In this document: in pieces, positions 1 to 64,000 of the stretch
Layout of the letters: every line of letters begins with the position of its first letter
Position numbering within the stretch: position 1 is the stretch's first letter
IMG/VR virus record: IMGVR_UViG_3300025117_000042
Coordinates: 39,541-103,540 of that record
Strand: one strand, 5' to 3'
Source: a virus
DNA: 64,000 nucleotides
The notes under the pieces: generated by a model
Databases searched by the model: none
What the model was told of the DNA's origin: nothing
The model's input: the letters and a program-made list of their open reading frames with translations, nothing else
Made by a program: the position numbers and the translations under genes

Positions 1-980
1 ATATAGACACTAGAAACTTAACAGCTTTTATTAGGAACAATGCAGCAGGTAATGCTGACTTGTACGATCATTTTAAACTACAAGCTCCTACTACAGGTGG
101 TCGTAACCCTGTGCCTTTGGCTACTTCTCCAGATACCAACGATGCAGGAGATGGTGGTTCTGTTGCCGGTGTCACAGTAGCTTTCGGAGCTGCACAGGCT
201 GATATTGACGGTGATGGTAGCAATGAGAATTACGATGTAACTATCGACGGTAACAGTAATACCTGTGCTGATGTGTACAAGTATCTTAAATATATTACAA
301 GAAGAGAAAATACTAGTGCAGTAGGTACAGGAACTACGACCGAAGGTAGATTTTACCTTGCTGCTGATGGTGCTTACGCTGAAGTTAAAGCTGCTCCTTT
401 CGGGACATTTGCTGGCGGAAAATTCTTTGGTGCCAGGGGTATTTTGGTAACAAATGTTAGTGATCCAAATAACAGAGTTCTAATAGATGCAAGTAACACC
501 ACTCGTACTCCTCCGGTGCAGATGACAGTAACTGTATCTGCTGTACAATCTGGCGACAGGGTTCTAGTAGCTCGTTCTTCGGCTGGAACTATAAATAAAT
601 CACAGTTTACAATAGCTTCGCGTACAACTACTACTGTCACAGTAAATGAGGTAGTGGGATCTGATATTTCAACAACTGGAGTGCTACGTGTAGGTGATGA
701 TCGTTATACTTATTCTGGTTTGAACAGAGGCACCAAAACATTTTCTGGAATGACAGCTGTTTCTGAGTATGCCGGAGGTACTGCCTGTTATGTACCTCTA
801 ATAGATGACGTAGCTTCAGGAACTTCGATATCTAGTTCAGCTATAACGTATGTTTCTGACTTTGATGTAATAGCTAGGGTCAGAAAAAAATCAATACTTC
901 CATTCGAGAACACTGGAACAGTAACTTCCGCAGGTTTGACTGTTGCTGCTATTAGAACAGCTGATACTATCGTACAGTAA
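1..980 (+). CDS. Virion structural protein, 5' end cut by the window edge
   Basis: The reading frame is open from the first bases (codons begin at base 3), so this is the C-terminal part of a longer protein; a TTG at 60 is not the true start. The visible 326 residues are rich in Thr, Ser, Val, Ala and Gly with few Lys/Glu, typical of beta-rich virion proteins. A segment near the end (VGDDRYTYSG) resembles beta-sandwich modules found in phage structural and decoration proteins. It lies directly upstream of the connector genes, where phages usually keep capsid-associated proteins. The exact role (decoration, capsid or fibre) cannot be decided. Virion location is inferred from composition and position. 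Confidence 0.7.
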   Translation, partial: IDTRNLTAFIRNNAAGNADLYDHFKLQAPTTGGRNPVPLATSPDTNDAGDGGSVAGVTVAFGAAQADIDGDGSNENYDVTIDGNSNTCADVYKYLKYITRRENTSAVGTGTTTEGRFYLAADGAYAEVKAAPFGTFAGGKFFGARGILVTNVSDPNNRVLIDASNTTRTPPVQMTVTVSAVQSGDRVLVARSSAGTINKSQFTIASRTTTTVTVNEVVGSDISTTGVLRVGDDRYTYSGLNRGTKTFSGMTAVSEYAGGTACYVPLIDDVASGTSISSSAITYVSDFDVIARVRKKSILPFENTGTVTSAGLTVAAIRTADTIVQ

Positions 981-991
981 GGGGTTATGTA

Positions 992-1582
992 ATGGCTTTT
1001 GTGTACGATTTCGTACAAAAGTACATATACGTACCTGTTGATTCTGTTGATGTTGATGTTCAGACACTCTTGAATGATATCAGAACAACAGAGTCCTCAG
1101 AGGTAGGTATATTATACCCTCCGATAGCTTCTGCCTCCGGTAAAGAAAATTTAGGTGGGGGGGTTGCTATCGGAATTACCTTAAACCTATTAGGCTGGCA
1201 ACTTAAGTTCCCTGATGCTCCTATAGGCGGATATACCGCTAAAATTTACGGGGGCAATCTAGTAGGTGGGGTAGATGGTGACACTGTAGCTTATTCGGAT
1301 GGTGTACAGATTATGGTAATACAATCTGCTGCATCTACCATAGTTACACAGAATACAGGATCAGGTTTGTCAGAAGAGCAAGATCAGCTGTTACGTAGTG
1401 CTGTAACTCAATCTACAGCAGCTTCTATACAAGCTACTCTCAGCAGAAAGATGCAGACTAATAAAGCTGTTATCTCAGGTGATGGTTTATCTGTTATCAT
1501 ATATGAAGATGATGGTGTTACTCCTTTATGGCTATTCGATGTGAGTTCTAATAAACTTACTAGGATAGGTAGACAACCATAA
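992..1582 (+). CDS. Putative virion structural protein
   Basis: A 196-residue protein starting 12 nt after the previous gene, with a GGGG Shine-Dalgarno just upstream. The N-terminal half is Val/Asp/Ile-rich and beta-like. Around residues 115-150 a Ser/Thr/Gln-rich, probably helical segment (SGLSEEQDQLLRSAVTQST) could form a short coiled coil. The C-terminus is again beta-like. I do not recognise the family. Its place between the upstream structural gene and the connector genes suggests a head or head-vertex component. There is no membrane segment or signal peptide. Confidence 0.6.
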   Translation: MAFVYDFVQKYIYVPVDSVDVDVQTLLNDIRTTESSEVGILYPPIASASGKENLGGGVAIGITLNLLGWQLKFPDAPIGGYTAKIYGGNLVGGVDGDTVAYSDGVQIMVIQSAASTIVTQNTGSGLSEEQDQLLRSAVTQSTAASIQATLSRKMQTNKAVISGDGLSVIIYEDDGVTPLWLFDVSSNKLTRIGRQP

Positions 1583-1583
1583 C

Positions 1584-1766
1584 ATGCATAAAAAAGAATT
1601 GGATAAAAACAGGAAAGTATACAGTTCAGATTCCTCAGCAGAATCATTTGATTATAGGTTGTATGGAGAGGGTTCTGAAAGGCAGACTGTTACTATTTTG
1701 GATATGATAGTTAGAAATCTCACCCTGAAAATTATATCTAATATGCTACTTGGAAAGAAGAAATGA
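1584..1766 (+). CDS. Small basic protein of unknown function
   Basis: 60 residues, starting one base after the previous stop and ending in an ATGA overlap with the next gene, so it is probably translationally coupled. The N-terminus is Lys/Asp-rich (MHKKELDKNRK) and the C-terminal 25 residues are hydrophobic/amphipathic (TILDMIVRNLTLKIISNMLL), perhaps an amphipathic helix. It belongs to no family I know. It is kept because of the tight packing and lack of any competing frame. Confidence 0.5.
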   Translation: MHKKELDKNRKVYSSDSSAESFDYRLYGEGSERQTVTILDMIVRNLTLKIISNMLLGKKK

Positions 1767-1960
1767 GTATTTACCCTGATTGGCTTTATCAAATAACAAA
1801 CAACGAGTTTTCAAACACACCTACTGTGGTTGATTTTAATCTAGTTCCTATAACTAGATCTTTTAATATAGATATACAGGAACGTAGTTTTGATTACAGT
1901 ATATCTCAGTATACTTTTGATTATATTATATTAGACAGAGAGTTTGAGGTGAATGTATGA
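1763..1960 (+). CDS. Small acidic/aromatic protein in the structural block
   Basis: 65 residues joined by ATGA overlaps to both neighbours. It is rich in Tyr, Phe, Asp and Ile, with a repeated SFDY/TFDY pattern (RSFDYSISQYTFDY). No cysteine cluster, membrane segment or known motif is visible. Expression with connector genes makes a small virion or assembly role plausible, but this is inference. Confidence 0.5.
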   Translation: MSIYPDWLYQITNNEFSNTPTVVDFNLVPITRSFNIDIQERSFDYSISQYTFDYIILDREFEVNV

Positions 1961-2280
1961 TTAAGCTAAAGCAAGGAAGCAGTTTAGGCATGGACATAAC
2001 ATCTCCTCAAGCTCCAGATCTTACAGGGGATTGGGCCGGTAAATGGGCTATAGTTAAAGTACTAGGGGTGCATACTGTAGATAATACAGTAGCTTCCGGT
2101 AATTTAACCAAATCAAATGATAATACAAAATTTGAACTTCGCGTACCTCCAACAGCTACAGAAGATGTGCCAGTTGGAAAGTACTTTCTAATAGTTCAAT
2201 GTGAAAGTGCTTCCTTGTCATTCAAAGATGAACCTATACAAGAAGTTCTGGATTTACTGCCGCAAGGGATAAAGGGGTAA
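1957..2280 (+). CDS. Putative beta-sandwich structural protein
   Basis: 107 residues overlapping the previous gene by ATGA. The pattern (polarised beta strands, DWAGKWAIVKV, then VPVGKYFLIVQCES) looks like a small immunoglobulin-like or beta-sandwich fold such as those described for phage decoration and neck-associated proteins. That likeness is to the fold pattern only; I cannot name the family. It is four bases upstream of the connector gene. Confidence 0.55.
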   Translation: MIKLKQGSSLGMDITSPQAPDLTGDWAGKWAIVKVLGVHTVDNTVASGNLTKSNDNTKFELRVPPTATEDVPVGKYFLIVQCESASLSFKDEPIQEVLDLLPQGIKG

Positions 2281-2284
2281 TAGT

Positions 2285-3493
2285 ATGAATTTAGTACAGC
2301 TTGTATCCTTTGATACTCTACCTTATGCAAAGTTCACTCTGACAAGAGATATAGCTGCCGGGGCTACTGACATTTATTTGACTGCTACTGAGGGTTTATC
2401 TAAAGGGAGTTTTCTAATAGTAGGTTCTATCAATAGTCCTACAGCTCAGTTAGTAGAGATAGATTCAATAACAAACTCTACAACTGTTAAACTTGTTGCT
2501 GCCTTGAGATATGCACATCTAATAGATGATCCAGTTACTTTAACTCTTTTCGATCAGTTTAACATCTATTTCGGTACTACCGCTGACTTTAATAGCCATA
2601 CCCTTCTGGACACTATTGATATTATGGTATCCAGAAATATCACGACTTACGTGGATGAGGACACTTCCCATACACCTTCTACCTTTTACAGCTATTCGTA
2701 CTATAATTCAGATACCGGGATTGAGAGCAACCGTATTCCGGTCATCTCCTCTGGCCTGGATATTGACATTACTCCTCAATACCTCCGTGAGAACTATCTG
2801 TATGGGTTGGATCTTACGGAAGATAACGGAAACCCTCTCCCTGAAGGCGTGTATTGGGAAGGCATTAAAGCTGGTATAGATTGGCTTGAGCAAGTTTTGA
2901 ACATTGATATTATATCTCGTACTCATACTGATGAGATGAGTGACTTTAATAGACAAGAGTACTTGCAATGGGTATTCCTTAAAGCCAAACACTTCCCGAT
3001 CAGAGAAGTTCTGTCAGTAAAAGGCTCTTATTACGGTAATGAAATTACTTTCCCGCTAGATTGGGTAAGGCTAAAAGAACGAGCTGGTATTATAAATCTT
3101 GTTCCTGGGGCTTCTACGTTCTCTAGCTTCCTTATTCCGGCAAGCGGGGGCATTCTTCCCATATTAAACAATCAAGTATCGTACATACCAGGATTCTGGA
3201 GAATTTCTTACACATCAGGATTTGCCAGAGGGACAATTCCTTACAACCTCAAGGCTTTGATCTGTAAAAAAGCTGCATTCATGCCTCTGAACATCCTGGG
3301 CGACTTGGTTGGTGGTGTTGCTATTGCCAGTAAGAGCATTGGTATAGACGGCTTGAGTCAGTCTATTAACACTACAAACAGTGCTGAGAACGCTGGTTAT
3401 AGTGCAAGGCTTAGAATGTACCTGAAAGAGATAGATCAGGAGCTTCCACAGGTTCAGAAATTCTGGCGACCTATTAATTTTGTATGTGTTTGA
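2285..3493 (+). CDS. Putative head-tail connector (neck) protein with N-terminal beta domain
   Basis: 402 residues. Residues 1-165 look like a beta-rich domain (strand-like TDIYLTATEGLSKGSFLIVG and similar). Residues 185-402 are more helical, with a basic end (NAGYSARLRMYLKEIDQELP). A SIGIDGLSQSI segment followed by a helix resembles the C-terminal part of gp6/gp15-type connector proteins. In myoviruses the next genes would be head closure, tail completion, tail terminator and then sheath, and the sizes of the four genes that follow fit that order. The connector assignment is by synteny and weak similarity; the virion role is safer than the exact position. Confidence 0.6.
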   Translation: MNLVQLVSFDTLPYAKFTLTRDIAAGATDIYLTATEGLSKGSFLIVGSINSPTAQLVEIDSITNSTTVKLVAALRYAHLIDDPVTLTLFDQFNIYFGTTADFNSHTLLDTIDIMVSRNITTYVDEDTSHTPSTFYSYSYYNSDTGIESNRIPVISSGLDIDITPQYLRENYLYGLDLTEDNGNPLPEGVYWEGIKAGIDWLEQVLNIDIISRTHTDEMSDFNRQEYLQWVFLKAKHFPIREVLSVKGSYYGNEITFPLDWVRLKERAGIINLVPGASTFSSFLIPASGGILPILNNQVSYIPGFWRISYTSGFARGTIPYNLKALICKKAAFMPLNILGDLVGGVAIASKSIGIDGLSQSINTTNSAENAGYSARLRMYLKEIDQELPQVQKFWRPINFVCV

Positions 3494-3501
3494 GGTGACA
3501 A

Positions 3502-4164
3502 ATGGGTAAGGCAAGCCAACGAGTTGATTTCGTTGTTGAAGAGTTTGATAAAACAATAAAAGAAAAAGGCTATCATCTATTACATGAAAAAGCTTATCGG
3601 TGTCCTTGTGTCAATGACTCCGGTGAGCTTCAGATAACCTGTCCTCACTGTCATGGCAAAGGTATACGCTACGTGGGAGATGCCGCACGTATAGAGGGTA
3701 TCCTTACCAGCATGAGCAAGGATTGGATGTTCGATGAGTACGGAGTATCATCTACAGGGACTGTCTATGTAACGACACATGCAAAGTATAAGCTTGGTTT
3801 TGCTGACAGACTTACTCTATTAGACGGTAAAATAGTGTTTTCTGAAGTAATCGAAAATCTCAATACAATTCCGGTACTTAAGTATCCTATAATTGACGTT
3901 GACTCTATTGTGAGTTTTAATAAAGTTTATGTGGAAAATACTGATTACTCTTTGGCTAATGGAGTTATCACTTGGCTTAAGCCTGTACATGAGGCTTACA
4001 GCATTCGTTATATTACATATCCTACTTTTATTATTCTTAATTTCCCGAACGTTGTCAGAGGTACACAGGCTAAAGTAAAACAGCCGGTCATTCGGTATGT
4101 AGATCTGCCAGTACGAGCCTTAGCTAAGCTGGAGTTCAAAGTAAAGGTAGCTGAGTTACAATAA
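3502..4164 (+). CDS. Putative head-closure/neck protein with zinc-binding motif
   Basis: 220 residues. Near the N-terminus a four-cysteine motif (CPC at about 34-36, then CPHCHGKG at about 47-54) should bind a metal, probably zinc, after an initial helix. The rest is beta-rich. CPxCxGxG-type insertions occur in head-closure and adaptor proteins of large myophages, and position two before the probable tail terminator supports this. It overlaps the next gene by one base. Assignment is by synteny; metal binding is a motif-level prediction. Confidence 0.6.
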   Translation: MGKASQRVDFVVEEFDKTIKEKGYHLLHEKAYRCPCVNDSGELQITCPHCHGKGIRYVGDAARIEGILTSMSKDWMFDEYGVSSTGTVYVTTHAKYKLGFADRLTLLDGKIVFSEVIENLNTIPVLKYPIIDVDSIVSFNKVYVENTDYSLANGVITWLKPVHEAYSIRYITYPTFIILNFPNVVRGTQAKVKQPVIRYVDLPVRALAKLEFKVKVAELQ

Positions 4165-4607
4165 TGGAATTTTCAATAGAAGTAACAGATGCTAAGGCAG
4201 TATCACTGAAGAAGCTCCAACAAGCTGCCGAGGAAGTGCGTAAGAAAATGATGCAGCTTGCATACCAGAACCTGTCGCCTGAGACTGCTGCGATCTACAC
4301 GATGGCATTGACTCCGGTTAGGCTTATAGGCACTGAAGCTGTCTTTGAGCTAGAAGGCTGGCTGGCAAAGTCATTGGAAGAAGGAGTTGATCCGTTCGAC
4401 ATGAAACCAGGAATGCTTAGAAGCCATAAAGCTCAAGTATCCAAAACAGGATCTACATTTCTGCGTGTTCCGATCAGAGACAAAGAGGAAGGAAAACTTT
4501 CTATTAGAACAGTCAGTTCCAGGTCTAAGCCGGGAAGCTGGATACATCCAGGGTTGACCGGTAGACACTTTTGGGAACAAGCTAAAATTGAATGGAGTAA
4601 AAAGTAA
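4164..4607 (+). CDS. Putative tail-completion/head-tail joining protein
   Basis: 147 residues with an N-terminal helix, a central segment (WLAKSLEEGVDPFDMKPGML) and a C-terminal WIHPGL motif followed by a helix. This layout matches a family of phage minor neck proteins related to HK97 gp10, which join the tail to the head. The start overlaps the stop of the previous gene by one base (taATGG) and the stop abuts the next ATG. I am fairly sure it belongs to the neck; less sure of the exact ring. Confidence 0.6.
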   Translation: MEFSIEVTDAKAVSLKKLQQAAEEVRKKMMQLAYQNLSPETAAIYTMALTPVRLIGTEAVFELEGWLAKSLEEGVDPFDMKPGMLRSHKAQVSKTGSTFLRVPIRDKEEGKLSIRTVSSRSKPGSWIHPGLTGRHFWEQAKIEWSKK

Positions 4608-5225
4608 ATGGGCATTATATTAGTAAACCGATTCGTTCAGTCATTACTGAGCACGTGCATGGAAAACTTGATAAACGATACAGCTTCCATAATTCCTGAG
4701 ATATATTCTCCTGACATGTACAAACCAACAGAAGTAAGTCAGCTTGTAGAGTATTACGGAGGTAACAGGGTAAAAGTGAAAGGAGGCTATCCTTCTGAGG
4801 AAGTATCATCACCTTCTGTCTATGTTGCAACCGGCAATGCAAATCTAATAGAAGAGATGATAGGGTTTGCTGAACGATATGATATAGTTGCTAGTGAGAC
4901 TGTCGGCACTATGGAAGGCAAAGTCTATAATAAATCATGTCGTGTAGTAGTGGCATCTGAGAACCATACTGTCAGTGATACTCTGTCCGGTATATGTGAA
5001 TATTTCCTTCACCAAAACGAGGAAACATTCACTAGGTATGGAATGACCAATCTACACTGTTCCTTTCAGGAAGTTGATCTATTATCAAGGCTATTTCCTC
5101 AAGGGTTCTTCTATAGAACATTTATCGTTACTTTTGACGTTGTAGATACTATGATAGTAAGTAAAGATCGTTTGATAAAAACAATAGATATAGGTACTAT
5201 CACGTTCAATTTAGAAGGAGAATAG
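4608..5225 (+). CDS. Putative tail terminator protein
   Basis: 205 residues of mixed alpha/beta character beginning directly after the previous stop. Tail terminators of contractile-tailed phages are usually 130-200 residues and are encoded immediately before the sheath gene, which fits here apart from one small gene between. The sequence has no diagnostic motif I can name, so the function rests on order and size. Confidence 0.5.
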   Translation: MGIILVNRFVQSLLSTCMENLINDTASIIPEIYSPDMYKPTEVSQLVEYYGGNRVKVKGGYPSEEVSSPSVYVATGNANLIEEMIGFAERYDIVASETVGTMEGKVYNKSCRVVVASENHTVSDTLSGICEYFLHQNEETFTRYGMTNLHCSFQEVDLLSRLFPQGFFYRTFIVTFDVVDTMIVSKDRLIKTIDIGTITFNLEGE

Positions 5226-5226
5226 A

Positions 5227-5463
5227 ATGAAGGAAAAAGAAGAAAGGAAAGAACTGCCTGTGTACGCCGAACCTGTTGTGGAAGAGCCTGTGAAGGTTGT
5301 CGGTGAGGTTATTCACGTATCTCACTCTGACTTCGTATCCACACTCAAAGACACTGATTATCTTATAGGTATGGCTATGAGACAGGAGTTCCAACGTAAA
5401 CGGTTATCAATGGAAGAGTGGCACATAGAACTACGCAAATTTGGGAAAAGGGAGGTAAAATAA
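5227..5463 (+). CDS. Small charged protein between terminator and sheath genes
   Basis: 78 residues with a good GAAGGAG Shine-Dalgarno. The N-terminal third is Glu/Lys/Pro/Val-rich and probably disordered (KEEERKELPVYAEPVVEEPV has this character); the remainder looks helical and ends basic. No known domain. It may be a small tail assembly or virion-associated factor; that is inference from location only. Confidence 0.5.
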   Translation: MKEKEERKELPVYAEPVVEEPVKVVGEVIHVSHSDFVSTLKDTDYLIGMAMRQEFQRKRLSMEEWHIELRKFGKREVK

Positions 5464-5466
5464 CAA

Positions 5467-7233
5467 ATGAGTGTTTACAAGGGGATTTACTTTCGAGGTC
5501 GGGGCATCATCATTCCCGGTGCCTATGCTGATGTAGACGCAACAAGCATGGTGCCGAACAGATTGTCTCCTGCCAATGTCCTTGCAATGCTGGGGCAAGC
5601 TAAAGGTGGGGTTCCGAATCAAGCTGTGCGGGTTCTTAACCTGCGGGATGCTGTAAACATGCTGCGGAGTGGCGATCTTAAGACTGCGGCAGAACTTGCC
5701 TACGATCCAAGTGCTGACATGCCTGGAGCTGGGGAAGTTATCTTTATCAGGGTAGCTGGTACAGGTTGTGCTAGATCAACTTCTGACCTTTCGAGTCAGG
5801 TTACTCTTACAGCCGTTGACTATGGGGAACATACAAACTTTCTCCGTAGGAAAATTGAAGCTGGTTCTGTAGCTGGCCGGAAAATCACTATCAACCATCA
5901 GGCAGATGATATTACAGAAGTATATGATAACATCGGGCCTGTCTTTCAAATCCAGTACGTAGGGTCTGCTTCGGCTGCTCGTATGAGTTTCGATGCTAGT
6001 ACAAAGATTCTGCTTATCGAAATAAATACTGGTTCGTGGGTTCCGCTGGTTACTTATACTGTAACCAACATTGCTGTTGATACAATCTCTGAACTTGTGA
6101 CTATCCTTGACTCTCATCAGGATCTTACTTGTAATATACACAAGTATGGTTCTGGCAACATGAGTTCTTCTTTGCTGGATGCAATGACTCAGGTTGATAT
6201 TAAAACCGCTCTTACCACTGTATCTTCTGAAGTTGGTTCTCTTATCACTTGGGTTAACAATCGTTCTGCGCTGTGTACTGCGGCTGCTGGTGTGTCTGCC
6301 ACTGGTAACTTTACTAATAGCAACTGGACAAATTTCGTAAACGGTTCTGAAGGTTCCGCTCCTGATGTAGCTGCATGGTCGGCAGCTCTGGCTCTTCTTG
6401 AGTCTGAGACTGATGTTAAATACATCTATTGTGCTACTGACAATGAATCCATCCATACCGCAGCTATCGCACATTGCACCACTCAGTCAGATCCTAAAGT
6501 AGGCCGGGAACGTAGGCTTATCTTCGGTGGTGCTGCTTCTGAAACTGTCGATCAGGCTACTACAAGGGCTATCAATCAAGGTTCTCCAAGAGCCATGCTT
6601 GTATATCCTGGTATCAAGCGGGTTAACGCTCAGACTAACCTGTTGACCGTTATTCCTCCGTATCTCACAGCCGCAGCTGTCGCTGGAATGGCTGCTGGTG
6701 CTACGCCGGAAACTCCGCTTACCTACAAAACCATCAAAGCTCATGGGATGGAAAAATACCTGAAGGATGCTGAAGTTGAACAGCTCCTACAACAGGGTGT
6801 TACTCCTATTCGGTACGTAAAAGAAGATGCTATCTATCAGATCGTTCAGTCTATTACAACTTGGCAGAAAGATGCCAATGTAATCTATCGCAAATGGTCT
6901 GGTATGGGCATTCACGATTACCTCCGTCAGGAAGCTCGTAATACGGCTAAACCATTCATCGGAAGAGTAGGCGATATGTATGCTATGTTGTCTATTAAAA
7001 ACGCCGTAGCAGCAAAACTTGACCTTCTTACCCGTACTCCTCAGAATCCTAACGGTGTCCTTACGAAAGTATGGGACTATGCAAAAGAGCAGGTACTACC
7101 TGCTTGGGATAACCTGTTGGTTGAATGGGATGGTTATGACCATGTAAACGTTTCCTTCAGGGCACATCCTGTCGGGGAAATTGCTTACATCACGATCATG
7201 TGTACTCTTGAACCTGCAAAGATGACAGTATAA
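5467..7233 (+). CDS. Tail sheath protein
   Basis: 588 residues, within the size range of contractile-tail sheaths. The N-terminus carries the usual handle (MSVYKGIYFRGRGIIIPGAY). The C-terminal domain is the conserved core, with a VGDMYAMLSIKNAVAAKLDLL segment, a helix-rich WDYAKEQVLPAWDNLLVEWD stretch, and a final strand pattern ending IAYITIMCTLEP. Sheath subunits polymerise around the tail tube and contract to drive it through the envelope. The tube gene follows at once, the classic pair. The variable central region (about residues 100-330) is an outer-domain insertion. Confident assignment. Confidence 0.92.
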   Translation: MSVYKGIYFRGRGIIIPGAYADVDATSMVPNRLSPANVLAMLGQAKGGVPNQAVRVLNLRDAVNMLRSGDLKTAAELAYDPSADMPGAGEVIFIRVAGTGCARSTSDLSSQVTLTAVDYGEHTNFLRRKIEAGSVAGRKITINHQADDITEVYDNIGPVFQIQYVGSASAARMSFDASTKILLIEINTGSWVPLVTYTVTNIAVDTISELVTILDSHQDLTCNIHKYGSGNMSSSLLDAMTQVDIKTALTTVSSEVGSLITWVNNRSALCTAAAGVSATGNFTNSNWTNFVNGSEGSAPDVAAWSAALALLESETDVKYIYCATDNESIHTAAIAHCTTQSDPKVGRERRLIFGGAASETVDQATTRAINQGSPRAMLVYPGIKRVNAQTNLLTVIPPYLTAAAVAGMAAGATPETPLTYKTIKAHGMEKYLKDAEVEQLLQQGVTPIRYVKEDAIYQIVQSITTWQKDANVIYRKWSGMGIHDYLRQEARNTAKPFIGRVGDMYAMLSIKNAVAAKLDLLTRTPQNPNGVLTKVWDYAKEQVLPAWDNLLVEWDGYDHVNVSFRAHPVGEIAYITIMCTLEPAKMTV

Positions 7234-7267
7234 CCAAATACAGTAGTTAAAGGGGAGGTGTTACAAA

Positions 7268-7711
7268 GTGCCTAACACGTTTATTACAACTGGTCATAAC
7301 ATCCTTTTGAAGGTCAAAGGAGAAGAGGTAGGTGCCGCAAGGAGCATCGTCGGGAATCAGGACTTCGGTGTTGAAGGTGCCTATGTAATCGGTTCCATCC
7401 TTCCTGTAGAGAACACTCCGCAGAAATGGACAGGCAACCTGGAAATCGACAAGTTCTTTATCAAACGGGATATCCATCTTCTGGCTAACGTTGATACAAG
7501 CTCTGAAGGGGTACTGGAAATCAGTCCTGTTGATATCGAAATTATCGAAAAAGAAACAGGCAGCACTGTTATGATCTATCAGGGATGTACTCTTACATCC
7601 ACGACCATCACAATCACTGCCAATGCCTATGTAGGAGAAAGAGCAGTATTTGTACCGTTGCGGGTCATTCGTGCCGCTTTGGGCAAATCCATCCTTCCTC
7701 CAGGGGTTTAA
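7268..7711 (+). CDS. Tail tube protein
   Basis: 147 residues starting at GTG, preceded by GGGGAGGTG. Size, position right after the sheath and alternating beta pattern fit the tail tube (gp19-like) fold, whose hexamers stack to form the inner tube. The gene is followed by an intrinsic terminator before the chaperone genes. Such a terminator would let major tail proteins be made in excess of the proteins encoded downstream. High confidence from synteny; no catalytic motif is expected. Confidence 0.85.
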   Translation: MPNTFITTGHNILLKVKGEEVGAARSIVGNQDFGVEGAYVIGSILPVENTPQKWTGNLEIDKFFIKRDIHLLANVDTSSEGVLEISPVDIEIIEKETGSTVMIYQGCTLTSTTITITANAYVGERAVFVPLRVIRAALGKSILPPGV

Positions 7712-7742
7712 CAATAAAACCGCATATTTAGGTATCTTTCTA

Positions 7743-7772
7743 GGGGAGGAGTCAATCAGGCTCCTCCTCTTT
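7743..7772 (+). terminator. Intrinsic terminator after the tail tube gene
   Basis: An 11-bp stem (7743-7753 with 7759-7769, GGGGAGGAGTC type, two G.U pairs) and a 5-nt AATCA loop are followed by TTTATCTATT. It sits 32 nt after the tube stop. Partial read-through must feed the chaperone and tape measure genes downstream, as no promoter is visible in the 30 nt before them. Confidence 0.7.
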
Positions 7773-7801
7773 ATCTATTAACTAAAAAGGAGCAATACAC
7801 A

Positions 7802-8248
7802 ATGGAAGACGCGAAAAAAGCACTCAATCAGATCAACGCTGGTGACTCTCTCACTATCGACGTTCCTTACGAACTTACAATTAAAAACAAATCATACAAA
7901 GGAACAGTAGGATTCAGGTTCCCAAGTGTAAGGGATCAGATCGCTATCGGCCTGGAAGAAGCAAAGCTGCGTGGTAATGTAATAGAACTTAACGGTAAGC
8001 CTGAACTATTGGCAATACCAGCAGAAGCTCTTGATTCATATACCGCTCATCTGGTAGAGGCTATAGCTACTATTAGAGTACTTGCTGTTGACAAGAAGGA
8101 GAACTATGAAGTAATGCCGCCTGAAGTGATATCTGAGATTTATCGGGGGTATCTTCGGGCAGAAGGTGACGATGGAACACTACCTGATGACGGCGATACC
8201 GAAAACACTGGAGCTGACACAGGCGAAACTTCAGAGCAGAGTGTCTGA
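7802..8248 (+). CDS. Tail assembly chaperone, first frame (gpG-like)
   Basis: 148 residues between the tube and tape measure genes, the invariant place of tail assembly chaperones. The N-terminal domain looks globular (YELTIKNKSYKGTVGFRFPS). From about residue 118 it becomes a disordered Asp/Gly/Thr tail. An overlapping gene in the +1 frame begins inside this tail, as in lambda G/GT-type pairs. The protein is expected to coat the tape measure during tail tube growth and is absent from virions. The RBS AAAAAGGAG precedes the ATG. Confidence 0.75.
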   Translation: MEDAKKALNQINAGDSLTIDVPYELTIKNKSYKGTVGFRFPSVRDQIAIGLEEAKLRGNVIELNGKPELLAIPAEALDSYTAHLVEAIATIRVLAVDKKENYEVMPPEVISEIYRGYLRAEGDDGTLPDDGDTENTGADTGETSEQSV

Positions 8249-8414
8249 TATATACAGAGTAAGTCCATTCTCTGAAGACATACTACGCATGACTACAGTG
8301 CAGATGCTATGGATCATAAAGAGTGATCTAATAAATAAAGGCATTGACGATAACAATGAGAGCTTTATAGATGAGGATTACGAAGAGAAGAAAAAACAAG
8401 CTCTAGGGGAATAG
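8172..8414 (+). CDS. Tail assembly chaperone, second frame (gpT-like), overlapping +1 frame
   Basis: An 80-residue frame overlapping the end of the first chaperone gene by 77 nt and stopping 3 nt before the tape measure ATG. Its C-terminal half (SDIYRVSPFSEDILRMTT and an acidic tail) is helical, like T domains that bind the tape measure. It could be made by frameshifting from the upstream gene (+1, equivalently -2) or by its own start: the ATG at 8172 has AAGG five bases upstream, and a GTG at 8166 is also in frame. I see no canonical -1 slippery heptamer. The gene is probably real; the mode of expression is open. Confidence 0.65.
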   Translation: MEHYLMTAIPKTLELTQAKLQSRVSDIYRVSPFSEDILRMTTVQMLWIIKSDLINKGIDDNNESFIDEDYEEKKKQALGE

Positions 8415-8417
8415 TAA

Positions 8418-11400
8418 ATGGATCAGAACAATCTGGTTTTTAAATTTAAGTCACACGATGTTAATAATAGTGCTTTAGAGAGTATCCGTAAGCACATTGA
8501 ACAGATTGCGAATGAACATAAGGGTATCCCTAAATCAGCTGAAGAGTGGAACAAACTTCTAATATCACAAAAAGAACACTCAAAAGAGCTGGCATCTCAA
8601 ATTGATAATATTAAGACTAAGCTGCATGAGATACAAGTTCAGTCTAATATATCATCGAATGAAACAACCAACTCCCTACAAAAAGAAATAAATCTATTAG
8701 AGAGAAGGCTTAAGCTTCGCCAGAAGGATTATGTAGAGTCCAGGCAAGCTGCTAATGCCATAGATAGCTTGATGCAACAACAGCATGCTATACCTGCAAA
8801 AATGCTTCCAGCTATACTTGGTGGTGGTAGAACTCAATCTGGAGGAGGAACAGCACAACCTAGCACTCCCCACCTTCCTGCCGAGAAAAAGCCTATATTG
8901 CCTGAACAAGCTGCAAAGCATATGGGTGACTTTGCTAAAGGTGGGGCTGAAGCTCTGGCTCATGGTGTTACAGGAGCACTTATGGGAACTATTACAAGAG
9001 TAATAGCCTCAGCTACTAACCCTGTAACCCTTGCTGCTGCTGTTGTAGGTGCTGTTGCCTTTGGTGCTAAAAAAACGATGGATTGGGGCTGGGAAAAAGC
9101 AGCTCCTGCCAGAGAATATGTAACTCAGTCACAGAAAATGTCATACAGATACAGGCTAGGTGAGGATCTTTCTGACTACACCACAAAGAACAATCCAGGT
9201 GCTGCTGGCTTGTATTCTGATAAAGAGCTTATGGAGGAGATGTATCCAGCTATAGGTGGAGCAACAGGCTCTACCTACCTGGAAGGTGCCAATAAAAATA
9301 AATACTTACCTTATCTTGCAAAGTACACCAGGGAACAGGGGATGAGCTTCGGGGAAACAGCTCAGAATCTGCAAATAGGTATGCGTGGCGGCATGATCCT
9401 GCCTTCAGGTGAAGGGACTACTGAATCTCTGGCTGTTCTTACTAACGCTATGACTTCAGGGGCTAAACTTGGATTCGATAGGTCTGAACGAGTAGGACAG
9501 CTACAGAAGGTTATCCAGCTTGGTAACAGGGATCTAGGGGCGATCTACAAAGACACCGGTAAAAATATGGTGGCTGAATTGAGAGCCTTCGAACGTGCCG
9601 GTATGCGTGGTGTTACAGGCGATCGCGCTTTAGATATGTTAGCTAATACAAAAGGCATGGTTTCTAATATGCCTATTCAGCGATATGCTAGCATGCAGAT
9701 GATGGGCCTACTTCCTGATATGGAGGAAGAAGCTATTAAAAATCTTGCTGACACTCATGGTGGTGATATGAAAACAGCAAGAGAAACTTATAAAGGCATG
9801 ACTCCAGCACAACAGATGCAGTTACAGCGACAGACTCTGCTTACAAGCTCTGAATCTTTGCCAGCAATGAGTAAGCTGATAAAGCAATTTGAAGGTAGAG
9901 AAGGTATGCTTGGCATGATGTTGAAAGGTGGAGAGCTTACTGATAAAGAGCAGACTCAGTGGACTGATTTTGTTATGGGAGTAAAACAAGGAAAGTTCAA
10001 TAAGGAAGCTCTATCTGCTGTCTTAGGTGAGCAAGACAAGATGCCAAAGGATCACATAGCTCATAACGAAAAAGCCAGACAGTCAGAACAAGCTAAGATG
10101 ATGGAAGATCAGGTAAAACTGCGTGGTGCTCTGATAGCTCTGGATAAAACGATTGATATGCAGATTGGTAAATTGAACCTGGAAATGAAAGCTCTAAATG
10201 CTTTCTTTGGTAATTCAGGTTTGACTAATACAGAACAACCTAAAGGACAACGCAAACCTTTTGAGGAGAAGACACCTATAGGAAGGTTCTTTAACAGGGT
10301 GGAGAATGCTGCTGAAAAGCCTTTCTTCAACTTCCTGGGGGATACTGCGAAAGGTGCTGCTACAAGTGTCAAAGAAGCAGCACAAGCTACGTATCCAAAA
10401 GAATTCAAAGCCTTGTCGAGTATGGGGAAATGGATATCCAAACGATGGGCGGCAGCTCAAGGCACAGTATCAGAGGCACATGCAGCTAATCCCTCTGTTC
10501 CTAAAGCTCTTATCAATGCTGTTATAAGGGCTGAAAGTGAATACAATCCTAAAGCAGTGTCCAGTGCAGGAGCACAAGGCATGATGCAGCTGATGCCAGC
10601 TACTGCCAGGGGTTTGAACGTAAAGAATCCTTTCGATCCTGAGCAAAACATACATGGCGGTACAAAGCACTTAGCTTATCTATTAGAGAAGTATAACGGT
10701 GATATGGAGAAAGCTGTAGCTGCTTATAATGCCGGTGAAGGTACAGTCAATAAGGCTATTAAGAAAGGAAAGCCTTTACCACAAGAAACACAGGACTATG
10801 TACCTAAAGTAATGAAGTACTATGAGGAAGAGAAACAGCGTGAAGCTAACTCTGAGATACAGACAACTTTAAATAAAGGCATGTCTACTCATGGCTCTAA
10901 GAAAGACAAAGAGTTTGCTGATGAGTTTAATACTAAGCAAATTAAACGTAATAAGGTAGTAGAAGAGTCTAAAGAGAGCACAACAAACAAATCGTTGGAT
11001 GTAACAAATAAAAGTAACAGTGTATCTCTTATGTCTTCTCATGTATCATCTGTTAATATGCGTACTGATAATAAAAGTCAGTCAAGTACTCATAGCACAT
11101 CAGATGTTCCTGTAAGAGACAGTAAGAAAGAAGTCATCAAAGAGAAGAGCATAGAGAAACACTTAGCACCAAAGCAAAATGTATTAGAAAAACAAATGTC
11201 TTCTCATAAGGCAACTCAGGATAAGATAGAGAAGATATATAATAAAGAGACAGTGTTGAAAGAGAAACAGATCGAAAAAGAGCAAAAAAATACTGTACGT
11301 CTTGCTGAGGAGCGTGACAATACCAGATCCAACTCAACCGGTACTTCTGCTTCTGGAGTCAATGTGAACTCAGTACATGTTGACGTTCCAGGCTTTACTA

Positions 11401-11483
11401 TTACACAACAGGGTAGGGATGAGATGAAGAAGACTTTCGAACATCATCTTGTACCTCTGCCTAAATCCAACGGGAAGAGATAA
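8418..11483 (+). CDS. Tape measure protein with lytic transglycosylase (SLT) domain
   Basis: 1,021 residues, predicted largely helical, which sets tail length. N-terminal coiled coil (about 10-120). A hydrophobic Ala/Gly/Val stretch at about 178-215 may insert in membrane at ejection. A soluble lytic transglycosylase domain lies at about 690-800, with the motif AESEYNPKAVSSAGAQGMMQ, catalytic Glu near residue 706, and the AAYNAGEG signature. After that comes a long low-complexity Lys/Ser/Thr tail. Such domains open peptidoglycan during DNA injection. The gene follows the chaperone pair and precedes the baseplate hub. Confident assignment. Confidence 0.93.
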   Translation: MDQNNLVFKFKSHDVNNSALESIRKHIEQIANEHKGIPKSAEEWNKLLISQKEHSKELASQIDNIKTKLHEIQVQSNISSNETTNSLQKEINLLERRLKLRQKDYVESRQAANAIDSLMQQQHAIPAKMLPAILGGGRTQSGGGTAQPSTPHLPAEKKPILPEQAAKHMGDFAKGGAEALAHGVTGALMGTITRVIASATNPVTLAAAVVGAVAFGAKKTMDWGWEKAAPAREYVTQSQKMSYRYRLGEDLSDYTTKNNPGAAGLYSDKELMEEMYPAIGGATGSTYLEGANKNKYLPYLAKYTREQGMSFGETAQNLQIGMRGGMILPSGEGTTESLAVLTNAMTSGAKLGFDRSERVGQLQKVIQLGNRDLGAIYKDTGKNMVAELRAFERAGMRGVTGDRALDMLANTKGMVSNMPIQRYASMQMMGLLPDMEEEAIKNLADTHGGDMKTARETYKGMTPAQQMQLQRQTLLTSSESLPAMSKLIKQFEGREGMLGMMLKGGELTDKEQTQWTDFVMGVKQGKFNKEALSAVLGEQDKMPKDHIAHNEKARQSEQAKMMEDQVKLRGALIALDKTIDMQIGKLNLEMKALNAFFGNSGLTNTEQPKGQRKPFEEKTPIGRFFNRVENAAEKPFFNFLGDTAKGAATSVKEAAQATYPKEFKALSSMGKWISKRWAAAQGTVSEAHAANPSVPKALINAVIRAESEYNPKAVSSAGAQGMMQLMPATARGLNVKNPFDPEQNIHGGTKHLAYLLEKYNGDMEKAVAAYNAGEGTVNKAIKKGKPLPQETQDYVPKVMKYYEEEKQREANSEIQTTLNKGMSTHGSKKDKEFADEFNTKQIKRNKVVEESKESTTNKSLDVTNKSNSVSLMSSHVSSVNMRTDNKSQSSTHSTSDVPVRDSKKEVIKEKSIEKHLAPKQNVLEKQMSSHKATQDKIEKIYNKETVLKEKQIEKEQKNTVRLAEERDNTRSNSTGTSASGVNVNSVHVDVPGFTITQQGRDEMKKTFEHHLVPLPKSNGKR

Positions 11484-11485
11484 CC

Positions 11486-13057
11486 ATGCAATTAGGGGTA
11501 ATGGTAGACATATACAGGCTTAACGGCAGCTGTCCTTATAATATGCATGATTGGTTTGAGTTTGGGGCAACTAACCCTACTTCAGCCTTTGTGTCTATTA
11601 AAATAGATAGAGCTATCAATACACCTCTGTTCAGTGCTTCCCTGGTTCTCAAGCCTATGAAGGATGCTCAAGGTAAAACATGGGCTGATCTAATACAACT
11701 TATGGATGTGGTGGTAGTAACTGTACGGCAAAGTATAGATAGAGAGGTAGTCGAAAGGATCAAATTCTTCGGGTTCGTTATGGATATCATAGAGGATGAA
11801 TCGTGGGATATACACATGGGCAAGGGTAACATCGTCTTACAGTGTCAAGCCTATCCATTCCTGACAAATCCGCTACTTGCTTTTGATAATATGTCCGATC
11901 CGATGGCTGCTGGTATAGGGGTGAAAACTCGCATTTGGGAAAGCCTCGCTCCCTTGGAGGACAAGCCTTCTCTGTCGATGGGTAAGATCATTGATAACGG
12001 TCTGTACGAGCTTCTGAAGCCGATCAAGCTGGATGGCAATCCCATTGGTGACTATCTTCACTATGTCTTTGAGACTTGTTCTAATATATTACCTTTCACA
12101 TACACAATGGCGCACTCTTATATTACAGATGCCATGATGTATGATTTCTGGTCGGCACTATCAAAGCTTGCAGAGATACAGGGTGAGGCTGGCTGGCTGC
12201 ATGAGATGTTTCTGGATATAGTTGATGACGAGCAGATGAACAACATGTCCGGTGATGCGGTAGGCCCAATGGTAGCTATCCCTGGTACGGCTAGGGAAAA
12301 CTTTTATCTTACATTGGTGTGCCGAGAAAATCCTTTTCCTACATTCACAACAGGAAATGCTGGATTGAAGGACATAGACTTCATTTCTCTACCTGGGGGA
12401 GGAGTTTCTTACGATAGCTCCAGGTGGGATGACCTTCTGGTGAATACCTTAAGAGGAAATCCCATTGCTTTTCAGTCATGTAAGAGTGCAAATCTATTAA
12501 AGACTATATTCACCATTGACATGGAAGTCGATCCTACAAGGTGGTGGAGCTGGAACCTCCCTACGATTGTAGATGTGCTGGGGTACACTCGCATAGGGTA
12601 TAACTCCTTGAACATACTCACATCTTATGCAAGGTGTAGATCTGGTTTAACTTCAGGTTCTATCATTGAGAAGGACGAAACTCTATTAAACATCATCCAG
12701 CTCAACTTGAGGAATGCCAGCTACAATGCCTGTATGGATCTTTACAAGCAAGCTACTCTGGTGATACCTCTGGATATCTCTGTAGGATTGGGTGAGCTGT
12801 ACTTTCTGCCACAAGATATAACTGGTAAAAAAGATCAGACTTATTACATTAACAGAATATCTGATATTATTACTACAGAAGGCATAAGTAGTACGACGAT
12901 GACATTGACCAGGGGAATGTATGACTCCGAACACGACAGTTTAGAAACAGCTATTTCTAATAGATTAGCTTTCGCTAGAACTGTTGATATTCAGAAGAGG
13001 CTGGACAATCTGCCAGCTCCAATAAAAGATGGATACTTAAAGGGGTTAGCACAATAA
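11486..13057 (+). CDS. Baseplate hub protein (gp27/gpD-like)
   Basis: 523 residues directly after the tape measure gene and overlapping the spike gene by one base. The N-terminal half contains strands typical of hub proteins (TSAFVSIKIDRAINTPLFSASL, then a GFVMDIIED turn), and the C-terminal part has the TYYINRISDIITTEGISSTT beta pattern where tail-hub proteins pack on the tube. Hubs trimerise and hold the central spike. The size is usual for gp27/gpD homologues. Assigned from synteny plus overall pattern. Confidence 0.75.
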   Translation: MQLGVMVDIYRLNGSCPYNMHDWFEFGATNPTSAFVSIKIDRAINTPLFSASLVLKPMKDAQGKTWADLIQLMDVVVVTVRQSIDREVVERIKFFGFVMDIIEDESWDIHMGKGNIVLQCQAYPFLTNPLLAFDNMSDPMAAGIGVKTRIWESLAPLEDKPSLSMGKIIDNGLYELLKPIKLDGNPIGDYLHYVFETCSNILPFTYTMAHSYITDAMMYDFWSALSKLAEIQGEAGWLHEMFLDIVDDEQMNNMSGDAVGPMVAIPGTARENFYLTLVCRENPFPTFTTGNAGLKDIDFISLPGGGVSYDSSRWDDLLVNTLRGNPIAFQSCKSANLLKTIFTIDMEVDPTRWWSWNLPTIVDVLGYTRIGYNSLNILTSYARCRSGLTSGSIIEKDETLLNIIQLNLRNASYNACMDLYKQATLVIPLDISVGLGELYFLPQDITGKKDQTYYINRISDIITTEGISSTTMTLTRGMYDSEHDSLETAISNRLAFARTVDIQKRLDNLPAPIKDGYLKGLAQ

Positions 13058-13962
13058 TGCAAGCATTCATAGCAAGAGTAGTCAGTAACGATGAATATCC
13101 TGATGAAGACTGTATCGACGTAGTATTTATCAGGGAATCAATGATGAAAGCTAAGGTTCATGTATTACATGATCGAGCTAATCCTTTGTATGGCAGGAGT
13201 GGGTACTTACCAGACGTAGGAGAGACAGGCATTGTTATCAGAGTGTCTGACTTTGGTGATACCTACTACTGGCTAGGTAGTTTCCATGATCCTTGTGATA
13301 ATATATGTACCAAGAATACTTTTGAAGTAGGTAGAGACTTGTACCATCATCAATCAGATGTTTGGCATCAGATACTGAAGGATGGCACAGTTGAATTCTC
13401 ACATCCCTCTGGTACATTCATAAAACTTGGTTCAGGCACTACGCTGAATAGCAGGACTAGGTTTCAGAAATTGCCTAAATTGTACAATCAGAAAGCAGAA
13501 AACCCATATCCGAACAGGGGCGAAACTCCTGTAGCTCTGACTATCAACCATACTTGGCTGAACGGTGGAGCTAGTCAGCAAACATATGCAATAGACAAAC
13601 GTAAACAGCACCATACTGGTGATATTAAAACTACAAAACTTATATTAGATGCTTTCGGTGGCATCACGCTTGACCATGAGACAGCAACCGGAACTCACAT
13701 GACGCTGACCATAGATAATGCTGGCAACGTTGCTGCCTGTGCTCCTACATTCAATTTCTCCGGTATAGGTGGACAAACAGCTGTAACTATCAACGGTACG
13801 CTGCATACAACTAATAATATACTCTGTGATACTAACATAAAGGCTGTAGCTGAAGTGTATGATATGAACGGATCACAACCTACTTTCTGTATGTCTGGAA
13901 TGAGAGCCGTTTATAACCTACATCAACATGCTGATTCACCGCCACCTTCGCCTTCAATGTAG
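13057..13962 (+). CDS. Baseplate central spike protein (gpV-like) with HxH tip motif
   Basis: 301 residues. The N-terminal 90 residues resemble the OB-fold of gpV/gp5 spikes (YLPDVGETGIVIRVSDFGDTYYWLG). The middle is a repetitive beta region suited to a trimeric beta-helix. Near the C-terminus His289-Gln-His291 (NLHQHAD) matches the HxH iron-binding tip of P2 gpV and phi92 gp138, followed by a Pro/Ser tail. The spike pierces the outer membrane on contraction. There is no separate lysozyme domain here; the peptidoglycan-cutting domain is in the tape measure instead. Confidence 0.82.
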   Translation: MQAFIARVVSNDEYPDEDCIDVVFIRESMMKAKVHVLHDRANPLYGRSGYLPDVGETGIVIRVSDFGDTYYWLGSFHDPCDNICTKNTFEVGRDLYHHQSDVWHQILKDGTVEFSHPSGTFIKLGSGTTLNSRTRFQKLPKLYNQKAENPYPNRGETPVALTINHTWLNGGASQQTYAIDKRKQHHTGDIKTTKLILDAFGGITLDHETATGTHMTLTIDNAGNVAACAPTFNFSGIGGQTAVTINGTLHTTNNILCDTNIKAVAEVYDMNGSQPTFCMSGMRAVYNLHQHADSPPPSPSM

Positions 13963-14008
13963 ATGATTCACAGGAATTGAGTTAATATCAATAAAGAGGG
14001 TTTATATT

Positions 14009-15103
14009 ATGGCTGGTTCTCAGGCTAAACAAACAATCACGTTCATGGTTACTGATTCTGGTGGATCACCTATGGGAAGCTGGGATTCACGCATTTCCGC
14101 ATCCAGTAAACCCTCATACACTTTTAATATAAATCCTACCGATCTAATCAGAAATCAGCCGATGCGTAGCGAGGTCACTCCTAGTATCTGTTTTGACGCA
14201 GATACAAGCCCTACAGGTCTTGTTCAAACTTGGGGTGAGGGGTTGCCTACCTGGACTATCCGAGGGCATACAGGGTACAGCCAAGGCGCACAGGGGGTCG
14301 ATGGCTTTCAAGCTTATGTTGCGCTGTATCAAATGTTCGAAGCTTACGCAAAGCAGAACGTTCTTCTATTAAAAGATAACAAGCCACCTTGCCAGATGAT
14401 CTTTATCAATTGGGCAGACACGTTTCAGGATTGGTGGTTCGTGGAGCCTACTAAGATCCCCGATAAGATACGTTCCTGCGATAGGCCATTGTATTATTTC
14501 TATGATATAAACCTTGTCGGTGTGAAGCCTTACGCTAATGTTATGAAGGTAACAGACGCCATTTCGACTACAGTAAATAGGCCGGATATCCGCTTGCCGA
14601 AAGTCGCAGCATCTATCAAAGCACAGAAGGAATCTCTTGATGCTTTCGGAGACAAGATGTATGCCAGTTCCCTGGAAGCAGGAGGGCTGAACTCATACAT
14701 AGGGTCTATTATAAATCCAAATTCGATCACTGATTTCCCGACAAAGATCAGAAACGCTTACGCTGATATCAAAGACAGAGTTGAACAGATTCTGTATAAA
14801 AACACAATCTTTACTAATATACAGAAGGCTGTGTACATAGCTCAGACCACTATCAATGTAATAAACAACGCAATCAATGACATAAAGACAACTGTAAAGA
14901 CTGTACTGTCTCCTCTGTACGGTCTTGTTAACGTCTATAAGCAGCTTAAATGTGCACTTATGACTTTAATCACGCTTCCGATTGACTTGGTATCTTCTTC
15001 TATTAACAGTATTAAACAGCTTATTGCTAGTCTCAAGGCAAGCGGTTGTGGTACTACCATCACCTCTGACAATACTAAAATTGGTTTTAACTCAATCAAG
15101 TAA
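14009..15103 (+). CDS. Putative baseplate/tube-initiator protein
   Basis: 364 residues with a tube-like N-terminal region (FNINPTDLIRNQ, TWGEGLPTWTIRGHTGY). This pattern of ligand-like strands then an 'rGhTGy' turn occurs in baseplate proteins that join the hub to the tail tube (DUF6046-like, by memory). Residues 205-340 are helical and amphipathic. A weak RBS (AAAGAGGG) lies upstream after a 46-nt spacer. Located between spike and LysM/gp25 genes, so a baseplate hub component is most likely. Confidence 0.55.
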   Translation: MAGSQAKQTITFMVTDSGGSPMGSWDSRISASSKPSYTFNINPTDLIRNQPMRSEVTPSICFDADTSPTGLVQTWGEGLPTWTIRGHTGYSQGAQGVDGFQAYVALYQMFEAYAKQNVLLLKDNKPPCQMIFINWADTFQDWWFVEPTKIPDKIRSCDRPLYYFYDINLVGVKPYANVMKVTDAISTTVNRPDIRLPKVAASIKAQKESLDAFGDKMYASSLEAGGLNSYIGSIINPNSITDFPTKIRNAYADIKDRVEQILYKNTIFTNIQKAVYIAQTTINVINNAINDIKTTVKTVLSPLYGLVNVYKQLKCALMTLITLPIDLVSSSINSIKQLIASLKASGCGTTITSDNTKIGFNSIK

Positions 15104-15118
15104 CGAGGAATATATACT

Positions 15119-15778
15119 GTGATAAAGAAGTACATTATACAAGAGAATGACACACTCAGGGATATAGCAAAGAGATTCTATGCCAATCCCAATATGTGGG
15201 TAAAGCTGGCAATAGATAACAATCTTGAGTATCCTTATGTCGGCAGAATCGGGGAAGGATACAATGGCAAGGTGCTGTATCCTGGTGATAGTATCATGCT
15301 CTCTTTCACCAACGATGAGAGTGAGAGCATTTACTTCACTGAAAGAAACGTAAGCAATATCAATTACCTGGATATGCTGATGGGTACTGATATAGGCTTG
15401 GTGAACGGTCAACTTGCATTGGTAGGGGGTAATGAAGGTTTTGACTTCTACACTGTCAAAGGATCATTCAATATAAAACAAGCAATCCAGCATAAATTCA
15501 AAGTTATAAAGGGTGGACTATTCTATTATCCTGATTACGGAACCAAACTGCCAACTTACATAGGCAATATCACTGATATGGATGCAATAGAAATGGTAAA
15601 AGCTGAGGCAGCTCGTACCATACTGGAGGATCTTAGGGTAGAGTCTTTGTCTTCTATTCAAGCTGAGTATGATGGACATGATTCTATTACAATATCGGCA
15701 GGATTACAGCTGGTGGGTAACTTTGTAACATCAATTGCTATTAAAATAGATGGTCAGAACTCAGTAATAATCCAATAG
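15119..15778 (+). CDS. LysM-like domain fused to gp25-like baseplate wedge protein
   Basis: 219 residues from a GTG start with GAGGAA upstream. Residues 1-63 resemble a LysM module (QENDTLRDIAKRFYANPNMW, then LYPGDSIML). After a linker, residues 105-219 match the gp25/W family of baseplate wedge proteins (IKQAIQHKFKVIKGGLFYYP, DYGTKLPTYIG). In many phages the LysM part is a separate gp53-like gene, so this appears to be a natural fusion. It sits directly before the gpJ-like wedge gene, as expected. Confidence 0.75.
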   Translation: MIKKYIIQENDTLRDIAKRFYANPNMWVKLAIDNNLEYPYVGRIGEGYNGKVLYPGDSIMLSFTNDESESIYFTERNVSNINYLDMLMGTDIGLVNGQLALVGGNEGFDFYTVKGSFNIKQAIQHKFKVIKGGLFYYPDYGTKLPTYIGNITDMDAIEMVKAEAARTILEDLRVESLSSIQAEYDGHDSITISAGLQLVGNFVTSIAIKIDGQNSVIIQ

Positions 15779-15787
15779 GGAGTTAAC

Positions 15788-16894
15788 ATGGCGAACTTTG
15801 AAATAAAAGACTTTGAACTGCTGAAAGCAAGTCTATTAAACTATATTTTTTATTCAGACAACTCTCTCACTGACTTCAACGTAGGGGCGGTTATGCGCTG
15901 CTTGCTTGAGGCAGTAGCTCAGGAGGAGGAAGAAACCTACTTCAGGCTCTGGCAAGGGGTACAAAAAGCTATTCAAGAATCTATCCTGTTCGCATTCAAT
16001 TTTGTACCAACACAGGGTACATATGCATCAGGTATGGTGACATTCGGAAGGGACAACGCAGCTTCCACAGATATAGTCATTCCAGCTGGAACTGTTGTAG
16101 CATCTGCTGCCGGTAACACATATAAGACTCTGGCTGATGCAACAATCGCACTAGGCACCTACTCAATAGATGCTACTGTAATTGCCACAACCTATGGATC
16201 AGCTTACAACATTTTCTCACCAAACACTGTACTCAATATTACAAAACCTATGTATGGTGTCAGTTGGGCCAAAACAGCTTCCACCATAGCTGGAGGTACT
16301 GATACAGAGAGCCAATCATCGTTGTTCTATCGGTTCACTCAATACATTGATTCATTGTCCAGGGGAACTATAGCCGCTATACAGTACGGGGCATCTCTGG
16401 CTGAGCTGGTAGATGCCGGTGGCAACACCACTGAGCGGGTCATCAGGGTAAAAGCATATGACTTCCCTAATAACCTGGGATATGTGGACTGCTACATCGA
16501 CAACGGATCAGGCACAGCTTCCGGTGGTCTGGTTACTAGAGCACAACAGATAATAGATGGATATACAAACAGTGATGGTATACTGGTTGAAGGTTATAAA
16601 GCAGCTGGAGTTAAAGTAGTAGTGTCACCGGTTCAGCCTGTTGCAATAGATATGGTGTTGACATTAAGTGCAGATGATTTCTATGGTGTTAAGCCCTATG
16701 TAGAGTCTGCTGTGAGTTATTACTTTTCAAAATTGGATATAGGACAGCCTGTTAACTATGAAAAGCTGATAGCTGATACGTTCTATTCAAACTCTGGTGT
16801 AAAAGATATTACAATATCCACACCGAATGCTGACATTTCTATTGGAACACATGAAATTGCGATACTTGGGACTTTAACGATAGTAGCTGCCTAA
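15788..16894 (+). CDS. Baseplate J-like wedge protein
   Basis: 368 residues. Typical gpJ architecture: helical N-terminus (GAVMRCLLEAVAQEEEETYF), the strand-rich PAGTVVASAAGNTYKTLADA region, the AGGTDTESQSSLFYRFTQYI helix, and a C-terminal part ending in repeated strands. It forms the wedge ring that triggers contraction together with the gp25-like protein encoded 10 nt upstream. Shine-Dalgarno AGGGAG. Confident family call. Confidence 0.88.
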   Translation: MANFEIKDFELLKASLLNYIFYSDNSLTDFNVGAVMRCLLEAVAQEEEETYFRLWQGVQKAIQESILFAFNFVPTQGTYASGMVTFGRDNAASTDIVIPAGTVVASAAGNTYKTLADATIALGTYSIDATVIATTYGSAYNIFSPNTVLNITKPMYGVSWAKTASTIAGGTDTESQSSLFYRFTQYIDSLSRGTIAAIQYGASLAELVDAGGNTTERVIRVKAYDFPNNLGYVDCYIDNGSGTASGGLVTRAQQIIDGYTNSDGILVEGYKAAGVKVVVSPVQPVAIDMVLTLSADDFYGVKPYVESAVSYYFSKLDIGQPVNYEKLIADTFYSNSGVKDITISTPNADISIGTHEIAILGTLTIVAA

Positions 16895-16909
16895 AGGAGA
16901 TAGAAAGCT

Positions 16910-19900
16910 ATGGCTGTATACACACTTCCGATCAACAGGAATAGTACTTGGCAGGGTAATGCAGGGGTTAAGAATGACATTCCCTCAAGAACCACTATCT
17001 ATACCACTGTAAGCCCTTCCAATGACACTTCAGGGGCTACTGACTTTACTAATATAAACACAGCTCTAGCTAACTGCCCACAGAATCAAGTGGTTAAACT
17101 TGCTGCTGGTACGTTCTACACCAATGCTTTTATCAAAGTACCGAGTAATAAAACTCTACGTGGCAACGGGATGGGATCTACTGTATTGCGAGGTGTTGGT
17201 GGTAGCAATATTACGGCTATTGTAGGTTTTGATGGTGGGATGTATCAGGATGCAAACGGTATTAACGTTACTTCAGGTTACACAAAAGGTTCCACTCAAA
17301 TTGTAACTGCTACAGCTACTGGCTGGGCTGTTGGAGATATATTTCTATTAGATGAAATAATGGATGCCGGAGGCGATCCTCCTGTAACTAATACCGGGAG
17401 CAACGGAACGGCTACCTGGAACGCAAGAGATGGAAACCGATGCTTAGGGCAAGTAAACTCAGTAGCTGCTATTAACGGTAATACTATTACTTTGGATGTT
17501 CCTTTACACTGGAACTTTAGCACATCCAGGGTGCCACAGGTTATCAGGTACAACGCTCCAGTAAAATTAGCGGGTATAGAAGCTTTGACGGTAGATAATG
17601 CTGCTGATGCTACCAAACATGAAACAGGTGATCCTGCTAATATAAGTTTACTTGGGTGCTCTAACTGTTGGTGTTTAAACGTAGAATCCAAAAACATCTA
17701 TCAGTGTCACTTTAGGCTCAGGAGGAACTTTAGAACTACTATCAGAGGATGCGCTTTCTATGGGCATCTTGTTAGTGCTTCTAATAGATATGGAGTATGG
17801 CTTGGGCCAGCTGGATCTTGTCTGGTAGAAAACTGTATATCTTATCAGCTGTCTCCTGCTATCACAATGGCCTATGCTATTATGGGCAATGTAATTGGTT
17901 ATAACTGGCTGCACTGGATGGATGGGGAATCTTCCGGTTGGGCTGCAAACTGTATCAGTATCCACGGCGGTCACTGTGCATTTAATCTAATAGAAGGTAA
18001 CATTATTGAAGGTAGGATATCTGCTGATAACGTATGGGGAAGCGGAAGTCATACTGTATACCTTCGTAATAGAGTGTATCTTGATAGCAGAAGATTTCAA
18101 ACAGGTAACTGCGGAGCTTTTGACCTTGAGTTCCAGTATAACAGTCTGTATTACTCAACAATAGGTAATGTCATAGGGCAAGGTTCTGAGGGTTATGTTC
18201 TATTAAATGGGGTAGACATAATTGAAGGCTCAAGAAGTATCTATCGTACTGGTTACGTTTATGATAGTGATAACGGTGCTTCTGGAAATAACCCCAATGT
18301 ATTCACTACACTACTACGACATGGTGATTGGAATATAAAAGACAACGCTGTAATCTGGAATGGTGTTGATTCACATGAGCTTCCAGTTTCACTGTATCTT
18401 ACCGCCAAACCTGCATGGATGGGATCTGCAATATCATTTCCTTCAATTGGGCCTGATGTTACTCCAATGTATCCTACTCCTCCTACTGACAACACTATAT
18501 TTCCATTTACATCTTCAGGAGGTGGTGGTTCTCTACTAAATCTTTATGTTGCTACAACAGGAAGTGATACAGCCGGGAATGGATCAAGCTCTTCACCTTA
18601 TGCATCTCTGTCTAAGGCATGCTCAGTGGCTACAGCTGGTTATACAATCAATGTAGCTGCCGGAAATTATACTGATTACTCTCGTTGTAATATAGTTCCA
18701 GGTGTAAACGTTGTTGGAGCTGGTAAACAGAGTACTATTATAAACTGTCGTGTTGGAACTTCTTCTGACAGTTATTATTTCAATGCCAGAACAAGTGGCT
18801 CTTTAGGACATAACATCTCAGGTATTACCTTCATGGGCGGGACAAGTATAAGCAGCAGATCTTGTTCGGCTGTAGGTAGTTTCTGGAAGCGCAACAACGT
18901 TATATTACATGACTGTGACTTTAAGTACTTTTCAGGCACCAACACAGGCTTCTGTCTTGAGTTCCTGGGTGCTGCATCCTGGTCTGGTGAGGTCAGTGAT
19001 ACCTCTCCTCCTACTATGTGGCAGAGCGGCTGTCAGGTTTATAACTGTAGTTTCATAGGATGTGACTATGCTTCACAGTATACTGCCGCTTTCCGTGGTA
19101 GTGCTCTGAAGGACATGGTAGTTCATGACTGTATCTTTGATGAACGTGGTACAGGTGGTTACGGCATGAAACTGTCTAATCCTGGCTGGCTTAACAACTG
19201 TAAGTTCTATAATAACCAACATTTTGTTGATCCCTTTGGTGGTAGAGATGAGTCATTAAACATAGAATTGTGGAACCTTGTAAATAACTCTGAGATGTAT
19301 GGTTGCCAGTTTACTAACGGTTATATTTCCTTGGTTCGTGGGCAGCTTCTTGGTGGAACAAGATCTTTCTATGTTCATGACAACATACTTACCGATATGA
19401 TTGCCAATGAGTTTGCTGTACCTGAGATGACTGTATATAAAAATATTATCAAAGGGTATGGAACTACATCTAACTACGATAACTGTTCAGGCTTAAGAGT
19501 ATGGAGTCCTTATCCAGCTGTAACATACTTCAGTAACATGATCTTTTGTTACAACCAGTTTTATGATGGTCACACCGGTTCTCCTGCTATAGGATTTACT
19601 AACAACAATGGATCTGTAACTTGTGTTAATGCGCTTATATTCAATAATACATTTAATAATACAGGCCCAGCCTTCGATAACTCTATCTCAAGCTTACAGA
19701 ATTTAAAGTTTTGTAATAATATAGTTACAAGTTGCGCTGGTGGTGTCAACAACAGGGGAGGGCTTGCTGGTGTTGATGTACATAATAACTGCTTTAACTC
19801 TAATAGCTATAACTGGAATCTTGCTGGAGCTTCTGGTCAGAGTATTGTAGCCAATTTAGTGAGTGTAAGTCCTCTGTACGTGGATGCTACAAACAAAAAC

Positions 19901-22558
19901 TTTGCTTTGCAAGTGACTTCTCCATGTATTGATGCAGGTAAAGACATGGGTAGAGGCTATCCATTCGTAGGCTCAGGCTATGATATCGGAGCTAAGGAAT
20001 ATGGTTATGTTGAACCAGATCCTGAAGAGCCGCCTGAAGAGCCTGAAGATCCTGAAGCTCCTACAGCTGGAGCTATGTACTACGTAGACTTCGTAAGCGG
20101 TTCTGATAGTAACAATGGAACCTCTACTGGAACTCCTTTCCAACATTGCCCTGGTGACTCAGCGGCTACTGGATCAGCTGCTAGTACTGCTCTTGCAGCT
20201 GGTGACACTGTAGTTTTCAAGAAAGGTGTAACGTATAGACCTAATCTTATTACTATAGCCAATGAGGGAAGTACAGTTTGCACTGGAACAACAGGAATGC
20301 TCACATCATCTGGAGTATTCACTGATGCTTCTGGAACGTTTGTAACCAGTGGAATTAAAGTAGGTGATTATCTGTATATCTGGCATAGTCTTGATAGCAT
20401 GATAAACAACTATGTAGAGGAATGTGGGCTTTACAAAATAACTGCAATAGGTAGTAATACTCAGCTCACTATCACAGGATACTCAGGCCCTGGTTATAAT
20501 GCTGTAGCCACCATCTCCTACACTGTATGCAGACCTATTACATATAAGTCTTTGGCAGCTTGGGGTACTGGTTATGCTACTATAACAGGTGATATGAATG
20601 CCAGCGGTACAGTAGATTCTGGTGATAAGTTGAAGCTTATAGAGTTGAATGGTAAGAACCACATCAGGTTTGAGGATCTTCGATTCAACTTGTGTAATAC
20701 AGATACTAACGTAACTACAGCAGCAATTGCTAATACTGTCGGTGATGCTCTTTACTTACAGTTGATCGGGTGTACTTTTGACAACATCAAGTCAAGCAGT
20801 GTGTATACTGGACGGTCGATGTATACAATTTGTATCGGTAACATTTGTTCTAATATAGGATTTAATGCTCTCCCTCCAGGTGGGGAAGGTTGTCTGTATG
20901 AGTACAACATGATTTCCGGCCCAGGTTGTCGCAGTGGCTGCTATGGATTGAGATACAGTATTACACGTTATAATACAATAAAGGATCTTACAACTGCCTG
21001 GAACTCAAACGTACCTTACGCAATCGGGCCTATTGATGCGGGGTCACTGAACAACGGATGGTGGGGGTGGGTACATGGGAACTTTATTGATAATTGTACT
21101 TATGGTGTGGTTCTGCCTAACAATTCCAACAAACCGGCCAAAGAATGGGTAATTCATAGTAATGTATTCGTAGGCAGGATGGAACAGACCGGATTTGGGA
21201 CAGCAGCAATTCTTTTATCTGGTTCAGCTGATGTAGGGATCTATAATAACACTATCTATGGCTCAGCTGGTAAAGGCTGGATAGATGGTATTAAGATGGA
21301 AGCTTCAGGATCTTATAACTGTTCTGGAACTGACATTAAAAATAACATCTTCTATCATATGATCGGTGTGTCAAGTCCTGCAAGGCAGATGATTAACGTT
21401 GCTGCTAATCAATCTACCGGTTTGGTGAGTGACTACAACCACTATTACACTGACAATCCTACTCCGTTCATATACGAAGGCGATCCTAAAGCTTTAGTTC
21501 AGTGGAAGGCTCTCAGCTTCGATGTACACGGTGTACATTCATTGCTGGATATAAATGCTAACCCAAACTTTGTTAATACAAACCTCAGTAACTTGAGCCT
21601 TGCTTTACAGTCCTCAAGTCCTGATATATCGAAAGGTATCAGCTGTGCTACAGCCTTTACTAAAGATATATTAGGTAACAAACGTGCTATTTGGGATACT
21701 GGTGCTTATATGTACGGTGCTAGTACTCCTCCAGGTGCTGTTGGTGCTGGTCAGAACAGGATCAGATACAGTGTTGACGATTGTACTACCTACTCCTGGT
21801 CAGTATCTACAGGAACCAAAGCGATCATGTCTTCTGCTAATATACAGATACTTGATGGCGATCAGTATGCTACCAACATGGTTGACTTTGCCAATAAGGG
21901 AATGATGATACATTTCCCCGGTAACTTGTCTATTAACAATATAAAGCTTAAGTTCAACCAAAGCAGCACATCGTTGAAGATCGAAACCTCAGCTGACTCT
22001 ACCGATGGTTTTGATGGAACCTGGACTACCTTGATAAACAACGGTAGCTATCTGACTCCGAACTACACTATGTACGGGATGAATGATACTGTTTGTACTT
22101 GGGTAAGGGTATCTAATACAAACGGTGGAACCATCTACTGTGCTCATATCTTTGGTACATACACTGTACCTAAGATAGAGGTGTGGAGAGCTGATAAGAC
22201 GCAGGAATTCACGGCAGATTACCCTCTGTCATTCCCAAACATACCGGACAGTTCAAACTTCTCCAGCTATGTTGATTTCAAGATTCTGAATAAAGACTCA
22301 GTGCCTCACTCATATCAATTGACTGTAGGAGCGGTTAAATATAACGGTGACGTTATAATAACAAACTACTTCAAACTATCACTTGATAATGGTGTAACAA
22401 AAGCAACAACAGTTATCGCAAAGAGTGAAGCTAACGTATCTGTAGCAGTTCCTTCAAATGGTTATTCACAGACAGTAAGAATCTACGCAGATATACTTAA
22501 GACTCAGAACCCGGCTGATGGTTATCACTACTTCACAATAGCTATAGAAGAGGTGTAA
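16910..22558 (+). CDS. Giant tail spike with three parallel beta-helix modules
   Basis: 1,882 residues. Module one (about 25-545) opens with a pectate-lyase-like pattern (NQVVKLAAGTFYTNAFIKVP) and many Asn/Gly/His rungs. Module two (about 548-1040) begins LYVATTGSDTAGNGSSSSP. A Pro/Glu linker near 1045-1065 is followed by module three, starting YYVDFVSGSDSNNGTSTGTP. The last 260 residues look like beta-sandwich domains. Right-handed beta-helix spikes usually bind or cleave surface polysaccharide, but no catalytic residues can be assigned by eye. Position among baseplate and fibre genes supports a receptor-binding or depolymerase role. Confidence 0.8.
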   Translation: MAVYTLPINRNSTWQGNAGVKNDIPSRTTIYTTVSPSNDTSGATDFTNINTALANCPQNQVVKLAAGTFYTNAFIKVPSNKTLRGNGMGSTVLRGVGGSNITAIVGFDGGMYQDANGINVTSGYTKGSTQIVTATATGWAVGDIFLLDEIMDAGGDPPVTNTGSNGTATWNARDGNRCLGQVNSVAAINGNTITLDVPLHWNFSTSRVPQVIRYNAPVKLAGIEALTVDNAADATKHETGDPANISLLGCSNCWCLNVESKNIYQCHFRLRRNFRTTIRGCAFYGHLVSASNRYGVWLGPAGSCLVENCISYQLSPAITMAYAIMGNVIGYNWLHWMDGESSGWAANCISIHGGHCAFNLIEGNIIEGRISADNVWGSGSHTVYLRNRVYLDSRRFQTGNCGAFDLEFQYNSLYYSTIGNVIGQGSEGYVLLNGVDIIEGSRSIYRTGYVYDSDNGASGNNPNVFTTLLRHGDWNIKDNAVIWNGVDSHELPVSLYLTAKPAWMGSAISFPSIGPDVTPMYPTPPTDNTIFPFTSSGGGGSLLNLYVATTGSDTAGNGSSSSPYASLSKACSVATAGYTINVAAGNYTDYSRCNIVPGVNVVGAGKQSTIINCRVGTSSDSYYFNARTSGSLGHNISGITFMGGTSISSRSCSAVGSFWKRNNVILHDCDFKYFSGTNTGFCLEFLGAASWSGEVSDTSPPTMWQSGCQVYNCSFIGCDYASQYTAAFRGSALKDMVVHDCIFDERGTGGYGMKLSNPGWLNNCKFYNNQHFVDPFGGRDESLNIELWNLVNNSEMYGCQFTNGYISLVRGQLLGGTRSFYVHDNILTDMIANEFAVPEMTVYKNIIKGYGTTSNYDNCSGLRVWSPYPAVTYFSNMIFCYNQFYDGHTGSPAIGFTNNNGSVTCVNALIFNNTFNNTGPAFDNSISSLQNLKFCNNIVTSCAGGVNNRGGLAGVDVHNNCFNSNSYNWNLAGASGQSIVANLVSVSPLYVDATNKNFALQVTSPCIDAGKDMGRGYPFVGSGYDIGAKEYGYVEPDPEEPPEEPEDPEAPTAGAMYYVDFVSGSDSNNGTSTGTPFQHCPGDSAATGSAASTALAAGDTVVFKKGVTYRPNLITIANEGSTVCTGTTGMLTSSGVFTDASGTFVTSGIKVGDYLYIWHSLDSMINNYVEECGLYKITAIGSNTQLTITGYSGPGYNAVATISYTVCRPITYKSLAAWGTGYATITGDMNASGTVDSGDKLKLIELNGKNHIRFEDLRFNLCNTDTNVTTAAIANTVGDALYLQLIGCTFDNIKSSSVYTGRSMYTICIGNICSNIGFNALPPGGEGCLYEYNMISGPGCRSGCYGLRYSITRYNTIKDLTTAWNSNVPYAIGPIDAGSLNNGWWGWVHGNFIDNCTYGVVLPNNSNKPAKEWVIHSNVFVGRMEQTGFGTAAILLSGSADVGIYNNTIYGSAGKGWIDGIKMEASGSYNCSGTDIKNNIFYHMIGVSSPARQMINVAANQSTGLVSDYNHYYTDNPTPFIYEGDPKALVQWKALSFDVHGVHSLLDINANPNFVNTNLSNLSLALQSSSPDISKGISCATAFTKDILGNKRAIWDTGAYMYGASTPPGAVGAGQNRIRYSVDDCTTYSWSVSTGTKAIMSSANIQILDGDQYATNMVDFANKGMMIHFPGNLSINNIKLKFNQSSTSLKIETSADSTDGFDGTWTTLINNGSYLTPNYTMYGMNDTVCTWVRVSNTNGGTIYCAHIFGTYTVPKIEVWRADKTQEFTADYPLSFPNIPDSSNFSSYVDFKILNKDSVPHSYQLTVGAVKYNGDVIITNYFKLSLDNGVTKATTVIAKSEANVSVAVPSNGYSQTVRIYADILKTQNPADGYHYFTIAIEEV

Positions 22559-22561
22559 TCA

Positions 22562-23848
22562 ATGGCAAAGCTCAATATATCCGGTAAGTCAATACTTACT
22601 CCGCAAGATCAAACTAAGTTTTCTATTACAGGTTTTGCGATAGCTCTTAACTCATACACCACAACTACAGGAACTCCAGTAGCTCCTCTAGGTGTGAGTG
22701 CCATAGGTCAGAACAACCAAGTAAGACTGTCTTGGAGTCCTGTACCTCAAGCGGTATCGTATAACGTGTACTGGTCAACCATCTATGGGGTAACTCCAGT
22801 AAGCGGTTACAAACTGGCTTCTGTAAATTCTCCATACATACATGTAGGTCTAATAGCAAACACAACATACTTCTATTGTGTAACTGCTGTGAACGATATA
22901 GGTGAGGGGCCAGCTTCTAGGCAGGTTCATGCTACTACAGCTCAATCGGGAGTGGTTAAACCGCCGCTCCCTCCTCCTCCAACTCCGTCTACAGCGGTAA
23001 CATATCCTGTCAGTCCGATAAATCTAGTAGAAAACTTACCTTCATACTTTGACAAGGACAGTTACCCTACACCGGTTTTCAGGGTACTGGATGAGAGGGT
23101 AAACCATGTCAGGGTTGCTCCTGACTTAAAGAGTATCATTGTACGTCTGCCTGAAGCTGAGACAGAGATTGATATTGTAGGGAAGACCATAGGACAGATA
23201 GCTCAAGCTGTGAGAGATGCAGGGTTTCAGGTCGAGGCGATAAACCTGGAGTATGACAACCTGAAGAACCACACTCTCACCAATGGGCCTACGATCAGTA
23301 ACACAGTGTACTTTGAGACTTCTTTTAATAGAAGAATCTGTGCTTCCATAGAGCAGTTTTTGATGAGTAACATTAGCGATTTCATAGCTGGAAAGGATGA
23401 AATCTATTTCTCAAGATCTGATAACGACTGGTTGACTCTCTGGTGCAGGTACTTTGGATTTGGGAGACTAACAGCTGAGGATGATGCTGTACTGTTTCGT
23501 AGAGCCTTAGCAGGTATATCTGCTATTAAAATAAACGAGAAAGCTCTTATCAAATTGATGCTTTCTCAGCTAGGTTATTCAGTAACAATAACGGATGAGT
23601 ACCCTACAATAAGGAATACTTTCGGGATAAAGTTTCAAGGTGTAGATATATCAAAACTTCCACAGGTAGATATAGATGCTATAATAGACGTTGTGAATAG
23701 GTATAGAGCAGCTGGTTGTTTTCCTATATACTATATTCAGAGCGGTTATTTGCACACTAACACTGTGGGAGAAACCACGAATAATTCTCAGTGGAGAACA
23801 GCCCCAGGCAGTGTTCTGTACATACCGATAGTATTACAGCACTCATAA
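22562..23848 (+). CDS. FN3-domain tail protein, C-terminal part possibly gpI-like
   Basis: 428 residues starting three bases after the spike. Residues 40-128 form a fibronectin type III domain (VRLSWSPVPQAVSYNVYW then TYFYCVTAVNDIGEGPAS). A Pro-rich hinge (KPPLPPPPTP) follows. The remaining 270 residues include helices and a C-terminal strand block that resemble tail protein I in placement. It could link fibre to baseplate. The FN3 call is firm; the C-terminal function is inferred from order. Confidence 0.7.
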   Translation: MAKLNISGKSILTPQDQTKFSITGFAIALNSYTTTTGTPVAPLGVSAIGQNNQVRLSWSPVPQAVSYNVYWSTIYGVTPVSGYKLASVNSPYIHVGLIANTTYFYCVTAVNDIGEGPASRQVHATTAQSGVVKPPLPPPPTPSTAVTYPVSPINLVENLPSYFDKDSYPTPVFRVLDERVNHVRVAPDLKSIIVRLPEAETEIDIVGKTIGQIAQAVRDAGFQVEAINLEYDNLKNHTLTNGPTISNTVYFETSFNRRICASIEQFLMSNISDFIAGKDEIYFSRSDNDWLTLWCRYFGFGRLTAEDDAVLFRRALAGISAIKINEKALIKLMLSQLGYSVTITDEYPTIRNTFGIKFQGVDISKLPQVDIDAIIDVVNRYRAAGCFPIYYIQSGYLHTNTVGETTNNSQWRTAPGSVLYIPIVLQHS

Positions 23849-23862
23849 AGAGGACATGACAA

Positions 23863-24948
23863 ATGATAAAGGGAATCAACTGGACAGGCAATTACTCGCG
23901 CTTTGGCTACGATGAGGCTGATAATTATCTCATGGTGCTAAAAGAAATGGGTGTACCTGTTCCTGATGACGAATTCAATGCTATGCAGGAGATGCAGCTT
24001 ACCTATCTGCGTAGAATAGCTTACATGATCGTTGGTGATGGTACGAATGACAATGGCTTTCTATGTGTAGGCACCGGAGCTGCAAACAACTTTACTATAA
24101 AAGCCGGTAAACATCTATTAGACGGTTGGTACATAGCTAACTCAATAGACTGTACTTACACGACTCAACCTAATACACAGCCAGCATTGACAACACCTAG
24201 CGGTGCTCGTCAAGACAATGTGTACCTTGATATTTGGTATGATGAAATAAACGATCTTGCCGATCCAGATATCAAAGATCCTACTCTCAACATCAGAACC
24301 TCCTGCCGACTCAAACTTAATTGGGCTGTTAAAGTGGCTGAAGCTAATAGCACAATGTCAAACTACTCTGACAGTAACCAGAGGTATCATTGGGTTACAT
24401 TGATAGCTATCCTAAATAGATCTGCTTCAACTGCTATTGATGCCAGTATGGTTACTGACAAGCGGAGACTTTGGGGGGGCAGTAGTGCAGAATATATTGC
24501 TCAAGTTGCTTTTTTTGCTAGGTCTACTGTACCTGCTGGCTGGCTTGTATGTGACGGTTCAGCTATTAGCAGAACTACCTATGCTACCCTTTATGCAGCC
24601 ATAGGTACGACTTTTGGGATAGGTGATGGTACTACTACGTTTAATCTACCTAACATGACCGGTCAATTTGTACGTGGTTGGAATGGCACATCTACAGGTC
24701 TTGATGCTAATAGAACATTTGGTAGTACTCAAACTGACAACTTCAAGGCTCACAAACACACTGTACCTTGGGGTGGCGGTAACAATACTGAGCATATTTT
24801 TGGTTATAATATGGCATATGGTTTATTGAATCCTGGTACAGACAGTACCGATTGGGATAACGCTTTGCCGTACTCTGATGAAGCTGGAGGGGGAACTGAA
24901 ACAAGACCACATAACATAGCACTGTTGCCTTGTATAAGATTCCGGTAA
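23863..24948 (+). CDS. Tail fibre protein with phage tail collar domain
   Basis: 361 residues. Residues 1-210 are a baseplate-proximal region. From about 218 a phage tail-collar domain begins (VPAGWLVCDGSAISRTTYAT, then FNLPNMTGQFVRGW), and the tip region has HKHTVPWGGG and a final ETRPHNIALLPCIRF, the usual end of collar-type short fibres, where His residues often bind metal. It is probably the distal receptor-binding fibre. Start ATG with AGAGGA upstream. Confidence 0.85.
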   Translation: MIKGINWTGNYSRFGYDEADNYLMVLKEMGVPVPDDEFNAMQEMQLTYLRRIAYMIVGDGTNDNGFLCVGTGAANNFTIKAGKHLLDGWYIANSIDCTYTTQPNTQPALTTPSGARQDNVYLDIWYDEINDLADPDIKDPTLNIRTSCRLKLNWAVKVAEANSTMSNYSDSNQRYHWVTLIAILNRSASTAIDASMVTDKRRLWGGSSAEYIAQVAFFARSTVPAGWLVCDGSAISRTTYATLYAAIGTTFGIGDGTTTFNLPNMTGQFVRGWNGTSTGLDANRTFGSTQTDNFKAHKHTVPWGGGNNTEHIFGYNMAYGLLNPGTDSTDWDNALPYSDEAGGGTETRPHNIALLPCIRFR

Positions 24949-24976
24949 ACACTACTTGTCAGAAGGGAGCGGAGGG

Positions 24977-25330
24977 TTGACAGAGGAAATTGAAAAAAAC
25001 AGAATAAAGGAGTTGGAACAAGGATACCTAACACTGAAAGTTATCAGTGAGGTAACGCAAGAGTCAGTTCATGAAATTAAATCTGATGTAAAGGATATCA
25101 AAGAGTCTGTAAATGAAATACAGAAATCGCTGGAAGTAAATGCAGCTCTACAGAAATATAAGAACGATACCAGCCTTTGGCTGGGTATCAAGAAGAACAC
25201 TGCTAATATACTTGTTTGGGTAGGTATTGTTTTCATGTTCTTCATGGTGCTGACACACCTGGATGAGTTCAGAAGCTGGGAAAAATCTTCGGTGTATCCG
25301 TCCTCACATGCAGCACCGATCCAAAAGTAA
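24977..25330 (+). CDS. Coiled-coil membrane protein, XhlA-like
   Basis: About 117 residues from a TTG start at 24977, chosen because AAGGGAG lies seven bases upstream; an in-frame TTG at 24956 has no RBS. A heptad-like Glu/Lys/Val coiled coil (residues about 8-55) is followed by one membrane span (ANILVWVGIVFMFFMVL) and a short polar tail. This layout matches haemolysin XhlA-type proteins that associate with holin and endolysin. It is the first gene of the lysis cassette. A role in lysis is inference from layout and location. Confidence 0.6.
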   Translation: MTEEIEKNRIKELEQGYLTLKVISEVTQESVHEIKSDVKDIKESVNEIQKSLEVNAALQKYKNDTSLWLGIKKNTANILVWVGIVFMFFMVLTHLDEFRSWEKSSVYPSSHAAPIQK

Positions 25331-25357
25331 AACGTCTGTAAATTATAGGGAACAAAA

Positions 25358-25867
25358 ATGGCTACTACCCTAAAACCTATCACTACCAATGCCGAGCGCA
25401 TGAAAGTCTTTGGTTATTTCAAATACAGTAAGCTAGACAACGGAGAGGTGAAAATCCTGGGGGGTTGGATAGGTAAAAACATAGTCAAAGTAAATATCCC
25501 TCAGTTAAAGAATGTAAAGGGTGCGCCTAAAGATTGTAATATATATGTGCATAAGAAAGCGGCTGAAGCAATAAAAGCAATGTTTGCTGAGTTTGAAACA
25601 GCAGGATTGCTGAAGTATCTATTATCATGGGATGGTTCATTCTATCCTCGTATGGTTCGTGGCAGTACCAAAACCCTGAGTAATCATACCTTCGGCACTG
25701 CTTTTGATATCAACGCCCGATGGAATCCTTTAGGTGTCACACCAGCTACAGGCACTGGAACAGTAGAGCCTCTAGTTGAGATTGCAAATAAACATGGATT
25801 TTTTTGGGGGGGAGATTATATTAAAAGGGCTGATCCAATGCATTTCGAGTATTGTATTACAACATAG
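25358..25867 (+). CDS. Endolysin: M15-family zinc peptidase (VanY/L-Ala-D-Glu type)
   Basis: 169 residues. The zinc-binding pattern of M15 peptidases is present: His110 and Asp117 in SNHTFGTAFDIN, and Asp159-Pro-Met-His162-Phe-Glu164 near the end, with a GFFWGGDY segment before it. M15 endolysins such as T5 lysin cut peptide cross-links (L-Ala-D-Glu or D-Ala bonds) in peptidoglycan. No signal peptide is visible, so it should depend on the adjacent holin for release. There is no separate wall-binding domain, which is common for phages of Gram-negative hosts. Confidence 0.85.
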   Translation: MATTLKPITTNAERMKVFGYFKYSKLDNGEVKILGGWIGKNIVKVNIPQLKNVKGAPKDCNIYVHKKAAEAIKAMFAEFETAGLLKYLLSWDGSFYPRMVRGSTKTLSNHTFGTAFDINARWNPLGVTPATGTGTVEPLVEIANKHGFFWGGDYIKRADPMHFEYCITT

Positions 25868-25882
25868 AAAGGGGTGAAGGAG

Positions 25883-26068
25883 ATGACTACGAACACGCTA
25901 TTTGCACTGACATTATGTATTATAGCAATCCTCAGTTTTTGGGTTCCAGTACCCAATGTCAACATGGAGTTGCTTAAAATGATAGCATCGGCATTGATCG
26001 GTGCTGTATCTGCTGTAGGAGTACAATCTGTAATCAAAAAAACCACAGGAAAGGTGGAGCAAAAATGA
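25883..26068 (+). CDS. Putative holin, two membrane segments
   Basis: 61 residues from ATG 25883 (an in-frame GTG nine bases upstream sits inside the Shine-Dalgarno AAGGGG). Two hydrophobic segments (about residues 3-22 and 32-50), separated by a short turn, precede a basic tail (KKTTGKVEQK). It lies directly between endolysin and lipoprotein. Holins form membrane lesions that let the endolysin out. The lysis role is well supported by context; the class is not certain. Confidence 0.7.
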   Translation: MTTNTLFALTLCIIAILSFWVPVPNVNMELLKMIASALIGAVSAVGVQSVIKKTTGKVEQK

Positions 26069-26481
26069 GAAAATATCTAATAGCAATGTTGATACCGCTC
26101 ATGCTGATATTTGCAAGCGGTTGTGCTACGTTTAACAAGGGGCCGGATCTTACTCCGCTACAGAACTCACAGCAAGCAGCTGAACAGACTGTTTATGCTA
26201 TCGGCGTATCCCTCCAGGCTATTCCTGGGATCTGTGATGCGTTCTATGCTGCCGGGAAGATGGATAAGGAAACTTATAATAAAGTAGTTCCTATCTATAA
26301 CCAAGCTCTAGGGTCGTACAAGCTACTGCTGATGGCCTTGAGAGAAAGTTTGGTTGCTGGCAATGATCCAAATGCACAGACTGCCTACGTTACTGCTCTG
26401 AACAGATTTCTACTGGACAAGCAAATGCTGGATAGTCTAGCTCTAGCTCTAGGTGTACAACCGGCAGGAGGTGGTAAATAA
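26065..26481 (+). CDS. Lipoprotein of the lysis cassette
   Basis: 138 residues overlapping the holin stop by ATGA. A basic start, hydrophobic core and lipobox (FASGC, Cys about residue 19) mark a signal-peptidase-II lipoprotein; the mature part is helical. In phages of Gram-negative hosts outer-membrane lipoproteins of lysis cassettes act as o-spanins, but these are usually shorter and paired with an i-spanin, which is not seen here. So this may be an outer-membrane factor or superinfection-exclusion lipoprotein. Lipidation is the firm part. Confidence 0.65.
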   Translation: MRKYLIAMLIPLMLIFASGCATFNKGPDLTPLQNSQQAAEQTVYAIGVSLQAIPGICDAFYAAGKMDKETYNKVVPIYNQALGSYKLLLMALRESLVAGNDPNAQTAYVTALNRFLLDKQMLDSLALALGVQPAGGGK

Positions 26482-26660
26482 TGGATGCCATGACTGTATT
26501 ATCTATTATGCAGCTTGCTGCTGTATTGACTCCGCAAGCTGTTGTGCTCACCAACACTCTGATTGATGCTTTTAATAGATCTGACATGAGTGATGATGAA
26601 AAACTTCGGAAGATCAACGAGTTGCTTGAAAATCTCAAGCCTATGGAACTGAAAAAATAA
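26481..26660 (+). CDS. Small helical protein ending the lysis operon
   Basis: 59 residues whose ATG overlaps the lipoprotein stop (TAATG). Residues 1-35 are hydrophobic (VLSIMQLAAVLTPQAVVLTN), possibly a membrane helix, followed by an acidic/basic helix ending ELKK. No family recognised. Tight overlap with the lysis genes suggests a co-expressed lysis or membrane factor. Confidence 0.55.
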   Translation: MDAMTVLSIMQLAAVLTPQAVVLTNTLIDAFNRSDMSDDEKLRKINELLENLKPMELKK

Positions 26661-26708
26661 CAAATAGCGTTTTTTGGTGATAAAACGTTTCAGGTGGTGT
26701 AGTATGAG

Positions 26709-26740
26709 AAGTCCCGCTGGTTAATTCTAGTGGGGCTTTC
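26709..26740 (+). terminator. Intrinsic terminator closing the virion/lysis block
   Basis: A 12-bp stem (26709-26720 with 26727-26738, three G.U pairs) and a TTAATT loop lead into TCTTGTCTGT. It separates the structural/lysis genes from the replication block. The rest of the 126-nt gap holds AT-rich sequence with TATTAT near 26767 before the next gene's RBS, possibly a -10 box, but I see no convincing -35. Confidence 0.7.
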
Positions 26741-26786
26741 TTGTCTGTACTAACTTAATACTTATGTATTATAAGAAAGGATCACC

Positions 26787-27128
26787 ATGTTAAAGTACGG
26801 TAGACCGCAGGATGTTTCAAGAGAAGATATTTTTATATTACAACATCTAAAACGTCATTTGCAGTCCTGGTCAGCTTCCGCAATACTTACCCTTATATTA
26901 GAAGAAATACCCAATCCTTCAGTACCTTATGTAACAATAGACAGTAAGTTAAGTACTAGACTTTACATAAGTTTGGCAGAAATACGAACAGCCAAAAGAG
27001 TTCTAATAGAATCTGGACTTGTTAATATAAAAGTAAGGGGTTTACCGAAGGCAACCTACTATACAGTAGATTTCAAGCAACTAGCTGTAATTGAAAAGAA
27101 ATATGGCTTCAAATCCGATTATAAATAA
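26787..27128 (+). CDS. Winged-helix DNA-binding protein, replication initiator-like
   Basis: 113 residues. The C-terminal half reads as a helix-turn-helix plus wing (LYISLAEIRTAKRVLIESGL then NIKVRGLPKATYYTV). This arrangement occurs in phage replisome-organiser and regulatory proteins. The gene stands first after the terminator, ahead of the helicase-primase genes, so an origin-binding or regulatory role is possible. RBS AGAAAGGATC. Its fold call is moderately safe; the function is inference. Confidence 0.55.
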   Translation: MLKYGRPQDVSREDIFILQHLKRHLQSWSASAILTLILEEIPNPSVPYVTIDSKLSTRLYISLAEIRTAKRVLIESGLVNIKVRGLPKATYYTVDFKQLAVIEKKYGFKSDYK

Positions 27129-27232
27129 TAGATAAAATTGCAGATCTTCAAAAGAACAATGTCAAAGAATGAAAAAATAAATGTTTAGTTTCTTAGTTTT
27201 TAGGTGTTTTACATAATGATTTCAATAAAGTA

Positions 27233-27262
27233 TTTACATGTTCACTTTTTCTTTACTATATA
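27233..27262 (+). promoter_or_regulatory. Candidate sigma70-like promoter before the helicase operon
   Basis: TTTACA at 27233-27238, an 18-nt spacer, then TATATA at 27257-27262 in a very AT-rich stretch. The whole gap 27129-27353 contains no other gene that I can support; it begins with a run of AAAA/TTTT tracts. Distance to the first good start (27354) would give a leader of about 85 nt. Confidence 0.45.
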
Positions 27263-27353
27263 TACTATGTAAACATTGTACTTAGACATTTACTTCGTAA
27301 ATGGTAGAAAAAAATTTTTCTATCGGCAACATCTCGCAAAGGAATTGAGTCAT

Positions 27354-28094
27354 ATGCTATTAGACATACCTACTGTCAACGAGAAATCATCTCTGCCAAC
27401 GAGGAAAGCTAAAGTCGATCATCGTCAACTTGCATTAGATAAACTTAAGGAACTGACAGACAGATCCTTCTTCGGAACTGAGAAGGAAATATACAACTTG
27501 TCTATTATATATGACAGGCTGTTGTTGAAGTACACCGGGATAAAAAAGCACTCGCTATCACCTTTGCCGAAGGTAGCTCGTTCAGGTAAGAACTGGCAGA
27601 AGTTTAGAAAGCTCCATTCTCTGCTGTCCACGTACAACTTCCCCGCAGAGCTGTTCATTGAGGTTCAGTTTATGGTGTTTGCTGGTAAACGCAAATTTGC
27701 TGGCAACATCTATCCATTCCCTTCGATGCTGTACGGTCAATGGGCTGAAGAAAACTATGCTAGATTCATTCAGGAACGCATAGAAACAGAAACCCTTGAG
27801 TCAGCTTTCTACACAGAACGATCTAAAATTCAGCAGCAAATCAAAGACTCCATAGAAACAATCAGTAGTTTCAGGAAGTACAATCCAGACGTAACAGAAC
27901 TCCAGTTACTGTTGATGCTTGAGAGTATGCTGTCTCCTGTTTATCTGATAACAAACAAAACTTTTATGAGGTACATCAATGAAAACAACATAGATTTGCC
28001 TTCTGATTTGATAAGTCCACTTATAAGGATGCAAAGGGATAAGCAGTATTATCAAACAGTGCTAAATGTTATAGCTGAAATGAAGGGGAAGTGA
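27354..28094 (+). CDS. Unknown helical protein ahead of the DnaB helicase
   Basis: 246 residues from ATG 27354, chosen because AAAGGA lies about ten bases upstream; a TTG at 27276 is in frame but has no RBS and overlaps the promoter. It has a basic N-terminal stretch (SLPTRKAKVD) and is otherwise helical with conserved-looking aromatic patches (NIYPFPSMLYGQWAEENYAR). No motif recognised. It ends three bases before the helicase gene, where phages often encode helicase loaders, so a loader or replisome role is possible but unproved. Confidence 0.6.
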   Translation: MLLDIPTVNEKSSLPTRKAKVDHRQLALDKLKELTDRSFFGTEKEIYNLSIIYDRLLLKYTGIKKHSLSPLPKVARSGKNWQKFRKLHSLLSTYNFPAELFIEVQFMVFAGKRKFAGNIYPFPSMLYGQWAEENYARFIQERIETETLESAFYTERSKIQQQIKDSIETISSFRKYNPDVTELQLLLMLESMLSPVYLITNKTFMRYINENNIDLPSDLISPLIRMQRDKQYYQTVLNVIAEMKGK

Positions 28095-28097
28095 CAG

Positions 28098-29426
28098 ATG
28101 GAACTTGAGAAATTTGATGTTGATATGCAGCAAAAGGTACTTGCTGTAATGGTTCAAGATAGGATGTTCTTAGCTCAGGTGGCTGAGTTAGTGAAACCAT
28201 CGTACTTTGATTCAGAAGTGCTGGTAGATCTGGTAAGGATAACGGAGGATTACTACCGGGAATTTGGGGCAGCTCCTACGCCTTTAGCCTTATCCCATAG
28301 CACAAAAGAGTATCTGCTAGCAGCCAAAAAGAAAAATCCTTCCAGGTACTTCGACATGATCGAAGATATATTTTCTGACTCACTTCCAGAGAAGGATTAT
28401 ATTACAAAAACAACCATAGACTTTGTTCAGGCACACGAAATACGAAATTCGCTTGCGGAATGTGTAGACTTGTGGCAAAATCGGAATTTCAGCAAGATGA
28501 AGCAGATTTTAGACAAGTCTTTCAGCATTTCAGAGGTAAAACGCAGTGCTTACAGGTATTTCGATCCAGAGGCAATCAAAGAGCGATATACGCAAAACAC
28601 CGCAGAGCGGCTACCAACGGGCTATGCAGCGGTTGACAAGAGCATCGACGGAGGGCTATTGCCTGGGGAGCTGGGTATCGTCCTGGCACCTACCAACGTG
28701 GGGAAGTCGATCTGGCTTACGCTTTTTGGCAGCAATGCGCTCAAGCTGCGGAAGTCTGTTTTGCACGTTTCCTTGGAGATGGACAAGCAGCAGATCGGTA
28801 TCAGGTATGACCGTAATCTCACCGGTAAAACCAAGTCCCTACTGGCAGCAGGGGTTGATGATCTGGCTGAGTACCTTTTGGGGTTGCAGAAGTCGTACAA
28901 ATGTGATTTAATCATCGAAAAATTCCCCACCAGGGGGCTTTCTGTCGCGGAACTCAAAGCTTATTTGAACTTTTTAAGGTTAGATAACTTTGTTCCTGGC
29001 CTGATGTTGGTTGACTACGCATCTATTATGAAACCCTCCTCGAAACGGGGCAGTAGGCACGAAGAGATTGAAGAAACTGTTGAAGATTTGAGGGGTTTGG
29101 GCGACGAGTTTGGTATACCCGTATGGAGCGCAGCACAGACAAAGCAAAGTGCAGTCAATAAAAAGCGCATATCAGTCGAGGATTTAGGAGAAGCTTATGC
29201 TCAAGCAAAGGTAGCAGATGTAATTTTCGCTTTATGCCAAACACGATCAGAGAGCTTAAACGATCAGACACGGCTTTTCCTGGCGAAGAATCGTAACGGT
29301 AAAAAGTTTCAAACGTTCTTGTTTCATACGATCTATGACATTATGAGGGTAAGATTTGAGCAGGAGATAACTGATGCTGGCCCATCCGATGATGACGATG
29401 ACAAAGGAAAGGGCAAGCAGAAATGA
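28098..29426 (+). CDS. Replicative DNA helicase, DnaB family
   Basis: 442 residues. N-terminal helical domain (1-150), linker, then a RecA-like core with Walker A APTNVGKS at 197-204, a DnaB-type LPTGYAAVDKSIDGG entry, LHVSLEMDKQQIGIR (H1a-like) and Walker B LMLVDYASIM near 300. An acidic-basic tail (DDDDDKGKGKQK) ends it. It unwinds the fork and should couple with the primase encoded immediately downstream (ATGA overlap). Very good match to the phage DnaB group. Confidence 0.92.
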   Translation: MELEKFDVDMQQKVLAVMVQDRMFLAQVAELVKPSYFDSEVLVDLVRITEDYYREFGAAPTPLALSHSTKEYLLAAKKKNPSRYFDMIEDIFSDSLPEKDYITKTTIDFVQAHEIRNSLAECVDLWQNRNFSKMKQILDKSFSISEVKRSAYRYFDPEAIKERYTQNTAERLPTGYAAVDKSIDGGLLPGELGIVLAPTNVGKSIWLTLFGSNALKLRKSVLHVSLEMDKQQIGIRYDRNLTGKTKSLLAAGVDDLAEYLLGLQKSYKCDLIIEKFPTRGLSVAELKAYLNFLRLDNFVPGLMLVDYASIMKPSSKRGSRHEEIEETVEDLRGLGDEFGIPVWSAAQTKQSAVNKKRISVEDLGEAYAQAKVADVIFALCQTRSESLNDQTRLFLAKNRNGKKFQTFLFHTIYDIMRVRFEQEITDAGPSDDDDDKGKGKQK

Positions 29427-30451
29427 GTACTCTCCGGTTTGCATTGACAGAAGCTGGCGTAAAGACAAAGCCACTCCCAAAGAAGACCGAATTTGCCATT
29501 AAGTGCTTTAAGTGCAATGACACTGGTATGCACATGTATGTGAATGAAGGGGTTGTAAGGGAAGGAGTCAGAGGCTGGTGTTACTGTCATAGAAGAGGGT
29601 GTGTAGCTACAGTAAAGCAACTTGCTATACATTATCAACTATTATATGATTACGATAGCTATAGAGCTGGTGTTACCACTACAGAGGCAGTGCTTACAAA
29701 GCTAGCCAATTTGGGATTCGAACAGCCAGTAGGCAAGATCAGTATACAAGATAGTTGGTTCAATTTCGATCAGTTTGAGAGTCCTTTAACGTCTAAGTCA
29801 TTTTTCGCACAAAAGGCTAAGACCTATCTCAACAATAGACGAGGCTTTTCAGATCCTCTAATAGCTTTATATGACTTTCGCTTTGCTGATGCAGGGGATT
29901 ATGCCGGAAGGATCATCATCCCATTTACGGAACGTGGCGAATTAGTTTATTTTCAGGCTAGAAGTTATCTGTTAGCATCGACGTTAAAGGTTCTCAATCC
30001 TCCAGAAGGTGTGTTTATAGGGGGGAAGTCTGAATACCTGTACAATTTTGATAGAGCAAGGCTATTTCCAACTGTTGTAATAGCTGAAGGCTGGGCATCT
30101 GCTGTGTCTTGCGGTTTGAATGGGGTTGCGATCAATGGCAATGCCGCTTCTGACATACAGCTCGAAAAGCTATTAGAATATTGGGATAACTACGTTGTAG
30201 TTCTGGATAATGGAGTGGAAGATAAAACATTCGATTTGGCTGAAAGCCTGTTGCACAGGAAACCTAAATCCAATGTGAGTATAGTACTGCTTCCCGAAGG
30301 CGATCCAAATGACTACACATTCAAAGAGATGAAGACATTTATTAGCAATGCTAAGAGATATCATTCAGTCTCTGAGATAAAAGCCGAAGCTATCAAATTC
30401 CCTGCCAGAGGACATGATGATAAAAATAATCAAAGGGATAAACAGCAGTAA
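29423..30451 (+). CDS. DNA primase with zinc-binding and Toprim domains
   Basis: 342 residues. Cys28-x2-Cys31 with Cys53, Cys55 and Cys60 near the start form a zinc-binding primase module; residues about 214-300 form a Toprim fold (VVIAEGWASAVSCG, then VVLDNGVEDK). This is the T7 gp4-like primase layout without a fused helicase; the helicase is the separate upstream gene. It makes RNA primers for lagging-strand synthesis. The end overlaps the next gene by 38 nt, so the two are presumably coupled. Confidence 0.85.
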   Translation: MSTLRFALTEAGVKTKPLPKKTEFAIKCFKCNDTGMHMYVNEGVVREGVRGWCYCHRRGCVATVKQLAIHYQLLYDYDSYRAGVTTTEAVLTKLANLGFEQPVGKISIQDSWFNFDQFESPLTSKSFFAQKAKTYLNNRRGFSDPLIALYDFRFADAGDYAGRIIIPFTERGELVYFQARSYLLASTLKVLNPPEGVFIGGKSEYLYNFDRARLFPTVVIAEGWASAVSCGLNGVAINGNAASDIQLEKLLEYWDNYVVVLDNGVEDKTFDLAESLLHRKPKSNVSIVLLPEGDPNDYTFKEMKTFISNAKRYHSVSEIKAEAIKFPARGHDDKNNQRDKQQ

Positions 30452-31829
30452 AGTAGTAACAGATGACGCAAAAGTTTTAATAGAATTAGATGAATTGTTT
30501 GCTTTCAAAGTTCCAGGTTGTGAGTTTGTCGATGCCTACAAGAGGAAGCTATGGGATGGTAAGTCTCATATGTTCAGTAGGTTAACCGGCAAGTTCAACA
30601 CTGGTCTTCTCCCAAGAGTAGTTGATGAAATATACAAGCTTACATCAACTATGCCTACCATAGAAACAACCTACGATCTACTTATTTCAAAGAAACCGAT
30701 AATAGATAAACTGAATGGAATAGAGCTACGACAGTACCAGACTGAAGCAGCTGATGCATTCATGCGTCCTGGTCGAGGTATCGTCAAAGCAGCAACCAAC
30801 TCTGGAAAGACAGAGATAATGGCTGAACTGTTACGAAGGATCAATAGACCTTCTATAGTTCTATTACATAGACAGGAGATTATGTATCAAACAGCAGAAC
30901 GTCTGGAGGAGAGACTATCTGTTCCTGTTGGGATTATTGGTGATAATAATTCTAATATCAAAGATATAACAGTAGTAATGTTTCAGTCAATAACAGAGCG
31001 GAAAGCTGTAAAGAACACTTTTGGGCAAACAAAGAAATCCAAAGCATGGAGAATGAAAGATGAATATAAGCATCTTTGTGATCAGCCTGTACTGTTCTTT
31101 GATGAGTGTCATAATATATCTGATGACAGAGCTAAGATAGTGGCTAAAGAGAGTAAGGCTATATTTCGAGGTGCGTTTTCAGGTACACCTTTGCTGCATG
31201 ATGAAATAACCAATTTGACTCTTGAGGGTCTGTTTGGTGGTGTTGTTTATGAAATATCTAATAAAGAACTTATAGCTTTGGGTGTATCCTCAATCCCGGT
31301 CTGCCACATAATGAAGATCGACACAAAGGGTATTCTGTCTGCCGACTATGCGAAAGCCTACGATAAAGGGGTAGTGTATAGTAGTACCAGGAATGGGGCT
31401 ATAAGGGAGATAGCTGTCAACCATGCTAACGAGGGGAAGAGTGTTCTTATAATAGCAAGGGAGCATAATCATATTATGAACCTGATGGAGCTTATACCAG
31501 GGGCAGAGTATGTGCATGGGGCTATGCCGAGTAAAACCAGGAGAGCCAGATTATTGGCCTTCAAGCAGGGTAAGATTAAAACTCTCATATCATCCACCAT
31601 TCTTGATGAGGGTGTTGATATCTCTAATATAGAGGTGCTGATACTTGCAGCCGGGGGGAAATCCAGTATCAAGATCTTGCAGAGAATCGGTAGGGGGTTA
31701 CGTGCCAACGAGTCGATGCAGCTGGCTGTATATGATTTTATGGATATAGGGAATTGGTATCTTTTGGATCATTCGCAGCAGAGGATACAGATGTTGAAAT
31801 CGGAGGGGTTCAGGGTAAAATTGGGCTAA
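30414..31829 (+). CDS. DEAD/DEAH-type helicase, UvsW-like
   Basis: 471 residues. Q-motif-like RQYQTEAADAF, Walker A AATNSGKT at 126-133, DECH box (FFDECHN), SGTP motif III, and a C-terminal domain with TLISSTILDEGVDISN and RIGRGLR. An N-terminal 100-residue domain precedes the core, as in T4 UvsW. Such helicases remodel R-loops and recombination intermediates. The start overlaps the primase end; the true ATG may be 30414 or 30417. Well supported. Confidence 0.88.
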   Translation: MMIKIIKGINSSKVVTDDAKVLIELDELFAFKVPGCEFVDAYKRKLWDGKSHMFSRLTGKFNTGLLPRVVDEIYKLTSTMPTIETTYDLLISKKPIIDKLNGIELRQYQTEAADAFMRPGRGIVKAATNSGKTEIMAELLRRINRPSIVLLHRQEIMYQTAERLEERLSVPVGIIGDNNSNIKDITVVMFQSITERKAVKNTFGQTKKSKAWRMKDEYKHLCDQPVLFFDECHNISDDRAKIVAKESKAIFRGAFSGTPLLHDEITNLTLEGLFGGVVYEISNKELIALGVSSIPVCHIMKIDTKGILSADYAKAYDKGVVYSSTRNGAIREIAVNHANEGKSVLIIAREHNHIMNLMELIPGAEYVHGAMPSKTRRARLLAFKQGKIKTLISSTILDEGVDISNIEVLILAAGGKSSIKILQRIGRGLRANESMQLAVYDFMDIGNWYLLDHSQQRIQMLKSEGFRVKLG

Positions 31830-31848
31830 ACGACTGTTTTTTCCAGGG

Positions 31849-31910
31849 AAAAAATATATTATAAAAGTGCTTGCATTGTTGTGTAGTTTTGATATTATAT
31901 CAGTGTAGCA
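31849..31910 (+). promoter_or_regulatory. Promoter/operator cassette, copy A
   Basis: 62 nt nearly repeated at 32073-32135. AT-rich UP-like tract (31849-31866), -35 TTGCAT (31871-31876), 16-nt spacer, -10 TATTAT (31893-31898). The -10 lies inside a palindrome, TGATAT-T-ATATCA (31890-31902), so a repressor could compete with polymerase. Expected start is near 31905, giving a transcript that enters the tRNA-like element. The match between copies is direct; the function is inferred. Confidence 0.7.
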
Positions 31911-31929
31911 TGTTGATCTTTGAAATTAC

Positions 31930-32072
31930 GGGGCTTTCGTTCAACCGTGTTTAGGACACTCAGACCCGAACATCTTTTTAATTAGTACCTAAGCTTGAAC
32001 CTACCGGGGGTTCGCTAGGGGAAATGTAAAGAGGTGCTGAGAGATGTGGGTTCGATACCTACAAGCCTCCGC
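31930..32072 (+). ncRNA. tRNA-like RNA with enlarged anticodon arm (about 143 nt)
   Basis: Acceptor stem GGGGCTT (31930-31936) pairs with AAGCCTC (32063-32069; one G.U). U8 is present. D stem GTTC/GGAC with A14 and A21 follows, then anticodon stem CTCAG (31959-31963) with CTGAG (32037-32041), a 4-nt variable loop, and a canonical T arm GTGGG-TTCGATA-CCTAC (32046-32062). Between the anticodon strands are 73 nt instead of 7; the stem can extend as ACC/GGT, and an internal hairpin (CCTA...TAGG, 32000-32019) is possible. The D loop lacks GG and no U33 is evident, so decoding is doubtful. It could be an intron-bearing tRNA or a tRNA mimic. It lies between two copies of one promoter. Confidence 0.55.
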
Positions 32073-32135
32073 AAAAAATATATTATAAAATGTGCTTGCA
32101 ATGTTATGGAAGTTTGATATTATATCAGTGTAGCA
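32073..32135 (+). promoter_or_regulatory. Promoter/operator cassette, copy B
   Basis: Second copy of the 31849-31910 element: same AT tract, -35 TTGCAA (32096-32101), 16-nt spacer, -10 TATTAT (32118-32123) within the palindrome TGATAT-T-ATATCA (32115-32127). It begins exactly at the 3' edge of the tRNA-like element and should drive the DUF932 gene, whose ATG is 34 nt downstream. Differences between copies are confined to the spacer and one inserted T. Confidence 0.7.
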
Positions 32136-32168
32136 ACAACGCAGGTTGCCCAAACGAAAGGAGATATT

Positions 32169-32999
32169 ATGTTTACATCTACTAAAGTTCTCACCCCTGA
32201 GCAGCTGCGCCGGTCTGTACCTTCAGCTTTTGCCGTTGAAGCTCATGAGTCCATGAGTGATCGTTATGGCTTCATCTCTACTGAGCAGGTTATCAATGCT
32301 CTCGTTAATGAAGGTTTCCTTCCAGTGTATGCACGTCAAACCAATGTACGAGATAAAGGTAAGCAGGACTACACAAAGCATCTGATACGGTTCCGGCATG
32401 TCGATGTTAAGCCTGTTGTCGGGGATGTGTTCCCTGAGATAGTGCTTGTCAACTCCCATGATGGCCTGAGCAAGTACAAGATGGATGCAGGGCTGCTCCG
32501 GTTGGCTTGCTACAACGGCATGGTTGTGGGGGAAGGCACCATCTCTCAGGTAGCTATCCGCCACAATAAAAACGTGGTCGATGGGGTACTGGAAGCAGCC
32601 TTTGAAATCACTGAGCAGGTTCCTTTGATAGCCGGGGCTGTAGAAGAGATGCGAAGGGTTATGCTGAACTATGAAGAGCGTCTGGTTTTGGCTAAGGCGG
32701 CTTTGGTTTTCAGGTACGAAAAAGAGCCGGAAGACCTGGAAGAGATACCAGTTAAACCAGGGCAGCTTCTTCAGGTACGTAGGTATCAGGATAAGGAAGT
32801 ACAAAATACACTGTGGGGTACTTATAATATTGTTCAGGAGAACTTGACGAAGGGTGGGGTTCATTACAACAGAGTGAATCCCGAAACTCACAGGGTACGG
32901 CATCAGACAACCAGGGAAATTAAGTCGATCAGCGAAGATATCAAGCTGAATAAAGCTCTCTGGACATTGGCAGAGGAGATGAAGAACATTAAAGGGTAA
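32169..32999 (+). CDS. DUF932 (phage/plasmid-like) protein
   Basis: 276 residues with the family's conserved opening (SDRYGFISTEQVINALVNEG, then GFLPVYARQTNVRD), the HLIRFRH strand, and VLVNSHDGLSKYKMDAGLLR followed by LACYNGMV. The DUF932 family (also modelled as TIGR03299) is common on phages and plasmids; its role is unknown. It stands directly behind a strong promoter, implying high early expression. RBS AAAGGAG. After the stop, a GTCTG/CAGAC hairpin (about 33011-33035) might terminate weakly. Confidence 0.8.
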   Translation: MFTSTKVLTPEQLRRSVPSAFAVEAHESMSDRYGFISTEQVINALVNEGFLPVYARQTNVRDKGKQDYTKHLIRFRHVDVKPVVGDVFPEIVLVNSHDGLSKYKMDAGLLRLACYNGMVVGEGTISQVAIRHNKNVVDGVLEAAFEITEQVPLIAGAVEEMRRVMLNYEERLVLAKAALVFRYEKEPEDLEEIPVKPGQLLQVRRYQDKEVQNTLWGTYNIVQENLTKGGVHYNRVNPETHRVRHQTTREIKSISEDIKLNKALWTLAEEMKNIKG

Positions 33000-33070
33000 T
33001 TACCTTTAAGGGGGGTCTGGTCAGAGCAGACTTCTCAATTGAGGTAGTCACCAAGGAAAGGGGGCTTATC

Positions 33071-33310
33071 ATGGAAGCGAATAATAGACAGATTCGTGGA
33101 GATAAGTATATTCTATTAGAGAAACCTTACAACAAGGCGGATAATAATTTGACTGTAGTGCTTGCGACTTGGAAGGATGAGTTATGTACATGGGTATACA
33201 ATAAAATAGATGGTTCCTTCTGCTGGGGGCATTACTTCAACAACAAGGAGCGTGAAGAGAACGTAAAAGCAGCCCTGGACGACTTTAACAGTAGGGGGTT
33301 AGTACAATGA
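33071..33310 (+). CDS. Small hypothetical protein upstream of sigma-like gene
   Basis: 79 residues, with GGAAAGGGGG just upstream, overlapping the next gene by ATGA. Mostly beta then helical (YILLEKPYNKADNNLTVVLA, CTWVYNKIDGSFCWGHYF) with an N-terminal basic patch and two Cys. No family is known to me. Coupling to the sigma-like gene suggests a partner or regulator, without proof. Confidence 0.55.
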   Translation: MEANNRQIRGDKYILLEKPYNKADNNLTVVLATWKDELCTWVYNKIDGSFCWGHYFNNKEREENVKAALDDFNSRGLVQ

Positions 33311-33993
33311 CTTGGGATGATGTGTACGCAAAAGCTGAAAAGCTTATAAGTATCAAGGCTTACCAGTGGCAGAGGGAAGAGCATTTTGCGCTGAACAGAG
33401 AAGATCTAATAGCTGAAGGTTGGCTAGCCTACTCTGCTCTGCTTGCCAGTACCAGAAGTAGGAACCTGGAGCCTCTGGAGTTTTGGAAGATATTTACATC
33501 CAGTTTGCATGGTCATATGTGGAACTTGTATCGGGATCATAAGACCAGAGCTAAACGAGCAGAAGGTGAACGGGCTTATGCTCCAGGTGGTTCAGGCCAT
33601 GATGTAGATCTATCTGATATCTTTGAGTTCATCGGTGCTGAGGGCTTTGAGTTATGTCTAATAGATGAGTACTGCAACGAGGTGCGATCTATTATTAAAG
33701 ACAACGCTAATCTGTTGGAGCTTTTTGAAGTTCTAATAAATCCACCTGCTGAGGTAGAGGATATGGCACTAGCTACACATAAGCGTAGATGCAGACTGCA
33801 TGCACAAGGTCAACATGTACGAGGCTTGAATCTGGTTGCACCTGATGATAACCACTTTGCGAAGTTCCTGGGATGGAGCAGCAGCAAGCTGTACAAATAT
33901 CGGAAGCAGCTGGAGCATATTGTGGAGAGGGTAATCCAGTTGCATTCCAACGGGATGAGCAGCTATAAGCTGGGGCATTTTACGTTAGGCTGA
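33307..33993 (+). CDS. Sigma-factor-like transcription regulator
   Basis: 228 residues. Residues 30-85 resemble sigma region 2 (NREDLIAEGWLAYSALL, then SLHGHMWNLYRDHKTRAKR), and the C-terminal part has a helix-turn-helix-like HFAKFLGWSSSKLYKYRKQL that could act as region 4. Large phages often carry such diverged sigma factors for middle or late promoters. If right, it redirects host RNA polymerase to phage promoters. The call is from motif shape, so moderate confidence. Confidence 0.5.
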   Translation: MTWDDVYAKAEKLISIKAYQWQREEHFALNREDLIAEGWLAYSALLASTRSRNLEPLEFWKIFTSSLHGHMWNLYRDHKTRAKRAEGERAYAPGGSGHDVDLSDIFEFIGAEGFELCLIDEYCNEVRSIIKDNANLLELFEVLINPPAEVEDMALATHKRRCRLHAQGQHVRGLNLVAPDDNHFAKFLGWSSSKLYKYRKQLEHIVERVIQLHSNGMSSYKLGHFTLG

Positions 33994-33999
33994 AATAGT

Positions 34000-34043
34000 T
34001 TGACAATATAATGTAAAAGTGGTGATTTATAATAGTAAGAGGG
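34000..34043 (+). promoter_or_regulatory. Candidate phage promoter with GGTGAT-N9-TAAGAGGG element
   Basis: TTGACA at 34000-34005 and TATAAT at 34028-34033, but 22 nt apart, too far for ordinary sigma70. GGTGAT (34021-34026), 9 nt, then TAAGAGGG (34036-34043) recurs with the same spacing at 60288-60310. It precedes the H1-like gene by about 37 nt. It may be recognised by a phage-modified polymerase. Confidence 0.45.
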
Positions 34044-34080
34044 AACTGGCAATTAACTATTAAAAAAGGAGAAGGACAAA

Positions 34081-34923
34081 ATGGCTGAGAATCTGAAAAC
34101 ACTTTATGAGACTGCTGATGACTGCTTTGGGAAGATGCCGGATCTGACTGAACCTGAATGCGTTAAGTGCCACAACCTTGAAGCTTGTCAGGCGTGGAAA
34201 GCAGCTGGGGGCGATCCTGCGGGTAAGGTTGAGAAACCGGCTAAAGTCAAAAAAGGCGGGAAAAAGCCTGTCGAGGAGCCTAAGCAGGAAGAGCCTGAAG
34301 TTATTACTGAGCGGGAAGAAATGACACCTGAACCTGGGCCTGAGCCTGAAGTTATTACCGAGCGGGAAGATGCACCAGAAGTAGTAGCTGAACCGGCCAA
34401 AGAACCGGCCAAAGGTAAAGGGAAACAGGCTAAAGCTCCTGCTAAACCTGAGAAGAAAGCTCCTGCGAAACCGGCCAAAAAAGAGGCGGCAAAGAAAGCA
34501 TCGGCAAAGAAAGCCGATGTGAAAAAGGAAGCTCCTAAATCAGTCGAGAAACCCGCTAAAAAGGGTAGCGAGGGTAAGGCTAAGGGTAAAAAAGAAAAAC
34601 CAGCTCAGAAGGCAAATGTGAAGGCTGAGAAGCCAAAAAAAGTTACTGAGCGTAAACCGGTCGATGAACATGGTTTCCGTATCGGCACCAAGACAGCAAG
34701 GTATTTTGCCCTGTTGCAGGAAGGAACGCACACGGCAGATGATATTATCAAAATCACTTCCAAAGAGTTCAAGTGTCCGATGTTGAACAACTATGGAACG
34801 TTCAAAGTCTTCCTGTCACATCTCCAGAGCGTACCGGAAGAAGGCGGCAATAAGAAGTACTCTGCAAGTCGAGGGATCAAGGTTCACCAGGATGAGAGCG
34901 GTGTTCTGAGTCTTCGGAAGTAA
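34081..34923 (+). CDS. Lysine-rich histone-H1-like protein with zinc and winged-helix-like ends
   Basis: 280 residues in three parts. N-terminal Cys cluster (CVKC and a third Cys, about residues 27-35). Then a Pro/Glu section containing two copies of EPEVITERE. Residues 110-195 are a KPAKK/AAKK-type basic repeat like histone H1 tails. The C-terminal 70 residues (GTKTARYFALLQEGTHTADD) look like a small winged-helix domain. It should coat DNA or alter nucleoid structure. It is preceded by its own promoter and followed by a hairpin, so it may be made abundantly. Confidence 0.65.
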   Translation: MAENLKTLYETADDCFGKMPDLTEPECVKCHNLEACQAWKAAGGDPAGKVEKPAKVKKGGKKPVEEPKQEEPEVITEREEMTPEPGPEPEVITEREDAPEVVAEPAKEPAKGKGKQAKAPAKPEKKAPAKPAKKEAAKKASAKKADVKKEAPKSVEKPAKKGSEGKAKGKKEKPAQKANVKAEKPKKVTERKPVDEHGFRIGTKTARYFALLQEGTHTADDIIKITSKEFKCPMLNNYGTFKVFLSHLQSVPEEGGNKKYSASRGIKVHQDESGVLSLRK

Positions 34924-34931
34924 AGGTAGGG

Positions 34932-34964
34932 TTCCCCGGTTGGTCATGGGGATTGACCGGGGAA
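34932..34964 (+). terminator. Hairpin after the H1-like gene
   Basis: TTCCCCGGT (34932-34940) pairs perfectly with ACCGGGGAA (34956-34964); an inner GGTCA/TGACC pairing is an alternative. There is no T tract (TTACACAC follows), so termination would be weak or factor-dependent; it could also stabilise the upstream mRNA. Confidence 0.45.
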
Positions 34965-34988
34965 TTACACACAAGAAAGGGGTTGGTG

Positions 34989-35120
34989 ATGGAACGCAAG
35001 GTTAGGTTTTGTTTCCCAAGTTTTCTTTGGTTTCATACAGGCAAGGTAGTGAAGGAGAATTCAGATGGCAGCATGGTTGTGGAGGTAGAGATACCAAAAA
35101 GCTGTCTATTACAAGATTAA
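34989..35120 (+). CDS. Very small protein
   Basis: 43 residues with AAAGGGG seven bases upstream. The aromatic N-terminal half (RFCFPSFLWFHTGK) is followed by a beta-like acidic half. No family known. Good RBS and fit between neighbours are the only support. Confidence 0.45.
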   Translation: MERKVRFCFPSFLWFHTGKVVKENSDGSMVVEVEIPKSCLLQD

Positions 35121-35132
35121 AAGGAGGCTCAT

Positions 35133-35315
35133 ATGAAAAGACGAGAAATCTATGATGGGCGTAAAGGTCGGTTGCGGAAAGAAGCAGAAGAACGCAACAC
35201 AAAATGGGCTGCTCTAACTCCCGCAGAACAGCTCAGGGAGCTGGATAGACGAGGTGTGGTTGCAGAGAAACAGCGAACACGGATTTTGAAAAAGCTTTCG
35301 GCAAATATACAGTAA
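35133..35315 (+). CDS. Small basic protein with LTPAEQL motif
   Basis: 60 residues, RBS AAAGGAGG. Strongly charged N-terminus (RREIYDGRKGRLRKEAEER) then LTPAEQLRELDRRGV and a Lys/Arg helix. The ALTPAEQLxELDxR pattern recurs in small proteins of many phages with no assigned function. Likely binds nucleic acid or a partner protein via its basic helices, an inference only. Confidence 0.65.
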   Translation: MKRREIYDGRKGRLRKEAEERNTKWAALTPAEQLRELDRRGVVAEKQRTRILKKLSANIQ

Positions 35316-35330
35316 ATATTCTATGGCAGC

Positions 35331-35368
35331 AGGGGTAGCGTACCTATACAAGGTGCTACCCTTGTTTT
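35331..35368 (+). terminator. Intrinsic terminator before the UDG-exonuclease gene
   Basis: GGGTAGC (35333-35339) pairs with GCTACCC (35355-35361), extended by a G.U and an A-T at the base and an inner ACC/GGT pairing. It is followed by TTGTTTTG. It closes the operon containing the H1-like gene. Confidence 0.65.
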
Positions 35369-35387
35369 GTCTTTAAGGTACTGAATT

Positions 35388-36566
35388 ATGCAATGTGAAT
35401 TCTCAGAAAGCTGTAGTCTGCATGGTTCCTGTAACAGCCCTAAGATCAGAATTGAAGGAAAGGTAAACCCTGATGTGCTGATCATTAGCGACTGCCCACA
35501 TGCTGAGGATGATAATTGTAACAGCGTCCTGGTAGGTGAAGGTGGGGAGCTGTTACGTGAAGCTTTGAGGGGCAATGGTTTTAATCTTAGCAAAGTAGCT
35601 TATACGTTTGTGGTGAAATGTAGACCTACGCAACAGAAGTGGGGTAAGATCGTAAATCGTGATCCTTCAGACAAGGAAGTAAAAACGTGTAAGCCTTTTG
35701 TATTAGCAGAGATAGAGGTATTCAAGCCAAAGATCATCCTCCTACTAGGCTCTGTAGCGTTCAAGGCTGTATTAGATGGTAAGGGGATCATGGCTAACCG
35801 GGGAAGGCTGTTTGAATACAACGGTATCCCGGTCATTCCGACCCTTCACCCTGATATGGTTATTAGAGATGATACACATCTAAATCCTTTCGTTAAAGAT
35901 ATCGAAACCCTGTGGAAGTTCTTCACCGGCACTATGCCAGTAGAGGAAAAGCCTACTGATTATATTCTCTGTGACACCAAACAAAAACTAGATGATCTAA
36001 TAGACTATGCTTCAGATAAAGATGAGTCAGCAGTTGACTTAGAAACATCTACTCTCAACATGTTTAAGGATGATTCACAGATCGTATGCTGTAGTTTTTC
36101 CTTCTTCGAATATGAAGCTCACATAATACCTTTGTATAATAAACAACAAATTTTTACCGGCAAGATGTTGAATTACGCAAAAGCGGTGTTAAAGATATTA
36201 TGTGAGTCTGAAATTAGGAAGATCCTTCAAAATGGTAAGTTCGATATCAAGTACCTGGAAGTGACGGAAGGTATTCTATTAAACAACATGGTTTCAGATA
36301 TCATGATGAAGTCCTACCTGTTCAATGAAGAGGCTAAAACACATGCTCTGGATTATCTGGTGTGGCAGTATGTGCCGGAAATGGGGAGCTATTGGGATGG
36401 TCTGGAGCAGTACAAGGCAGAGCACAAGGATTGTGATCCTGAGCAAGGCGGGACGTACAGGAATATTCCTTGGAAAGTAATGATACCTTATGTTGGAGCA
36501 GATACTGATGCTACTATTAGAATAGATCATCGGCTGAATGATTTACTGAAAGGAAAACAACCATGA
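35388..36566 (+). CDS. UDG-like domain fused to DNA polymerase 3'-5' exonuclease (split polymerase, part 1)
   Basis: 392 residues. Residues 1-180 match family-4/5-type uracil-DNA glycosylase: Cys3/9/15, LVGEGGELLREAL, VKCRP (Cys78), TCKPF (Cys101), LLLGSVAFKAVL and the PTLHPDM motif. The family's GEAPG-like catalytic motif is replaced by SDCPHAEDD, so activity is uncertain. Residues 190-392 are a DnaQ/PolA exonuclease: Asp217-x-Glu219 (AVDLETS), NGKFDIKYL and YVGADTDATIRI. It stops exactly where the PolA thumb would begin; the polymerase domain is the separate gene at 37541. Resembles SPO1-type UDG-exo-pol fusion, here broken. Confidence 0.85.
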   Translation: MQCEFSESCSLHGSCNSPKIRIEGKVNPDVLIISDCPHAEDDNCNSVLVGEGGELLREALRGNGFNLSKVAYTFVVKCRPTQQKWGKIVNRDPSDKEVKTCKPFVLAEIEVFKPKIILLLGSVAFKAVLDGKGIMANRGRLFEYNGIPVIPTLHPDMVIRDDTHLNPFVKDIETLWKFFTGTMPVEEKPTDYILCDTKQKLDDLIDYASDKDESAVDLETSTLNMFKDDSQIVCCSFSFFEYEAHIIPLYNKQQIFTGKMLNYAKAVLKILCESEIRKILQNGKFDIKYLEVTEGILLNNMVSDIMMKSYLFNEEAKTHALDYLVWQYVPEMGSYWDGLEQYKAEHKDCDPEQGGTYRNIPWKVMIPYVGADTDATIRIDHRLNDLLKGKQP

Positions 36567-36982
36567 AGATCTACATTGCATCTTGTAACCAAAACGTAGC
36601 AAGATCAGTTGCAGATTGTCTATTAAAAGAAGGTGGGTTTGAGATAGTGTCTACCTGGATCTATAAGGAGTTTAGCCGTACAGCAGATCTTACTGTTGAG
36701 GAACGGATTGAGATAGCTACCAGGGACACCAAGGAAGTATGCAGCGCCGATGCTTTGGTATTGTGTAGCGGGATACAACACTTTGCTGGCGGGAAGCATG
36801 TAGAAGCTGGCATAGCTATCGGTAGAGGCATTCCAGTTATAATATATGGTCATATAGAAAACATGCTTTATTGGAATCCAGATGTAGAGTGTTACAGTAA
36901 TATGGGCGAAGTACTACTGAGTCTAATAGCAAAGAAGCATGCGAAATATGATTATGTCTCTGAACACTTCACAAGAGGGTAA
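36563..36982 (+). CDS. Nucleoside 2-deoxyribosyltransferase-like protein
   Basis: 139 residues overlapping the exonuclease gene by ATGA. The pattern IYIASCNQNVARSVADCL, CSADALVLCSG, FAGGKHVEAGIAIGRGIPVI and a final small domain matches nucleoside deoxyribosyltransferase/TIR-like proteins common in phages. Members move deoxyribose between bases or remove bases from dNMPs. The Glu of HVEAG fits the usual nucleophile. Location inside the polymerase locus points to nucleotide pool or base-modification work. Substrate unknown. Confidence 0.65.
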   Translation: MKIYIASCNQNVARSVADCLLKEGGFEIVSTWIYKEFSRTADLTVEERIEIATRDTKEVCSADALVLCSGIQHFAGGKHVEAGIAIGRGIPVIIYGHIENMLYWNPDVECYSNMGEVLLSLIAKKHAKYDYVSEHFTRG

Positions 36983-37001
36983 AAGAGAGGAGTTATTGTC
37001 T

Positions 37002-37541
37002 ATGATTGTGCTTGTCGATATGGATGGAATTGTAGCTAAGTTAGAAGAACCTTGGCTAGCTTTGTATAACAAAGATTATGATGACTGTCTTGTGTCAGAG
37101 GATATGACTGATTTCGATTGGTCGAAGATAGTAAAGCCTGAATGTGGCACTAAGATCTTCAGTTATTTAGCTACAGAAGGCTTATTTCTTAACTGTGAGC
37201 CTTACGAAAACTCAGTTGATGCTTTATTACAACTATATTTAGACAAGCACGAACTGTATTTTGTAACAAAAGCTCATAATCTGGCAAAGTTTGCCGTTAT
37301 AGAGAAGATGGATTGGGTTGACAAGCACTTTCCGTTCATAGGTCGAGATAAAGTTATTTGTACAGGTTATAAGCACTTGATTCGTGGAGATGTTTTAATA
37401 GATGACTACCACAAAAACTTCCGTGGTTTTCAGGGTAAGAAGCTCCTGTTTGATCGTCCCTGGAATAGGAGTGCTTGCGAGATTGATCTGGTGAGAGTTT
37501 ACACCTGGGATCATGTACTTTATGAAATAGAGAATATGTAA
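37002..37541 (+). CDS. 5'(3')-deoxyribonucleotidase (NT5C/HAD family)
   Basis: 179 residues from ATG 37002, preferred over an earlier frame opening at 36939 because AGAGAGGAG lies nine bases upstream. HAD motif I DMDGIVA (DxDG), a FDWSKIV segment, FVTKAH (motif II) and LIDDYHKNF (motif IV) match the 5'-nucleotidase NT5C family. It removes phosphate from dNMPs and would shape deoxynucleotide pools. The end overlaps the polymerase start (TAATG). Confidence 0.8.
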   Translation: MIVLVDMDGIVAKLEEPWLALYNKDYDDCLVSEDMTDFDWSKIVKPECGTKIFSYLATEGLFLNCEPYENSVDALLQLYLDKHELYFVTKAHNLAKFAVIEKMDWVDKHFPFIGRDKVICTGYKHLIRGDVLIDDYHKNFRGFQGKKLLFDRPWNRSACEIDLVRVYTWDHVLYEIENM

Positions 37542-38902
37542 TGCTTGACGGTGTGTTTCCTTCACAAAATAGTTTCTCAGAGGTAAACGATCATCTGTTT
37601 ATCCCTGCACTGTACGCTCTTAAAGAGGTAGAGAAGCAGGGATTTACTATTGATATGAATAAGTTTCTCTGTTTAGAGGAAGGTTACACAGTAAAGCTGA
37701 ATCAACTGGAGGATAGAGTCAGGAGCTATCCTGAAGTATTGAGTGTAGAAAAGAAGATAGACAAGAAGTTTAACCTTAATTCAGGGGATCAGATACATGA
37801 GCTGTTCTTTGTAGAGATGGGTCTATCTCCTGAAGGTATAGAACCGACAGATAGCGGTAAACGGTTAAGCACTGGTAAGAAGACCATAGCAAAGCTGAAA
37901 GATAAGCATGAGATAGTAGAGCTTATCAATCAGCATAAGAAGTACGCCACACTGTATAAGATGTTCGTTAAGCCATTGAGGAAGCACATTTGTCTTGATG
38001 GCAGGGTACATTGTGTCTATCTCCCTCTTACAAAGACAGGGAGGCTTATCTGTTTCGATCCAAACCTTCAGCAGATACCAAAGAACATAAAAGCTGCTGA
38101 CATAGGTTTCGACTTCGATCCTGCTCTGAACATAAAAACTATGTATATTCCATTCGATAAAGATTATTTATTGATGGAAGCTGACTATAGCCAGATGGAG
38201 CTTAGAATCCTTGCAGCCTATTGCCAGGATGAGGTGATGAAGGGGATCTTACTGCGGGGAGAGGATATTCACTTAGCTACAGGTCAGGCTATGGCCGATA
38301 TCGTGGAGCCTGGGGTTATTGTAGACAAGGACAGCAAATGGAGGAAAGCAGCAAAGACAATCAACTTTGGTATTATATATGGCGAGGGTGACAAGGCTCT
38401 AGCCGAGGCTCTGCATGTAACAGAGAAGGAAGCAAAACAGTTTAAGCGTAACTACTTCGATAGCATGCCTGGGGTTGAAACCTTCCTTGATGATGTATAC
38501 AATTTCGTATACGAAAATAGGTATGTTACTACAATGTTTGGGAATTACCGGAGGTTGTTGGGGGTAACATCTCCTCAGAAGTTTGTCAGGTTTGAGGCAC
38601 TGCGGCAAGCTTTGAACATGCCGATCCAAGGTACAGCAGGGCAGTACACTATCTGTGCTATTATAAACATCATTGATATTATACGTAAGTACAAGATGAA
38701 GTCTCGTATAATAGCAACAATTCACGACTCCATTATGTTTTGTGTACATAAAGATGAGATAAAACAAATGGCAGAGATAGCTCAGACAGTTATGGCGAAT
38801 CCTACTAACCCATTGATTTATTGGGATCTAGGTGTACCACTGAAAGCAGATTTGAAGTTGAGTGAAAATAGTTGGGCGGATCTGAAAGATTTTACACCGT
38901 AA
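37541..38902 (+). CDS. DNA polymerase I-type polymerase domain (split polymerase, part 2)
   Basis: 453 residues: thumb (about 20-150, EKQGFTIDMNKF), then palm/fingers. Motif A LMEADYSQMELRILAAY, motif B KAAKTINFGIIYGEG, motif C TIHDSIMFCVH; all catalytic residues are present. No exonuclease domain; this is the gene at 35388, so together they equal a normal PolA with a UDG extension. The start overlaps the nucleotidase stop and has only a weak RBS, implying coupled translation. The two parts must presumably associate. Confidence 0.92.
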   Translation: MLDGVFPSQNSFSEVNDHLFIPALYALKEVEKQGFTIDMNKFLCLEEGYTVKLNQLEDRVRSYPEVLSVEKKIDKKFNLNSGDQIHELFFVEMGLSPEGIEPTDSGKRLSTGKKTIAKLKDKHEIVELINQHKKYATLYKMFVKPLRKHICLDGRVHCVYLPLTKTGRLICFDPNLQQIPKNIKAADIGFDFDPALNIKTMYIPFDKDYLLMEADYSQMELRILAAYCQDEVMKGILLRGEDIHLATGQAMADIVEPGVIVDKDSKWRKAAKTINFGIIYGEGDKALAEALHVTEKEAKQFKRNYFDSMPGVETFLDDVYNFVYENRYVTTMFGNYRRLLGVTSPQKFVRFEALRQALNMPIQGTAGQYTICAIINIIDIIRKYKMKSRIIATIHDSIMFCVHKDEIKQMAEIAQTVMANPTNPLIYWDLGVPLKADLKLSENSWADLKDFTP

Positions 38903-38960
38903 CGGGTATATACCCTAGTATGAGGGCTAAATTCCAACAGGGAGGATTAAAGGATAGTAT

Positions 38961-39464
38961 ATGGTAAAACACGATGCAGGAATTTTGAAGTTGTCTATTA
39001 CATTGGATCGTAAGTATGAGTGTGACTTGAACACTGACCTTGATATCGACAAAGGAGCTATAGATAAAGCTTTGTCGGATCAGCCTTCTATGTTTGCGTG
39101 GTACGCAGTGTTGAGTGAGATGGCTAAAGCAGCTGCTCTGTCGGCAAAAAATGACCTGGAATTGACAGAGGCTGAGTTGGATCAGCAGATAAGGAGAGAG
39201 TGGGATACAGACAAGTACGGAAAAATGACTGAAGCAGGTATACAGTCTATTATGCGAATGCTCACAAAGCATAAAAGAGCTGTAGAAGCCTATCATACAG
39301 CAAAGAAGAATGAAGGAATAATGGCTGTAGCAAAGCAGTCGTTCGAACAGCGTAAGGACATGCTTATCAGTATTGCTTCCAACATGAGAGCTGAGATGGA
39401 TGTGAATCTCAGAATCAATAAGCAATCAGTAGCAGAGAAAATCAGAAAGATAAAGGAGAGCTAA
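38961..39464 (+). CDS. Putative recombination mediator (UvsY-like)
   Basis: 167 residues, mostly helical and charged, beginning with a short beta segment (ILKLSITLDRKYECDLN) then ALSDQPSMFAWYAVLSEMAK and long helices rich in Lys/Glu. Encoded just before the SSB gene and near RecA, the usual place of UvsY-type mediators that load recombinase on SSB-coated DNA. Size fits. No diagnostic motif; assigned from order and composition. The 58-nt gap upstream holds a palindrome GGGTATATACCC (38904-38915) of unknown role. Confidence 0.5.
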   Translation: MVKHDAGILKLSITLDRKYECDLNTDLDIDKGAIDKALSDQPSMFAWYAVLSEMAKAAALSAKNDLELTEAELDQQIRREWDTDKYGKMTEAGIQSIMRMLTKHKRAVEAYHTAKKNEGIMAVAKQSFEQRKDMLISIASNMRAEMDVNLRINKQSVAEKIRKIKES

Positions 39465-39467
39465 GTA

Positions 39468-40493
39468 ATGGCATTCTCAGCGGAAGATGCAAAGAAGAAA
39501 CTGGCAGAGCTTAAAGCAAAAAACAAGGGAGGTGATTATTTACAGTGGAAAGATGGTGCTAACAATCTTAGGGTACTGTGTGACGAGGATCTTGATTGGT
39601 ACGCTGAGGTAGACTTGCATTATTTTAAAGTAGGCAAGGATACAATGGCTGTAGCTTGTAACAAGTCGATAGATGGCAGTGACTGTTACTTCTGTAATAT
39701 GGTAGAAGCTCTGTATGCTACTAAAGATAAAAATGATAAGGAGCTGGCAGGTAGGCTAAAGGCAAAGACACGCTTTTATGCTAATGTAATAGATCGTGAT
39801 GATGACAATAAGATCAAAGTAGCTCAGTTTGGTTCTCAGGTGTTGGAAGGTATGCTAAAGTATTTTGCTCATATCGACTACCAAGATGATTTGTTCACAA
39901 AACCTGATGGGTTTAATTATGATTTTATTGTCACAAAAGCCGGAGAAGGCAAGGATAATACCAAGTATTCTGTTGAGGCTCGTAAGAATCCATCGAAGTT
40001 GGGTGTAAAGAGAGAAGATATCAAGCTTGCCGATCTTAACGCTCTGGCAACAACAGAAGTGTTTACTGCCGATGAGCAGGAGAAGTTGCTGGATGGCACA
40101 AGCAAGGAAGATATTATAAAAGCTAGGAAAGGGGGAGGCGATACAAAGAAGGAGACTAAGAAAGAAACCAAGAAAGAAGAACCTGCGCGTAAAGCGAAAC
40201 CGGAAGTCAAGAAGATGAGTCCAGAAGACAAGTATGCTGAGTATATTAGCAAACTTCCGATGGAGATTCCTAAAGTCAAGAAGCTGTACAACCTGTGGTT
40301 GGAAGATGATGGCACAGAAGAAGGTATCCTTGCCCTGGTCGAGAAGTATGGCGAGGATGATGATCCACCTGTTCCGCCTGAAGAGGAAGAAACTACACCT
40401 GAAACTGAGTCCGGTGATGGAGAGGAATCAGATCTGGATGCAGAGATTAAGGCAGCAGCCGCACGTTTTGCTAAAGGTAAAGGTAAAAAATAA
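39468..40493 (+). CDS. Single-stranded DNA-binding protein, gp32-like
   Basis: 341 residues. An N-terminal Lys-rich helix (EDAKKKLAELKAKNKGGDYL) leads into an OB-like core with a metal site (CNKSIDGSDCYFC, about 63-75) as in T4 gp32-type proteins. Residues 225-250 are a KKETKKE repeat; after it comes an acidic region (EEEETTPETES) and finally a basic FAKGKGKK end. The acidic segment should contact replisome partners. It protects ssDNA beside the mediator gene. Good match in layout. Confidence 0.75.
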   Translation: MAFSAEDAKKKLAELKAKNKGGDYLQWKDGANNLRVLCDEDLDWYAEVDLHYFKVGKDTMAVACNKSIDGSDCYFCNMVEALYATKDKNDKELAGRLKAKTRFYANVIDRDDDNKIKVAQFGSQVLEGMLKYFAHIDYQDDLFTKPDGFNYDFIVTKAGEGKDNTKYSVEARKNPSKLGVKREDIKLADLNALATTEVFTADEQEKLLDGTSKEDIIKARKGGGDTKKETKKETKKEEPARKAKPEVKKMSPEDKYAEYISKLPMEIPKVKKLYNLWLEDDGTEEGILALVEKYGEDDDPPVPPEEEETTPETESGDGEESDLDAEIKAAAARFAKGKGKK

Positions 40494-40513
40494 TATAAGG
40501 AGTGAATTTTCTT

Positions 40514-40693
40514 ATGGATGAGTTTCAAAAGCTTGAAAAGGTCATTGCTGAAGCAAGGACTGATGCAGATAAGTTCTTTAACAGAGGTAACAATGCAGCT
40601 GGGACAAGACTTCGTGCTCATATGCAGACCATTAAGCAGCTGGCACAATCAGTAAGGATTAACGTATCTGAAGCAAGAAGTTCCGAGCAGTAA
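40514..40693 (+). CDS. Short histone H1-like protein of the Hc1 family
   Basis: 59 residues from ATG 40514 (AAGGAG eleven bases upstream; an in-frame GTG at 40502 overlaps that RBS). The sequence (FQKLEKVIAEARTDADKFFN, then GNNAAGTRLRAHMQTIKQLA) closely follows the N-terminal domain of bacterial Hc1 proteins, but the Lys/Ala-rich DNA-binding tail is absent. It may bind a partner or tune the larger H1-like protein. A strong terminator follows at once. Family call is by memory of the motif, so moderate-high. Confidence 0.7.
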   Translation: MDEFQKLEKVIAEARTDADKFFNRGNNAAGTRLRAHMQTIKQLAQSVRINVSEARSSEQ

Positions 40694-40710
40694 AGATATC
40701 TATTACAACC

Positions 40711-40748
40711 AAAAGGCACTAGGACTGATACTCTTAGTGCCTTTTTTT
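40711..40748 (+). terminator. Strong intrinsic terminator after the Hc1-like gene
   Basis: 14-bp stem (40711-40724 with 40732-40745; one G.U) with a 7-nt loop and TTTTTTT. The best terminator in the window; it closes the polymerase/SSB operon. Confidence 0.9.
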
Positions 40749-40757
40749 GGAGGTTTT

Positions 40758-41039
40758 GTGAATGTTGATACTATAAATGGTTTGTTTGAGCTAGTAGGGG
40801 GGATTATTTGTTGGTTGAATGTAAGAAAGCTTCTAATAGATAAAAGCATCAAAGGTGTGCATTGGGGTGTACAAGCCTTTTTCTCTGTATGGGGCGTGTG
40901 GAATTTATATTATTATCCGTCATTAGGCCAGTGGTGTTCTTTTTGGGGGGGTGTTTTCCTTATGACCGGTAATGCTATATGGACTGTATTAGCTATACAT
41001 TATATAAGAAAGGAAAGAGATTATGGCAGAGTTCTGTAA
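40758..41039 (+). CDS. Small membrane protein (three membrane segments)
   Basis: 93 residues from GTG 40758, chosen because GGAGG is five bases upstream; an upstream in-frame GTG lies within the terminator. Three hydrophobic helices (about 6-22, 36-54, 62-84) with Trp/Tyr-rich ends (WGVWNLYYYPSLGQW). The GGIICWLNVRKLL and SLGQW features recall SemiSWEET-like phage proteins, but this is only a likeness. Overlaps the next gene by 17 nt. Confidence 0.6.
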   Translation: MNVDTINGLFELVGGIICWLNVRKLLIDKSIKGVHWGVQAFFSVWGVWNLYYYPSLGQWCSFWGGVFLMTGNAIWTVLAIHYIRKERDYGRVL

Positions 41040-41223
41040 CCAATGTGCTAAGATGTATGGCTTTCCTGAAGGAGACTTCAAGACAGAAGAGAAATTGGAG
41101 CCAGGGTTAGGCTGGGGAGTACTTTGTGAAGGTTGTGGCCCGATTCTGGTTGATTCAGACGGTAATTGCTTAGCTGAGAGTATGGGGTTCAAGTGTGATG
41201 AACCAAGTCACTATTGCAAGTAA
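41023..41223 (+). CDS. Small Cys-rich protein (likely zinc ribbon)
   Basis: 66 residues with Cys5-x2-Cys8, a CEGC pair at 35-38 and further Cys (residues 49, 58, 65). RBS AAAGGAAAG. The N-terminal CNQCAK plus GVLCEGCG fits a two-knuckle zinc ribbon, as in many small phage proteins. Function unknown; it overlaps the membrane protein and sits before recA. Confidence 0.6.
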   Translation: MAEFCNQCAKMYGFPEGDFKTEEKLEPGLGWGVLCEGCGPILVDSDGNCLAESMGFKCDEPSHYCK

Positions 41224-41235
41224 GGAGAACAGTAC

Positions 41236-42354
41236 ATGGCAGTGAGAAAAAGCAAGGGAGCAGATCCAGTAGATGATCTAATAGATTCAGCGGTTAAAGC
41301 AGTACAAGGCAAGTTCGGTAAGGAGTCAGTAACAAGGCTTAACAATAGTTCCGATCTGGCTACTATCAAGAGCCATACCAGTTTTGGTCATTGGGGGCTG
41401 GATCGTATTACTGGTGGTGGTGCTCCTGCTGGTAGGTTGGTAGAGCTGTACGGTGCTAACTCAGTAGGGAAGAGCTTTCTAATAGATGCTCTGCTTGCCA
41501 ACTGTCAAGCTCAAGGTGGGATAGCTATATTAGATGACATGGAACATGCCTATGATCGTTTCTTCGGTGAGATTGCTGGTGTAGACAACGATAGGTTGAT
41601 ATACATGGCATCTGAAACTGTTGAGGAGTTTTGGGATCGGATGGAGTGTACTTTGGTTAGTATATTAACAAAGAATCCCAATGCATACATTCTGTACGCT
41701 GGAGACAGTATCGCTCAGGTTCCCTCCAAAGAAGAGAAGAATACCGATCTGGATGATGTAGGTGGATTCAGGACTGAGAAAGCTACAGCCATTACTATAG
41801 GAGCCAGGAAGACCACTAGCTTGATAGGCAAGCACAATGTAGCCTTAGTGATAGTGAATCAGCTGAAACATAAGGTAGGAGTTATGTTTGGCTCTGATGA
41901 GTATTGCGCTGGTGGTGATGCTTTAGGTTTTTGGGCATCTATTAGACTCCGCTTGTCTATTATAGACATGATCCGTGGCAACTTTGATGATGAGGACATG
42001 ACAGCTGCGGAGGAGCTTGAAGAGGATAAGAAGAAGGATAAGAAGAAAGGTGCTCCGAAGAAGGATAGCCCGATCATCGGTGTGCGTGGCAAGGCAATAG
42101 CCAAAAAGAATAAGATAGTGAAACCGTTCCAAGAAACGGAGTTCGATCTGTACTTTGATAAGGGGCTTGACTATACCAGCGGCTGCTTTGATCTACTACG
42201 TAAAGACGGCATAGTATCACCTGGATGTAACAAGGATGGAGAGATGACAAAAGGCTGGTATCTGTACGATGGCGCTAACTGGCGAAAGAAAGAGCTGGAG
42301 CAGCACTTTAGAGAACATCCAGACCTGTTGAAACAATACTCTAATCTGAGGTGA
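41236..42354 (+). CDS. RecA/UvsX-type recombinase
   Basis: 372 residues. Walker A YGANSVGKS at 72-80, ILDDMEHAYD (Walker B-like), a GGFRTEKATA loop and a VIVNQLKHKVGVMFGSDEY segment (L2 region) match RecA-like ATPases. A Lys/Asp-rich insert (KKKDKKKGAPKKD, about 262-275) and a C-terminal domain follow. It catalyses strand exchange for recombination-dependent replication and repair with the SSB, mediator and 46/47 nuclease encoded nearby. The N-terminus carries the RKSK motif shared with other proteins here. Confidence 0.85.
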   Translation: MAVRKSKGADPVDDLIDSAVKAVQGKFGKESVTRLNNSSDLATIKSHTSFGHWGLDRITGGGAPAGRLVELYGANSVGKSFLIDALLANCQAQGGIAILDDMEHAYDRFFGEIAGVDNDRLIYMASETVEEFWDRMECTLVSILTKNPNAYILYAGDSIAQVPSKEEKNTDLDDVGGFRTEKATAITIGARKTTSLIGKHNVALVIVNQLKHKVGVMFGSDEYCAGGDALGFWASIRLRLSIIDMIRGNFDDEDMTAAEELEEDKKKDKKKGAPKKDSPIIGVRGKAIAKKNKIVKPFQETEFDLYFDKGLDYTSGCFDLLRKDGIVSPGCNKDGEMTKGWYLYDGANWRKKELEQHFREHPDLLKQYSNLR

Positions 42355-42357
42355 TGT

Positions 42358-42684
42358 ATGAATAAGAAAGCAGTCATTGAAAAAATAGTGGAAAAGGTTT
42401 TAAATACGACCTTAAAGGATGGCAAGTATTTAGGCCAAGAGGGTATCTTTGACCCTTTCCTGTTTGTTACTCATGACACTATTGTATTAAATTATATCAA
42501 TACTCATTGGAGCACCGAGGATAAGACAAAGTTTCTGCGCTGGTATGGTTCACTACAACAACGTAGGTTATATAATAGAATGACACATAAAGATCATTCT
42601 ACAACGAAGGTTGGAGTTCAGCTACCTGGAGACTACAGCCTAGCAGCATTGAGGGTTTTAGGGATAGATCCGTGGCAACTCTAA
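42358..42684 (+). CDS. Conserved-looking small protein between recA and exonuclease
   Basis: 108 residues, ATG right after the recA stop. N-terminal helix (KAVIEKIVEKVLNTTLKDGK), hydrophobic middle (DPFLFVTHDTIVLNY), then a basic RLYNRMTHKDH and LPGDYSLAALRVLG end. No known domain. It overlaps the exonuclease start by 13 nt, so translation is coupled. A recombination-associated role is a guess from position. Confidence 0.6.
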   Translation: MNKKAVIEKIVEKVLNTTLKDGKYLGQEGIFDPFLFVTHDTIVLNYINTHWSTEDKTKFLRWYGSLQQRRLYNRMTHKDHSTTKVGVQLPGDYSLAALRVLGIDPWQL

Positions 42685-43574
42685 TAGTAGACGGCAATAA
42701 TTTAGCCAAACGAGTTTGGAAAGGCACTCCAATGCTTACTACCTCCTCTGGTAAGCATGTGTCTACCATTTTTGGGGTGCTGAGGGCTTTGCGTTCAGGG
42801 GTGGTACGATTTAAGCCTTCAGAAGTTCTCGTTACCTGGGATGACCACCCCAAAGCTCGTTTGGCTATTTTTCCTGAATACAAAAAGAAACGTAAGGAAA
42901 AGAGGAAGGAGTTCACTCCTGAAGAGGAAGAGGAGTACAGGCAGCATAACGAGCAGGTTAAGGAGCTATTTAATATAATAGCAATGTTGGGGGTTCATCA
43001 GTACAAGGGTAAGAATATTGAGGCAGACGATATAATAGCATTGCTAGCTAAGGAATCCAGCGATAAAGCTATTATCTTATCTGAGGATAAAGACTTCCTT
43101 CAGCTGGTATCGGAGAAGGTGCATGTTTACCGGCCTATGGCAGACAAGTATTATACTGTGGACAATTTTGAGGAGCATACTGGTGTGGCTACACCTGAGA
43201 TGTATCTGCATGTTCGCTTTATTACTGGTGATAGCTCTGACGAGATACCTGGGGTGCCAGGGTTCAAGGAGACAAGAGCTTTGCCGTTAATCCAGAAGCA
43301 TGGTGATATTAGAAAAGTTATGGCGGCAGCTAAACTTGAAAAAGGTAAGCTAATGCAGACACTTGCAAGTTCTACAAAAACTATAGCTCGTAACATTTTG
43401 TTGATGGATTTAAGGTACTCCGTTGACTTTATGTACGATGAGTTATATAATATAAGATATGAGGGTAGTTTTGACGAAAGAGAATTTAGAGCCACACTAA
43501 TTAAATATGAGTTTTATAGCTTCCTCCGAAACATGAGGGAGTTTATGCTGCCATTCAAGAACCTAGTGAGGTAG
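42672..43574 (+). CDS. 5'-3' exonuclease (FEN/T5 type)
   Basis: 300 residues from GTG 42672. Family motifs: DGNNLAKR, LVTWDDHPKARLAIFPEYKKK (conserved Asp and Arg/Lys clamp), GKNIEADDIIALLAKE (metal-binding acids), SEDKDFLQLV and TGDSSDEIPGVPGFK (helix-hairpin-helix). It removes flaps and RNA primers. In PolA-type hosts this activity is fused to polymerase; here it is separate. Confident. Confidence 0.9.
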   Translation: MATLIVDGNNLAKRVWKGTPMLTTSSGKHVSTIFGVLRALRSGVVRFKPSEVLVTWDDHPKARLAIFPEYKKKRKEKRKEFTPEEEEEYRQHNEQVKELFNIIAMLGVHQYKGKNIEADDIIALLAKESSDKAIILSEDKDFLQLVSEKVHVYRPMADKYYTVDNFEEHTGVATPEMYLHVRFITGDSSDEIPGVPGFKETRALPLIQKHGDIRKVMAAAKLEKGKLMQTLASSTKTIARNILLMDLRYSVDFMYDELYNIRYEGSFDEREFRATLIKYEFYSFLRNMREFMLPFKNLVR

Positions 43575-43578
43575 AAGG

Positions 43579-43842
43579 ATGCAGAGGAAAGCTAAGGGTG
43601 CTCCGGTAGTTGATGAGGAGGAGTTAACATCGGCTGAGAAGGATAGGAGAAAGCGGTTATTTAATAGAAAGCTCAAAAGCCCTTGCTTGATCTGTGAAAA
43701 GCCCAACATACCACGTTGTATAAGGAAGTGCAAGACGTTAGAATGCTTCCAGCAAGCCTTAAGAAGTGTACCTTTGTATCAGAAAGCAGTAAATACTGAG
43801 GATAATTCTTATGTGATAATGTATGACAGTGAGGAGGAATGA
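43579..43842 (+). CDS. Small zinc-ribbon-like protein
   Basis: 87 residues, RBS AGGTAGAAGG. Opens with QRKAKGAP, then an acidic region, then a Cys cluster (CLICEKPNIPRC, CKTLEC; about 36-57) likely to bind metal, ending acidic. The RKAK opening recurs in several proteins of this region. Function unknown. Confidence 0.6.
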   Translation: MQRKAKGAPVVDEEELTSAEKDRRKRLFNRKLKSPCLICEKPNIPRCIRKCKTLECFQQALRSVPLYQKAVNTEDNSYVIMYDSEEE

Positions 43843-43857
43843 AAGGGGAAAATTACA

Positions 43858-44199
43858 ATGGCTAAAACTTCTGTGAAGTCCGAAGATCGTACACGCAAAG
43901 TCAGTAACGCACGTATCTATGAGGATGGAGAAATGATAGCTGTAATGGATGGAACAGTAGAAGAAGTAGAGAAGATGGCTCAGAGGTTCCGCAACAGCTC
44001 AAAGCGTAAAGGTGCTGTTGTAGCTCTTAAGTATGAAGGTAAGAAGGTAGAGTTCACTGAAGTAAAATCATTGTCAAAAGAACATAATCCTGACTATGCA
44101 ATAGAAGCAAACGGTGAATGGTTTAATGATAGGGCAAGGCACAATCCCAAAAAGAAAAAAGTAGTTGCGCCTACACTTCCTGTCAGAAAGGCGAAATGA
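43858..44199 (+). CDS. Small basic protein of unknown function
   Basis: 113 residues, RBS AAAGGGG. An N-terminal KxEDRTRKVSNARIY strand region, an acidic helix (GTVEEVEKMAQRFRNSSKRK) and a strongly basic C-terminus ending LPVRKAK. Overlaps the gp47-like gene by ATGA. Possibly nucleic-acid-associated from its charge; no domain recognised. Confidence 0.6.
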   Translation: MAKTSVKSEDRTRKVSNARIYEDGEMIAVMDGTVEEVEKMAQRFRNSSKRKGAVVALKYEGKKVEFTEVKSLSKEHNPDYAIEANGEWFNDRARHNPKKKKVVAPTLPVRKAK

Positions 44200-45233
44200 T
44201 GGATGTTGTAGTCTTTGCAGATGTTCATGCCCATAAACACTCTCAGTTTTCCACTCCAGATCCAGAATTCGGGACTAATAGAATGAGACACATAATCCTT
44301 TGTCTTAGACAGGCAAGGGATTATGCTATTGATAATAGTATAAAGCATGTCTTTATAGTAGGTGACTTGTTTCATTCGAGAGGGATATTGTCTGTTGAGG
44401 TCTATGATCTGATACTGGATGAGATAAAAGCAATGAAGGATATGGATCTGAACGTGATTATAGTTGCAGGTAATCACGATCAAGCTAACAAGTCAGGCTC
44501 TATTACATCTATCAAAGGACTACAAGCCTATGCTGATGTGATAGAGCGATTCTTTATTGATGATGATATAGCTTTCATTCCATTCAGTGAGAGTAAGGAA
44601 GAGATAATAGAACAGTTTGCTATATGTAGATCCAAGAAAGTAAAGAGAGTGTTTGCACATATACCTGTAGCCGGTGGTGAGATGGTGGATGGTTACTACT
44701 CATCCTCTGCTTATGAGGTATCTCTTTCTGACATACAGCCGAAAGCTTTTAACTTTGTAGCTATGGGGCATTACCATATCCCTCAATTCATAAGCAATTC
44801 GAATGTGTTCTATTTGGGTAGTCTATTACATCATTCGTTTGCTGACAGTGGACAGGCTAAGGGGTTCTGGCATATGAAGCTTAGATCTGGAGAGGATCAG
44901 TCTGTATTTTGTCCTACTCTTTATCCAAAATTCATCAAGGCAGATCTGCCAGATAAGAAGTCACTGTTAAAATTCCTTAAAGAGTATAACGGAAACAACT
45001 TCTACAAGGTAGTGATGAGTTCAAAGCTATCGCTTCCTGATACCATAGACAATGTTATAATAGAAGTTATGCAGGAAGAGTTTAAGCATAAGCAACGCTT
45101 GCAAGGCATAGGTGAAGGTTTAAGCTCTAGTCCTATGGAGGTCGTAGAGGCTTATCTGAGGTATAAGGGTATATCTAATATACAAGCTTATGCAGCTTAT
45201 GCTAACAGTGTGTTTAGTAGGTTGGAGAAATAA
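44196..45233 (+). CDS. Recombination endonuclease subunit, SbcD/Mre11/gp47-like
   Basis: 345 residues. Metallophosphoesterase motifs: FADVHAHKH (DxH), VGDLFHSRG (GDxxH), VAGNHDQ (GNHD), FAHIPV and MGHYHIPQ (GHxH). With the SbcC-like ATPase encoded downstream it forms the 46/47 complex that resects DNA ends for recombination. Stops are separated from the ATPase by two small genes. Confident. Confidence 0.92.
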   Translation: MMDVVVFADVHAHKHSQFSTPDPEFGTNRMRHIILCLRQARDYAIDNSIKHVFIVGDLFHSRGILSVEVYDLILDEIKAMKDMDLNVIIVAGNHDQANKSGSITSIKGLQAYADVIERFFIDDDIAFIPFSESKEEIIEQFAICRSKKVKRVFAHIPVAGGEMVDGYYSSSAYEVSLSDIQPKAFNFVAMGHYHIPQFISNSNVFYLGSLLHHSFADSGQAKGFWHMKLRSGEDQSVFCPTLYPKFIKADLPDKKSLLKFLKEYNGNNFYKVVMSSKLSLPDTIDNVIIEVMQEEFKHKQRLQGIGEGLSSSPMEVVEAYLRYKGISNIQAYAAYANSVFSRLEK

Positions 45234-45275
45234 GCATTTTTTAGGGATATTAACTATAGAGGGGAGGTGATACCG

Positions 45276-45509
45276 ATGGCTGAAGTAACGAAGAACATAA
45301 CGAACCAGCATGATGAAATCAAAACGATTTGCAACAGTGAAAACTGTGGTGCTGTGCAGACCACACCAACAAAGGTTTATTACAGAGTTGGTGGGGCTAG
45401 GTGCTCCAAATGCAAGGTAGGAACGTTACGTGCTGCTATGAATACCAGTAAAAGGCAGACTCACAAAAATAGCCGGGATCGTAAACCTCGCGGTGGACAG
45501 AAAGGATAA
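45276..45509 (+). CDS. Small zinc-binding protein
   Basis: 77 residues from ATG 45276 (AGGGGAGGTG upstream; GTG 45267 overlaps it). Two Cys pairs (CNSENC and CSKC, about 22-49) form a probable zinc ribbon, followed by a basic tail (TSKRQTHKNSRDRKPRGGQK). Possibly RNA- or DNA-binding; function unknown. Confidence 0.6.
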   Translation: MAEVTKNITNQHDEIKTICNSENCGAVQTTPTKVYYRVGGARCSKCKVGTLRAAMNTSKRQTHKNSRDRKPRGGQKG

Positions 45510-45515
45510 TAGACA

Positions 45516-45845
45516 ATGTTACATGTGACAACTGAGAATGTGATCGTAAAAGGCGAGAAGTTTGTAAGGGTAAAAAAGATACGGGCAATGAAGCATAAGC
45601 AATTGCCCGATATGTATGTCAGTGATCCACATGGCAGAGCGGTGTACCTGACAGATGACAACAAAGAACTGATAACTCCCAAGAACTTCTGTGTTATGAA
45701 GGTTGGGGAACTGTATGAGCTGGAATTTTTCTCAAGCAAACTTGCTTTTATAGAGGAGTGCGGGGAACGGCTCATGCGGATTAAGCTGTATCTGGCAAAA
45801 GAAAATGAGAACTATGCTGGTGTCCTGGTTACACATCACATATGA
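45516..45845 (+). CDS. Small protein between gp47- and gp46-like genes
   Basis: 109 residues of beta character (RKIRAM-like basic start then YVSDPHGRAVYLTDDNKE), ending by ATGA overlap with the ATPase gene. No motif recognised. Placement inside the 46/47 pair, where coupled subunits lie, hints at a modulator but offers no direct proof. Confidence 0.6.
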   Translation: MLHVTTENVIVKGEKFVRVKKIRAMKHKQLPDMYVSDPHGRAVYLTDDNKELITPKNFCVMKVGELYELEFFSSKLAFIEECGERLMRIKLYLAKENENYAGVLVTHHI

Positions 45846-47449
45846 CCTTCCAGAAAATCATACTAAATAACTTTCAGAGATGGGATCATCTGGAGCTGGA
45901 CCTAGCTTCAGGTGGTCTTATCTTGTTTACCGGTAAGGTGGGATCTGGTAAGTCTTCTATTTGGGATGCACTGACATGGTGTTTGTTCGGTGTAACTCTG
46001 AAGGGACAAAAGGCTGATGAGATAGTAAGCACTTTTGCCGGGAAGGACTGTAGTGTTTTTCTAACAATAGAGGATGGTGATGCAGTTTACACTGTGCAGA
46101 GATACAGAGGTCATAAAGAGCACAAGAATAATTTGTACTTTAAACTAGGTGACACAGACTTAGGTGGCTGGGATACAGACAGTACACAGGAGCGCATTAA
46201 TAGTCAGCTGGGTATGGATGTTAAGCTGTTCACCAACTCTGTAGTATTTGCTCAGGGCTTTAGCAAGGTATTCGTTGCTCTGGATGACACAGAGCAGAAG
46301 AATCTAATAGAAGCATTTATTGATTCTACAGTATATTCTGAAGCTCTGAAGGTGGCAAAGCAAGATGTGCTGGAGTTCTCCGAGAAGGCAAGGGAATACG
46401 AACGGGACGAGGAAGAGCTATTAGCTAAAATAGAGAACCTGGAAGTAGATATAGCTCAGTATGAGGAAGGGCAAGTTAACTTTGAACAGAGACATACCCA
46501 AGCTATAGCGAAGCAGAAGGGAATTCTAAAGGGGCTGATGGATGATTACGACCAGAAACGGAAAGAGCAAAAAGATGCACAGGATCGGTTGCCTAAGATC
46601 CATAAGCAGATTGAGAAATTACAGGCAGAAAAAGACAGCAATGTCTGTACGGCTTGTGGTCAGGGTTTACCCTTCAAACAACAAAATGCATTGGATGATT
46701 TGCAGAACGAAGCACAGGATTTGCGGAGAACCGTTGCAGTATGTGACAGTAGTTTAAAGTACCTGAAGACTCAGAGGGAAGAGACAGCTGAAAACATAGT
46801 GGGGCTGATGGAAGAGGAGGATATCTATGCACAGCTAATAGAAAAGGCCCATAACAAAAAGGTGGAAGCTGAGCTGTTGTTGGTTGAGACACGATCATCT
46901 AAAGCGAGGTACGAGGACAAGCAGGTATTAGCTGAGTTCTTTGTAGAAGGCTTTGGGCCGAGAGGAATTAAGTCTCTGCTGTTCGATGATATACTCCCGG
47001 CGCTTAATCAACATCTGGAATACTATGCTAATATAATTTCTGAAGGAACGATCCAGGTTAAGTTGTTGCCTAACAAGACATTGAAGTCAGGCGATATCAG
47101 AGATAAGTTTTCAATTCAAATATCTAATTCAGAAGGGGGAAAATCATATAAGGACAGCTCTAACGGGGAGAAGCGGCAGATCAATCTGACATTCTTGTTT
47201 GCTATTCAACGATTAGCCAGGGAGAGGCTAAAGTCTTCTATTAATATATCCGTACTGGATGAGCCTTTTGATGCACTGGATTCAGACCATATAGAATCCA
47301 TCTTCAATGTATTAAAAGAGCAAGCAAAGAGTATGTCTGTATTCGTTGTGTCTCATATTGATGACATAAAATCTTCTGCTGCTTTTGATAAGGTGTACCA
47401 TGTAGAGAAACGATCCGGTAGGAGTAGACTTAATGGCATATTATTATGA
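45842..47449 (+). CDS. Recombination endonuclease subunit, SbcC/Rad50/gp46-like
   Basis: 535 residues. Walker A GKVGSGKSS at 31-39, a coiled coil (about 180-340) with a zinc hook CTAC near 270, signature SSNGEKRQINL, and Walker B VLDEPFDALD near 475. The arms are much shorter than in cellular SbcC, as in phage gp46. Works with the gp47-like nuclease to process breaks. Its end overlaps a small zinc-ribbon gene. Confidence 0.92.
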   Translation: MTFQKIILNNFQRWDHLELDLASGGLILFTGKVGSGKSSIWDALTWCLFGVTLKGQKADEIVSTFAGKDCSVFLTIEDGDAVYTVQRYRGHKEHKNNLYFKLGDTDLGGWDTDSTQERINSQLGMDVKLFTNSVVFAQGFSKVFVALDDTEQKNLIEAFIDSTVYSEALKVAKQDVLEFSEKAREYERDEEELLAKIENLEVDIAQYEEGQVNFEQRHTQAIAKQKGILKGLMDDYDQKRKEQKDAQDRLPKIHKQIEKLQAEKDSNVCTACGQGLPFKQQNALDDLQNEAQDLRRTVAVCDSSLKYLKTQREETAENIVGLMEEEDIYAQLIEKAHNKKVEAELLLVETRSSKARYEDKQVLAEFFVEGFGPRGIKSLLFDDILPALNQHLEYYANIISEGTIQVKLLPNKTLKSGDIRDKFSIQISNSEGGKSYKDSSNGEKRQINLTFLFAIQRLARERLKSSINISVLDEPFDALDSDHIESIFNVLKEQAKSMSVFVVSHIDDIKSSAAFDKVYHVEKRSGRSRLNGILL

Positions 47450-47609
47450 TATAAAGCCGGGTGTTGTTTGTCCGGTGTGCAGAAGGTCATATCTAATAAT
47501 ATTAGAAGACCTCAGTTTAGCTTTGTGCAAGCGTTGTGGCTTGCGTCTGTTGCCAGTAAATTACCCTGAAGAGAAAAGAGGTAGGAAAAATGGCCGGAGG
47601 AAGGCATAA
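47433..47609 (+). CDS. Small zinc-ribbon protein
   Basis: 58 residues with AGGAG ten bases upstream. CPVC (13-16) and CKRC (32-35) give a clean two-knuckle zinc ribbon; the tail is basic (EKRGRKNGRRK). It overlaps the gp46-like gene end and the next start. Role unknown; many small proteins in this genome share this design. Confidence 0.6.
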   Translation: MAYYYDIKPGVVCPVCRRSYLIILEDLSLALCKRCGLRLLPVNYPEEKRGRKNGRRKA

Positions 47610-47793
47610 GAAGGTTATTCGTACAGTAACATTGGAAGAGCTGGAGCCACCTAAACCGGATATGGGTAATTTCAGGCCGAAAGAAGCACACCCTAAAAAG
47701 TGTCCTGCATGTAAAGCCTGGATGGATGAGAAAGCTTCAAATTGTCCTTATTGTGATTTTCTTATGGTAAAACATGAATCCAAAGCTAAATAG
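47590..47793 (+). CDS. Small zinc-ribbon protein
   Basis: 67 residues. C-terminal CPACKAWMDEKASNCPYC (about 38-55) is a rubredoxin-type zinc ribbon. The N-terminus is basic. It overlaps both neighbours. Function unknown; possible nucleic-acid or protein-binding adaptor. Confidence 0.65.
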   Translation: MAGGRHKKVIRTVTLEELEPPKPDMGNFRPKEAHPKKCPACKAWMDEKASNCPYCDFLMVKHESKAK

Positions 47794-48061
47794 CATCTGT
47801 ATGCATGCAGTAGAGAGGTTTAAAACAAGAACAGGTGCTAAGTACTCCAGCAGTAAAGTTAGAGAACGTCTTACACAACTGTATGAACAAGCTGAACGTG
47901 TTGAGTTAAAGCCGAAATTCATAGTCACAACAATACTTCAACACAATTTTGAAGAAGCTGAGTACTACAGTGCTGGTGGCTTTATTATGGTTATAGTCAA
48001 CGGTGAGATGAAGACGGTACACAAAGGAGAGGCGCACAAATGGCAGAAAATGAAGAAGTGA
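47774..48061 (+). CDS. Hypothetical helical protein
   Basis: 95 residues overlapping both neighbours by about 20 nt. Helical and basic early (MHAVERFKTRTGAKYSSSKV), then a beta turn (FIMVIVNGEMKTVH). No cysteine ribbon or known domain. Kept because of tight operon packing. Confidence 0.55.
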   Translation: MNPKLNSICMHAVERFKTRTGAKYSSSKVRERLTQLYEQAERVELKPKFIVTTILQHNFEEAEYYSAGGFIMVIVNGEMKTVHKGEAHKWQKMKK

Positions 48062-48228
48062 AATGTTGTAATACAAAAGCAAAGTTTGTGACAGCATGGG
48101 CTAAATGTGGAAAGGCGTTTAACCTGTACGTGTGTAGTAAATGTGGTGTAGTGCTGAGAGAGAATTTGACTGGTTCCAGGCAGGTCATGGCTCTTGATAG
48201 CGGAGGAGCTGTTCATGTACTGGAATAA
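48040..48228 (+). CDS. Small zinc-ribbon-like protein
   Basis: 62 residues. CC (9-10), Cys23 and CSKC (32-35) make a likely zinc site. RBS AAAGGAGAGG. No family identified; overlap with the preceding gene supports a real gene. Confidence 0.55.
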   Translation: MAENEEVKCCNTKAKFVTAWAKCGKAFNLYVCSKCGVVLRENLTGSRQVMALDSGGAVHVLE

Positions 48229-48231
48229 CTC

Positions 48232-48468
48232 ATGGAACGTAAAGCAAAGATAAATACTCCTGTCAGGAAAGCTAAGGTAGATCCAGAACCGGAAGAGGAG
48301 TTACATTACGTACTCTACTGTCACTGTTTGTGGTTCCCTTACAAAGACCCGCAGTGTAAGCCTTTACCAAAGGACGAGTACAAAAAATATGTAGCTATGC
48401 TTAAATCTTGGCATCCTGAGTGGTGGGAAGAGGAGAAGAAGCCCTGGACTGAGGCGGTGAAAGTATGA
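48232..48468 (+). CDS. Small protein with duplicated RKAK motif
   Basis: 78 residues. The N-terminus contains two basic motifs (ERKAKINTPVRKAKVDPEP), followed by Cys/His/Trp-rich middle (HYVLYCHCLWFPYKD) and acidic/Trp-rich end (HPEWWEEEKKPWTE). Perhaps a protein-protein adaptor. No domain named. Ends in ATGA overlap with the next gene. Confidence 0.6.
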   Translation: MERKAKINTPVRKAKVDPEPEEELHYVLYCHCLWFPYKDPQCKPLPKDEYKKYVAMLKSWHPEWWEEEKKPWTEAVKV

Positions 48469-48824
48469 ACACTTTAGTAAAAGGATCAACGGTAGACAAT
48501 CTATTAGATAAGTTTGTATCGTTACTTAAATTTTTGGATAAGGACTATGTGGTTATTGATCGTTTGTCCTTCATCCCTATGGAAGCAAGGAGAAAACATG
48601 GTGAGGTGAAGTGGTTTGTGGATCGACCAGGGGTGTTCTGTTATGCCGCCTGGAACGATGATTATACAGATCCGACACAAGGTAGGTTGAAGGTTAATCT
48701 CAGAGTACTGGAGGATGCTTATTGGCAGCATTTTGCTATGGCTAAGGATAAGGCTAAACAGATTATATTAGACAAGCAAGCCGAAGATTACATAGCACAT
48801 ACTGTGTTCGGAGAGGAGAGGTAA
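48465..48824 (+). CDS. Hypothetical protein, soluble alpha/beta
   Basis: 119 residues with a helical N-terminus (VDNLLDKFVSLLKFLDKDY) and a FVDRPGVFCYAAWNDDYTD segment. Stop overlaps the nuclease start by one base. No motif I recognise. Expression with the downstream nuclease and pool enzyme is the only clue. Confidence 0.55.
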   Translation: MNTLVKGSTVDNLLDKFVSLLKFLDKDYVVIDRLSFIPMEARRKHGEVKWFVDRPGVFCYAAWNDDYTDPTQGRLKVNLRVLEDAYWQHFAMAKDKAKQIILDKQAEDYIAHTVFGEER

Positions 48825-49369
48825 TGAAAAAAGGTGGTGGCAGTCTTAAAGGGGGGGCTTTTGAGCGTCAAACTGCAAAGACCTTATCTTTATGGCTCAG
48901 TAACGGTTCTGATAAGGATTTGCTGTGGAGAACGGCATCCTCTGGAGGTAGAGCATCTACTGGCAAGGCAACAACGGGGTTTGGGGATCTTGGTATAGAT
49001 AAGGATCATCCTGATGCCAGGAGGTTCCTCAAGCTGTTTTGTGTCGAGTGTAAGAACTACAAAACAGTATCTATTACAAAAGCCTTCTTCAACGAGAAGA
49101 ACGATCTGTGGAAGTGGTGGGATCAGGCTGTTACACAGGCTAAAGGCGCAGGTTGTTGTCCTATGCTAATAGCTAAAGGTGACAGGCAACCTACGCTGTT
49201 GATATTACCGACAGAGCTTACTTATCTAATAACTAAGATAAAGTTCTGCATGTTTACTGATTCAACTTTGCAAAGCAGTGTGATAGCTGTAGACTTTAAC
49301 GAGTTCCTGGTTACACATACATGGAAGGATGTTTATAATACAATGAAGTCATTTGGAGGTGTCAAGTGA
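48824..49369 (+). CDS. PD-(D/E)XK nuclease, possible junction resolvase
   Basis: 181 residues. The restriction-endonuclease-like core is clear: FERQTAK (Glu14), GDLG (Asp55), and VECK (Glu75/Lys77), with a later helical/strand part. This arrangement is shared by Holliday-junction resolvases and recombination nucleases. Encoded in the recombination-packaging segment, it could resolve concatemers before packaging. Fold call is firm, exact substrate not. Confidence 0.7.
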   Translation: MKKGGGSLKGGAFERQTAKTLSLWLSNGSDKDLLWRTASSGGRASTGKATTGFGDLGIDKDHPDARRFLKLFCVECKNYKTVSITKAFFNEKNDLWKWWDQAVTQAKGAGCCPMLIAKGDRQPTLLILPTELTYLITKIKFCMFTDSTLQSSVIAVDFNEFLVTHTWKDVYNTMKSFGGVK

Positions 49370-49719
49370 GGAAGTTTGAGACAGGAGCAACACGTAATAG
49401 TGATACAAGCAAGTTTGACTACGAGGGCTTTCTGTCACCAGCTGTGTTAGAGAGGTTCGGTGCTTATATGCACAAGCATCGTACACAAGCTGATGGTAAT
49501 TTCAGGGACTCTGACAACTGGCAAAAGGGAATGCCGAAGACACAGTATATGAAGTCTCTCATAAGGCATACTATTGACTTGTGGAGAGCACATAGAGGTT
49601 ATATTGTAATAGACAAGGACTCAGGTGAACGTGTTACAAAGGAAGAGTTGCTTTGTGCTATTATCTTTAACGCTCAAGGTTATCTGTTTGAGATGCTACG
49701 TAAACGGAAAAGACAATGA
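49366..49719 (+). CDS. dATP/dGTP diphosphohydrolase-like protein (DUF5664)
   Basis: 117 residues from GTG 49366 overlapping the nuclease stop. The family signature is visible: KFETGATRNSDTSKFDYEGF, SPAVLERFGAYM, NWQKGMPKTQYMKSLIRH and a helical end. The family is annotated as N-terminal region of dATP/dGTP diphosphohydrolases, which lower purine dNTPs. With the deoxynucleotidase and deoxyribosyltransferase-like genes it suggests deliberate pool control. Activity is inferred. Confidence 0.65.
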   Translation: MRKFETGATRNSDTSKFDYEGFLSPAVLERFGAYMHKHRTQADGNFRDSDNWQKGMPKTQYMKSLIRHTIDLWRAHRGYIVIDKDSGERVTKEELLCAIIFNAQGYLFEMLRKRKRQ

Positions 49720-50489
49720 AAAAGACAGATGACGCAAGCCAGATAGAGCGTAAATCGAAACGGTTTGATACCTCTGAAGATAAGATAACCGCAAGGAAGG
49801 GGAAGGGGGGCAAGGATAACCTTACTCCCTTTGAGCCTGGAGTAGCTTGTAAACGTTATGCTATGGAGAAACAGATGAAGGCCAAAGCTCTGTTTCTGTC
49901 GAAGAAAGGTAATATATCAGATGCGGCTATCGCTAAGGCTGTAAACGCAAGTCATCGTAGTGTTATTAGGTGGCGGCATGACCAGAAATGGGAAGAGGAG
50001 CTGGAGAGGTTTCAAGCTGAGTTTAAGGAAGATTTGGTAGGCATGATACGGGATGCTGCACAGTCACAGATACCTCCTACAGTCACTGATGAGCAGTTGG
50101 TGGGCGTGGTTCAGGAGATAGTTGGCCCGACTGTAGCGACACATCTATCAGAGTTTCTTGTCAGGATACACAAGGCAGACCTGGAAGATCTGGAGAAGCT
50201 GAACATTGCTATTAGACATAAGCTTACTCCGAATGCTGATGGTAAGATTGATGTTGCGCCTATGGCTATTTCACAGCTGGTGAATGCCAAGATTAATATT
50301 ATAAAAGGTGTAAGGCTTATCCTGGGGCAGTCTACAGAGAATATCAAGCCTATCGGTGCTGGTGGGGATGAAGAAATAGCTATAGCTATATCGGTATCCC
50401 CTGAGATAGCACGTAGCTTGAGTACATTATCTAATATCACTGATGCAGAATTTACGGAGCTACCAAAGGAGAATGTAGATGGAGAGTAA
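49716..50489 (+). CDS. Putative terminase small subunit
   Basis: 257 residues, ATGA overlap with the previous gene. A helix-turn-helix (SDAAIAKAVNASHRSVIRWR, about 69-90) for DNA recognition follows a basic N-terminal third; the remainder is helical and oligomer-like. It lies a few small genes before the large terminase and is of the right size. Small subunits recognise the packaging site. No decisive motif, so moderate confidence. Confidence 0.6.
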   Translation: MKKTDDASQIERKSKRFDTSEDKITARKGKGGKDNLTPFEPGVACKRYAMEKQMKAKALFLSKKGNISDAAIAKAVNASHRSVIRWRHDQKWEEELERFQAEFKEDLVGMIRDAAQSQIPPTVTDEQLVGVVQEIVGPTVATHLSEFLVRIHKADLEDLEKLNIAIRHKLTPNADGKIDVAPMAISQLVNAKINIIKGVRLILGQSTENIKPIGAGGDEEIAIAISVSPEIARSLSTLSNITDAEFTELPKENVDGE

Positions 50490-50796
50490 GGAAATATTTT
50501 CCTGTGCAGATGTACAGGAGTTTGCAACAAAGCTACAGCTGGCTGTAGCAACCAGTTTGCAGGAGGAAGCAAAGAACTGTTTGTTTACACTTGGGATAGA
50601 CTTTACTGAAGAGACTACAGTAGATGCTCAAATGAAATTAGCTAATATAGAGATACGAAGTGAGGGTAATAGATTGTTGATCTATAAAAACGGCAGTCTT
50701 GAGTATTCTATAGGCATGGTATCTGAAACTAGGGAGGGAGTTATCTACTGTCATCTGGAAACTGAGATAGAATCGAATGTTGAAATAGTGTCATGA
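50479..50796 (+). CDS. Hypothetical protein near terminase genes
   Basis: 105 residues overlapping the small terminase end. N-terminal helix (FATKLQLAVATSLQEEAKN) then beta-rich half (EIRSEGNRLLIYKNGSLEYS). No known domain. RBS CAAAGGAG. Confidence 0.55.
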   Translation: MESKEIFSCADVQEFATKLQLAVATSLQEEAKNCLFTLGIDFTEETTVDAQMKLANIEIRSEGNRLLIYKNGSLEYSIGMVSETREGVIYCHLETEIESNVEIVS

Positions 50797-50966
50797 AACA
50801 AAAACAACGTACAATTGAATATGACGATATGACTTTAGTAAAAGCCGAGAATGATACTCTAATTTTCACTAACCTAGAGGACATGGTGATTCTCTCCAGG
50901 CTCCCATTGGGGCTTAAGGGTAAAGTTATTTTTATTGTAAATGATAAGGAGGAAACGGGTATATGA
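50793..50966 (+). CDS. Small beta-rich protein
   Basis: 57 residues in ATGA overlap with the previous gene. Basic N-terminus (KQKQRTIEYDDMTLV), alternating beta pattern (NDTLIFTNLEDMVILSRL) and a short acidic end. No family recognised; overlap and frame fit support it. Confidence 0.45.
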   Translation: MKQKQRTIEYDDMTLVKAENDTLIFTNLEDMVILSRLPLGLKGKVIFIVNDKEETGI

Positions 50967-50984
50967 GTAGGTAGGGAGACAGAT

Positions 50985-51233
50985 ATGGACATAGAGCAGC
51001 TTCAGACTGTCAATAAAAACGCAAACAGTATAATATGTAGGATGATGGATGCTACTGGATTAGAAACACGCATAGGCGATCCAGTTATGTTGATTGAGCT
51101 GTTAAAGAAAGAACGAGACAGTCTTAAGGGTATTTTGGAGTATCTGCTGGAAACAAAGGTTATATCCAGCGATATAGCAGTAGACCATGCAACCAAAGCT
51201 CTTAAGTCTCTGTCACAGGAGAAGAGGAGATGA
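50985..51233 (+). CDS. Small helical protein
   Basis: 82 residues, RBS TAGGGAG. Predominantly helical, with LIELLKKERDSLKGILEYLL suggesting a coiled coil. Stop overlaps next start by ATGA. Function unknown. Confidence 0.55.
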   Translation: MDIEQLQTVNKNANSIICRMMDATGLETRIGDPVMLIELLKKERDSLKGILEYLLETKVISSDIAVDHATKALKSLSQEKRR

Positions 51234-51478
51234 TTGTAGATTTCAGGTGGGGCGAAACATCACAAATGTCTGAAATGCTAATAGGAGAGGAGGAAGTAGA
51301 GAGCTGGGTGAAGCGTATTGATGCAATGTCTATTAGTGAATTGGCTACATTACATCGGAGAACAAAAGTAGGTCATCCAGTGTTTACCAATCCGGTGTTA
51401 TATAAGCAATTTACTGATAGAGTTGATAGCTTGGGAGGGATTACACCAGAAGTATTGCTGATAATCAAAAAATACTGA
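51230..51478 (+). CDS. Small hypothetical protein
   Basis: 82 residues coupled to the previous gene by ATGA. Contains EEEVESWVKRIDAMSISELA, a likely helix pair, and a basic HRRTKVGHP turn. No motif assigned. Confidence 0.5.
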   Translation: MIVDFRWGETSQMSEMLIGEEEVESWVKRIDAMSISELATLHRRTKVGHPVFTNPVLYKQFTDRVDSLGGITPEVLLIIKKY

Positions 51479-51490
51479 AGGGAAGGGCTA

Positions 51491-51679
51491 ATGTCTAACC
51501 TAAACCATCCTAATGTAGTGTTTGTTGGGAGAAAAGAAACAAAACGGGGTAAGGTTATTGAAGTTGTTGTAATAGATAAGACTCCTTACTTTGTTATCCT
51601 CTGTGAGGACTGTTCTTTTACCAGCAAACCTGTGGATCAGTGCAAGTTAGACGAAGACGATGAACCTTTTGCAACTTAA
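51491..51679 (+). CDS. Small beta-rich protein upstream of TerL
   Basis: 62 residues, RBS GAAGGG. Beta pattern (VVFVGRKETKRGKVIEVVVI) like a small SH3-like barrel, then Cys39-x2-Cys42 and Cys51, and an acidic end. Function unknown. Seven bases from the terminase start. Confidence 0.5.
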   Translation: MSNLNHPNVVFVGRKETKRGKVIEVVVIDKTPYFVILCEDCSFTSKPVDQCKLDEDDEPFAT

Positions 51680-51685
51680 AATGAT

Positions 51686-53131
51686 ATGACAACTGAAAAT
51701 GTGACGGTAAAGTATACCGCAAAGCAGTTATTAGCAAACTTCTTCCTATTTACGATCATCGTATTAGGTTATGAGCTTCATGAATTCCATGTCAGGTGGG
51801 CAAGATTCCAGCTGTCCCGCTCCAGGTCGCTGGTACTTGCCCCAAGGGGTCATGGAAAGTCAACCATCCTCACGATTGCCTATCTTATCTGGCGAATAGT
51901 CCAGAATCCTAACATACGTATTCTAATAGTATCAAACGCAGCAACAGCGGCTGAGAAGTTCCTAGAATCCATAAAGGATCATTTCGAGAAGAACGAGCTA
52001 TTACGTACTTTGTATGGTGATTTTGTTGGTAAGAAGTGGAACACAGGCTCTATCACGGTTGCAAAGCGTACAAAGGTAGGGATCAAAGAGCCTACTGTCA
52101 GCACTGTCGGTGTGTATGGATCTATCGTTTCAGGTCACTTCGATCTAATTATGGTCGATGACCTTGTAGACTTTGAGAACGCTCTTAAGAAGGAGTCCAG
52201 GGATAAGATGTGGAACTGGCTCTGGACTGTTCTTATGCCTACAGCTGATGGTGAGATTCACTTTATAGGCACTCGTTACAACGATGACGATCTGTATGGT
52301 AGAGCGATACGTAAAGAGTCAACGATGACCTCACAGAGGGGTCAGATCGAAGGCGAGAACGAAGGGTTCCTGGCTGATTGCTGGATCAGGGATAGAGCAC
52401 TTAAGAACAAAGACGGAGATAAGTACACTCCAGATGGTAAGCTGTTTCCTGTTGATTACGCTCATCCTGAGAACCTTGTGGCACTGTGGCCTGAAAAGAA
52501 AGGCTGCTCTGTACCTGAGCTATTGGAGACACGTAGACAGGACTCTATCATCTTTGAGATGCAGTATCAGAATAACAGTGAACTGGCAAGAGAGAGGATC
52601 TTTAAGAAGCATTACTTTACTGGCAGGTATAAGATGTTGCCGGAACGTTGCATGATCTTTGGTGGTAGTGACTTAGCTATTAGTGAGAAAACATCTGCTG
52701 ACTATTTTGTAATAGTCATACTGGCAATAGATACTCAGAAGAATGTGTATATTATAGATCTATGGAGGGATAAGATATCAGCTCCCAAACAGTTTGAGGC
52801 ATTCAAAGCTGAGTATAATAAACATAAGTTTATAGCTATGGGAGTTGAGAGTGTAGCCTACCAAGAAGCTATGACACAGTTTCTACAGGAGAACACAGCA
52901 GTACCGGCAAAGCCTGTAAAAGTACACAAGGACAAAGTTATCAGAGCACATTCTGTATTAGGTATGTTTGAGAATGGGAAAGTGTTCTGGCCCGAAGGTA
53001 TGGATATTACCGATATTGTGGAAGAATTCTGTATGTTCCCTGAAGGGGTTCATGACGATATGGTAGACGCTGTAGTAATGGCTATTAATATAGCTATATC
53101 TACTTCAAGTTTTGCTTTTTCTTTTGCGTAG
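51686..53131 (+). CDS. terL: Terminase large subunit
   Basis: 481 residues. ATPase: Walker A LAPRGHGKST at 51-60, Walker B FDLIMVDD at 152-159, then a GTRYNDDDLYG motif. Nuclease: FGGSDLAIS (first acidic residue), AMGVESVAYQEA and HDDMVDAVVMAI. It drives DNA into the prohead and cuts concatemers. Unlike many phages, it is far from the structural genes and stands at the end of the recombination block; portal and capsid genes are outside the window. Start ATG 51686 has only a weak RBS. Confidence 0.93.
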   Translation: MTTENVTVKYTAKQLLANFFLFTIIVLGYELHEFHVRWARFQLSRSRSLVLAPRGHGKSTILTIAYLIWRIVQNPNIRILIVSNAATAAEKFLESIKDHFEKNELLRTLYGDFVGKKWNTGSITVAKRTKVGIKEPTVSTVGVYGSIVSGHFDLIMVDDLVDFENALKKESRDKMWNWLWTVLMPTADGEIHFIGTRYNDDDLYGRAIRKESTMTSQRGQIEGENEGFLADCWIRDRALKNKDGDKYTPDGKLFPVDYAHPENLVALWPEKKGCSVPELLETRRQDSIIFEMQYQNNSELARERIFKKHYFTGRYKMLPERCMIFGGSDLAISEKTSADYFVIVILAIDTQKNVYIIDLWRDKISAPKQFEAFKAEYNKHKFIAMGVESVAYQEAMTQFLQENTAVPAKPVKVHKDKVIRAHSVLGMFENGKVFWPEGMDITDIVEEFCMFPEGVHDDMVDAVVMAINIAISTSSFAFSFA

Positions 53132-53160
53132 TAAAATTAAGCGTAAAAAGGGGTATAAAC

Positions 53161-53376
53161 ATGTTGAGAGCTGAAACCGTTTGTCGTGATCTTAATTACA
53201 CCAAGGAAGAGCTTCTACAGGTTATTAAGGATGCTGATACATGTCTCAGGCAACATAGGGGAGTTGGCCTGGATTATTACATGCATGATCCTGAGATATG
53301 TGGTCAGTGTCGATCCTCTGTAATAAGAAGTAAGAACATTCTTAGATACATATTCGGAGGTAAGAATGATCGGTAA
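53161..53376 (+). CDS. Small protein with possible metal site
   Basis: 71 residues, RBS AAAAGGGG. Helical N-terminus (YTKEELLQVIKDADTCLRQH), then CGQC (47-50) which with Cys9/27 could bind metal, and a basic end. First gene of the accessory block. Overlaps the next start by 11 nt. Function unknown. Confidence 0.55.
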   Translation: MLRAETVCRDLNYTKEELLQVIKDADTCLRQHRGVGLDYYMHDPEICGQCRSSVIRSKNILRYIFGGKNDR

Positions 53377-53767
53377 TATGATAGCAGAAGAAAAGGCAGA
53401 GGAGAATTATGATGACATACGGAGTGACTACCTAGCTAGTAAGGAATCGGAAGGCTATAAGATTGTATTACCTAAGCGGAATGAGCTACAGATAGATGTT
53501 GATACAGAGGAACAGTTTAAAGCATTTGCTGCTATGTATATAAGACTAGCCAAGGTTTGTGACAGCGAATTGTCTTATAAAGACAAGGTAAGTGAAAGCG
53601 GAGGCTGGCATAGGCATATCACTGTAACTCTACCTTTTAACGTAACACAGACAGAGCGTGTTGCTTTGCAAGCTATACTCTCATCAGATCCTGTGCGTGA
53701 GTTACTGTCATTTATCAGGATACAGAGAGGCGATAAAAGACCAACGTTATTTCTGGAGAAAGACTAA
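53366..53767 (+). CDS. Conserved phage protein of unknown function
   Basis: 133 residues. Contains SGGWHRHITVTLPFNVTQTE and RVALQAILSSDPVRELLSFI, a pattern I recall from small proteins of many phages with a GGxHxHxxV/T turn and an ER-x-ALQAxLxSD helix. No function is established. His residues in GWHRH might bind metal. One-base overlap with next gene (taATGG). Confidence 0.6.
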   Translation: MIGNMIAEEKAEENYDDIRSDYLASKESEGYKIVLPKRNELQIDVDTEEQFKAFAAMYIRLAKVCDSELSYKDKVSESGGWHRHITVTLPFNVTQTERVALQAILSSDPVRELLSFIRIQRGDKRPTLFLEKD

Positions 53768-53904
53768 TGGCTAATAAAAAAGTGGTAATAGATACAGATG
53801 AATTCGGAACAGCAGTATGTAGTAAGTGTGGCAGAGTATTCAGCTTTGATCCTGAAGATAGTACAAAGGTATTGATATGTCCTACTTGTCACAGCACAAC
53901 ATAA
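53767..53904 (+). CDS. Small zinc-ribbon protein
   Basis: 45 residues. CSKC (18-21) and CPTC (38-41) form a clean zinc ribbon with FSFDPED between. Start overlaps the preceding stop by one base. Probably a minimal metal-binding adaptor. Confidence 0.55.
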   Translation: MANKKVVIDTDEFGTAVCSKCGRVFSFDPEDSTKVLICPTCHSTT

Positions 53905-54095
53905 TCATAAGAGTAGATCCATCTGTACCGAAGGATGAAGTACACTTCAAAGATAGCCACGGCAATGTAATATATAAGATTATCAATCTTAATACTGATG
54001 AGCCAAGGAAAGTGTATGCAGATAACGGTAAACGAGGAGGATCTGAAGACCAGCTATTTCAGTGTGACATGTCTCCTCTGCCAGAGTCGGTTTGA
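53877..54095 (+). CDS. Small beta-rich protein, uncertain
   Basis: 72 residues overlapping the zinc-ribbon gene by 28 nt and the next by 80 nt. RBS AAAGG seven bases upstream. Beta pattern (NIIIRVDPSVPKDEVHFKDS). The long overlap with a clearer gene makes part of this frame doubtful, but it is the only frame covering 53905-54015. Confidence 0.4.
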   Translation: MSYLSQHNIIIRVDPSVPKDEVHFKDSHGNVIYKIINLNTDEPRKVYADNGKRGGSEDQLFQCDMSPLPESV

Positions 54096-54228
54096 TTATC
54101 GAGAGCTGGCGCAACTTTGTGTAATACATGATACGCAAGCATGGTTGTGTAAACGATGCGAGTCAAGGAAAGGAGTAATCAGATATGCTGATAGGGGATC
54201 AGGAACAGAAGACAAAGCGGATCAATGA
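54016..54228 (+). CDS. Small zinc-ribbon protein
   Basis: 70 residues from ATG 54016 (AAGGAAAG upstream; an earlier in-frame ATG at 53998 lacks one). CLLC and CKRC (about 19-45) bind metal, with a basic tail. It overlaps the preceding and following genes. Function unknown. Confidence 0.55.
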   Translation: MQITVNEEDLKTSYFSVTCLLCQSRFDYRELAQLCVIHDTQAWLCKRCESRKGVIRYADRGSGTEDKADQ

Positions 54229-54409
54229 GTTCATCAAGGAATGCACTGATAAGGGGATGACCAGAGCTGAGATAAACAAGGAGCTGAAGCGTAAATATCA
54301 TGTACATTTCAAGGACAATCCGACCTCAAAGTACGAGAGGCATGCAGGAGCCAAGGAGAAAGCCAAAAATCTTAAACGTCTGCAAAATAGCAGAGGAGGT
54401 AAGGCATGA
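54185..54409 (+). CDS. Small basic helical protein
   Basis: 74 residues, RBS AAAGGAG. Helical and Lys/Arg-rich (GMTRAEINKELKRKYHVHFK), like a small DNA-binding or antirepressor-size protein. Coupled to the next gene by ATGA. Confidence 0.55.
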   Translation: MLIGDQEQKTKRINEFIKECTDKGMTRAEINKELKRKYHVHFKDNPTSKYERHAGAKEKAKNLKRLQNSRGGKA

Positions 54410-54612
54410 CTGAAACAGCATGGCTTGTGGAGCTACCAAATCCTGCAAGATGGGTGGGTTTTGAGAAAGGTGCTCCGATCTGGACTGATGACCCTGAGAA
54501 AGCACTCAGGTTTGCTCGTAAAGAGGATGCAGATAACTTCCTATCGTGGTGGTGCTTGACTGCCATAAGTACTGAGCATATCTGGATTGACGATCTGCAT
54601 CTTGTTGATTAA
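54406..54612 (+). CDS. Small Trp-rich protein
   Basis: 68 residues. A short pattern (WVGFEKGAPIWTDDPEKALR then FARKEDADNFLSWW) resembles a small phage family in which a strand pair precedes a helix; no function assigned. Last gene before a promoter. Confidence 0.6.
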   Translation: MTETAWLVELPNPARWVGFEKGAPIWTDDPEKALRFARKEDADNFLSWWCLTAISTEHIWIDDLHLVD

Positions 54613-54663
54613 ATAGAGGTTTATGAGAGGGGAATATTTTTTATTTTTATATTAGATATTCCC

Positions 54664-54691
54664 TTTACATTTATCTATAGGGTTGTATAAT
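54664..54691 (+). promoter_or_regulatory. Sigma70-like promoter of the accessory block
   Basis: TTTACA (54664-54669), 16-nt spacer, TATAAT (54686-54691). Best sigma70 match in the window outside the duplicated cassette. Upstream 54613-54663 is T-rich and could hold a terminator tail (TTTTTTATTTTT). Likely transcribes the small genes from 54727. Confidence 0.7.
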
Positions 54692-54726
54692 AGATAATAT
54701 AGGGATGGGGGAAAGGAAAGGATTTA

Positions 54727-54882
54727 ATGATACAAGCATTTAAAATCTTAGCGTTGTTGGTCGTAACCACTCTAGGCTTAGCACTGATAGTAGGTAAACT
54801 CTTTATGTGGAGGTTAGCATGGAATCAGCACAAGACCAGTACGGGAGGATTCAAAGGGAGCTACAGGAAGCAGCTGCATTAA
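54727..54882 (+). CDS. Membrane microprotein
   Basis: 51 residues with GGAAAGGA upstream. One membrane helix (ILALLVVTTLGLALIVGKLF) and a basic, Gln/His-containing tail. The last 64 nt overlap the next gene in another frame. First product of the promoter at 54664. Confidence 0.5.
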   Translation: MIQAFKILALLVVTTLGLALIVGKLFMWRLAWNQHKTSTGGFKGSYRKQLH

Positions 54883-54953
54883 TCCGGTTGCGGTACATGA
54901 AGTTCAGGATCAACAGGCTGTTGGGTAAGGAGCTGGAAGAGGAGGGCGACTAG
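54819..54953 (+). CDS. Small charged helical protein nested with the membrane microprotein
   Basis: 44 residues. Helical with Gln/Glu then Arg/Lys (IQRELQEAAALIRLRYMKFR). RBS GGAGG. Stop overlaps the next GTG start. Nested pairs recall spanins but neither lipobox nor signal is present. Confidence 0.45.
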   Translation: MESAQDQYGRIQRELQEAAALIRLRYMKFRINRLLGKELEEEGD

Positions 54954-55339
54954 TGAAAGTTATGACGGTAACAGGCATTGAGATGCTTAAACTGGCAGGT
55001 AAAGGGGAGTTGGTTCCGCAGGTCAAGAAAGACAACGAGTTTATTAGAATAATTTGTGATGGTATCAATCATTTTTACCCGAAGTACGATCTATCTGAAG
55101 GTACGTTTGTATATGCTGTATTGAAGAATAGAGATTTCATTGAAGGTGGTGGGCCGATGGTGCTCCATAAAATATTCAAAAGATTCGATAAAGCGGTAAG
55201 TTACATCATGGGTCAGGATGGTATTTATAGCAGCAAGCAGTATGTACAAACGTATGCAGGTGTTGCTGTAGATGGTGAGCCTTTTGCTTGGACTAGCTTT
55301 AATGGGTATGAAATTAGAATAGTTAAGATTGAGGAGTGA
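54953..55339 (+). CDS. Hypothetical soluble protein
   Basis: 128 residues from GTG 54953, in TAGTG overlap with the previous gene; AGGAG lies further upstream. Mixed alpha/beta (MTVTGIEMLKLAGKGELVPQ, then GMVLHKIFKRF-like helix). No motif identified. Confidence 0.55.
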   Translation: MKVMTVTGIEMLKLAGKGELVPQVKKDNEFIRIICDGINHFYPKYDLSEGTFVYAVLKNRDFIEGGGPMVLHKIFKRFDKAVSYIMGQDGIYSSKQYVQTYAGVAVDGEPFAWTSFNGYEIRIVKIEE

Positions 55340-55340
55340 C

Positions 55341-55457
55341 ATGATGAAGTGCACAAACTACGTAAAAGGTGAAAAGGATAAGCATGTGTCTTGCGCTGAA
55401 GGGTGTGATTGCCCAAACACAGATTGCAAGTTTCATGTGTCTTTTGGGAAGGAGTAA
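55341..55457 (+). CDS. Cys-rich microprotein
   Basis: 38 residues with five Cys (4, 18, 22, 24, 29) in CAEGCDCPNTDC, probably binding zinc. RBS GAGGAG. Stops 3 nt before the RNA ligase ATG. Confidence 0.5.
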   Translation: MMKCTNYVKGEKDKHVSCAEGCDCPNTDCKFHVSFGKE

Positions 55458-55460
55458 AAG

Positions 55461-56144
55461 ATGAAGGAATATCATAAGATACAGACCATCTATAAGAGGG
55501 ATATGTTCTCGAAAGAAAAACATATATTAGAGGGTCAGTGGTCTTTGCCTGAATTCGAGTTCTTGCAAAATAATATATGGGAGTTCACTGAAAAGGTGGA
55601 TGGCACCAATATTCGTGTAATGCCTACAGAAACAACAGTATTATTTGGTGGGAAGACCGATAACGCACAGATACCCGCACCTCTGGCTAATCGGTTGAAT
55701 GAGCGGTTTTTACCTTTGCATGAGCGTATGGTGGATTTGTTTAGGGATAATATAGGTTCAGTGTGCTTATATGGCGAAGGGTATGGAGCCAAGATTCAGA
55801 AAGGTGGAGGGAACTACCGGCAAGATCAGGATTTCGTGTTGTTTGATATTAGAATAGGTGAATGGTGGCTGCAACGTAATGATGTGGAGAATGTAGCTGC
55901 TACTCTTGGATTGGAGATTGTACCTGTAATAGGGTACGGTACGCTTCACGATGCTATTAGAACAGTTAAGAATGGTTTGTTATCAATGTGGGGGATTTTC
56001 AGGGCTGAAGGGATCGTCGCAAGACCGAAGGTGGAGCTTAAAGCCAGGAGTGGTCAGAGGATTATTACCAAGATCAAGTGTTGTGATTTTGACTTGGGAA
56101 GGGGAGACTATGGAAGCGATCAGGTATCTGGAAAAGGTAATTGA
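55461..56144 (+). CDS. ATP-dependent RNA ligase (Rnl2-type)
   Basis: 227 residues. Nucleotidyltransferase motif I EKVDGTNIRV (Lys45 nucleophile), motif III VLFDIRIGEWW, motif IV AEGIVARP and motif V ITKIKCCDF. Covalent nucleotidyl transfer is well supported; RNA rather than DNA as substrate is inferred from small size and family resemblance (RNA_ligase). Phage RNA ligases commonly repair host-cleaved tRNAs; the tRNA-like element at 31930 is a possible partner. RBS AAGGAG. Confidence 0.8.
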   Translation: MKEYHKIQTIYKRDMFSKEKHILEGQWSLPEFEFLQNNIWEFTEKVDGTNIRVMPTETTVLFGGKTDNAQIPAPLANRLNERFLPLHERMVDLFRDNIGSVCLYGEGYGAKIQKGGGNYRQDQDFVLFDIRIGEWWLQRNDVENVAATLGLEIVPVIGYGTLHDAIRTVKNGLLSMWGIFRAEGIVARPKVELKARSGQRIITKIKCCDFDLGRGDYGSDQVSGKGN

Positions 56145-56340
56145 AAAGAAAGCCGCAGCAAATGGGCATTCTATTACATTTATACGTCGAGGATACTCTG
56201 AGGGAGGAGTTCATTCTGTAATGATATGTGAGCATTGCTGGCTCATGGGTAATGCTTATGAGAAGCCGCCTAAAGGTGCAGCTTATATCTTTGGTGGAGT
56301 GCTAAATTGGGGCTGTGACAAGAATATAGTGGGGAAATAA
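56110..56340 (+). CDS. Small Cys-containing protein
   Basis: 76 residues from ATG 56110 (GGGGAGAC upstream), overlapping the ligase end by 35 nt. N-terminal helix with Lys/Ala, then CEHC (about 39-42), Trp43 and Cys70. Function unknown. Confidence 0.5.
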   Translation: MEAIRYLEKVIEKKAAANGHSITFIRRGYSEGGVHSVMICEHCWLMGNAYEKPPKGAAYIFGGVLNWGCDKNIVGK

Positions 56341-56342
56341 CC

Positions 56343-56705
56343 ATGCCAACATACCAGACACAAGGAGTAGTATTTGCAGTGGTGGATCAGGCCGGTAACG
56401 TATGCAGCACCATTACTACGGATAAGAACGAGGCATGGACTAGCTTCTTTCGAGGTGTACCACATGGTATGGATCAGAAAGAAGCTATTAGAGCATATTC
56501 CTCTGTTGGATATAGGTTGGTTGAGTTCAACCTGAGTGAGTATGATCTATTAGAATCAATTGTAGGCAATCTCACGTATGCTACGTTGAAAGCCATTCAA
56601 AAAGATCTGCAATATGCTGTTTCAACACAGTTTTTTCCGCAAGCACATGATGCTGTGTCATATATTAACAGCTTTATAGACACTAATTTCGAAGAGGAGG
56701 AATAA
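56343..56705 (+). CDS. Hypothetical soluble protein
   Basis: 120 residues. Beta hairpin-like N-terminus (GVVFAVVDQAGNVCSTITTD), then helices (NLTYATLKAIQKDLQYAVST) and an acidic end. No family recognised. Placed two bases after the previous stop. Confidence 0.55.
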   Translation: MPTYQTQGVVFAVVDQAGNVCSTITTDKNEAWTSFFRGVPHGMDQKEAIRAYSSVGYRLVEFNLSEYDLLESIVGNLTYATLKAIQKDLQYAVSTQFFPQAHDAVSYINSFIDTNFEEEE

Positions 56706-56723
56706 AAAGAAAGGGGAATAGTT

Positions 56724-56882
56724 ATGGGATTTATCATCGGTTTGCTAATAGGCTACTTCGTGATAGGTAGGCTGTGGGAGAAGAAGGAAGATCAGCTTAC
56801 GGATCTACAGAACACAGTGAATGAACTGCTTGAACGAGTTACATCACTGGAGAGGGTTATAAAAAATGATACGCATGTTTAA
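56724..56882 (+). CDS. Membrane-anchored coiled-coil microprotein
   Basis: 52 residues, RBS AAAGGGG. One membrane helix (GFIIGLLIGYFVIGRLW) then a coiled coil (EDQLTDLQNTVNELLERV). Resembles a minimal membrane anchor with an oligomerisation tail. Overlaps the next gene by 17 nt. Confidence 0.5.
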   Translation: MGFIIGLLIGYFVIGRLWEKKEDQLTDLQNTVNELLERVTSLERVIKNDTHV

Positions 56883-57093
56883 GATCTTGAAACTTGTGAT
56901 GGAGGGTTGCGCGGGGATAGCTATCCTTGCCCTGGTTATGGGTGTAGCTTGTTTGATATTACAAAGTGTAGAAGTAGCTGGTTTACTTGTGGAAATATCA
57001 TTCATGGTGGGCTTGTCAACCTTTGTATGCTGGGAGATGATCGAAAAGCTGGAAAAAAGGTATATTAAACTTCAGGAGGATGAAAAGAAATGA
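56866..57093 (+). CDS. Small membrane protein
   Basis: 75 residues with two hydrophobic helices (about 9-33 and 37-56) and a charged tail (EKLEKRYIKLQEDEKK). Overlaps both neighbours, the next by ATGA. Possibly superinfection exclusion or membrane modulation, an inference. Confidence 0.55.
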   Translation: MIRMFKILKLVMEGCAGIAILALVMGVACLILQSVEVAGLLVEISFMVGLSTFVCWEMIEKLEKRYIKLQEDEKK

Positions 57094-57449
57094 AAACTGT
57101 CGAGACACTGCAAGCCAAGATCAGCCAGCTGAACCAGGAGCTGAAGAGAGTAAAGGAAGAGCTGGATGATATTACAACAATTAAACCTGAGCATATCGTG
57201 GCAGGGGCTGTGTTTTTTGTACCGGGTAGTGGTGCTTATGTTATTGTTTCCGATGCAGTGTGGGATTCTAGGGATGAGGCAAAGCGATATATCTTCACTG
57301 GACTTAAAGGTGCTAATAGATCTTACTCATTGGATGTAATGACCAGAGCACAGATGTACAATTATATAATAGAACGTGGCTACGTTCGCAAGCCTAATCT
57401 GAAGGTTGTCGTGATTGACACAGAAACAGGCAATGAAGTGAAGCTGTAA
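57090..57449 (+). CDS. Coiled-coil protein with small beta domain
   Basis: 119 residues. Residues 1-33 are a clear coiled coil (LQAKISQLNQELKRVKEEL); the rest is alpha/beta (AVFFVPGSGAYVIVSDAV). No known function. Good RBS CAGGAGG. Confidence 0.55.
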   Translation: MKTVETLQAKISQLNQELKRVKEELDDITTIKPEHIVAGAVFFVPGSGAYVIVSDAVWDSRDEAKRYIFTGLKGANRSYSLDVMTRAQMYNYIIERGYVRKPNLKVVVIDTETGNEVKL

Positions 57450-57486
57450 TTGCATAAATGTCATAATACAAAAAGGACAGAAATTG

Positions 57487-57687
57487 ATGGATAAATACAG
57501 ACTGAATGAGTTGCGAAAGATGAGAGTCGAGGACAGAGTGATGCTTGCAGCTGTGGAGTGGTGGGAAAGCAAAAGACCTATTACATACACAGAAGCAGAG
57601 CATTTTAGTAATCCAGCAGTGAACACAGCAAGTAGTTGGGAGAATGAGTTAGCACACGCAGTAGCTGATATGTTGTCTATTAGATAA
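57487..57687 (+). CDS. Small hypothetical protein
   Basis: 66 residues from ATG 57487 (AAGGACAG upstream). Basic helical start (RLNELRKMRVEDRVMLAAVE) and WWESKRP. No motif identified. Confidence 0.5.
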   Translation: MDKYRLNELRKMRVEDRVMLAAVEWWESKRPITYTEAEHFSNPAVNTASSWENELAHAVADMLSIR

Positions 57688-57734
57688 GTGTTATGTCATG
57701 TGGTTCACTAATACATAAGAAAGGATATTAGACA

Positions 57735-57920
57735 ATGAACACAGACCTCATCATATCTGCAATCCTCCTACTTGTCCTGTTTTTCGCAGTGTTTACCCAT
57801 ATTTTCCCGGTATGTTCCATATGTAATAGGGTGAAGTTCTTCATGGAGGGACTTAATGTAATATCAGATACCAAAGAAGAGTTGGAGTGGCAGTGCAATG
57901 AGTGCCGAAAGGAGCAGTAA
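57735..57920 (+). CDS. Membrane-anchored zinc-site protein
   Basis: 61 residues. Membrane helix at 4-22 (LIISAILLLVLFFAVFTHIF) then CSIC and CNEC pairs, likely zinc-binding on the cytoplasmic or other face. RBS AAAGGA. Confidence 0.55.
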   Translation: MNTDLIISAILLLVLFFAVFTHIFPVCSICNRVKFFMEGLNVISDTKEELEWQCNECRKEQ

Positions 57921-57921
57921 G

Positions 57922-58074
57922 ATGAGAGAGCTAGTGTTTGTTAACAAAGAAACAGGTGTAGAAGTAAAAGATGAGAATCTATGGGTGAATAACAAGTTCC
58001 ACGTAGTAAGAATGATAGCTGGAAGAGTAGTAGAGGATTGCGTTTGCCTGGAGGCGATATGCAGGAATTCATAG
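57922..58074 (+). CDS. Small hypothetical protein
   Basis: 50 residues, RBS AAAGGAG. Beta-rich (LVFVNKETGVEVKDENLWVN) with three Cys near the end (CVCLEAIC). Overlaps the next gene by 16 nt. Function unknown. Confidence 0.45.
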   Translation: MRELVFVNKETGVEVKDENLWVNNKFHVVRMIAGRVVEDCVCLEAICRNS

Positions 58075-58184
58075 TCCTCTGGTTTATTATAACAGCTAAG
58101 GCATTCGTGGGTTGCTTGGGTGTAATCGCAGCATCCTATATCTATGTGAGGATAGCAGAAAGGAGAAATGATGATAAAGATTGA
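58059..58184 (+). CDS. Membrane microprotein
   Basis: 41 residues with one long hydrophobic helix (FVGCLGVIAASYIYV) and a charged tail. Weak RBS GGAGG. Overlap with both neighbours. Confidence 0.4.
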   Translation: MQEFIVLWFIITAKAFVGCLGVIAASYIYVRIAERRNDDKD

Positions 58185-58473
58185 ATCCTGGGAACAAGCT
58201 CTTGACCTATTAGAACGCAACTATGATCCTAAAGGTTACTTGAAGAAAGAGGAGCAGGACTACTTACAGCGTTACTGTCCTCTGTGTAATATGACGGATC
58301 GTGTAGCAGAGCATCATGGCTGTGGAGATTGCTTGTGGTGGAAGTACGAAGGGAGTGAGTGTCCCGATGGATATACTACTATCAGAATGTTTCCTGGGAG
58401 CTTTCCAGAGAAAGCTCAAAAAGCCCTGGAGCGCATAAAAAGGTGGAGAGAAAACCTGAAAAGGGAGAAGTGA
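58168..58473 (+). CDS. Cys-rich protein of ALDLLERNY/CPLC family, copy 1
   Basis: 101 residues. SWEQALDLLERNY, then CPLCN, CGDCLW and Cys (SECPDG), and a final KALERIKRWRENL helix. Closely parallels the gene at 60523 and less so 62228. Probably binds zinc. Function unknown. Confidence 0.65.
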   Translation: MMIKIESWEQALDLLERNYDPKGYLKKEEQDYLQRYCPLCNMTDRVAEHHGCGDCLWWKYEGSECPDGYTTIRMFPGSFPEKAQKALERIKRWRENLKREK

Positions 58474-58982
58474 TGGGAGAGATAACGTTAGCAGCAATGA
58501 CGATAGGAGCTGTGCTGGTGGTTATAGCATCAATGGGCCTATGGGATCAAAAGAAAGGAAAAAAGTATATGTGGATAACGAGAAAAGAACTGGATAAGAA
58601 ACTGTTAAATAGCATAGATAATGTATTTGACTTCTTCAAAGCGGAATTAAAAGAGAGGGATGAAGCAATAAAGGAATTGAGGGAGAGGATAGATAAGCTG
58701 GAGAGAGCTGCAAATATATTGGTGTATTCAGAAAGTGAATTACCAGCTTATATGTCAGTGTTTGGCATATACAAGCACAGGATATCAGTGGCTGAGGTAT
58801 TGGAAAGGGTGCTGGAGAGGTTAAATTTGCGGTTGGTTAGGCATGTGGCAAGGGAGCACATCGACCTGGAGAGTACAGCCAAAGATGACAAGTGTTCCTG
58901 CCTGGGAACGGATGTAAGCTGTAATTGTAATAAAGAAGATCTTGTAGCTCAGTGTAAGCCTATAAAGGGGAATAAGCCATGA
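58473..58982 (+). CDS. Membrane coiled-coil protein with Cys-rich tail
   Basis: 169 residues from ATG 58473 (AAGGGAG upstream). N-terminal membrane helix (LAAMTIGAVLVVIASMGLW), coiled coil (ELKERDEAIKELRERIDKLE) and Cys-rich C-terminus (CSCLGTDVSCNC). Overlaps next gene by ATGA. Possibly an envelope-located protein. Confidence 0.6.
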   Translation: MGEITLAAMTIGAVLVVIASMGLWDQKKGKKYMWITRKELDKKLLNSIDNVFDFFKAELKERDEAIKELRERIDKLERAANILVYSESELPAYMSVFGIYKHRISVAEVLERVLERLNLRLVRHVAREHIDLESTAKDDKCSCLGTDVSCNCNKEDLVAQCKPIKGNKP

Positions 58983-59266
58983 GATTAGGGGGCATGTCAC
59001 TTATGTATTATACATTGTATACAACAACTGACTTTGTATACATGGATGGTGGGCTGCAATATGAGAATGCCTGGATGCAGTTTATACGTAGAGAGCAGAG
59101 GGATATGCTTAGATTAAGTGAGGGGGAGGGGCATGTTATAATATACAGAGAGTCGAATTGGGAGGATGACATTCATTCTGTCTATATCAATACCCTGGAT
59201 GATGCTATTAGACTAAAGGAATCGTTGCAGAAGCTGATATTCAGGCTACAGCAGAGAGATAAATGA
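58979..59266 (+). CDS. Hypothetical protein
   Basis: 95 residues; ATG 58979 overlaps the previous stop, and ATG 58994 is an alternative. Aromatic start (YYTLYTTTDFVYMDGG), helical acidic second half. No motif identified. Confidence 0.5.
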   Translation: MRLGGMSLMYYTLYTTTDFVYMDGGLQYENAWMQFIRREQRDMLRLSEGEGHVIIYRESNWEDDIHSVYINTLDDAIRLKESLQKLIFRLQQRDK

Positions 59267-59502
59267 TGATTTACACAAGGTATATATTAGCATTTCTGCT
59301 TGCAGTTGTAGGTGGCATAGCTGTATATGTTACGCTCAGAGTGAAAGATTTTAAGTTCAATAATAAACTGTTCAATGTTTCTTTTAGGATTGATGCAGAT
59401 GGTTATATGTACTCCAACAAGAATGTACATCCTTTGGGGTTAATGTTCTTCATTTCGTATTACTATATTAAAAAACAGTTAAGAGGTAGAAATAATGGCT
59501 AA
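59263..59502 (+). CDS. Small membrane protein
   Basis: 79 residues with one N-terminal membrane helix (YILAFLLAVVGGIAVYVTL) and a basic, beta-containing remainder. Couples to the neighbours by ATGA and an 8-nt overlap. Function unknown. Confidence 0.5.
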   Translation: MMIYTRYILAFLLAVVGGIAVYVTLRVKDFKFNNKLFNVSFRIDADGYMYSNKNVHPLGLMFFISYYYIKKQLRGRNNG

Positions 59503-59941
59503 TAAAAGAGTGATATGTAGTAGATCTGCTGAGTGTACTGTGGCTGGGGTTGTTGATTGCTTACACTTGGGGGAGCACTATCATGCATCAGCTTGTAGTA
59601 GTCCCTACTGTGATATTTTGGAGAAGCCCTGCAAGTGTCATAATATAACAACAAAGAAGGGACAAGCAGTATTGAGTGATATAAATAATCAGGGAATGCA
59701 AGATCCAGTTGAAGCAGCTGTAGTGCAGGTTCTGGAGACTCAAGCTGAGTTCGATCAAGCTCTGTACAATATGGTTCAGCGTATGAAGGCAAAGCGGATT
59801 GTGAGCCTGATAAAAGCCCTGCATGCTGAGGTTGTTATTAATAAAAAAGGTGGGAACAAAGTCAAATGGATGGCAGACGAGCTGAAAGAGCTATTAGCTG
59901 TTTGCAGGGTGGAAGATTACATAAACGAGGTGGATTTATGA
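59495..59941 (+). CDS. Cys/His-rich protein with helical C-terminus, copy 1
   Basis: 148 residues. Residues 8-48 have a run of Cys and His (C8, C14, C22, H24, H28, H30, C34, C39, C46, C48), then a helical C-terminal region ending in WMADELKELL. A related layout occurs at 61500 (CSHYGLHEY, then WIDELGDMV), so these are likely paralogues. Zinc binding is probable. Confidence 0.55.
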   Translation: MANKRVICSRSAECTVAGVVDCLHLGEHYHASACSSPYCDILEKPCKCHNITTKKGQAVLSDINNQGMQDPVEAAVVQVLETQAEFDQALYNMVQRMKAKRIVSLIKALHAEVVINKKGGNKVKWMADELKELLAVCRVEDYINEVDL

Positions 59942-60060
59942 CAAAACGGGTATTAGCTTCAAGTAGGCTTACAAGTTATTTCAATGAAGACGAGCATAAA
60001 ACAAAAACGGTAACGGTGCTGTTCTGGTCTGATGGATCAGTTACCTGGATAGAGGAATAG
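59938..60060 (+). CDS. Small basic microprotein
   Basis: 40 residues from ATG 59938, ATGA overlap with previous gene. Basic start (TKRVLASSRLTSYFN), then beta hairpin (TVTVLFWSDGSVTWI). Real because of coupling; function unknown. Confidence 0.45.
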   Translation: MTKRVLASSRLTSYFNEDEHKTKTVTVLFWSDGSVTWIEE

Positions 60061-60061
60061 T

Positions 60062-60265
60062 ATGCATAAAAATGCTGTAGATTATGATCTGGCAAGGGGT
60101 GTTGATAACAGGTTTGGATCTAAATCGGGTTTGCCACGTGACCCTAAAGATTACGTCCCTGAAAATCGACCTTGTGATTGGTGCGGAGGGATAGTGAAAA
60201 AAGGGTATATACATAATGAGTGTTTGGGTAAGGAAGCTGATTCGTGGCTGGATATTTTGTATTAG
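60062..60265 (+). CDS. Small zinc-knuckle protein
   Basis: 67 residues. CDWCGGIVKKGYIHNEC (38-54) is a treble-clef-like metal site. No RBS stands out; the ATG is one base after the previous stop. Followed by a promoter. Confidence 0.55.
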   Translation: MHKNAVDYDLARGVDNRFGSKSGLPRDPKDYVPENRPCDWCGGIVKKGYIHNECLGKEADSWLDILY

Positions 60266-60270
60266 ATAGG

Positions 60271-60310
60271 TTGACATGTACAAAAACGGTGATAATCTAT
60301 TATAAGAGGG
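60271..60310 (+). promoter_or_regulatory. Candidate phage promoter with GGTGAT-N9-TAAGAGGG element
   Basis: TTGACA (60271-60276), GGTGAT (60288-60293), TATTAT (60298-60303) and TAAGAGGG (60303-60310). GGTGAT-9-TAAGAGGG repeats the layout at 34021-34043 exactly, though TTGACA spacing differs. Upstream of the gene at 60329. Confidence 0.45.
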
Positions 60311-60328
60311 TAACACAAGGAGCCTAAT

Positions 60329-60511
60329 ATGCCAAATCATGGCCTGGATTGTGGATGCACGTATGCAGATTTGGAGCCAGTAGCAATGATTGAGAGCGGA
60401 GTATATACGTTTATATGCAGGAAACATGGGATTGTATATTATACACGTAACCCTCAGTCTATATTGAATGCAGGTAAGACATGGCTGGACAGCCTAGCTC
60501 ACAGCTGCTGA
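60329..60511 (+). CDS. Small Cys/His protein
   Basis: 60 residues, RBS CAAGGAG. HGLDCGC near the start and FICRKHGIVY later form a likely metal-binding pair. First gene after the promoter. Function unknown. Confidence 0.55.
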   Translation: MPNHGLDCGCTYADLEPVAMIESGVYTFICRKHGIVYYTRNPQSILNAGKTWLDSLAHSC

Positions 60512-60522
60512 AAGGGGAAATG

Positions 60523-60864
60523 ATGGAATTTGCAACCTGGGAAGAGGCACTTGATCTATTAGAACGTAACTATGCGGGGGATGAGCTTACCGACGAGGAG
60601 CGGGATTTCCTGCATTACGGCTGTCCTCTTTGCAAGTGTGAGGATGAGTCATTGCCTAAATCAAAAGCAGTAGAAGCTCCAGATGAGACTTGTGCAAGGT
60701 GTCTTTGGTTGCTGTTCGAAGGCAAGGGCTGCAATGATGATATGACCTATTTTCGAAGAGTATGTATTAGAGAAGATCCCCTGGATTTTGTTGATGATGC
60801 AGAAGAGGCTCTGGAGCGGATTCACAGATGGCAAGGTTTGTTGAAAGAACTTAGATCGAAATAG
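60523..60864 (+). CDS. Cys-rich protein of ALDLLERNY/CPLC family, copy 2
   Basis: 113 residues from ATG 60523 (AAAGGGG upstream; ATG 60520 possible). TWEEALDLLERNY, CPLCKCE, CARCLW, GCNDD and EEALERIHRWQGLL repeat the pattern of the gene at 58168. The insert between Cys pairs is longer. Likely a zinc-binding paralogue; function unknown. Confidence 0.65.
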   Translation: MEFATWEEALDLLERNYAGDELTDEERDFLHYGCPLCKCEDESLPKSKAVEAPDETCARCLWLLFEGKGCNDDMTYFRRVCIREDPLDFVDDAEEALERIHRWQGLLKELRSK

Positions 60865-60877
60865 GGGGATATAAGCT

Positions 60878-61006
60878 ATGAGTGATGCATTGAATCAGTT
60901 GCTCCTGGGAGCTGCCTGTGGTGCTGGTGCTTACCTGATATTCTTGTTTATTATAGTAATCCCGGTAATCAAATTCAAAGCTTACTTGGAAAGGAGCAAA
61001 AGATGA
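60878..61006 (+). CDS. Membrane microprotein
   Basis: 42 residues, RBS AGGGGG. One membrane helix (AGAYLIFLFIIVIPVI), basic tail. ATGA overlap with next gene. Confidence 0.45.
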   Translation: MSDALNQLLLGAACGAGAYLIFLFIIVIPVIKFKAYLERSKR

Positions 61007-61296
61007 AAAAGGTAGTCTTTCAAATTGAGGAGTCTGTAGTAGAGGCTGACGAGCTTACAGAGCATGATCTGGTAATATGTAACGATGATGTAGAGCGGGA
61101 ATACGGCATCCTGGGAGTGAACGCTAAGAAGTATGTATTTTGGGCTCCTTATACAGAATCTGTGATACATCAATCTGAAGAAGGGGAGACTCTATTAGAC
61201 TTCCTGAAAGCTGTACATAAGTCTGATGCCAACGTAGAGCTTTTGTACTTCAGCTCTGGTCGGGAGCTGGTAGATTGGTTGATAGAAAGGGGATGA
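61003..61296 (+). CDS. Small acidic protein
   Basis: 97 residues. Acidic alpha/beta (VVFQIEESVVEADELTEHDL), with a later helix pair. RBS AAAGGAG. No cysteine cluster or motif; function unknown. Confidence 0.55.
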   Translation: MKKVVFQIEESVVEADELTEHDLVICNDDVEREYGILGVNAKKYVFWAPYTESVIHQSEEGETLLDFLKAVHKSDANVELLYFSSGRELVDWLIERG

Positions 61297-61300
61297 TCGG

Positions 61301-61498
61301 ATGTTACGCTATGCCGACATGAATTCCAAAGATCCAATATGGGTAGTACGTAGAGCGGAGTTTACCCTTTATGCTTGTCCATACTGTTGGAACACTAGGA
61401 TCAGACCACACCATCAATGTTGTTTAAGATGTGGTGGCTTTCTACGCTGGCATGAAGTACCGGATGAGGATGGTTGTATATTTGAAAGGAGCTATTAG
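61301..61498 (+). CDS. Small zinc-ribbon protein
   Basis: 65 residues. CPYCWN (26-29), then CCLRC (40-44) preceded by HHQ, and a final Cys: probable zinc ribbon. RBS AAAGGGG. Function unknown. Confidence 0.55.
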   Translation: MLRYADMNSKDPIWVVRRAEFTLYACPYCWNTRIRPHHQCCLRCGGFLRWHEVPDEDGCIFERSY

Positions 61499-61499
61499 A

Positions 61500-61838
61500 G
61501 TGAAAACGAGATGTGTTTTGACTGATAGTTGTAGTATCACTGAATGTAGTCACTATGGTTTACATGAATATACTTTAGGTTGTGACTCAGATTGTGGGAA
61601 TAGGGGTCGCCCTAAAGATGGTGTAGGTGTTTGTCAAAAGGAATTAACAAAAGCTGAAGAAGCTCCACCGTTGGGTATTATACCTAGAAAGCTATGGCAA
61701 GAGCAACGTATGGTTGAGCTATCTAACTCTATTCAACGGTATCTAATAGCCAATAAATACTCTGATTGTCTATTAGAGTGGATAGACGAGCTAGGTGATA
61801 TGGTAAGGGAAAGGGCTAAACATGAAAGTCACAGCTGA
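61500..61838 (+). CDS. Cys/His-rich protein with helical C-terminus, copy 2
   Basis: 112 residues from GTG 61500 (AAGGAG nine bases upstream). Cys/His pattern (CVLTDSCSITECSHYGLHEY, then further Cys) followed by a helical end LLEWIDELGDMV; similar layout to 59495. Overlaps next start by 17 nt. Confidence 0.55.
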   Translation: MKTRCVLTDSCSITECSHYGLHEYTLGCDSDCGNRGRPKDGVGVCQKELTKAEEAPPLGIIPRKLWQEQRMVELSNSIQRYLIANKYSDCLLEWIDELGDMVRERAKHESHS

Positions 61839-62058
61839 GCAAAAGAAAAGAGTGTTTGAACCAATCAAGATAGAGATTGTAATAGAAGATGAGTTTGAGC
61901 TTAACAAGCTTAATCAGGAGTATGATACATTGCAGAAATATGTTCCTGGTATACTGCTGCCGAGGGATAGTATAAACTCAGATTCTAACTTGAGTCTTAT
62001 ATTGCATAGAGTCATGCAAGCTGTAAAGTTTGTTAATAAACAAAACACTGAGAGGTAA
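61822..62058 (+). CDS. Small helical protein
   Basis: 78 residues, RBS AAGGGAAAGGG. Charged start (KVTAEQKKRVFEPIKIEIVI), helical later part. No motif recognised. Confidence 0.5.
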   Translation: MKVTAEQKKRVFEPIKIEIVIEDEFELNKLNQEYDTLQKYVPGILLPRDSINSDSNLSLILHRVMQAVKFVNKQNTER

Positions 62059-62061
62059 TCT

Positions 62062-62253
62062 ATGAACAATGGCGAGTGGGATAGTGAAGTACTAGGCAAT
62101 CCGATGACTGAATGTATCTGTGGTCATGTTAGATCTGAGCATGGCTATATCCTGGGGGCGAAAGGTAAAGGTAAGTGTACTCAGTTCCACTGTCATTGTA
62201 ATAGATTTATAGCGAAAGGAAAAAACCATGAGCACAAGTTTGAACCTGTGTAA
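62062..62253 (+). CDS. Small CxCGH zinc-site protein
   Basis: 63 residues. CICGHVRSEHGY and CTQFHCHCNRFI: two halves of a compact zinc site seen in many small phage proteins. RBS GAGAGG. Overlaps the next start by 26 nt. Confidence 0.6.
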   Translation: MNNGEWDSEVLGNPMTECICGHVRSEHGYILGAKGKGKCTQFHCHCNRFIAKGKNHEHKFEPV

Positions 62254-62614
62254 GGTGATTGAGGAATATAACGACGATAATGGTGAGCTGATAAAGATCA
62301 GTAAGAGTATTACGGCAATAAGACAGCTAATAGAAATCTATGAGTGGAACAAAGGATCTACTGACGATAAGGAAGGCGAAGACTGTTTTGTACAGATAGT
62401 TTGTCCGTTGTGCAGCGTTGATAATAGATGCCGTTGTTGTCCTGCTCAGGCATTTATCATTTCCTCTTACGATGTGCCATATAGTTGTATTGCGAAAGAA
62501 GAAAGGTATCACTCTGTAGAGGCTTGTAGGGATCGGATTGACGAGCTTGTTATATTATACAACCTTTACCTTGTGGCAGGGATTATGCAGGGTGATCTAT
62601 TGTGCGAGGTGTAA
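62228..62614 (+). CDS. Cys-rich protein, distant relative of CPLC family
   Basis: 128 residues. A helical start (SITAIRQLIEIYEW), CPLCSVDNRCRCC, a Cys near ERYHSVEAC and a helical end follow the order of the genes at 58168 and 60523, without ALDLLERNY. RBS AAAGGAAA. Likely binds metal. Confidence 0.5.
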   Translation: MSTSLNLCKVIEEYNDDNGELIKISKSITAIRQLIEIYEWNKGSTDDKEGEDCFVQIVCPLCSVDNRCRCCPAQAFIISSYDVPYSCIAKEERYHSVEACRDRIDELVILYNLYLVAGIMQGDLLCEV

Positions 62615-62616
62615 CC

Positions 62617-62751
62617 ATGTTTACTGTAGACGCAGTAATAGTCTGGTTCGGCAAGCTTTTTTATAAGGAGAAGAGGACTTACAAGGTTTTCGGGTATACA
62701 TACCTTGTGAGGGAAGTAATTTTCGAGGTGGAGCGTTATGAAAAAGTATAG
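62617..62751 (+). CDS. Small hypothetical protein
   Basis: 44 residues, aromatic and basic (WFGKLFYKEKRTYKVFGYTY). RBS GCGAGG. Overlaps the next gene by 14 nt. Function unknown. Confidence 0.4.
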   Translation: MFTVDAVIVWFGKLFYKEKRTYKVFGYTYLVREVIFEVERYEKV

Positions 62752-62995
62752 TGCTCTAATGCTGTGCTGCTGTGAGTCGTGTTTGCGCTATGAGATAGAT
62801 CGAATGTTAGGGCATTTGTATGGTCACTATATCCCATTCGGTCAACCTGTGTATGAAGTAATAGAAACTTCGTGCTGTACTGTAACTTTCATGCTGGAGT
62901 CTAGCAGATTACGAGGGCTGAGGTTCGATGCTGTAACAACTTGCGGTAACTGTACTGAGAAAGCTATGGATATAGCTGCTACGCTAAGGAGATAA
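62738..62995 (+). CDS. Cys-rich protein
   Basis: 85 residues with CCCESC (10-15), a CC pair and CGNC near the end. The spacing suggests one or two metal sites. RBS GAGGTGG. Function unknown. Confidence 0.55.
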   Translation: MKKYSALMLCCCESCLRYEIDRMLGHLYGHYIPFGQPVYEVIETSCCTVTFMLESSRLRGLRFDAVTTCGNCTEKAMDIAATLRR

Positions 62996-62998
62996 ACA

Positions 62999-63187
62999 AT
63001 GATATTATACTTTATAACGCTGATAGCCTGGGCATGGATAGTTATAGCTCTCATGTCCTTTTACTTGATCGTACAACACAATATGAAGTGGGAGCTTTTC
63101 CCGTTGAGACAGCTTAAGCTTGCACCAAATAAGCTGTTTGCATTCATACTGTCAGTACTTTGGCTTGTTGTCTATTACACATATTAA
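62999..63187 (+). CDS. Small membrane protein
   Basis: 62 residues with two hydrophobic helices (about 2-24 and 44-60) separated by a basic loop (FPLRQLKLAPNK). RBS AAGGAG. Function unknown. Confidence 0.5.
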   Translation: MILYFITLIAWAWIVIALMSFYLIVQHNMKWELFPLRQLKLAPNKLFAFILSVLWLVVYYTY

Positions 63188-63197
63188 GGGGTACACA

Positions 63198-63698
63198 ATG
63201 ACAGAGATTGAAGTTTACCAGTGGATCGCAAATTTGGATCTGGAAGGGGATGCAGGATGTTATGAGTGTAGAGCCTTACAGAAGAGGGTTCTAGCATTTG
63301 GGTTGAGCGAGGTAGCCAAGTACACAGGCTCTATCTGTGTAGGGGTGTTGGATATGCAGCTTAAGCTTGCTGAGGTAGAGAAAGTTAGGAATGTTACTAT
63401 CAGGTATGCGAATTTAAGCATTGATGGGGATAGAGTGGTAGGGAGGACTATCGGATGCTGGCAATGTGCTATGTATCAGGTTTTGGATGAGCAAGCTTTG
63501 CAAGATTATATTAAACAACTTGAAGAGGATCTTGCACAAGCCAGGATACTAAATCATACAGTGTTCGGAGCAAGGAGAGCCTTGGAGCATGGGTATGGTA
63601 TCACCAGGAGCGGTCATGCTTATCCTTTGGGAGGTATGCATGTCTGTACTGAACCAGACTGTCCTGCAAGGGTAGAGGGGGAGCTGAATAATGGATGA
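63198..63698 (+). CDS. Hypothetical protein with scattered Cys
   Basis: 166 residues from ATG 63198 (AAGGGG upstream). CYECR (21-24) and CWQC further on, plus C-terminal CTEPDC, suggest metal binding; a coiled-coil-like helix (YIKQLEEDLAQARIL) lies between. No family recognised. Overlaps next gene by 8 nt. Confidence 0.6.
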   Translation: MTEIEVYQWIANLDLEGDAGCYECRALQKRVLAFGLSEVAKYTGSICVGVLDMQLKLAEVEKVRNVTIRYANLSIDGDRVVGRTIGCWQCAMYQVLDEQALQDYIKQLEEDLAQARILNHTVFGARRALEHGYGITRSGHAYPLGGMHVCTEPDCPARVEGELNNG

Positions 63699-63975
63699 TA
63701 AGCTGAGATTCTACTACAAGATGAGCGAGGAGCGGTACAACGAGATATTCAAGAAAAAGGAACCGACTACAGATGAGCTGTTGGAGCGGTTTAAGCGGGG
63801 AGAGCGTATACATACAAAGCATTCCTTGCACTCCGAAGAGAGGACCGATCTGAATTGTGTTCATCAGGGAAACTGGCGTTGCATCCTCTGTGACGGAGAT
63901 GAAGATGTAATAGAATGTTTTTTCTGTGGTAAACAGCTGTTGGTACGTTGTAACTTCGATGATGAATATGCATAG
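63691..63975 (+). CDS. Small zinc-ribbon protein
   Basis: 94 residues. Helical, charged N-terminal half (KMSEERYNEIFKKKEPTTDE); C-terminal half with Cys56, CILC (64-67) and CFFC (76-79), a likely zinc ribbon. Overlaps the previous gene. Function unknown. Confidence 0.55.
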   Translation: MDDKLRFYYKMSEERYNEIFKKKEPTTDELLERFKRGERIHTKHSLHSEERTDLNCVHQGNWRCILCDGDEDVIECFFCGKQLLVRCNFDDEYA

Positions 63976-63987
63976 AAAGGGGTATGT

Positions 63988-64000
63988 ATGAGAGAGACAC
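63988..64000 (+). CDS. Start of next gene, cut by window edge
   Basis: ATG at 63988 preceded by AAAGGGG with good spacing; only four codons are visible (MRET). Nothing more can be said. Confidence 0.35.

What the first reader, a model, noticed from the sequence alone, without database searches (positions are those of the whole stretch)
31930..32072. tRNA-shaped RNA with a 73-nt anticodon loop/arm between two identical promoters
The sequence shows a 7-bp acceptor stem, D stem with U8/A14/A21 and G10-C25, a 5-bp anticodon stem, 4-nt variable loop and a fully canonical T arm (G53-C61, TTCGA). The anticodon stem encloses 73 nt, can lengthen by 3 bp, and holds a possible inner hairpin. The 5' side of the loop lacks U33 and the D loop lacks GG. 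It may be an intron-bearing tRNA, a tmRNA- or Y-RNA-like regulator, or a decoy for tRNA-cutting host defences. The genome also encodes an RNA ligase. I know of no phage RNA with this exact layout.
Basis: partly seen in the sequence, partly recalled or inferred. Interest (0 to 1): 0.8.

Follow-up and report, generated by a model that had tools for sequence, protein, structure and literature searches.

The report
Phage tRNA-shaped RNA with rebuilt anticodon
A bacterial virus makes a small RNA folded like a transfer RNA, but with its decoding loop rebuilt into a long hairpin, and a related virus keeps the same shape despite much changed letters, so it is a real, probably non-decoding tRNA mimic of a kind not in current RNA catalogues.

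Summary
At 31930-32070 the + strand encodes a cloverleaf whose acceptor, D, anticodon and T stems all pair, with about 73 nt inside the anticodon stem. It is not chance: a descriptor requiring all stems found nothing in 12 Mb of simulated sequence. The only relative located (G001, 102.8 kb; helicase 59%, terminase 89% identical) has the same RNA in the same place between the helicase and DUF932 genes. Of 30 pairs in five helices, 13 changed on both sides, 3 on one, none broke. The enclosed stretch is ordered: a 7-nt bulge where the anticodon loop should be, then a 9-10 bp hairpin flush against the stem. The body is 62% identical between the phages, the loop 2/7, the inner insert 27%. A pair of sigma-70-type promoters flanks the RNA in both genomes. 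Neither default ARAGORN nor Rfam finds it. Splicing is unlikely: too short for a group I intron, no bulge-helix-bulge, no anticodon conserved, RNA ligase absent from the relative. Best reading: a dedicated, probably early, non-decoding tRNA mimic made in trans, most likely competing for a host tRNA-binding factor. Structure is well supported; the target is inferred. Only two distinct sequences are known.

The parts
31849..31898 (+). Promoter P1: A/T-rich upstream flank, -35 TTGCAT 31871-31876, 16-nt spacer, -10 TATTAT 31893-31898
   Evidence: one of the two + strand sites in the phage that match the pattern; a matching promoter lies upstream of the RNA in L002
31905..31929 (+). Presumed 5' leader of the RNA, expected to be removed by RNase P (inferred)
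   Evidence: position relative to P1 and to the acceptor stem; inference
31930..32070 (+). tRNA-shaped RNA, whole (G1 to C73)
31930..31936 (+). acceptor stem 5' strand, pairs with 32063-32069
   Evidence: 7/7 pairs in both phages, two compensatory changes
31939..31957 (+). D arm GTTC-AACCGTGTTTA-GGAC
   Evidence: 4/4 pairs in both phages, one compensatory change; relative has D loop AACAGGTTA with G18 G19
31959..31963 (+). anticodon stem 5' strand CTCAG, pairs with 32037-32041
   Evidence: relative has TTTCG(G)/(C)CGAAA; three compensatory changes when registered by stem
31964..31970 (+). 7-nt bulge ACCCGAA in the place of the anticodon loop; CCCG 31965-31968 can pair with CGGG 32005-32008
   Evidence: only 2/7 identical to the relative; complementarity to apical loop suggestive in both
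31971..31980 (+). inserted helix 5' strand, pairs with 32027-32036
   Evidence: 10 bp here, 9 bp in relative, four compensatory changes
31981..32026 (+). inner hairpin region of the insert (GAACC/GGTTC stem, apical loop TACCGGG)
   Evidence: MFE fold; sequence not conserved (27%)
32027..32036 (+). inserted helix 3' strand, flush against the anticodon stem
32037..32041 (+). anticodon stem 3' strand CTGAG
32046..32062 (+). T arm GTGGG-TTCGATA-CCTAC
   Evidence: 5/5 pairs in both phages, three compensatory changes, T loop identical
32063..32069 (+). acceptor stem 3' strand AAGCCTC, followed by C73 and GCA
32074..32123 (+). Promoter P2: near-copy of P1, -35 TTGCAA 32096-32101, -10 TATTAT 32118-32123, presumably drives DUF932
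   Evidence: matching promoter in L002
30414..31829 (+). UvsW-like helicase, upstream neighbour kept in the relative
32169..32999 (+). DUF932 protein, downstream neighbour kept in the relative

Best explanation
31930-32070 is the gene of a dedicated, structured, non-coding RNA that descends from a tRNA and keeps the tRNA body (acceptor/T coaxial arm, D arm, elbow contacts) but can no longer decode, because the 3' side of its anticodon loop has been replaced by a 66-69 nt hairpin stacked on the anticodon stem, leaving a 7-nt bulge that may be tied back to the hairpin's apical loop. It is transcribed from its own sigma-70-type promoter, probably early in infection, and is trimmed like a tRNA (RNase P at G1; inferred). 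In trans it most likely acts as a tRNA mimic that occupies a host tRNA-binding factor which reads the tRNA body but not the anticodon; plausible targets are a tRNA-cutting defence nuclease or a translation/processing factor. Shown: sequence, shape, conservation, location, promoter-like sites. Inferred: expression, processing, trans action, target.
For: Same RNA in the same place in a second phage. 13 of 30 pairs changed on both sides, none broken; on the untuned alignment 11 double changes and 98% paired against at most 3 and 60% when slid. Independent MFE folds give the same layout. Full descriptor absent from 12 Mb of simulated DNA. Body 62% identical, loop 2/7, inner insert 27%: shape is kept, decoding loop is not. 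The model's body matches ordinary phage tRNAs. The promoter-like pair flanks the RNA in both phages. No other tRNA in either genome, so this is not a leftover of a tRNA cluster. A Ro-associated tRNA mimic, YrlA, has been proposed as a competitive inhibitor of a tRNA-cutting nuclease (PMC7790460), and a tmRNA tRNA-like-domain-only RNA is carried by phage DS6A, a similar molecule being an inhibitor of tmRNA (PMC4131195).
Against: Only two distinct sequences are known. No RNA data. The window's D loop lacks GG and its folding energy is not exceptional. No terminator follows, so the RNA could be part of a longer transcript. No target or defence system is identified, and the host is unknown. The loop-to-apical-loop pairing is only suggestive (about 0.05-0.1 per sequence).
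Confidence: 0.5

Rival explanations
1. An intron-bearing functional tRNA: the 66-69 nt hairpin is removed and the halves are joined to give a decoding tRNA.
For: ARAGORN intron mode reads the relative as tRNA-Ala(AGC) with a 69-nt intron and, below threshold, the window as tRNA-Arg(CCG) with a 66-nt intron at the same place. Removing the flush hairpin leaves a 7-nt loop. Phage G000 encodes an RNA ligase.
Against: The anticodon loop is the least conserved part of the RNA body (2/7), implied anticodons differ (CCG, AGC), window has C33, relative lacks the Ala G3-U70 pair. Too short for a group I intron; no bulge-helix-bulge for archaeal-type splicing. The RNA ligase has no match in the relative and no RtcB is present.
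Confidence: 0.13
2. A reduced tmRNA or tmRNA tRNA-like domain that binds SmpB and blocks trans-translation, as suggested for the TLD-only RNA of phage DS6A.
For: Same topology: tRNA-like domain with a long helix in the place of the anticodon arm and a possible pseudoknot; published precedent for a TLD-only phage RNA and for inhibition by such a molecule (PMC4131195).
Against: No tmRNA hit in Rfam even at E 10 or in ARAGORN; D stem of 4 bp present; G3-U70 absent in both; no conserved tag frame.
Confidence: 0.12
3. A cis-acting element: the tRNA shape is a processing or control signal in the 5' part of a P1-driven transcript that runs into DUF932, for instance cut by RNase P and RNase Z.
For: No terminator-like site between the RNA and DUF932; tRNA shapes are general processing signals (general knowledge).
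Against: A second promoter-like site right after the RNA would make DUF932 mRNA without it in both phages; a plain processing signal does not need the conserved inserted hairpin.
Confidence: 0.15
4. A decaying tRNA gene with an insertion in its anticodon loop.
For: Window D loop lacks GG, no CCA end, C33; insert sequence is not conserved.
Against: 13 compensated pairs and none broken out of 30, same insertion place and length in both phages, and kept flanking promoters are not expected of a pseudogene.
Confidence: 0.07
5. A Y-RNA-like scaffold for a Ro protein.
For: Bacterial Y RNAs mimic tRNAs (PMC7790460 and its reference to Chen et al. 2014).
Against: No TROVE/Ro protein in either phage; no Rfam Y RNA hit; from general knowledge Y RNAs have their ends in the Ro-binding stem, not in an acceptor stem.
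Confidence: 0.03

Closest known systems
Phage-encoded tRNAs
   Same: cloverleaf body, D-arm block TTCGTTYAAC, T loop TTCGATA; the covariance model matches ordinary phage tRNAs with up to 45 bits
   Different: anticodon loop replaced by a 7-nt bulge plus a 66-69 nt hairpin; no conserved anticodon; no CCA; sole tRNA-like gene of the phage
tmRNA (ssrA) and the TLD-only RNA of mycobacteriophage DS6A
   Same: tRNA-like domain closed by a helix in the place of the anticodon arm; possible pseudoknot; encoded by a phage
   Different: has a D stem, lacks G3-U70, lacks a tag frame and the ring of pseudoknots, no Rfam match. The DS6A sequence could not be fetched for comparison
Bacterial Y RNAs (YrlA)
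   Same: non-decoding tRNA mimicry; a nuclease-inhibitor role has been proposed (PMC7790460)
   Different: no Ro protein in the phages, ends at the acceptor stem rather than in a Y stem (latter from general knowledge)
Interrupted tRNA in phage contig L090 (found here)
   Same: phage tRNA body of the same D-arm class with about 70 nt inserted in the anticodon loop
   Different: lies in a cluster of ordinary tRNAs, insertion after position 33 instead of at 37/38, the insert itself looks tRNA-like, scored by Rfam tRNA

Membership tests
Functional tRNA (RF00005) | cloverleaf stems and T loop | tested here: met
   all 21 cloverleaf pairs form in both phages
Functional tRNA (RF00005) | 7-nt anticodon loop with U33 and a kept anticodon | tested here: not met
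   C33 in window, loop 2/7 identical, 66-69 nt insert
Functional tRNA (RF00005) | score above the family cut-off | tested here: not met
   no hit at gathering score in the window; at E up to 10 only a partial tRNA-Sec match of 13 bits in the window and none in the relative
Functional tRNA (RF00005) | aminoacylation | not testable with these tools
   needs experiment
Group I intron tRNA | group I catalytic core | tested here: not met
   insert of 66-69 nt, no Rfam intron hit
Archaeal-type tRNA intron | bulge-helix-bulge at the splice sites | tested here: not met
   one 6-7 nt bulge on the 5' side only, helix flush on the 3' side
tmRNA | Rfam/ARAGORN tmRNA match | tested here: not met
tmRNA | G3-U70 alanine identity pair | tested here: not met
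   G3-C70 in window, A3-U70 in relative
tmRNA | tag reading frame | tested here: not met
   no conserved small frame of 20 or more residues; shorter frames looked at by eye only
tmRNA | binds SmpB | not testable with these tools
   needs experiment; no phage SmpB
Bacterial Y RNA | association with a Ro/TROVE protein | tested here: not met
   none in G000 or G001; host unknown and not tested
Non-decoding tRNA mimic (general kind) | conserved tRNA body without a conserved decoding loop | tested here: met
   62% vs 2/7 and 13 compensated pairs, two sequences only

The most novel reading that the evidence does not exclude
A new family of phage tRNA mimics in which the anticodon loop has been turned into a bulge tied by a pseudoknot to an inserted hairpin, made early from its own promoter to neutralise a host factor that acts on tRNA (tRNA-cutting defence, SmpB/tmRNA or a processing enzyme), and missed by annotation because tRNA finders do not by default look for long anticodon-loop insertions in phages.
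Probability: 0.35. Interest if true: 0.82.

Novelty: new variant of a known kind. Interest (0 to 1): 0.62.

Why it matters
Why phages carry tRNAs is a long-standing question, and recent work ties it to tRNA-cutting defences (PMC10264068). A phage with no decoding tRNA that nevertheless keeps a tRNA body under strong selection, with the decoding loop removed, separates mimicry from decoding in one small RNA and gives a clean reagent for finding which host factor is being addressed. It also points to a class of phage RNA genes that default tRNA annotation misses.

Tried and rejected
Near BLAST of 15 kb of the window and distant BLAST of the RNA region against phages: no homologue, only short tRNA T-arm or A/T-rich matches. 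Protein scans of IMG/VR with helicase, DUF932, terminase and helicase C-terminus, singly and as alignments: only G001 and a 6.5-kb fragment with the same sequence as close relatives. First DNA-pattern scan: G001, its fragment, and chance hits that look like coding DNA. One bacterial genome scan: two distant DUF932 genes, no RNA nearby. Covariance model on nine further records: nothing, with no positive control. In one search the ARAGORN run on L002 had no input file; the valid result is. DUF932 structure model too poor to use (pLDDT 45). DS6A record not found under the accessions tried. ARAGORN relaxed mitochondrial and low-threshold modes give many meaningless hits.

Full report
What was checked. 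The window is part of a 103,540-bp virus record (G000) of a tailed phage with a contractile tail (sheath, baseplate, terminase). A descriptor that asks for a T loop TTCRANNC, a 5/5 T stem, 7/7 acceptor, 4/4 D stem and 5/5 anticodon stem with tRNA spacings found this site alone in the window on both strands, and nothing in 12 Mb of first-order Markov sequence (a relaxed form 6 times in 12 Mb). Default ARAGORN, ARAGORN intron mode at default threshold and Rfam do not report it.

A relative carries the same RNA. A scan with the neighbouring helicase found IMGVR_UViG_3300025073_000032 (G001, 102,805 bp) and a 6.5-kb fragment with the same sequence over this stretch. The two phages are collinear in the genes compared: of 30 window proteins tested, 28 have counterparts, 45-89% identical. 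Between helicase and DUF932, L002 5466-5608 encodes GGAGCAT..ATGCTCC, D arm GTTT-AACAGGTTA-AGAC with G18 G19, anticodon stem TTTCGG/CCGAAA and T arm AAGAG-TTCGATA-CTCTT. ARAGORN intron mode, at its default threshold, draws it as a complete cloverleaf with a 69-nt insertion.

Covariation. With each stem registered on itself, 30 pairs in five helices (acceptor 7, D 4, anticodon 5, inserted helix 9, T 5) are standard in both sequences; 13 differ on both sides, 3 on one. On the untuned MAFFT alignment the counts are 11 double changes and 98.3% of cells paired, against at most 3 and 60% with partners slid by 1-3 columns. Minimum-energy folds of the two RNAs, computed separately, show the same layout; the relative is far more stable than its shuffles (z -3.6), the window is not (z -1.3).

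What the 73 nt are. In both phages the anticodon stem is followed on its 5' side by 6-7 unpaired nt and then by a 9-10 bp helix whose 3' strand runs flush into the anticodon stem. The RNA is therefore a tRNA with a hairpin inserted at the 3' edge of the anticodon loop. The bulge can pair with the apical loop of the hairpin in both (CCCG/CGGG; GUAGC/GCUAC), at shuffle fractions of about 0.10 and 0.05: suggestive only. Identity is 62% in the body, 2/7 in the bulge and 27% in the inner insert.

Setting. In each whole genome a scan for TTGCWN and TATWWT boxes 15-18 nt apart returned only five (G000) and six (G001) sites; the pair that flanks this RNA is among them in both phages, on the coding strand, with A/T-rich upstream flanks (0.95 and 0.95 in G000; 0.75 and 0.90 in G001) (searches place the hexamers). 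One further G000 site with a fairly A/T-rich flank is on the opposite strand and overlaps P2. Neither phage has any ARAGORN tRNA. The second gene downstream of DUF932 (33307-33993) has sequence features that look like a sigma factor to me, and most of the best, though individually weak, structural matches of its model are sigma factors; host-type promoters here would then fit early transcription, which is inference.

Why not a spliced tRNA. 66-69 nt cannot hold a group I intron; there is no bulge-helix-bulge; the loop that would decode is the least conserved part of the tRNA half; implied anticodons differ (CCG with C33; AGC without the alanine G3-U70). The RNA ligase of the window (PF09414) has no counterpart in the relative, and neither phage has RtcB. 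Why not tmRNA proper or a Y RNA: no Rfam match at E 10, no conserved tag frame, no G3-U70; no Ro protein.

Most likely mechanism. A non-decoding tRNA mimic acting in trans on a host factor that recognises the tRNA body. The published precedents are the tRNA-like YrlA RNA, proposed as a competitive inhibitor of an anticodon nuclease (PMC7790460), the TLD-only tmRNA of phage DS6A, of a type reported to inhibit tmRNA, perhaps by titrating SmpB (PMC4131195), and the case that phage tRNAs counter tRNA-cutting defences (PMC10264068). These are leads, not membership. Expression, processing and target are not shown.

Verdict. Observation confirmed and strengthened; interpretation partly supported; a new variant of a known kind (tRNA mimics), with an unusual layout. 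Interest 0.62 because the structure is solid while the function rests on inference and two genomes.

Noticed in passing
L090 reverse complement 1903-2044 (IMGVR_UViG_3300037512_001166): In an unrelated phage tRNA cluster, one tRNA (ARAGORN Val(CAC); its 3' half matches phage tRNA-Asp genes) has about 70 nt inserted in the anticodon loop, and the insert itself folds somewhat like a small tRNA (acceptor-, D- and T-like arms). Rfam tRNA scores the interrupted gene at 45 bits. An ORF that looks like an HNH endonuclease lies just upstream (read by eye).
   Followed up: partly
window 33307-33993: Protein without Pfam or PHROG hits that looks like a phage sigma factor; homologue in L002 6840-7529 at 45%; weak structural matches are mostly sigma factors.
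   Followed up: partly
window 35388-36566 and 37541-38902: Uracil-DNA glycosylase domain fused to a 3'-5' exonuclease domain in one gene, with the family A polymerase domain in a separate gene; both match one PHROG polymerase family.
   Followed up: no
window 55461-56144: RNA ligase (PF09414) present here but without a match in the otherwise collinear relative G001.
   Followed up: yes
L023 6001-6792: DUF932 relative (43%) on a 247-kb contig binned as a Burkholderia MAG; no tRNA-shaped RNA beside it.
   Followed up: partly

Follow-up and report, generated by a model that had tools for sequence, protein, structure and literature searches.

A SPO1-type family-A DNA polymerase divided between two viral genes at the border of its exonuclease and polymerase domains

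Family-A DNA polymerases usually couple proofreading and synthesis in a single chain, and a DEDD 3'-5' exonuclease domain is common, though not universal, among them. In Pol III, which belongs to an unrelated polymerase family, the proofreading exonuclease (epsilon) is a subunit separate from alpha, a logic that would be comparable to the arrangement described here if the two halves associate. Among the nearest known counterparts of the present locus are gp31 of phage SPO1 and M3_0059 of Lysinibacillus phage LysYB1, which place a uracil-DNA glycosylase (UDG) domain before the exonuclease and the polymerase and have one ORF across the exonuclease-polymerase border; the SPO1 and Goe26 genes are interrupted inside the polymerase domain. 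The family-A polymerase of phiLo (PDB 9qhs) carries UDG and exonuclease in a single chain of 1142 residues.

Split phage polymerases are already known. The available text of PMC10580990 describes a PolA encoded by two ORFs that flank a small one in the OM43 phages MEP401 and MEP402, and likewise in most related metagenomic genomes; that break lies inside the polymerase domain, its authors consider an intron possible, and the text examined was not found to mention a UDG. In their accessible parts, PMC7824862 mentions split PolIII alpha and stand-alone exonucleases in jumbo phages, and PMC12926913 a separate DnaQ subunit. ExnV1 (PDB 7r0t), a PolA-type exonuclease without a polymerase from a virus metagenome, indicates that such a domain can fold and crystallise alone; it is without a UDG, is probably a truncated gene according to its authors, and has no partner gene reported in the available text (PMC9629493). 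A PolA split at the exonuclease-polymerase border or through the exonuclease was not found described in the literature searched, which lay mostly outside subscription journals.

We analysed a stretch of 64,000 nucleotides (the window), which covers positions 39541-103540 of a linear virus record of 103,540 bases that may be incomplete. With a probability of roughly 0.7, we consider that the sole recognised replicative polymerase encoded here is a SPO1-type UDG-exonuclease-polymerase that underwent one fission at the exonuclease-polymerase border and would now work as a two-subunit proofreading enzyme. Features of the locus are collected in Table 1.

Table 1. Features of the split polymerase locus in window coordinates, with GenBank loci of a second, differently broken clade in the last line
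Feature	Position	Strand	Basis or remark
UDG-exo gene, split polymerase part 1, 392 aa; family-4-like UDG fold, then DEDD 3'-5' exonuclease	35388..36566	+	ORF, Pfam, conserved residues, structure alignment
UDG domain, aa 24-167	35457..35888	+	Pfam PF03167; structure alignment, Z of about 25 to 1ui0/4zbx
3'-5' exonuclease domain, aa 194-387	35967..36548	+	Pfam PF01612; aa 187-389 align to Klenow 324-518
Exo motif I, D217-x-E219	36036..36044	+	alignments
Exo motif II, NGKFD 282-286	36231..36245	+	alignments
Exo motif III, Y368-x3-D372	36489..36503	+	alignments
ATGA overlap, UDG-exo stop/NDT-like start, 4 nt	36563..36566	+	L010 UDG-exo likewise ends in ATGA
Inserted gene 1, NDT-like (nucleoside 2-deoxyribosyltransferase), 139 aa	36563..36982	+	Pfam match under cut-off; L009 counterpart above it
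Inserted gene 2, NT5C 5'-deoxynucleotidase	37002..37541	+	listed ORF 36939-37541; likely start 37002
PolA polymerase gene, part 2, 453 aa, thumb, palm and fingers	37541..38902	+	ORF, Pfam, structure alignment
N-terminal peptide VFPSxNS, aa 5-11	37553..37573	+	conserved in three split pols
Polymerase domain, aa 9-449 = Klenow 519-928	37565..38887	+	1kfs, Z 38.0, 398 aligned, rmsd 2.4
Motif A, D215-R222	38183..38206	+	alignments
Motif B, R268-G281	38342..38383	+	alignments
Motif C, H395-D396	38723..38728	+	alignments
L063-type GenBank loci	OQ632216.1 87636-98605; OZ195729.1 114611-118490		break between exo motifs II and III

An earlier reading of the DNA, made from the sequence only and without database searches, had placed two nucleotide-metabolism genes between the halves, and Pfam bears it out. 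NT5C scores 149.5 bits on the second inserted gene; the first scores 21.4 bits against a cut-off of 28.8 in the window, and its counterpart in the related contig L009 passes with 32.1. The flanking genes score 70.8 bits (UDG) and 72.3 bits (DNA_pol_A_exo1) on the UDG-exo ORF and 301 bits (DNA_pol_A) on the pol ORF. The same reading had described clean starts and coupled overlaps. Each half does have its own start, and overlaps were found at two junctions, namely the ATGA listed in Table 1 and a TAATG through which NT5C overlaps pol by 1 nt at 37541. NT5C, in turn, probably starts at the ATG at 37002, behind AGAGAGGAG, and not at 36939, so the overlap is absent at the NDT-NT5C junction, where this start leaves a gap of 19 nt. 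Since 35388 and 37541 differ modulo 3, the halves lie in different frames and stop read-through cannot join them. The genes would share a single message and have their translation coupled.

AlphaFold2 models of UDG-exo (pLDDT 92.8) and pol (pLDDT 91.5) were aligned with the Klenow fragment. The exonuclease part of the former matched Klenow 324-518 (1kln, Z 23.8, 188 aligned) and the latter matched 519-928, so that the two predicted proteins together account for the whole Klenow fragment without a gap; on these models the break lies between Klenow residues 518 and 519. The sequence-only reading had put the split at the exonuclease-thumb border, with a UDG plus DEDD exonuclease as first gene and a pol that begins at the thumb and keeps motifs A, B and C, all of which agrees with the Pfam matches, the intact catalytic residues and the alignments to Klenow. 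It had also let the first protein end right after motif III: the motif is indeed near the end, and 20 further residues follow it, up to residue 392. Motifs A, B and C together with the Klenow-like fold place the pol half in family A, and the DEDD 3'-5' exonuclease domain of this family-A enzyme sits in a separate protein. The top Foldseek match of the UDG-exo model is the phiLo polymerase, where the profile match covers UDG and exonuclease of one unbroken chain, in contrast to the split in the window.

Conservation was examined in one alignment of 38 rows for each half. Exonuclease residues D217, E219, N282, K284, F285 and D286 are invariant there and D372 nearly so, and Y368 is invariant in 7 rows; in pol, D215, E220, R222, K272, F276, Y280, H395 and D396 are invariant. 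The pol N-terminus carries about eight residues beyond the Klenow alignment. The stretch corresponding to its VFPSxNS peptide differs in the aligned fused relatives, and this peptide is possibly a docking segment. The UDG fold is retained in the model. Cysteines C78 and C101 are nearly invariant in the 38 rows, and N-terminal C3 and C9 are conserved in 3 rows; these are candidates for the four Fe-S cysteines of a family 4 UDG. H154 is present in the window and in at least 90% of the 38 rows and is replaced by Asn in L009. Together with the GEAPG-type first motif, which deviates in each of the three split rows, this makes UDG activity doubtful, given the catalytic roles that these residues presumably have. 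In L009 (UDG region, 6001-7185) a UDG motif reads Asn-Pro where the window and L010 read His-Pro, and by sequence the catalytic status of the UDG may differ between the split contigs.

The same break was found in two other contigs. L009 (102,805 bases) has the same four genes as the window at 69-79% protein identity, and L010 (9.5 kb) is broken at the same border with two unrelated small ORFs in place of NDT and NT5C; one of these, of 141 aa, had no match in Pfam or PHROGs. The exonuclease-polymerase border has carried differing cargo, NDT plus NT5C in two contigs and two small ORFs in the third. An assembly or sequencing error might be suspected in metagenomic contigs, and the apparent split of another locus, L016, does lie over assembly Ns. 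The independent contigs L009 and L010 refute this explanation for the window. Moreover, the halves are separated by intact coding sequence of about 1 kb, and a comparison of the window with L009 gives a low dN for both (0.22 for UDG-exo, 0.16 for pol) at near-saturated dS. Both halves are under purifying selection. They co-occur in all three contigs of the clade (the window's record, L009 and L010), none of them cultured, so the lack of co-occurrence in relatives that would have counted against the earlier reading was not seen. Clade-specific scans yielded no contigs beyond those of L009 and L010, single-sequence scans of viral contigs with either half as query found nothing, and a scan of genome contigs returned one distant PolA at 31%.

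Unsplit relatives, for which the sequence-only reading had proposed a search, were found in number. Among the matches listed, 122 IMG/VR loci, not counting the window, had a UDG-exo region. The chain was fused in 108 of these matches; it was fused across the border and interrupted later inside pol in seven (including L016, tried as a split and rejected), had its UDG in another ORF in two, ran off the contig uninformatively in two, and had exonuclease and polymerase apart in three (L009, L010 and L063). The breaks in L052 and L106 may be frameshifts or fissions. For phylogeny, 80 of 95 loci were kept once near-duplicates and loci covering fewer than 330 profile positions in exo or 380 in pol had been excluded; after removal of six long-branch rows, quick trees with a midpoint root were built for each half from 74 rows. 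Both trees recovered the same 13-row SPO1-type clade (SH-aLRT 97 for UDG-exo, 87 for pol), which includes SPO1, Goe26 and LysYB1, and grouped the three split rows at support 100; all other members of the clade are fused across the exonuclease-polymerase border. Congruent half-trees inside an otherwise fused clade point to a derived and maintained fission, and not to an error or an intron. These sequences would be most simply explained by a single fission, in the common ancestor of the three contigs, of a SPO1-type polymerase that had until then been fused. These trees, with L009, L010 and the low dN, favour the fission with gene insertion that had been proposed from the sequence over a sequencing error, and the proposal that SPO1-like phages encode UDG, exonuclease and polymerase in one chain holds across the border for SPO1 and LysYB1. 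With these two proteins the split one shares domains, their order and the clade of both halves, and the gene order pol, SSB, RecA, 5'-3' exonuclease resembles that of LysYB1; it is a split derivative of the SPO1 type that has the UDG-first order and lacks the continuous chain. That the halves came from two different polymerases and were brought together with no fission is very unlikely: UDG, exonuclease and polymerase do combine otherwise elsewhere, as in L119 with its UDG in a separate ORF, but each half independently recovers the same clade and the same three-row subclade.

An intron-interrupted or protein-spliced gene, whose chain is rejoined later as in SPO1-like polymerases, is a reading to which we give hardly any credence. 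SPO1 gene 31 contains an intron, and L019, with an Rfam group I intron, shows that interruptions inside pol such as those in the seven listed loci can be of this kind. Because the Rfam gathering threshold missed the SPO1 intron, a permissive setting was used; it detects that intron at E 0.0015 and gave nothing for window 34900-39500 with E values up to 1, although introns of divergent sequence may escape it. Each half has its own start and stop, the break falls on a domain border, and the insert consists of two ordinary genes, neither matching a homing endonuclease. There is no room for an intein, since the profiles cover UDG-exo aa 2-392 and, in the 458-aa frame of pol, begin at aa 17.

We then weighed whether the two halves of this fission still act together. 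Most likely they form a two-subunit proofreading polymerase, in which UDG-exo would dock on pol roughly where the Klenow exonuclease domain sits and would supply proofreading in trans. It is rather unlikely, though a serious alternative, that the fission is real and the halves no longer associate, which would leave a pol without intrinsic proofreading and UDG-exo as a free repair exonuclease. The models predict that either half can fold without the other, ExnV1 provides an exonuclease-only PolA relative that is soluble (PMC9629493, available text), and PolAs with an inactivated exonuclease occur in phages and bacteria according to the accessible parts of PMC11348598 and PMC12926913. Against this stand the strong constraint on every exonuclease motif and the placement of both genes in one tight run in all three contigs despite their differing cargo. 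A profile search of the window's 103,540-base record, moreover, found no second PolA and no PolB, PolC or RNase_T match, hence neither the second full polymerase that the earlier reading had named as contrary evidence nor an RNase_T-type alternative proofreader. The record of L009, which is linear and may be incomplete, holds one PolA and one PolA-type exonuclease. Conserved natural fissions of this kind suggest that these phages can do without the covalent exonuclease-polymerase link, and split Klenow-type enzymes offer ready-made material for studying the hand-over of primers from the exonuclease to the polymerase site.

Another clade has its UDG-exonuclease-polymerase in separate genes like the window, sometimes with cargo or an HNH gene between, but is broken between exonuclease motifs II and III. 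One ORF of L063 (5809-8815) contains UDG and motifs I and II, and the next contains motif III and the polymerase. A scan with the L063 pol ORF returned eight loci: L137 (on L063's own contig), L138-L143 and a distant PolA, L144. L138-L142 have the L063-type break with a full-length pol ORF, and L143 has the same break with pol interrupted again; this type of break is present in seven further IMG/VR contigs, six with a full pol ORF. The four L063-clade records checked have a single PolA each. An HNH endonuclease gene lies exactly in the break in L138 (2656-3294) and L139 (5367-6005) and is absent from L063 and L140-L143. GenBank members of the clade are Vibrio phage D69 and Salmonella phage Arash. 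In Arash, motifs I and II are found in gp168, annotated as a uracil DNA glycosylase, and motif III and the thumb in gp154; about 7.8 kb and 13 annotated genes separate the two. In both phages pol is broken a second time at motif B (between gp154 and gp152 in Arash), perhaps by an intron.

A break between motifs II and III divides the exonuclease site over two chains. In the L063/Arash clade a proofreading site would therefore require two gene products to come together, and this need for two chains, if the site is formed, lends support to an association in trans, itself a conjecture; with an isolated phage at hand, the in-trans site is directly testable. When the window and L063 clades were considered together (AU-test tree, ten long-branch rows dropped), the best tree needs two changes, and a single clade gave an AU p of 0.17, no rejection. 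Separate fissions are proposed mainly because the break positions differ. The chances seem even to us that phage family-A proofreading polymerases became multi-subunit at least twice, between domains in the window clade and through the exonuclease site in L063/Arash, and that the junctions dock cargo genes and homing endonucleases.

Several neighbouring features were also recorded. Thymidylate kinase-like and YfbR-like 5'-deoxynucleotidase genes lie just upstream of UDG-exo in L010 (260-1499), unlike the window, which has its NT5C within the break. In L119 a UDG-like ORF (3471-4079) is separate from the exo-pol ORF (5893-7755), about 1.8 kb apart, and by its ORFs appears to be a third break position in the UDG-exo-pol family. 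Window 49366-49719 gave a weak match, under the Pfam cut-off, to the N-terminal domain of dATP/dGTP diphosphohydrolase. RNA ligase, Thg1-like and RlaP-like genes were noted in the window (55461-56144) and in L135 (2548-3237 and 5871-6827), and possibly constitute an RNA repair set of the window phage.
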